From contig CP070627.1 of assembly GCA_020355945.1 (NCBI GenBank), forward strand, positions 5,993,406 to 6,010,507: DNA of 17,102 bases, written 5' to 3'. Made by a program: the position numbers and the translations under genes. The stretch's first letter is position 1, and each line of letters starts with the position of its first letter. Shown here one piece after another: positions 1 to 17,102 of this stretch. Under the pieces are notes generated by a model. It did no database searches and was not told the origin of the DNA. It saw nothing but the letters and a program-made list of their open reading frames with translations. Source of the DNA: Candidatus Aminicenantota bacterium (GTDB lineage: Bacteria; Acidobacteriota; Aminicenantia; UBA2199).

Positions 1-34
1 TTTCAAAAGGGTTCCTGGCCGCCGGAGGCAAAAG
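1..34 (+). repeat. Dispersed GC-rich hairpin repeat, copy 1 (cut by window edge)
   Basis: This is the right-hand part of a repeat found four times in the window. It ends in CTGGCCGCCGGAGGCAAAA, which matches the end of copy 3 (8782-8846, opposite strand). The left arm of its hairpin lies outside the window. It sits just upstream of the helicase-like gene and points the same way. Confidence 0.8.
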
Positions 35-63
35 TGCCGGTGAATTTAGGATGTTCCGGGGCT

Positions 64-92
64 TTGAAATTTTTCTTAAAATGACATATAAT
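64..92 (+). promoter_or_regulatory. Sigma-70-type promoter of the DnaB-like gene
   Basis: TTGAAA at 64-69 and TATAAT at 87-92 are separated by 17 bp. Transcription would start near 98-100, on or beside the ATG at 99, which predicts a leaderless or nearly leaderless message. Earlier in-frame ATGs at 51 and 81 lie upstream of or inside the promoter and so are not credible starts. Confidence 0.65.
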
Positions 93-98
93 TATTAT

Positions 99-1472
99 AT
101 GGACAAAGATAAAACAAAAACAAAAGATAAAACAGGATTAATCAGCCCGGATGTCACCAAAAGATTAGACGAGGATATAACCGCTTCAAACCAACCCACA
201 GTAGAAAGTGAAAAATATGATACCGGCCAGACTATCCGCATGAAGGACGATTCCACCGCTGATAAAACATCTTTTTTGTTCGATAAAAGTGATATCCAGA
301 AAAAATTGCAAGATGAACTGGCAGAAGTACCGGAAATTTCCCCGGAGGAAATGAACTCGGAGTATCTTTCCCGGCTAATTTCAAAACCCTTCGCCCATAA
401 GACAGAAGAAGAACGGTTAAAAATTAACCGGAATTTTCTAAGAGATGCCGAACCCCTTACCCTGGACCGATTGAAAGAAGATATAAACAAGGCCCCGGAG
501 GAATTATGCACGGGATTTTCCAGCCTGGACCAGTGGGTCTCTATCCCCAATCGAAAGTTAACCTTAATTGCCAGCAGGCCAGGCCATGGTAAAACCGTAT
601 TTATGTTAAACATGTTTTTAAATATGTGTCGAAAATACCCTGGACAGCATTTTTTATATTACACTTATGGAGAGTTCAGGCAGGATGTGGAAATAAAACT
701 CATCAATATTTGCGGTGAAAAACCCTTTTCTTCTCCAGGAATAGAAGGTGCAACCACCAACTTTAAACGCTGGCAATACGAACTCAAACACCAGGATATC
801 GATACCCTTAAAGTCAGAGCTGAAAAAGAGCCCGAATATAAAGGATTAAAGAATTTCTTAGCGATTTCTTCCCGGGCTCATGTGATCGATGCCAATTATA
901 ACATTGTTGATTTGCTTGACTCTGTCCAGGCCTTTAATAATACGTTACCCATCGGAGCCGTATTTATTGATTATTTGCAAGCCCTGCGACCGGAAAAAGG
1001 ACACCTGGCACTGACACGTCAGCAGCAAGTACAGGAGATTTCAGACCGGTTAATCCAATTGGGCAGTGAAACCAATTTTCCATTGATTTTAGGAGCACAA
1101 TTTGCCCTGGGAGAAAAAAGCATACCGGAATATGACGGCTTATCCCTGGAATACTTAAAGGATATAACAGACCCGGAACATGTAGCCAGCCTCATTATCG
1201 GCCTGCAAAACTATTCGAAATCAATATTTATTGGCTCAAATATCAATGACCATTTTAAATCACGATTCTATAATTACCCCCTTAAAAAGGCCGAAAAAAT
1301 GCCGGAATCCTTTAAAGACAAACACCCCAATACGGTTATCCTGGCTAAAGTCCTGGTAAATAGGAGAGGACCCCAACCTGAGGTGGAATTAATGTTCAAT
1401 AAATGGTTGATGAAGATCAGCGATTTAAAAAAGGAAAATATACCCACAGATAAAGATGAGAAGATTAGCTAA
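99..1472 (+). CDS. DnaB-like helicase-core (RecA-fold) ATPase
   Basis: A 457-aa protein with a C-terminal RecA-type domain of the replicative helicase DnaB. Seen: Walker A ASRPGHGKT (residues 158-166), a TYGEF segment where DnaB has the SLEM catalytic glutamate, Walker B VFIDYLQAL with Asp291, an LGAQF sensor-like strand (DnaB has SQ), and NRRGPQ near 421 in the place of the arginine-finger/C-terminal motif. Residues 1-120 are hydrophilic and charged and show no recognisable DnaB N-terminal domain, which full DnaB uses for hexamer and primase contacts. It is therefore probably a specialised ring ATPase or helicase, not the housekeeping replicative one. The start at 99 follows from the promoter at 64-92; there is no ribosome-binding site. 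It converges on the amidase gene, stopping 17 bp from it. The substrate is unknown; a role in a mobile element or in DNA repair is possible. Confidence 0.8.
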   Translation: MDKDKTKTKDKTGLISPDVTKRLDEDITASNQPTVESEKYDTGQTIRMKDDSTADKTSFLFDKSDIQKKLQDELAEVPEISPEEMNSEYLSRLISKPFAHKTEEERLKINRNFLRDAEPLTLDRLKEDINKAPEELCTGFSSLDQWVSIPNRKLTLIASRPGHGKTVFMLNMFLNMCRKYPGQHFLYYTYGEFRQDVEIKLINICGEKPFSSPGIEGATTNFKRWQYELKHQDIDTLKVRAEKEPEYKGLKNFLAISSRAHVIDANYNIVDLLDSVQAFNNTLPIGAVFIDYLQALRPEKGHLALTRQQQVQEISDRLIQLGSETNFPLILGAQFALGEKSIPEYDGLSLEYLKDITDPEHVASLIIGLQNYSKSIFIGSNINDHFKSRFYNYPLKKAEKMPESFKDKHPNTVILAKVLVNRRGPQPEVELMFNKWLMKISDLKKENIPTDKDEKIS

Positions 1473-1473
1473 T

Positions 1474-1494
1474 TGTTAATTGTCAATTGTCAAT
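1474..1494. repeat. Three tandem heptamers TGT(T/C)AAT
   Basis: TGTTAAT, TGTCAAT, TGTCAAT run in tandem between two convergent stop codons, and the last copy overlaps the end of the amidase gene. It is too AT-rich and short to call a terminator. Confidence 0.5.
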
Positions 1495-2845
1495 TTCTCA
1501 TTTTCAGAAACAGCTTTGATCCCCGGGGTAGGTCGGTGAAGTCACTGATTTGGTCGCCGGTGAGGAGTCCTTTCCTGGGTATAAAGTAGACGGTTTCAGG
1601 ATGGTTGTGGGCTTTCCCGGCAATACCCCAGGGTGTCTTTCCTTTTACGTTTTGGATGGTAAAGGGTCCATTATAACCGATGATCATGCGGGTTCCATCC
1701 GGCAGGGAGTCCCAATCGGAAATGCGGTTTCCCGGAGTAAGGCGTCCACCGGGGAGTAGGTAAAACGTGGAAGCCCGGGAATAATCCGGGCCGGCAAAGC
1801 TCCAGGCAGTATAATCATTGGTGACCAAAAGGATGGGCCCTTTTTTCTTTTCCAGGTCAAGCGGTTGATTCAGCAGTACCCGCGTCCCCTCCGGGATACG
1901 GTTCCACCCGATACGTTTACCTATTTGGTCTCCCCTGATGGCCCGATTCCCCGGCAGTATATACAGGGTAGTGGTATCGTCAAAATCCTCCCCGGCTATG
2001 TTCCAGGCAGTATTGTACCGGCTGATAACATTGGTGAGATTTTTTACTGCCGGTATTTTTTCCGGGGAAGTTGTTTCCATGATGCCGGGCTCTTCTTCTT
2101 TTTCAGATGAAGCCGCAGCCATGATTTTTTTTTGTTTGGCATGCTGGTAAAACATTGCATAAATATGGCGATCCCTGGCCAGGCGGCCGGCTTTGACATC
2201 CGGGTCAACATCCCAGGCATCTTTCAGTCCTGCTTTTTCTCGCTCGAAATTGAGGGCACACCGCTTCCGCCCCCGGTGCGGTCTCTTGAACCACGAATTG
2301 GGCTTCCCATAAGAAACCTGGCTGTGGGCCAGGACATTTTTATCCGGGATACGGTACAGACGCTGGAGTATTTCCAGCAGTCGCGAGAGAGATTGATATT
2401 GATAGGGGGTAATGGTGCCGTAATGATACCCCACCAGTTCAATTCCCAGTGAATGGGAACTGATATCCTCCAGGCCGTTCCACATGCTGAGACCGGCATG
2501 ATCCGCACGATAGCGGTGATGCAGGATGCGGTAAACCTGCCCGTCCCTGGCAAGGCAATAATTGGTATGACCGCCAATGGTGCGGTATCTCCCTACATGC
2601 TTTCCCCCGGATAATGTCCTCAGTGTACTGGAAAGACCGGCTTCTGAGGTGTGAACGATAATATATCGGGTACTCAAACGGGAAACCTTTTTAAACTTTT
2701 TATTTAAGTGCCTCTGGTAATCAATGATAAAGGGTTTTTTTCGTTTTACTTTTTTTGCCGGTGCGGCTTCTATCCCCTTCACCGCCGCCACTACTATCAC
2801 CACCGCTAACACCAAACCAAACCATTTATTCGGAAGAATCTTCAT
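1490..2845 (-). CDS. Exported zinc N-acetylmuramoyl-L-alanine amidase (Amidase_2) with three C-terminal repeats
   Basis: A 451-aa protein that should cleave the amide bond between MurNAc and the stem peptide of peptidoglycan. Residues 1-28 form a signal peptide (basic start, VLAVVIVVAAV core, cleavage near EAA/APA). The Amidase_2/T7-lysozyme-like domain spans about 57-205; probable zinc ligands are His65 (IIVHTSE), His174 (LAHSQV) and Cys196 (GRKRCALN). A Lys/Glu-rich linker near 235-265 leads to three degenerate repeats of about 50 residues (about 279-328, 345-393, 398-449). Each has a W-x-(I/F)AG motif, a Y-(I/L/F)-(L/I)-P strand, and an I...(I/L)P.G(T/S) end. They look like diverged LysM-type wall-binding units, which is inference. 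AAGGAG stands 4 nt before the ATG. The gene lies 35 bp downstream of the GT2 gene on the same strand, so the two are probably co-transcribed. Confidence 0.87.
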   Translation of the reverse strand: MKILPNKWFGLVLAVVIVVAAVKGIEAAPAKKVKRKKPFIIDYQRHLNKKFKKVSRLSTRYIIVHTSEAGLSSTLRTLSGGKHVGRYRTIGGHTNYCLARDGQVYRILHHRYRADHAGLSMWNGLEDISSHSLGIELVGYHYGTITPYQYQSLSRLLEILQRLYRIPDKNVLAHSQVSYGKPNSWFKRPHRGRKRCALNFEREKAGLKDAWDVDPDVKAGRLARDRHIYAMFYQHAKQKKIMAAASSEKEEEPGIMETTSPEKIPAVKNLTNVISRYNTAWNIAGEDFDDTTTLYILPGNRAIRGDQIGKRIGWNRIPEGTRVLLNQPLDLEKKKGPILLVTNDYTAWSFAGPDYSRASTFYLLPGGRLTPGNRISDWDSLPDGTRMIIGYNGPFTIQNVKGKTPWGIAGKAHNHPETVYFIPRKGLLTGDQISDFTDLPRGSKLFLKMRN

Positions 2846-2880
2846 TCAACTCCTTAATACACAAAAAAGATGATTGATTT

Positions 2881-4350
2881 TTATGCCTTTGCCTTACTTT
2901 TTATCATGGAGTGGTAGGATAGAAAGGCCATGTACAAATAGCCAAACTGGAATAATAGGAGAAAGGGTAAGGCACCCCATATACCTTCAAGAATGGTTAT
3001 GGCCACCACAACGGTATAGTAAATTCCCAATATCAGTTCCACCAGGGAGATAAAATGGTTTCTCCGCCCTTTATATTTTTTCTTATGCCACTTTTCTCTT
3101 TTTCTTTCATTTTGTATGCCAAATTTCGGTGTCCTGACAAACTCGGTTTGTTTTTTGGAGAATGCTTCCAGCACGGCCACGGAATTATTGACCGAAAGCC
3201 CAATACCCATGCTCATTAGCGCAGGTAGATATTTTATTTTTGACTTCCAGTTGGGATACAGGTTTTTTTGCGAGAAGATATAAAAAAAAGACATGGAAGC
3301 GGTGGTCACCAGGATTATCGGGATATCAATGGCAAACCATTGTTCCAATCCCAATTCAATTCTTAACATCATCACCGGGAAAACCGATATAGCAAAGGGG
3401 ATCATAATAAGGTAATTGAAATTGGACAACAGGTGTATCAGGGATTCGCTTTTTATTTTCATGGGTAATTTTGCTTTGAGGATACTGCCTACCAGTTTTT
3501 TGGCGGTTTGAATAGACCCTTTGGTCCATCGGTGCTGCTGTACCTTGAAGGCAATGATATCCACCGGGAGTTCTGCGGGGGCGACATATTGAGGTAAATA
3601 GATAAATTTCCATCCTTTAAGTTGTGCCCGGTAGCTCAGGTCCAGGTCTTCGGTTAAGGTGTCGTGATGCCAGCCGCCAGCATCTATGATAGCGGCTTTT
3701 CGCCATATCCCGGCAGTGCCGTTGAAATTAAAGAACCGCCCGGTCTGGTTCCGGGCCGTATGTTCGATGACAAAATGACCGTCCAGGAAGATCGATTGAA
3801 TCTTAGTGATTAATGAAAATTTTTCATTGATGTGCCCCCACCTGGCTTGAACCATGGCGATTTTGGCATCGGTAAAATAGTGAATGGTGTTGTTGAGAAA
3901 GCCGGGCTGGGGGATAAAATCAGCATCAAATATAGCAATATACTCTCCCCTGGCAATTTGCATTCCTTCTTCCAGGGCACCGGCTTTAAACCCCCGCCGG
4001 TTGGTGCGATGAATTAATTGGATATCATACCCCTTTTCTTTGTAATAATCCACCCTCTCCCTGGCAATTTCCGTGGTCTCATCCGTAGAATCATCCAGCA
4101 CCTGGATTTCCAGCCGGTCTTTAGGGTAATCTATTTGAGTGGTATGATCGATTAACCGTTTTACCACGTACATCTCGTTATAGACAGGCAATTGGATAGT
4201 AACCCGGGGTAGAGTTTCAAATTCTTTTTCCGGCTTTTGGGTGGTTTTCTTGTTTTTTAGATAGAGATAGAGAAGAAAATATCGATGGACACCGTAAATC
4301 GCTAAGGTGCCCAGCATCAGGAAATATACTATCAACACTGCTTCATTCAT
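2881..4350 (-). CDS. Processive family-2 glycosyltransferase (cellulose/glucomannan-synthase-like), membrane protein
   Basis: A 489-aa inner-membrane glycosyltransferase that probably polymerises a beta-linked envelope or extracellular polysaccharide from nucleotide sugars. Seen: an N-terminal membrane helix (about 5-30); a GT-A domain with LDDSTD (Asp86/87), DAD (Asp142/144), TED (233-235) and the processive-enzyme signature QQHRW (271-275); then about four to five membrane helices to the C-terminus. The motif set is that of GT2 enzymes such as cellulose synthase and CslA-type mannan synthases; the sugar cannot be told from sequence. No PilZ c-di-GMP domain is seen. A TTG nine bases upstream is in frame, but the AAGG of the ribosome site is 10 nt from this ATG and only 1 nt from the TTG, so I chose the ATG. 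A strong promoter lies about 80 bp upstream (4436-4464). It leads the operon that continues into the amidase. Confidence 0.87.
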   Translation of the reverse strand: MNEAVLIVYFLMLGTLAIYGVHRYFLLYLYLKNKKTTQKPEKEFETLPRVTIQLPVYNEMYVVKRLIDHTTQIDYPKDRLEIQVLDDSTDETTEIARERVDYYKEKGYDIQLIHRTNRRGFKAGALEEGMQIARGEYIAIFDADFIPQPGFLNNTIHYFTDAKIAMVQARWGHINEKFSLITKIQSIFLDGHFVIEHTARNQTGRFFNFNGTAGIWRKAAIIDAGGWHHDTLTEDLDLSYRAQLKGWKFIYLPQYVAPAELPVDIIAFKVQQHRWTKGSIQTAKKLVGSILKAKLPMKIKSESLIHLLSNFNYLIMIPFAISVFPVMMLRIELGLEQWFAIDIPIILVTTASMSFFYIFSQKNLYPNWKSKIKYLPALMSMGIGLSVNNSVAVLEAFSKKQTEFVRTPKFGIQNERKREKWHKKKYKGRRNHFISLVELILGIYYTVVVAITILEGIWGALPFLLLFQFGYLYMAFLSYHSMIKSKAKA

Positions 4351-4435
4351 TATACTCAAGCCTTGGCGCGTTTACACCTTCACACCTTTGCGTCCGATTT
4401 CCTGTATATTGTTGACGTATTTAACATTAGAGAGA

Positions 4436-4464
4436 ATTTTATACCATCATTAGGGAAATGTCAA
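4436..4464 (-). promoter_or_regulatory. Sigma-70-type promoter of the GT2-amidase operon
   Basis: On the minus strand, a perfect TTGACA (4459-4464) is followed after 17 bp by TAAAAT (4436-4441). A TATAAA overlapping the same place would give a 15-bp spacer. The predicted start gives a leader of about 80 nt before the GT2 ATG. Confidence 0.7.
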
Positions 4465-4523
4465 TAACTTAACGATTTCCATGTGTATTTTTTTGAATTT
4501 CTTTGGCGGCCACTTCTTATGTT

Positions 4524-4537
4524 CCCCATGCATGGGG
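4524..4537. repeat. Perfect palindrome CCCCATGCATGGGG after the redox-fusion stop codon
   Basis: A 14-bp perfect palindrome touches the stop codon of the gene ending at 4538. As RNA it could form a short CCCC/GGGG stem with a six-base loop. No T-tract follows on the minus strand, so a Rho-independent terminator is doubtful. Confidence 0.45.
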
Positions 4538-7012
4538 TTATTGCAATCCTTGCTGCCATTGAGATTTATCGCATTGGGGCAGTTCATCCGGGTTGGTTTT
4601 ATAAAATACGTTATTCACGTCTTTTTTAGGCAGGGAACCGAAATAGAGAACATCCATGGGACAATGGACCACACAGGCGGAACAGCGCACACATTCCACA
4701 TCGTTCATGGGAATGCCTTTGTTGGCATAGTTCATGACATCGATGCCCATGTGGCAGACTTTGGTGCAAATATTGCAAGAGATGCATTTTTTCTTATCCG
4801 AAAAAATCCGGTAGCGGGAAAAGCGAGTATAAATATGCATCAGCGCCGCCAGGGGACAGAAAAACCGACACCATACCCTGCCGCTCATAAAGAAATAAAC
4901 GCCCACACCCAGGACCCCGGCAAAAATGACATCCACCACAATGGAATAGATCATCCGGGAGATATCCAATAGGTAGGGTCTTGGTGTATGGATAATGGGA
5001 ATGTTGACTCCTCCCAGTACAGCCAGCAATTTCAGCCCGGTAATGATTAAGGCGGCCACCAGGACCCATTGGCCGGTATTTTCCCATTTTTTAGCTTTTG
5101 GGCCGTGGGGTGCCAGGGTGCGATACTCATCGCCCAGGGTTTCGGCCAATGCACCGCAGGAACAAATCCATCCGCAGTAAGCGCCTTTGCCCCACCGGTA
5201 CACGATATAATAAATAAACCCGAAGGTGAATAAGAGAGTATAAATCAACCAGAAGGCCGTAATTTTATCGGCAAACAGCCCGTAAATATTCAATGGCCAG
5301 GCCAGGACCAGGCGATAGGCATGGCCAAAATCACCACCCGGGAATACTTGCGTCAATAAAAATCCATTCTCACCACCTAATAAATTCCACTGTTTCAAAA
5401 GAGGCAGTATGATTTCCGGCAGCAGAAACAATGGAAATACCTGGATCAGGATCAGGGTCCAGGTTTGTCGTTTAATGTAGACGGTGGGGTTCACATGCAT
5501 CCGTCTCAGGCCAAAGATGAAGATGGTAAGCGAATATAAAAAGGTATACCAGAAACCCGGGTATTTGCCCAGGAACTTCAACCCAAAATAGGTGGAGCTA
5601 AAATAAACAAAGCAAAAGAAAATGGCAACCACTATAAAGTAGGTATATTTAAAGCTTTTCCAGGCAGTGGCGGTATAATTTTTAATGGATTTAAAAAAAT
5701 GAACCAATACAATGATCCCTGAAATCACAAAAGCAATAAAACACAAGTACCCCACAATGCCATACAGGGAAGAGGTCCAATTCCATTTGCCTGCTTGTTC
5801 AAAGAAACCGCCTTTAAAGGGATATGCCAGGAACTTTCCCCAAAATTCCGGATTCAACAATTGGCTGAACATATATCCCCATGTCACTGGTTCTCCGTTA
5901 TGTGAAAGGATAGCCTGGGCACCGGATTTGCCAAAATAGATTACACCGGCAAAGGTCAGCAATGCAAAAAACATCCATTTCTCAATCCCGGAAAGGATGC
6001 CTTCGATTTTAACGTTGATTTTTTTAAAAAAATTCAATGGCAATTGTTTACCGATCATCACGAAAACCATTGAATTATCAATGGTGATTTCTTTTTTGTC
6101 TTTATCAATGAGTATTACTTTGTCCGGTGTGATTTCTTTCACATTGGTTTCCAGCATTAATTTTATTTTTCCCTGGCTGACCAGTTGGTTGATTTTTTTG
6201 ATATTTCCCTCTTTGGGGCGGGAGAAGGTGGGTTTTCGATAGGAAAGGGTAACGGATTTGGCATACTCGGCCGCGGCGATGGCAATTTCCAAAGCCGAAT
6301 CACCACCGCCCACTACCAGGATATCCTGGTCTTTGGCATCCTGGGGGTCGATCAACCGGTTAAACACTTTTTCCAGGTTTTCCCCGGGGACTTTCAGCAT
6401 GCGGGCATTCCCGCTTTTGCCCGCGGCCAGGACCACCCGAAGGGCTTTATAGTTTTTCTTTTTAGTTTGGATTTCAAAGTAATCGTTATGTTTTACAATA
6501 TGGTCTGCATTGACTTCTTCTTCGATGGGTAAGTTTTTATTTTTGATTTGCCGGTGCAATTCTTCCAGCAGGCTTTCTTTGACTCCTTCATTGATTTTCA
6601 AATCCGATACCTGTTCAACTCCTTCGGGTTCTGCATAAATAGGTTTTTCTCTGGGAAAGTTGACAATGGTATTAAAGGTTTTTGCGGCTTCTATAATTTT
6701 AAATTCATAGTTATGTTTCAATGCTTCCAGTCCGGCGGCAATGCCTGCGGGTCCGGCGCCGATGATAATAAAATCCAGGACATCTTTTTCTTTGGTTTTT
6801 CTTAACTCCTGGAATTTGGCGTCCTCCCGGAATTGGCGAATCCTTTTGGTGCCGCTTTCAGCCGCCAGTTTCAAAAGGGGAATACCGGTCAAATCTCCGA
6901 TCACATAAATCCCTTTTACTGAGGTTTCGCCGGAAGCATCGATTTCCGGGTATTTTTCCACTTCACCCGTCGGGGCGTCTTTTTGCAGCCAGTTAAAGTA
7001 TTTTCCAAACAT
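4538..7012 (-). CDS. Membrane redox fusion: permuted thioredoxin-reductase-like flavoprotein plus NapH/CcoG-like polyferredoxin
   Basis: An 824-aa protein expected to pass electrons between NAD(P)H/FAD and iron-sulfur clusters at the membrane. Residues 28-54 (GETSVKGIYVIGDLTG onward) look like the final FAD-binding segment of thioredoxin-reductase-type enzymes, yet they precede the FAD Rossmann motif GAGPAG (85-90) and the NAD(P) motif GGGDSA (235-240). The flavin part ends near 338 and runs into membrane helices without a second C-terminal segment. No redox CxxC lies in the flavin module. Residues 345-710 hold about eight helices with CGWICSCG (612-619) and RVWCRFFCP (712-720), typical of NapH/NosR/CcoG polyferredoxins. 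Two 4Fe-4S clusters follow: Cys743/746/749/753 and Cys774/777/780/784. It has its own promoter (7092-7120); AAAGGGG stands about 8 nt before the ATG. Partner and substrate are unknown. Confidence 0.85.
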   Translation of the reverse strand: MFGKYFNWLQKDAPTGEVEKYPEIDASGETSVKGIYVIGDLTGIPLLKLAAESGTKRIRQFREDAKFQELRKTKEKDVLDFIIIGAGPAGIAAGLEALKHNYEFKIIEAAKTFNTIVNFPREKPIYAEPEGVEQVSDLKINEGVKESLLEELHRQIKNKNLPIEEEVNADHIVKHNDYFEIQTKKKNYKALRVVLAAGKSGNARMLKVPGENLEKVFNRLIDPQDAKDQDILVVGGGDSALEIAIAAAEYAKSVTLSYRKPTFSRPKEGNIKKINQLVSQGKIKLMLETNVKEITPDKVILIDKDKKEITIDNSMVFVMIGKQLPLNFFKKINVKIEGILSGIEKWMFFALLTFAGVIYFGKSGAQAILSHNGEPVTWGYMFSQLLNPEFWGKFLAYPFKGGFFEQAGKWNWTSSLYGIVGYLCFIAFVISGIIVLVHFFKSIKNYTATAWKSFKYTYFIVVAIFFCFVYFSSTYFGLKFLGKYPGFWYTFLYSLTIFIFGLRRMHVNPTVYIKRQTWTLILIQVFPLFLLPEIILPLLKQWNLLGGENGFLLTQVFPGGDFGHAYRLVLAWPLNIYGLFADKITAFWLIYTLLFTFGFIYYIVYRWGKGAYCGWICSCGALAETLGDEYRTLAPHGPKAKKWENTGQWVLVAALIITGLKLLAVLGGVNIPIIHTPRPYLLDISRMIYSIVVDVIFAGVLGVGVYFFMSGRVWCRFFCPLAALMHIYTRFSRYRIFSDKKKCISCNICTKVCHMGIDVMNYANKGIPMNDVECVRCSACVVHCPMDVLYFGSLPKKDVNNVFYKTNPDELPQCDKSQWQQGLQ

Positions 7013-7091
7013 TATATTACCCCTTTGGTTTTAGTTTTGGTTTTAATTCCAGGTAAAAAGAAGAATTGGTTTTTAGAATTCATGAGGTAGA

Positions 7092-7120
7092 ATGATAGCA
7101 AAATTGGGAAAAAGTTTCAA
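7092..7120 (-). promoter_or_regulatory. Extended -10 promoter of the redox-fusion gene
   Basis: On the minus strand, TTGAAA (7115-7120), a 17-bp spacer and TATCAT (7092-7097), preceded by TGC (extended -10). It lies between tRNA-Tyr and the coding start and predicts a leader of about 70 nt, so the gene need not depend on read-through from the tRNA operon. Confidence 0.6.
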
Positions 7121-7134
7121 CCGCCCCATAAAAC

Positions 7135-7217
7135 TGGGCAGGGAGGGATTCGAACCCCCGTACCCCGAAGGGAGTAGGTTTACAGCCTACTGCCTTTAAC
7201 CACTCGGCCACCTGCCC
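7135..7217 (-). tRNA. tRNA-Tyr (GTA)
   Basis: Class II cloverleaf: acceptor GGGCAGG/CCTGCCC, D-arm GCC/GGC, anticodon stem GTAGG/CCTAC with loop CTGTAAA (anticodon GTA), a variable arm closed by CCC-TTCG-GGG, T-loop TTCGAAT, and discriminator A. CCA is not encoded. It is the last tRNA of the operon. Confidence 0.96.
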
Positions 7218-7222
7218 AAATA

Positions 7223-7294
7223 TCGGGGAGAGAGGATTCGAACCTCTAACTGCTGGCTTCCAAAGCCAACCGTCTACCATTGACTTACTCCCCG
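7223..7294 (-). tRNA. tRNA-Pro (TGG), with A at position 37
   Basis: Acceptor CGGGGAG/CTCCCCG with C1-G72 and discriminator A73, which fits proline identity. T8-A9 are present, the D-stem is GTC/GAC, the anticodon stem TTGGC/GCCAG encloses loop TTTGGAA, and the T-arm is AGAGG/CCTCT. Numbering is regular, so the anticodon is TGG. Position 37 is A, whereas bacterial tRNA-Pro normally carries G37, the m1G site. CCA is not encoded. Five bases separate it from tRNA-Tyr. Confidence 0.85.
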
Positions 7295-7300
7295 TCGCTG

Positions 7301-7373
7301 CAGGAGCGGTAGGACTCGAACCTACAATCCGGGAATCAAAGTCCCGTGTCATACCCAATTTAACGACGCTCCT
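7301..7373 (-). tRNA. tRNA-Gln (TTG)
   Basis: Acceptor AGGAGCG/CGCTCCT, D-stem GTTA/TGAC, anticodon stem CGGGA/TCCCG with loop CTTTGAT (anticodon TTG), T-arm GTAGG-TTCGAGT-CCTAC, discriminator G73 as usual for glutamine. CCA is not encoded. It is the first tRNA after the leader at 7374-7618. Confidence 0.94.
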
Positions 7374-7424
7374 ATCACTGGAAATACGTGCGAATATACA
7401 CCTGTTTTGTTGATTGATTATCAT

Positions 7425-7618
7425 TGAGAACCTCCGAATTAAACGATATTGATTAGACCGTCTCTCCGGAACCCAATGGATACCTATTCGGAGATTCAGA
7501 CGATTGGAGGCTATCTAATGAGTTAAAATGACTGTAGAATGATTGTTGGAATAACCGGGCTAAACAATCATTTTTAAACATCTTACATCCTGTCATTTTA
7601 AAACCTCCAAATTTAGTT
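7425..7618 (-). ncRNA. Candidate structured leader RNA of the tRNA operon
   Basis: The expected transcript carries nested complementary arms: 7604-7610 with 7504-7510 (7 bp), 7592-7601 with 7523-7532 (10 bp), and 7563-7572 with 7538-7547 (10 bp). Together they form one long imperfect hairpin that buries a GGAGG and its ATG. After it, 7463-7468 pairs with 7489-7494, flanked by CGTC/GACG, but 7486-7495 can instead pair with 7430-7439 (10 bp, one G-U), which covers a second GGAGG. These two pairings exclude each other. I recognise no known RNA family here. Alternatives are a small MITE-like palindrome or a coding leader. Confidence 0.45.
7453..7596 (-). CDS. Possible 47-aa leader peptide before the tRNA operon
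   Basis: A short ORF (MTGCKMFKNDCLARLFQQ..., ending GSGETV) has GGAGG exactly 7 nt before its ATG and lies just downstream of the strong promoter at 7625-7652. It has no signal peptide, membrane helix or known domain. Its ribosome site and start codon fall within predicted stems of the leader RNA, so it may be a regulated peptide, or the good ribosome site may be a by-product of the palindrome. I do not recognise the protein and cannot confirm that it is translated. Confidence 0.3.
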   Translation of the reverse strand: MTGCKMFKNDCLARLFQQSFYSHFNSLDSLQSSESPNRYPLGSGETV

Positions 7619-7624
7619 GGTTTC

Positions 7625-7652
7625 ATTGTATCATAAGATTTCTTTTTGTCAA
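7625..7652 (-). promoter_or_regulatory. Strong promoter of the tRNA operon
   Basis: On the minus strand, TTGACA (7647-7652), a 16-bp spacer and TACAAT (7625-7630) preceded by TGA (extended -10). It is about 250 bp upstream of tRNA-Gln and drives the leader and the Gln-Pro-Tyr genes. Stable-RNA operons commonly use near-consensus promoters like this. Confidence 0.75.
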
Positions 7653-7659
7653 CCCCAAT

Positions 7660-7745
7660 AAAAAGTTTTTGCGGAGAGTGGCGGGTTCAGATGCGTCACG
7701 GGGCAGTTTTTTCAAAAAGCGCCCCCCTGGTCGCCGAAGGCAAAA
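7660..7745 (+). repeat. Dispersed hairpin repeat, copy 2 (degenerate)
   Basis: It shares AAAAGTTTTTG, the GTTTTTTCAAAAAG core and the CTGG-CGCC-AGGCAAAA end with copy 3, but the hairpin arms have decayed and the left half carries different bases. It lies 27 bp upstream of the DUF1028 gene, in the same orientation. Confidence 0.7.
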
Positions 7746-7772
7746 TCTGGTATCATTATAACGGAGGAAAAA

Positions 7773-8777
7773 ATGATTAAAACTAACATCCTTTTTTTTA
7801 TAATCTCAATAACCTTTGTTTTCTTTACACTTTGCGTCTCACTTTCATGGGGTGCTGAATCGATTCGGCCGGTAAGCACTTATTCTATCGTGGCCTATGA
7901 CGAAGCCAGCGGCCAGATGGGAGTCGCAGTACAGTCCCACTGGTTTTCCGTAGGGCCGATTGTTCCCTGGGCAGAATCAGGTGTTGGGGTAGTGGCTACC
8001 CAATCCTTTGTGGAAGTCTCTTACGGCCCGTTGGGTTTCGAATTGATGCGCTCAGGAAAAACCGCACAAGAAGCACTGTCCGCTCTTCTTTCCATCGATG
8101 CCAATAAACATGTCAGACAGGTGGCCATGATCGATGCCCGGGGTAGGACAGCCGTGCATACCGGTAAAAAATGCATCGCCGAAGCCGGACACCATAAAGG
8201 AAAAAACTATTCATGCCAGGCCAATATGATGGAAAAAAACACCGTATGGAAAGCCATGGCAAACGCCTATGAAACCACCCCCGGCCCTTTGGTGGACCGC
8301 TTGATGGCAGCTTTACAAGCAGCGGAAAAAGAAGGCGGCGATATCCGCGGCAGACAATCAGCCGCTGTCATAGTGGTCAATATCAAATCCTCGGGCGTCC
8401 CCTGGAAAGACCATATCTTTGACCTGCGCGTCGAAGACCATCCCCAACCCTTGAAAGAATTAAAACGACTGATCACAGTTGCTAAAGCCTATATCCATAT
8501 GAACAAAGGTGATGAATACCTGACGGAAAACAACGTCAAGGCTGCACTCAAAGAGTATACCACTGCCATGAACATCTACCCGGGAAACCCGGAAATGATG
8601 TTTTGGCCGGCAGTAACCATGGCAGCCACCGGGAAAGTGGAAGAAAGCCTCCCGTTATTCAAAAAGGTCTTTTCCCTGGATAAACGCTGGGCAGAGTTGT
8701 TGAAACGTCTACCTGGAGCAGACCAATTCCCAAAAGATGAAAAACTGATGAAAAAAATCCTTTCCCAACTGGATTAA
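7773..8777 (+). CDS. Exported DUF1028 (Ntn-hydrolase-like) protein with TPR-like C-terminus
   Basis: A 334-aa protein. Residues 1-28 are a signal peptide (hydrophobic ILFFIISITFVFF core, cleavage near SWG/A). Residues about 33-230 are a full DUF1028 domain: TYSIVAYD start, GVAVQSHWFSVGPIVPWAE, GVGVVATQSF, a YGPLG segment, VRQVAMID, the GGDIRGRQSAA motif and a DLRVEDHP end. The family is predicted to share the Ntn-hydrolase fold; its substrate is not established, and some members carry peptidoglycan-binding domains. Residues about 232-315 are helical and resemble one or two TPR units (AYIHMNKGDEYL..., PGNPEMMFWPAVTM). GGAGG stands 5 nt before the ATG. It is a single gene between hairpin repeat copies 2 and 3, convergent with the GH25 gene. 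A possible -10 overlaps TATCATTATAA at 7751-7761, without a clear -35. Confidence 0.85.
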   Translation: MIKTNILFFIISITFVFFTLCVSLSWGAESIRPVSTYSIVAYDEASGQMGVAVQSHWFSVGPIVPWAESGVGVVATQSFVEVSYGPLGFELMRSGKTAQEALSALLSIDANKHVRQVAMIDARGRTAVHTGKKCIAEAGHHKGKNYSCQANMMEKNTVWKAMANAYETTPGPLVDRLMAALQAAEKEGGDIRGRQSAAVIVVNIKSSGVPWKDHIFDLRVEDHPQPLKELKRLITVAKAYIHMNKGDEYLTENNVKAALKEYTTAMNIYPGNPEMMFWPAVTMAATGKVEESLPLFKKVFSLDKRWAELLKRLPGADQFPKDEKLMKKILSQLD

Positions 8778-8781
8778 TTTT

Positions 8782-8846
8782 TTTTGCCTCCGGCGGCCAG
8801 GGGCTCTTTTTGAAAAAACCGCCCCTGGACCCCACAAAAACTTTTG
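8782..8846 (-). repeat. Dispersed GC-rich hairpin repeat, copy 3 (complete)
   Basis: The best-preserved copy. On the minus strand CCAGGGGC and GCCCCTGG (8821-8828 and 8797-8804) enclose a T-run/A-run loop that can extend the stem, followed by CCGCCGGAGGCAAAA. It fills the gap between two convergent genes and could stop transcription or stabilise 3' ends. No T-tract follows the GC stem in the minus direction. Confidence 0.85.
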
Positions 8847-8851
8847 ATTAT

Positions 8852-10093
8852 TTATTTCTTTATAAAGAAAAAAGCATAAATGTGTTGATCAGGTTTGGTT
8901 ACCTTGATCATGAAATATTCGTTACCTAACAGCCTTTTTCTTACTCTATACTTGAACGTACCGAATTTTCCCTTTCGAGGGATTACCAAAGCCACTTCTT
9001 CTAAAAGCAGTTGGTTCTCCTGGTCATAAACATGGAAATAGGGAATTTCTCCCTCTTCTTTTGTGATCAATTTAACCTGGTAGACCCCTTTTTTGTAATC
9101 TTTTTGTTGATGAATGAAATCCCTGGGGAAATTGATATTGCCTAAGTTGATCTCATCACTAAAGCTGGTGGTTTCCACAGTGGGAGTTTCAGGCTCTGTT
9201 TTTAAAACAGGCGGCACTTTTTCCTCTATACCAATAGGTGTTTCCGGTTCTACTTTAGCGGGTGTCTCTTTTTCCTCTATAACATCAGGGGGTTCTTCAT
9301 CTTCTTCTAAAGCCTGATCCATTTCTTCTTCTTTCCGGGAATTTTTAACAAAATCGAGTAGTTCCCGGGCAGACCCATTGAATTTATCCAGGTTCACCTG
9401 GACACTAATTCCTTTTACTGTTACGTTGGCGGAGTATTGCCAGAAGGTCCAGGTTTTTCCCTCCCACGCGCCCCACATTTTAGGAGCCGCAGAAACCGTG
9501 TCATACTCTGCCGCCACCAGGGCATAGCGGCTGAATCTTCTATCTGTCAGGTAATCCCTGGCAAAATCAGGACTGGCAAAAATGATTGGTTTCGCTCCCA
9601 GTTCTTTTTCTACCTCTTCCAACCAGATAAACACCCTGGTGATAAAGTTTTCGTAGGCCACTTCATCCACTTCGTCAAATTTACCGGATTCCAGGTCCAG
9701 CCACGGCGGAAGATCGTTTTCTTTCAGTTTTTTTACGGTCTTAATGAATAACTTTACCTGGGCTTTGGCATCTCGCTTTGCATTAAAAGAATGATAGGGC
9801 CCCCGTAAAATACCTGCCCGTTTGGCACCTGGCCAATTTTTTTTAAAATAAGGGTCCACATGATCAGTGCCCCCAGTAGCCCTGACAAAAACAAAAGAGA
9901 TTTTCGGTTCATTTTGTTTGACCTGGTCCCAATCGATTTTCCCCTGGAATTGCGAGACATCTATCCCGAACAATTGGGCATCCTCTTGAGGTGAAGTAAG
10001 CGAAAAAGGCAATGTGTCTTGCTGCCCGGTAATAGAAAGCGAAAGCGGACAAACAATTAAAATAAATGCCAATAACTTTAATTTTTCCAACAT
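8852..10093 (-). CDS. Exported GH25 muramidase (lysozyme) with acidic linker and extra C-terminal domain
   Basis: A 413-aa protein predicted to hydrolyse the MurNAc-GlcNAc bond of peptidoglycan. Residues 1-25 are a signal peptide. The GH25 domain spans about 42-255: FGIDVSQFQG with Asp45, IDWDQV, VFVRATGG, PPWLDLE with the D-x-E pair Asp133/Glu135 typical of the active site, and W-FWQYS then VNLDKFNG at the end. Residues about 255-320 are an acidic Glu/Pro/Thr linker, and the last 90 or so form a beta-rich, lysine-rich domain I do not recognise. GGAGG is 7 nt before the chosen ATG; an ATG 24 bases upstream is in frame, but the ribosome site lies between the two. It follows the multi-domain secreted protein by 106 bp on the same strand and may share its transcript. 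Confidence 0.88.
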   Translation of the reverse strand: MLEKLKLLAFILIVCPLSLSITGQQDTLPFSLTSPQEDAQLFGIDVSQFQGKIDWDQVKQNEPKISFVFVRATGGTDHVDPYFKKNWPGAKRAGILRGPYHSFNAKRDAKAQVKLFIKTVKKLKENDLPPWLDLESGKFDEVDEVAYENFITRVFIWLEEVEKELGAKPIIFASPDFARDYLTDRRFSRYALVAAEYDTVSAAPKMWGAWEGKTWTFWQYSANVTVKGISVQVNLDKFNGSARELLDFVKNSRKEEEMDQALEEDEEPPDVIEEKETPAKVEPETPIGIEEKVPPVLKTEPETPTVETTSFSDEINLGNINFPRDFIHQQKDYKKGVYQVKLITKEEGEIPYFHVYDQENQLLLEEVALVIPRKGKFGTFKYRVRKRLLGNEYFMIKVTKPDQHIYAFFFIKK

Positions 10094-10158
10094 CCGTTCA
10101 CCTCCATAATTTAACATTCCTATATTTTAATGCAATTGGCCAAAAAAAGAAAGAGAAA

Positions 10159-10184
10159 GGTAAAAAATTATTAAATTTTAAACC
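10159..10184. repeat. AT-rich imperfect palindrome after the secreted multi-domain gene
   Basis: GGTAAAAAATT and AATTTTAAACC flank ATTA, just past the stop codon of the upstream minus-strand gene. It could form an A/U-rich hairpin closed by G-C pairs. It is a weak terminator candidate only. Confidence 0.3.
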
Positions 10185-10199
10185 TGCCTCCTGCATCTG

Positions 10200-12881
10200 T
10201 CACACACCGTCCCAGCTCTCAGGTAGAATCTTTATGGTAATGTTCTTCCCGGTTAGCCTTCCACTTTTCTCTCCGGAGATGAAAATAAATTGATATTCCC
10301 CAATGAACCCGGGACCCGGCTGCCAGTAAAACACACCCCTTTCCCGGTCCAGGGTAGAACCGATAGGTAATTGTCTTAATTGGCGGTTTACTAGCTGGTA
10401 ACCTGTCCACTGCCGCAAGGGGGCAAGATGAATTTCTAAACGTTCTAATTCTTTGATTTCTATGGTAATGTTTTGGTCTTCGTTGGGATAATCATCCTGC
10501 AAATTTTCAGGCATACAAGGGGGCAAGCCCCCTTGTCCCCTTTTACTGGTCTTGTTACTGCTGACAGTATTCCGGATCGTAAAATATCGGCTGCCGATGC
10601 CGTCGGTATTTCCGGCATCATCCGCGGCGGTCCATTGGATGGTATGCACGCCATTCTCATATTGGGTGGTATCCAGGCTAAAATACCCCCCCGCACCATT
10701 ACTATTGGTACAACCGGGAAATAAATCGGCAATATCTCCCCGGTAAATATTATAAACCGGGTGCCCCACATTAACGCCGTCTATATATACGTTTATTGTA
10801 GACCCATCCGTAGGTATTGAGTTGGGCTGCGGGGTCAATACCCAGCCCCAATTGATGAAGTCGCTGCCCGAAGCTTCGCCACCTTGCGTTGGTGTGTCAA
10901 TGGCTCCAAAAGGTTTAACTGCATTGGCATTATCACAGGTGATGGTTTTCGTTCCCAGGGTCACTTCATTCCCGGAAATGTCTGCGGCTGCGGCATACAA
11001 TGTAAATGTTCCATTACCATTGCCGGGTAAAAAATTAGTCAACATCATATATCCCCATCCCGCCCTATAATTATAAGGATAATCGGGATAGGCGGTTTCC
11101 ACATCAGGTCTGGCACCCTCTACAAATACGGCATCACCAATATAAACCAAATCTCCACCTATCTGGCGGTATATTTTTACACTTTCCACTTCTATATCGT
11201 CCAGGGCCCAGCCGCTTACCGGTATGCTGCTCCTTACCGTGGAACCGTGGATTGGGGTATCAAAGCTGCCAAAGGGTGGTTGTTCCCCTGGAGAATTCTT
11301 TACCGTCAAATGTACGGTTACAGCTTGAGGTGAATTAACAGCATTGGCATCAATAACGTTAATGGTGCCGGTATAAGTTCCCGCAGCCAGACCGGCAGGA
11401 TTGATGGAAACAGTGACAACGCCGGAATCAGTCCCGGAAGAAGGATTAGCAGCAAGCCAATCGGCATTATCGGTAATCCTCCAGTTCAATATCCCGGTGC
11501 CGCTGTTACTGACCCAAAAGGTTTGAGAACCCGTTGAGGCGCCGGATATGACAGCGCCGGCATTTAATTGTGTTCGATTAAGAAATATCTCCGGTGCCGT
11601 AGATTCGGAAACTATGGAAAAAACAGAATCACTGGTATCTTTAGGCGCTCCATCGGTTTCACTGATCCGGACCTTGCAGTTGGTGGAAGGAGTATTCGGA
11701 ACACTCCAGGAATAGGAACCGTCATTGGCTGAAGAAGACACCACTGTTGTCCAACTGGTGCCATTATTGATGGAATACTTAATCCTTACATTGCCAACGT
11801 TTCCGGATGTCGTCCAGGTAATGGTTTGCGTTGAACCAACTGCCCAACTCTCCCCGCCATTAGGTGAAATCACAGTGATTGTTTTTGACGATCCGTTTTG
11901 CCGGGCCTCCCCGGAATCAGGATTAATCATCAATGACGATGCATCCACCGCCTCAAAATCAGAACCGTTGACATTGTGTAATTGATGCAGGTCATCGTTA
12001 TTCCAGCGCTCATCCGGTACGCCGGAAATAAACCACGAAGAACCATTGTCTGCTAAGATCATTCCATACTTTTTCAGGGCTTTTAAAATCACCTGGTTCG
12101 TTGCTGAGAAGCCGGAGATATCAAAACCGGCCTTCAAACGAAAACGCTGGCCCATGGGGGGATATTGACTGCCGGTTAAGCTGGAAGCATAATGCCGGGC
12201 TGGCCAGATATATTTTCTACGGGTTTGGGGGGCGGTAAAACGGATGGCATGGTTAATTTCACCGGCAGCCACCTCTTCATACCTGACTAACCCCGGTAAA
12301 ATCGGCAAACCGGCGGCATCTGCCGAAGTCCATCCGGCTGGCCGCAGGGCATTGGATTTCAAATCATAAATAGCGCCTGAGCCGGCTTCCCAACTGCCAT
12401 CTTGCTGGGGCCAGGCATCGTATAATTCATAAAGGATACAGTTGTCCCGGTCCACAACCAATACATGCCGGTCACCGTCACTGCTGCTTCCCCCTTCAAT
12501 GGGCGCATCCGGGGGGATCGGGTAAGGGCCCGGGTCACTTTCATCATCATAATAAAACGTAACATTAACTTTTTCCTGGGTCCCCGGGACCGTGGTATAA
12601 GGAATACCAATGGGACCGCCGTCCCATAATCCCGAACCAAAATCCGCATGAACCGTGGCATTGGCCCCGATGGTATTGATATATTGCTGGGAATTGGCAT
12701 CCACCGGTAAGGTGTCGATGGGTGTATTCCAGATATTATTAGCGGGAAATAGTTGACAACCATTAATGCTTCCTTGCTTCTTGCTGATGTCCTTTATAGC
12801 TGTGGGCCCGGCTTGCCAGAAGCCAATGGATGATAAACAAAATATCCACAGCAACATGATTAACCGTTTATATTTAACCAT
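10200..12881 (-). CDS. Large secreted multi-domain protein (N-terminal uncharacterised domain, Kre9-like, BACON-like, Ig-like repeats)
   Basis: An 893-aa exported protein. Residues 1-25 are a signal peptide. Residues about 40-315 form a globular domain with conserved-looking GDRHVLVVDRDNCILYELYD, AGSGAIYDL, RPAGWTSADAAGLPI, RYEEV and PPMGQRFRLKA blocks; I know such blocks from secreted bacterial proteins but cannot name an activity. Next come a Kre9/Knh1-type Ser-Thr-rich domain (about 334-425, beginning TVISPNGGESWAVGSTQTITW), a BACON-like domain (about 430-527, ADWLAANPSSGTDSG), two related Ig-like domains each opening PFG-x-(F/I)-DTP (about 536-650 and 656-772), and a cadherin/He_PIG-like end (about 835-887, LPIGSTLDRERGVFYWQPG). 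The start is fixed by GGAG 7 nt upstream and by the promoter at 12922-12950, which rules out the longer frame. Binding or degrading an extracellular polymer is inference. Confidence 0.8.
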   Translation of the reverse strand: MVKYKRLIMLLWIFCLSSIGFWQAGPTAIKDISKKQGSINGCQLFPANNIWNTPIDTLPVDANSQQYINTIGANATVHADFGSGLWDGGPIGIPYTTVPGTQEKVNVTFYYDDESDPGPYPIPPDAPIEGGSSSDGDRHVLVVDRDNCILYELYDAWPQQDGSWEAGSGAIYDLKSNALRPAGWTSADAAGLPILPGLVRYEEVAAGEINHAIRFTAPQTRRKYIWPARHYASSLTGSQYPPMGQRFRLKAGFDISGFSATNQVILKALKKYGMILADNGSSWFISGVPDERWNNDDLHQLHNVNGSDFEAVDASSLMINPDSGEARQNGSSKTITVISPNGGESWAVGSTQTITWTTSGNVGNVRIKYSINNGTSWTTVVSSSANDGSYSWSVPNTPSTNCKVRISETDGAPKDTSDSVFSIVSESTAPEIFLNRTQLNAGAVISGASTGSQTFWVSNSGTGILNWRITDNADWLAANPSSGTDSGVVTVSINPAGLAAGTYTGTINVIDANAVNSPQAVTVHLTVKNSPGEQPPFGSFDTPIHGSTVRSSIPVSGWALDDIEVESVKIYRQIGGDLVYIGDAVFVEGARPDVETAYPDYPYNYRAGWGYMMLTNFLPGNGNGTFTLYAAAADISGNEVTLGTKTITCDNANAVKPFGAIDTPTQGGEASGSDFINWGWVLTPQPNSIPTDGSTINVYIDGVNVGHPVYNIYRGDIADLFPGCTNSNGAGGYFSLDTTQYENGVHTIQWTAADDAGNTDGIGSRYFTIRNTVSSNKTSKRGQGGLPPCMPENLQDDYPNEDQNITIEIKELERLEIHLAPLRQWTGYQLVNRQLRQLPIGSTLDRERGVFYWQPGPGFIGEYQFIFISGEKSGRLTGKNITIKILPESWDGV

Positions 12882-12921
12882 TTTAATCTCCGGTTGTTTA
12901 ATATTTAATACTTCACTGCTT

Positions 12922-12950
12922 TTTATAATCATTTTTATCCTATTTGTCAA
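12922..12950 (-). promoter_or_regulatory. Sigma-70-type promoter of the secreted multi-domain gene
   Basis: On the minus strand, TTGACA (12945-12950), a 17-bp spacer and TATAAA (12922-12927). The predicted start near 12915 gives a leader of about 35 nt before the ATG at 12881. Confidence 0.75.
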
Positions 12951-13264
12951 CGTAAAACGGAAGAAAAATAGTAAGCAATTTATATTCCAACACCAGGATT
13001 ATTCATGATTCTTTTAAAAAAAGAGTAAGATTTTTGCAGTATGTTTTCCTTTCTACCGGGAAACACCATGCAAACATTTTCCTGGCAAGCGTTTCAGGCG
13101 TACAGTCGCTGCGATAGTATGAATGTGATAAAAAAAAGTGCCCCCCAGGAGTAAAAGTGAAAAGGTTTACAAAGTGTAAAGTTGTTCGTTTTAAAAGAGT
13201 TTTTCTCTTTTTCTTGCCTGGCACTTTTTTACTTTTTAGAAGCGCTGTTGCAAGTCTATTATGC
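12951..13264. other. Divergent intergenic spacer without a credible gene
   Basis: Between the two outward-facing promoters I see no ORF with a ribosome site and family likeness; a long minus-strand frame here overlaps the nitroreductase antisense and has no domain. The only clear structure is the inverted repeat at 13131-13235. The rest is AT-rich sequence with short A and T runs. Confidence 0.6.
13131..13235. repeat. Long imperfect inverted repeat (MITE-like or structured RNA)
   Basis: AAAAAAGTGCC (13132-13142) is exactly complementary to GGCACTTTTTT (13220-13230). The arms continue imperfectly inward (AGGAGTAAAAGTGAAAAGG against the complement of CTTTTTCTTGCCT) for about 35 bases. A small hairpin, AAAAGAG-TTTTT-CTCTTTT, sits inside near 13193-13212. 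No transposase or clear target duplication is seen. Confidence 0.5.
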
Positions 13265-13293
13265 TTGCATAGGAGAAACACCTTTGCTATAAT
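13265..13293 (+). promoter_or_regulatory. Sigma-70-type promoter of the ferredoxin-nitroreductase gene
   Basis: TTGCAT (13265-13270), a 17-bp spacer and a perfect TATAAT (13288-13293) preceded by TGC (extended -10). The leader would be about 48 nt. Confidence 0.72.
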
Positions 13294-13348
13294 TTCAACT
13301 TGAAAAGGTACGATTGGTAACATTTTAAATCGGCATAAGGAGAAAACC

Positions 13349-14200
13349 ATGGTATACTTTGAAATCGATGCTAATAAATGTATAAAATGCTCGACATGTA
13401 TCGAGGTTTGCCCGTCGATTGTTTTAACATTAGGCGATAACTCTTCGCAAGTCTCACGGCCGGAATATTGTATCTCTTGCGGGCACTGTGCGGCTGTGTG
13501 TCCCCAGGATGCTGTTATCCCCATTGAAAACAAGGGAAATCGGGCATTTTCTATTCAACCGATTCCTCGGGATTTACCAGGAGATCAAGCCCTATTCCAA
13601 AAAAAGCGGTCCATCAGGAAATACAAACCCGATACCCTCGATCAACACACGATAAAAGAGCTAATTCAATACGCGGAAAAAGCACCCAGCGCCCACAATT
13701 TCAGGAATCGAGAATACCTGGTGGTTCTTGATAAAGAAAAGATAGATGAAATGGAAAAATTGGTTGCCAAAACCTACAAATCTCTTATTCGCCGCCTGAA
13801 TCCCTTGATGATTAAGATCATATCCCTGTTCTCAAAAGCCCTGGCACATGAACTAAAGGAAATGGTCCCTGGCTTCAAACTCCTGGTAAAAAAGGTATCG
13901 GAAGGGGAATCGCCAATATTTCGCCATGCCCCTTGTGTGATTTTCATTATTGCCCCTAAAGGGGGAAGTAATTCCAAAGATGATTGCACGGCAGCGCAGC
14001 ATTATATGATGCTGTACGGGCAAACAAGAGGAATCGGCAGTTGTATTATCGGGTACGCTCAATATGCCCATAAACCACTGGAGCGATATCTTGGCATACC
14101 CGGAAACAAGCAGATATTTGCTATATCGGTTTATGGATATCCAACCTATCAATATAAAAAGACAGTCCTGCGAAACGAACCTCCTATTATTTGGAAATGA
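13349..14200 (+). CDS. Ferredoxin-nitroreductase fusion (2x 4Fe-4S plus FMN nitroreductase domain)
   Basis: A 283-aa cytoplasmic oxidoreductase. Residues 1-60 are a bacterial-type 2[4Fe-4S] ferredoxin: Cys11/14/17/21 and Cys41/44/47/51. Residues about 84-283 are a nitroreductase-fold flavin domain with the family start RSIRKYKPD (87-95), APSAHNFRNREYLVV, the mid-domain AAQHYMMLYGQTRGIGSC helix and a short C-terminal YGYP-type strand. Such fusions are common in strict anaerobes, where ferredoxin-fed clusters should reduce FMN; the physiological substrate is usually unknown. AAGGAG is 6 nt before the ATG. It is a single gene, convergent with the M28 peptidase gene, which ends 41 bp away. Confidence 0.9.
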   Translation: MVYFEIDANKCIKCSTCIEVCPSIVLTLGDNSSQVSRPEYCISCGHCAAVCPQDAVIPIENKGNRAFSIQPIPRDLPGDQALFQKKRSIRKYKPDTLDQHTIKELIQYAEKAPSAHNFRNREYLVVLDKEKIDEMEKLVAKTYKSLIRRLNPLMIKIISLFSKALAHELKEMVPGFKLLVKKVSEGESPIFRHAPCVIFIIAPKGGSNSKDDCTAAQHYMMLYGQTRGIGSCIIGYAQYAHKPLERYLGIPGNKQIFAISVYGYPTYQYKKTVLRNEPPIIWK

Positions 14201-14241
14201 TGGAATCACAAAACAAAAACCAGGTGGTTTATTCATTCCTA

Positions 14242-16374
14242 TTATTTTTTTAACTTGATTAGCTCTGCCTCTGCCAAAAAATTGATGATCTTCATAAAAT
14301 CCGCCGCTGCCATAGGTTGAAATTCAAGACTCAAGAGGTTCCTGATCCGGGCCAGGTCCCGTTTCCCGTCGATACATAGGTACAATTCCATTAAATATAA
14401 ATGTCCATACTGGCGAAATATTTTTATCGATAATCCAGGGTCTTTTCTAAATGCCCCAAATAGTTTGGAATGAGGAATCCACTTTCCCATTGGAATCGGT
14501 TCCACTTTGGCAGGAATGATATGCTTTAATTGTTCTTCTTCCGGCAGCCTTTTGGCAAAGGCTGGCTGAAAACTTTTTAATTTTGCCACGTTTCTATAAT
14601 AGTTCACCAGGATTTTGGTATAATACGCGGGAAGATCATCAAAACTTTTGATAAGGGCGTTCAAATAGTTTTCCAATCGTTTTTTACCTTGAGTCAAATC
14701 TTTAATATATGACAGCGAATTTTTGCCTAAAATCACTGCCTGGTTGATATAATTCACGGTATTGGCATAGGTGACCCCGCTGTCACTTTTATTTAATAAT
14801 GAAAGTTCTTTAATTGAACGAGACAGGGTCTCCTGGACAAAGGCTAACCGGTCTTGGTAGGTTATCCTGATGAGTTTTTCCAGTATTTCTTCGCTGCCGG
14901 AACAAACCGCCAGGGCAGATGCAGCTCCAATAAATGCCACGCGCTTCAGTTGGGTAGGGTCTGATTTGTCCGGCCGATCTTTATCCGTGTGGAACCATAA
15001 ATCCGGCCACACCGAAAACATAACCGCAGGAATTCCCGAATCGGTTTCAATAAACATGGCGTGATCGCTGCTGCCCTTAAAATCACCTAAAGTATACCGA
15101 AAAGGCTGGCGGCTGCCATTTTTTTCCACGATGGCAACCGGGAAATCACCTTTTATATTATAAAGTTGGTTTTCGGGCCGCTGGGTATTGGTCTTAAACA
15201 CATAATCGGTGAAATGAACGGTCAAGGGCTCCAGGAAGGAAGCACTTGAGTGGAAAGCCTTCTCAATAAAGAAAAAAGCTTGATTTTTATCCAGGTCTTC
15301 CCCCACCATATCCATATTGATCACCGCTAATATCTTATCTGCCATCTCCGGGTATTTCCTGAAAAAGGCCATGGTACCCGAACCTTCTTCAATCATCAAA
15401 AAATAGATGGAACGTTCCAATGGTTCGATTTTACCCTCTTTGATGAGCGTGGTAATGGTCCGGGCGATCTCTGCCAGCACCACACAACCACTGACATTGT
15501 CATTTGCCCCTTGTTTTAACGGTCTTTCAAACAGGTGGGCGGTAAACATGAATCCTTTTTTTTGGGGGGCCTTACCTTTGATACAGGCCAGGATAGTATC
15601 CAGTTTATAGGGATAGGATTTGGTTTTTGCCGTGGCACGCAGCACCACTTTTTGCTTTTCATATATCATTTCTTTCAACTGCTCCCCCAGGTGCCTCCAG
15701 ATATGAAAACAAAATACCTGGCCTTCAAACTTTCCCTTCCTGAATCTCATATTGAACACCGCTCGGAAAGGGTCTTGCCAGGATTTTTCAAACGTATAAT
15801 AGGAAACCACCCCTAAGGCACCGTTAGAAAAAACATCTCTAAAAAGGGCAGGATGTTCCGGGGTTAAAATGATCTTTCCTTTTAAATCCATATCTTTTAA
15901 CCTGTCTCGATCCCGTTTGTCAAGATACACCGCTTCTCCTTCCCACTCACCGGTGTCGCAATACCGGGCCATGAGGGCCGGATGTTCGGCCAGGCGGCTC
16001 AACCGTTTCTGTTCAGGTTCTATCATCCACAGTTCGGCATCTTCCCGGGCCCACCATTGGCCTCGTTCGGGCATCTCCTTTCCCAAATCCTCCAGCCTGA
16101 CTTCCTCTACTCCATATTCCTTTAATTTTTTGGCCATATAATCACTCTCATAAAAGAAGGTGTTAAATTCCTCCTCTGTCCTGATATGGTTATATCCTGC
16201 CAGCATTACTTCATTGTTGAAAGCCAACTGCCCGGAAATTTCGTTTAAGATAATCTTGATCATCTGTTCCGAAAGAATGGTTTCCGGTGGTTTGTATTCC
16301 TCCTGGGGGAAAGCAAAGATGGAAATGATTAAAAATAAAGCACTTAACATGAGCTTGGAATTGTTTTTTGCCAT
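14242..16374 (-). CDS. Exported M28-family zinc peptidase with PA-like insert and C-terminal winged-helix-like tail
   Basis: A 710-aa protein with a signal peptide (residues 1-22). Residues about 140-250 resemble a PA (protease-associated) insert (GKIILT...NGALGVVSYY). The M28 peptidase core spans about 255-490 with the expected metal-site residues: His280, Asp292 in GANDNVSG, the catalytic-type Glu329-Glu330 pair in EEGSG, Asp355 in INMDM, and His462 in WFHTDKD. One deviation: the usual H-x-D motif reads HLF, so the Asp that normally supports catalysis is Phe282. Residues about 490-710 form a long helical extension whose end (DGKRDLARIRNLL, then FLAEAELIKL) resembles a small PqqD/winged-helix unit; this is inference. 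GGAG stands 6 nt before the ATG. TATAAT at 16405-16410 could be a -10, but its -35 is poor, so transcription from the small-protein operon 86 bp upstream is possible. Confidence 0.85.
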   Translation of the reverse strand: MAKNNSKLMLSALFLIISIFAFPQEEYKPPETILSEQMIKIILNEISGQLAFNNEVMLAGYNHIRTEEEFNTFFYESDYMAKKLKEYGVEEVRLEDLGKEMPERGQWWAREDAELWMIEPEQKRLSRLAEHPALMARYCDTGEWEGEAVYLDKRDRDRLKDMDLKGKIILTPEHPALFRDVFSNGALGVVSYYTFEKSWQDPFRAVFNMRFRKGKFEGQVFCFHIWRHLGEQLKEMIYEKQKVVLRATAKTKSYPYKLDTILACIKGKAPQKKGFMFTAHLFERPLKQGANDNVSGCVVLAEIARTITTLIKEGKIEPLERSIYFLMIEEGSGTMAFFRKYPEMADKILAVINMDMVGEDLDKNQAFFFIEKAFHSSASFLEPLTVHFTDYVFKTNTQRPENQLYNIKGDFPVAIVEKNGSRQPFRYTLGDFKGSSDHAMFIETDSGIPAVMFSVWPDLWFHTDKDRPDKSDPTQLKRVAFIGAASALAVCSGSEEILEKLIRITYQDRLAFVQETLSRSIKELSLLNKSDSGVTYANTVNYINQAVILGKNSLSYIKDLTQGKKRLENYLNALIKSFDDLPAYYTKILVNYYRNVAKLKSFQPAFAKRLPEEEQLKHIIPAKVEPIPMGKWIPHSKLFGAFRKDPGLSIKIFRQYGHLYLMELYLCIDGKRDLARIRNLLSLEFQPMAAADFMKIINFLAEAELIKLKK

Positions 16375-16460
16375 AGAAATCTCCTTTTTTCTATATTTTT
16401 TATAATTATAATACGGATGTTTATGATAAAAACGGCTGGAAACACCTTAATTCATTGGCG

Positions 16461-16589
16461 TCATTCCATTTTTTTCGCGGGTGTTTTATCCTGCTGGCCG
16501 GCAAAATGACGGTATAAAAAATAAGTCGCTGCAAAAGAGATTATAAATACAATAGCAGGCACGATAATACTAAAAATGATATTACTCAT
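16461..16589 (-). CDS. 42-aa single-pass membrane protein
   Basis: One hydrophobic helix (about residues 4-24: IIFSIIVPAIVFIISFAATYF) followed by a basic, polar tail (YRHFAGQQDKTPAKKME). The start is set by GGAAGGAAA just upstream and by an 8-bp overlap with the stop of the preceding 43-aa gene (ATGAGTAA), a typical translational-coupling arrangement. A longer in-frame ORF to 16688 exists but runs antisense to no signal and overlaps the 43-aa gene in another frame. I do not recognise the family. It is the third gene of the micro-protein operon. Confidence 0.65.
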   Translation of the reverse strand: MSNIIFSIIVPAIVFIISFAATYFLYRHFAGQQDKTPAKKME

Positions 16590-16713
16590 TTTCTTTTCCT
16601 TCCTGTTTCTTTTTCTGATGTTTTTTATAAGAAATATATGCCAGCAGCAAACCGGCAAACGACGTGACATACGCCAATGACATGCCAATCACCATTTGAA
16701 GTCCTTTATCCAT
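16582..16713 (-). CDS. 43-aa single-pass membrane protein
   Basis: Starts MDKGLQMVIGMSLAYVTS and continues through a helix to about residue 28, then a strongly basic tail (KKHQKKKQEG) ending KENE. GGAGG lies 8 nt before the ATG, inside the last codons of the 98-aa gene, whose stop is 3 nt upstream. This tight packing, with coupling to the next gene, supports real translation. It resembles in size and layout the small accessory proteins found next to sodium:solute symporters, but no symporter is in the window, so this is only a possibility. Confidence 0.65.
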   Translation of the reverse strand: MDKGLQMVIGMSLAYVTSFAGLLLAYISYKKHQKKKQEGKENE

Positions 16714-16716
16714 AAT

Positions 16717-17013
16717 TTATTCCTCCTCTTCCCATTTGATCTTCTTTTCCAGCTCTTCCAGGTATTGTTTTTGTTTTTTTTCATACTCCCGGGAGGTGGC
16801 AGCCAGTTTAGGATTGATAATATAAATCATTACCAGCAGCAGCCCGATTCCCGCCAGTAAAAGCACGAATCCTACAGGTATCAATAACAGGCTTAACGCT
16901 GTTCCCACGAGGAGCAACACATAAACGAGGGGGGAGATGATTACCGTAATCGTGTCCTCTTTGGTCCACTCATCGGCTTGTTTTGGTGTCCAGATCCTAC
17001 GAATTAGTGCCAT
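16717..17013 (-). CDS. 98-aa membrane protein with two helices and a charged coiled-coil tail
   Basis: Starts MALIRRIWTPKQADEWTKED (amphipathic, basic then acidic), followed by two close hydrophobic helices (about 22-45 and 47-66) and a Lys/Glu-rich tail (about 72-98) likely to form a short coiled coil. GGAGG stands 7 nt upstream of the ATG. It is the first of three tightly packed genes. My recollection is that similar N-termini occur in small proteins encoded beside sodium:solute symporters, but I cannot verify that here. No enzyme motif is present. The gene lies 45 bp downstream of hairpin repeat copy 4. Confidence 0.75.
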   Translation of the reverse strand: MALIRRIWTPKQADEWTKEDTITVIISPLVYVLLLVGTALSLLLIPVGFVLLLAGIGLLLVMIYIINPKLAATSREYEKKQKQYLEELEKKIKWEEEE

Positions 17014-17058
17014 TTTTCCCTCCTTTTTTTAGCCGCGAAGATACGCTAATGCAAAAAT

Positions 17059-17102
17059 GCCTCCGGCGGCCAGGGGCTCTTTTGAAAAACCGCCCCTGGA
17101 CC
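17059..17102 (-). repeat. Dispersed GC-rich hairpin repeat, copy 4 (cut by window edge)
   Basis: On the minus strand GGTCCAGGGGCGG, a T-run, an A-run, then GAGCCCCTGGCCGCCGGAGGC: nearly identical to copy 3, with one base fewer in the T and A runs. It is upstream of the small-protein operon, in its orientation. Its left flank runs off the window. Confidence 0.82.

Follow-up and report, generated by a model that had tools for sequence, protein, structure and literature searches.

The window, a stretch of 17,102 nucleotides of Candidatus Aminicenantota DNA, encodes an 824-residue protein, hereafter CP, that appears to join a circularly permuted YpdA-like flavoprotein to a NapH-like membrane polyferredoxin in a single chain. 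Comparison with its relatives makes it almost certain that the two halves of the FAD domain stand in reversed order, second before first, that the domain is contiguous and that the NAD(P) domain follows it; this permuted fold is predicted, with high confidence, to bind FAD. Judged from the same alignments, CP is a member of a real and widespread family. Each of its parts belongs to a known kind; in the literature searched, no description of the family, of its permutation or of its domain combination was found. CP would be a case of natural circular permutation in a flavoprotein fold that ranks among the best studied; 20 named phyla retain it, and it serves in at least three fusion architectures. 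It would show how an FAD domain made of two pieces can be turned into a single one and wired to iron-sulfur carriers. Compared with an earlier sequence-only reading of the same DNA, the analysis adds the coding strand, a closer kinship to YpdA, a class of permuted flavoproteins that probably arose once, and a link to DUF547 and arsenosugar genes. The coding strand of CP is the minus strand, plus-strand frame 1 across the region containing many stops, and the features are collected in the table.

Table. Features of CP and of the neighbouring gene in the window
Feature	Residues	Position	Strand	Basis
CP gene (824 aa)		7012-4538	minus	ATG start, ORF translation
FAD-closing segment T-S-V-x-G-I-Y-V-I-G-D-L-T-G-x-P-L-L and following helix, N-terminal	28-64	6821..6931	minus	hhalign, conservation, model
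FAD Rossmann part and NAD(P) domain	77-338	5999..6784	minus	columns 5-264 of 323, canonical YpdA/TrxR profile
GAGPAG, FAD ADP-binding loop	85-90	6743..6760	minus	translation, alignment
GGGDSA, NAD(P)-binding loop	235-240	6293..6310	minus	alignment
Eight transmembrane helices, N-in/C-in	342-704	4901..5989	minus	models, positive-inside count
CGWIC, first CxxxC motif, predicted cytoplasmic side	613-617	5162..5176	minus	C613, C617 in 118/118 rows
WCRFFCP, second CxxxC(P) motif, predicted cytoplasmic side	714-720	4853..4873	minus	C715, C719 in 118/118 rows
Two 4Fe-4S binding motifs	743-784	4661..4786	minus	Fer4_10 736-785
Family-2 membrane glycosyltransferase, next gene downstream of CP, 178-bp gap		2881..4359	minus	Glyco_tranf_2_3

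The sequence-only reading had located the segment closing the FAD site at residues 28-54, ahead of GAGPAG and GGGDSA, and profile alignment bears this out. The canonical profile, 323 columns long, rests on 33 ORFs for YpdA and TrxR taken from genomes of the relatives; one of the 33 was mis-picked. While the CP core profile (residues 77-345) aligns with the columns given in the table, the N-terminal profile (residues 1-76) was placed by hhalign on columns 276-311, inside the stretch absent from the core, with a score of 43.0 and a probability of 91.3%. Among the controls, nine windows of the second half scored no higher than 14.6, and 50 column shuffles no higher than 17.8. This placement on the C-terminal FAD segment of YpdA and TrxR argues against an unrelated fold for residues 28-54. 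In the translation the motif runs E29-T-S-V-x-G-I-Y-V-I-G-D40, then L41-T-G-x-P45, and G39, D40 and P45 are invariant in all 117 aligned rows with a letter there, the window protein among them; one further row begins beyond this point. A simple pattern of the closing motif fits 110 of the 117 rows, the seven others keeping G-D-[LI]-T-G-[IVL]-P intact with small changes before it. That no such segment follows the NAD(P) domain, another point of that reading, holds across the family: the motif pattern detects no second closing motif in residues 321-420 of any of the 117 aligned rows, and the linker of residues 338-345, leading into the first membrane helix, has a single length in 118 of 118 rows. 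Near GGGDSA, R259 is kept in 118/118 rows and R265 in 117/118. The flavin part was also said to lack the CxxC redox pair, and residues 1-340 of CP indeed contain zero cysteines; any CxxC in the flavin part occurs in one of 117 aligned rows, the window protein having none. The active-site cysteine of YpdA/Bdr lies in a GGGPCG loop, and GAGPAG has an alanine at what we take to be its position.

In the AlphaFold2 model of CP (pLDDT 85.5, pTM 0.80), the moved segment forms a strand at residues 35-37 and a helix at 47-63. Since this strand is the sole one of three residues within residues 1-76, it would be the one that pairs with the core sheet. In a PDB sequence search, residues 281-334 of the glutathione reductase 6n7f corresponded to query residues 15-68 (E 0.00065 for the whole sequence, no stretch being significant alone) and a second stretch, 253-281, of the TrxR 5uwy to residues 17-45 (score -2.6), which hints weakly at the same placement of the moved segment. 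Rearrangement scores were mixed across three profiles. With the combined profile the core scored 145.2, the native order 151.1 and the reordered sequence 153.8, shuffles reaching at most 147.4, and with the TrxR profile the corresponding values were 70.8, 75.5, 76.8 and at most 72.7; the YpdA profile showed no gain, with 170.2 for the core, 172.1 for the native order, 171.9 after reordering and up to 173.3 for shuffles.

The membrane part proved to be as first read, with about eight helices, two CGWxC/WCxxxCP-type motif regions and two 4Fe-4S clusters, on the evidence of models, Pfam and conserved cysteines. Pfam assigns Pyr_redox_3 to residues 82-335, Fer4_5 to about 698-733 and the two-cluster ferredoxin Fer4_10 to 736-785, and none of the 23 Pfam matches of CP is an FMN-binding domain. 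Residues 1-60 contain no strongly hydrophobic stretch, and the N-terminus is a Pyr_redox domain. The first CxxxC motif stands in the context C613-GWI-C617-S-C619, and the cluster cysteines are 743/746/749/753 and 774/777/780/784; all 12 CxxxC and cluster cysteines are kept in 118 of 118 rows, except C784, which is kept in 117 of the 117 rows with a letter there. Inside the membrane helices, Y489, Y493, R504, Y512, Q516 and Q524 are invariant polar residues. Because no histidine is found among the invariant or near-invariant residues within the eight helices, no haem route across the membrane is in sight. A search for a solved structural match to the eight-helix NapH-like part found none.

How widespread the domain order is had been left by the sequence-only reading to database searches, and relatives were found in 20 named phyla. 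The genome scan, with one genome per species, returned 370 loci encoding a relative, and the analysis went on with the best 80 of these; its patterns were drawn from the C-terminal part, leaving the N-terminus unselected. By NCBI names, 74 of these best 80 loci fall in the 20 phyla, nearly all of the relatives' record titles denoting MAGs, so that single phylum labels may be wrong. Among these 80, the closest relative (locus L001) is 81% identical, and in 78 the alignment begins at query residue 5 or before. The two exceptions are L059, truncated at the end of its contig, and L040; the mechanically called ORF of the latter starts at query residue 22, although in tblastn the match already begins at residue 4. 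In the protein database, 3113 relatives were found at E ≤0.001 among 7998 scored candidates, and among the best 120, which were listed, source names include 'thioredoxin reductase', 'NosR/NirI family regulator' and 'NAD(P)-binding domain-containing protein'.

The unusual domain order is real but not confined to this one protein: two further architectures with the same permuted order occur in the relatives' genomes. Proteins of the ferredoxin type (about 440-500 aa; L107, L108, L091, L093 and L144) begin with a hydrophobic stretch and two 4Fe-4S motifs; the closing segment comes next, followed by the Rossmann part and then the NAD(P) domain, with which they end. Those of the large type (about 1000-1140 aa; L141, L142 and L143) carry an FHA domain, CxxCH haem motifs, a ferredoxin, the closing segment and the core; for L141, the sole large-type protein scanned, Pfam reports FHA, cytochrome c3, Fer4 and Pyr_redox. 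In the eight aligned proteins of these two architectures, the closing segment lies directly before the Rossmann part. Planctomycetota hold further ORFs matching the flavin part only. In a core-only tree, the 41 permuted rows chosen lie on one side of a branch (support 90/85, and 91% of 200 bootstrap trees) and adjoin YpdA, which lends moderate, not strong, support to a single permutation followed by several fusions.

Inspection of conserved neighbours, also proposed earlier, revealed that DUF547, ArsS and TIGR04282 recur near CP in relatives. With profiles built for this analysis, DUF547 was the commonest neighbour in the 80 loci (29), followed by GT87-like (15), GT2 (12), ArsS (12), TIGR04169 (7), CelA-like GT2 (5) and ArsM (5), together with a DUF3179 set in 12 loci that is unreliable. 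Against curated cut-offs, neighbours scored 419.7 over 300 for ArsS, 156.5 over 120 for TIGR04169, 86.8 over 27 for DUF547, 44 over 25 for GT87 and 300.5 over 274.85 for MTAP; five of six TIGR04282 and one of two TIGR04283 neighbours were above theirs, an arsenate-reductase-like neighbour was under its own, and the GT2 and ArsM examples passed none. Among 74 relatives' genomes, DUF547 lies within 10 kb of CP in 28, ArsS in 13 and TIGR04282 in 16 (10 above cut-off). Any of the three is found at this distance in 35 genomes, and ArsS or TIGR04282 in 19; all three are absent from it in the remaining 39, contig ends included. TrxR was seen by eye within 10 kb of CP in 1 of 24. In the DUF547 neighbours, each cysteine of a CASxxCP pair is present in 30 of 31, and many N-termini look signal-like by eye. 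In the genome of the closest relative, ArsS, TIGR04282 and DUF547 sit on contigs other than that of CP, and among nine scanned proteins of the window, CP included, none matches any of the three. The glycosyltransferase downstream of CP is one shared neighbour compared between the window and the relatives' CP loci: it is 44% identical over 488 aa to a glycosyltransferase near CP in L055, and its family is present in 5 of the 80 loci. Upstream of CP, three tRNA genes lie on the same strand at 7134-7373.

At the genome-wide level, 74 of the 80 CP genomes were searched; because they were selected for the presence of CP and are in part related to one another, their counts do not represent independent events. 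ArsS was found in 51 of the 74 (48 above cut-off) and missing from 23, many of them MAGs, DUF547 in 62 and TIGR04282 in 69 (59 above cut-off), compared with 1, 0 and 1 of 14 named controls, respectively. Evenly drawn samples of two phyla lessen the bias of CP-chosen genomes. In Planctomycetota, TIGR04282 at E 1e-15 was present in 22 of 24 CP genomes and 77 of 175 others (p 5e-6; 1e-5 without the centre genome), whereas at the curated cut-off the figures were 14/24 and 63/175 (p 0.031; 0.049 without the centre genome). The co-occurrence is therefore strong at the loose threshold and weak at the curated one, so that CP genomes often hold diverged TIGR04282-family transferases. In Bacteroidota, ArsS was present in 7 of 9 CP genomes and 73 of 189 others (p 0.024; 0.047 without the centre genome), and 73 of the 80 ArsS genomes in this sample are without CP.

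Taken together, these data lead us to favour, with somewhat more than even confidence, a CP in which a circularly permuted NAD(P)H dehydrogenase domain of the YpdA/TrxR type is coupled, within a single chain, to an electron wire in the membrane. NAD(P)H would reduce FAD by hydride transfer, and, as there is no thiol nearby, FAD is proposed to hand single electrons to the 4Fe-4S clusters that CP itself carries at the cytoplasmic face, in the manner of a TrxR-type ferredoxin-NADP reductase. Such a transfer from NAD(P)H through FAD to iron-sulfur centres is predicted to be likely. Electrons would then pass to a CxxxC site at the membrane and on to a membrane or extracytoplasmic acceptor, for which the gene neighbourhood of the relatives suggests the ArsS/DUF547/TIGR04282 pathway (arsenosugar or related glycolipid). 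Service to an organoarsenical/DUF547 pathway is the leading context, though unproven and tentative. Several observations count against it: the fall in TIGR04282 co-occurrence at the curated cut-off, the lack of ArsS in 23 CP genomes, the many ArsS genomes of Bacteroidota without CP, the separate contigs in the closest relative, and the absence of any match to the three families among the scanned window proteins. The recurrent nearness of these genes can be turned into a testable hypothesis on a redox step in the formation of bacterial arsenosugars, and likewise on the role of the uncharacterised family DUF547. In its fullest form, the proposal would make the YpdA-type domain, permuted a single time and with its FAD domain closed within one unbroken stretch, a plug-in NAD(P)H-to-iron-sulfur module, attached to ferredoxins, FHA-multihaem cytochromes or an eight-helix NapH-like wire. 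CP would then be the dedicated reductant supply for organoarsenical (arsenosugar or arsenic glycolipid) assembly, its electrons going to a partner, for example DUF547, in the membrane or at its outer face; as a whole, this is unlikely, if worth stating.

Other explanations start from the protein itself. An assembly error or N-terminal frameshift, which the sequence-only reading had named as a possible flaw, has a negligible probability given the same start region in 78 of the 80 loci, which come from separate genome records; nothing was found in its favour. The moved segment might instead be a regulatory or dimerisation add-on, FAD being closed in trans or unbound. The absence of gain upon reordering with the YpdA profile would fit this, as would the lack of a clear signal in coevolution, where only 25 of the top 200 couplings join segment and core, compared with 19% of all pairs, at an effective depth of 139. 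Nevertheless, G39 and D40 are conserved as strongly as the GxGxxG loops, and the segment keeps its place directly before the Rossmann part in the other two architectures, which renders the add-on very improbable.

As regards function, CP could be a general respiratory NAD(P)H:quinone (or reverse quinol:NAD(P)+) oxidoreductase, the nearness of arsenosugar genes being incidental or regulatory. The invariant polar residues in the membrane helices are in line with such a role, as are the 39 genomes in which none of the three families is close and the weak TIGR04282 co-occurrence at cut-off, but the linkage to arsenosugar genes recurs across phyla. Moreover, some relatives come from records that bear the names Magasanikbacteria and Peregrinibacteria, and since these groups mostly lack respiratory chains, their members count against the quinone role, which we regard as rather doubtful. 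Still less probable is a transmembrane reductant line to the extracytoplasmic DUF547 cysteine pair, in the role that DsbD plays together with thioredoxin. It would account for the rank of DUF547 as commonest neighbour, close to CP in 28 of 62 DUF547-bearing genomes, and for the retained cysteines and signal-like N-termini of these neighbours; however, the CxxxC sites and clusters of CP are predicted to be cytoplasmic, no cofactor was identified to carry electrons across the membrane, and DUF547 may instead bind metal or be a hydrolase.

With CP read as a permuted dehydrogenase domain on a membrane electron wire, its parts can be set beside known systems. YpdA/Bdr (TIGR04018; PDB 7a7b, 7a76 and 7apr) is the best match of residues 77-338 by sequence, profile and fold and the neighbouring group of the flavin part in trees, and the FAD/NAD(P) core of CP has a YpdA-like fold; the TIGR04018 score is 150.9 against a cut-off of 339.9 bits, covering profile positions 1-262 of 316. 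While the YpdA order is FAD first half, NAD(P), FAD second half, CP has the second half first, a flavin part without cysteine and a fused membrane polyferredoxin. With low-Mr thioredoxin reductase (TIGR01292), CP scores 78.0 against 343.45 bits and lacks the CxxC redox pair. This corrects the thioredoxin-reductase-like label: of the canonical families, YpdA/Bdr is nearer to CP than thioredoxin reductase is. TrxR-type ferredoxin-NADP reductases are stand-alone proteins whose domains follow the ordinary order. Their flavin fold (PDB 3ab1, 5ygq, 3lzw and 6gas) matches that of CP, and they need no dithiol to pass electrons from NAD(P)H through FAD to an iron-sulfur centre, as would CP by analogy, whereas CP is permuted and has its iron-sulfur partner in the same chain, in the membrane.

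For the C-terminal part, NapH/MauN (TIGR02163) is the nearest named family, its profile being matched by 75 of 75 CP-family members and that of NosR by 71 of 75. Like NapH/MauN and NosR, CP has CxxxC motifs and two C-terminal 4Fe-4S clusters, but its scores lie far below the cut-offs: 61.1 for the whole protein and 61.2 for the membrane part against 213.05 for TIGR02163, and 28.8 against 1000 for NosR, whose N-terminal extracytoplasmic FMN-binding domain it lacks. The CP models have eight helices, compared with the four transmembrane helices with which NapH is described in a passage of PMC9012536. A 2021 eLife survey (PMC8238504), in whose main text 'Pyridine nucleotide' and 'arsen' have 0 occurrences, states that most NapH-like proteins carry an extracytosolic FMN domain. 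In these NapH-like flavinylated systems, a membrane iron-sulfur module of the kind present in CP serves as an interchangeable part; in CP it is joined to a cytosolic permuted NAD(P)H-FAD domain instead of an extracytosolic FMN domain.

Among the relatives of CP, the permuted YpdA-like flavoprotein fused to a membrane polyferredoxin, the commonest neighbour is a DUF547 protein, a family for which no function is given by Pfam. A conserved His is found in all 31 of these neighbours, each Cys of a CASxxCP pair is present in 30/31, and a signal-like N-terminus is frequent, as judged by eye. Besides, a gene coding for both a Rieske and an NADPH-dependent FMN reductase domain lies directly upstream of the CP gene in the related locus L013; by eye, a protein start similar to that of its product is seen in L009.

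Within the window itself, the DUF1028 protein is 67% identical to its counterpart in locus L039, where the gene is found a few genes away from both CP and the ArsS family gene. Look-alikes of the Amidase_2 and DnaB-like ATPase proteins were noticed by eye near CP in L001, whose record is named Candidatus Aminicenantes, which makes this lineage the probable source of the window.

Coordinates of the features (L-numbers, relatives' loci, with positions within each locus)
Feature	Location	Strand
DnaB-like ATPase protein	window 3-1472	+
Amidase_2 protein	window 1490-2845	-
DUF1028 protein with TPR tail	window 7773-8777	+
Glycosyl hydrolase family 25 (lysozyme-like) protein	window 8852-10117	-
Ferredoxin fused to nitroreductase domain	window 13349-14200	+
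Rieske/FMN reductase protein	L013:4873-5967	+
DUF547 neighbour (example)	L050:3248-4081	-
Second permuted architecture	L107:976-2316	+
Second permuted architecture	L108:1480-2808	-
Second permuted architecture	L091:1462-2931	-
Second permuted architecture	L093:922-2310	+
Second permuted architecture	L144:1116-2618	+
Third permuted architecture	L141:900-4328	+
Third permuted architecture	L142:1810-5109	-
Third permuted architecture	L143:3-3005	+

The permuted flavin domain also occurs in a third architecture, a single chain of about 1000-1140 residues in which it is preceded by an FHA domain, a multihaem cytochrome c and a ferredoxin, in this order, the FHA and cytochrome c3 assignments being confirmed by Pfam for L141 only among the three members. 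In the Planctomycetota sample, the listed matches to ORFs of 515-1133 residues (e.g. genomes G283, G325, G331, G432) span the flavin part of CP alone, or little more; these ORFs may be further fusions. In the second architecture, an N-terminal hydrophobic stretch is followed by two 4Fe-4S motifs, the closing segment, and the FAD and NAD(P) parts, the latter ending the chain; for relatives of its member L107, some sources give the label thioredoxin reductase or YpdA family.
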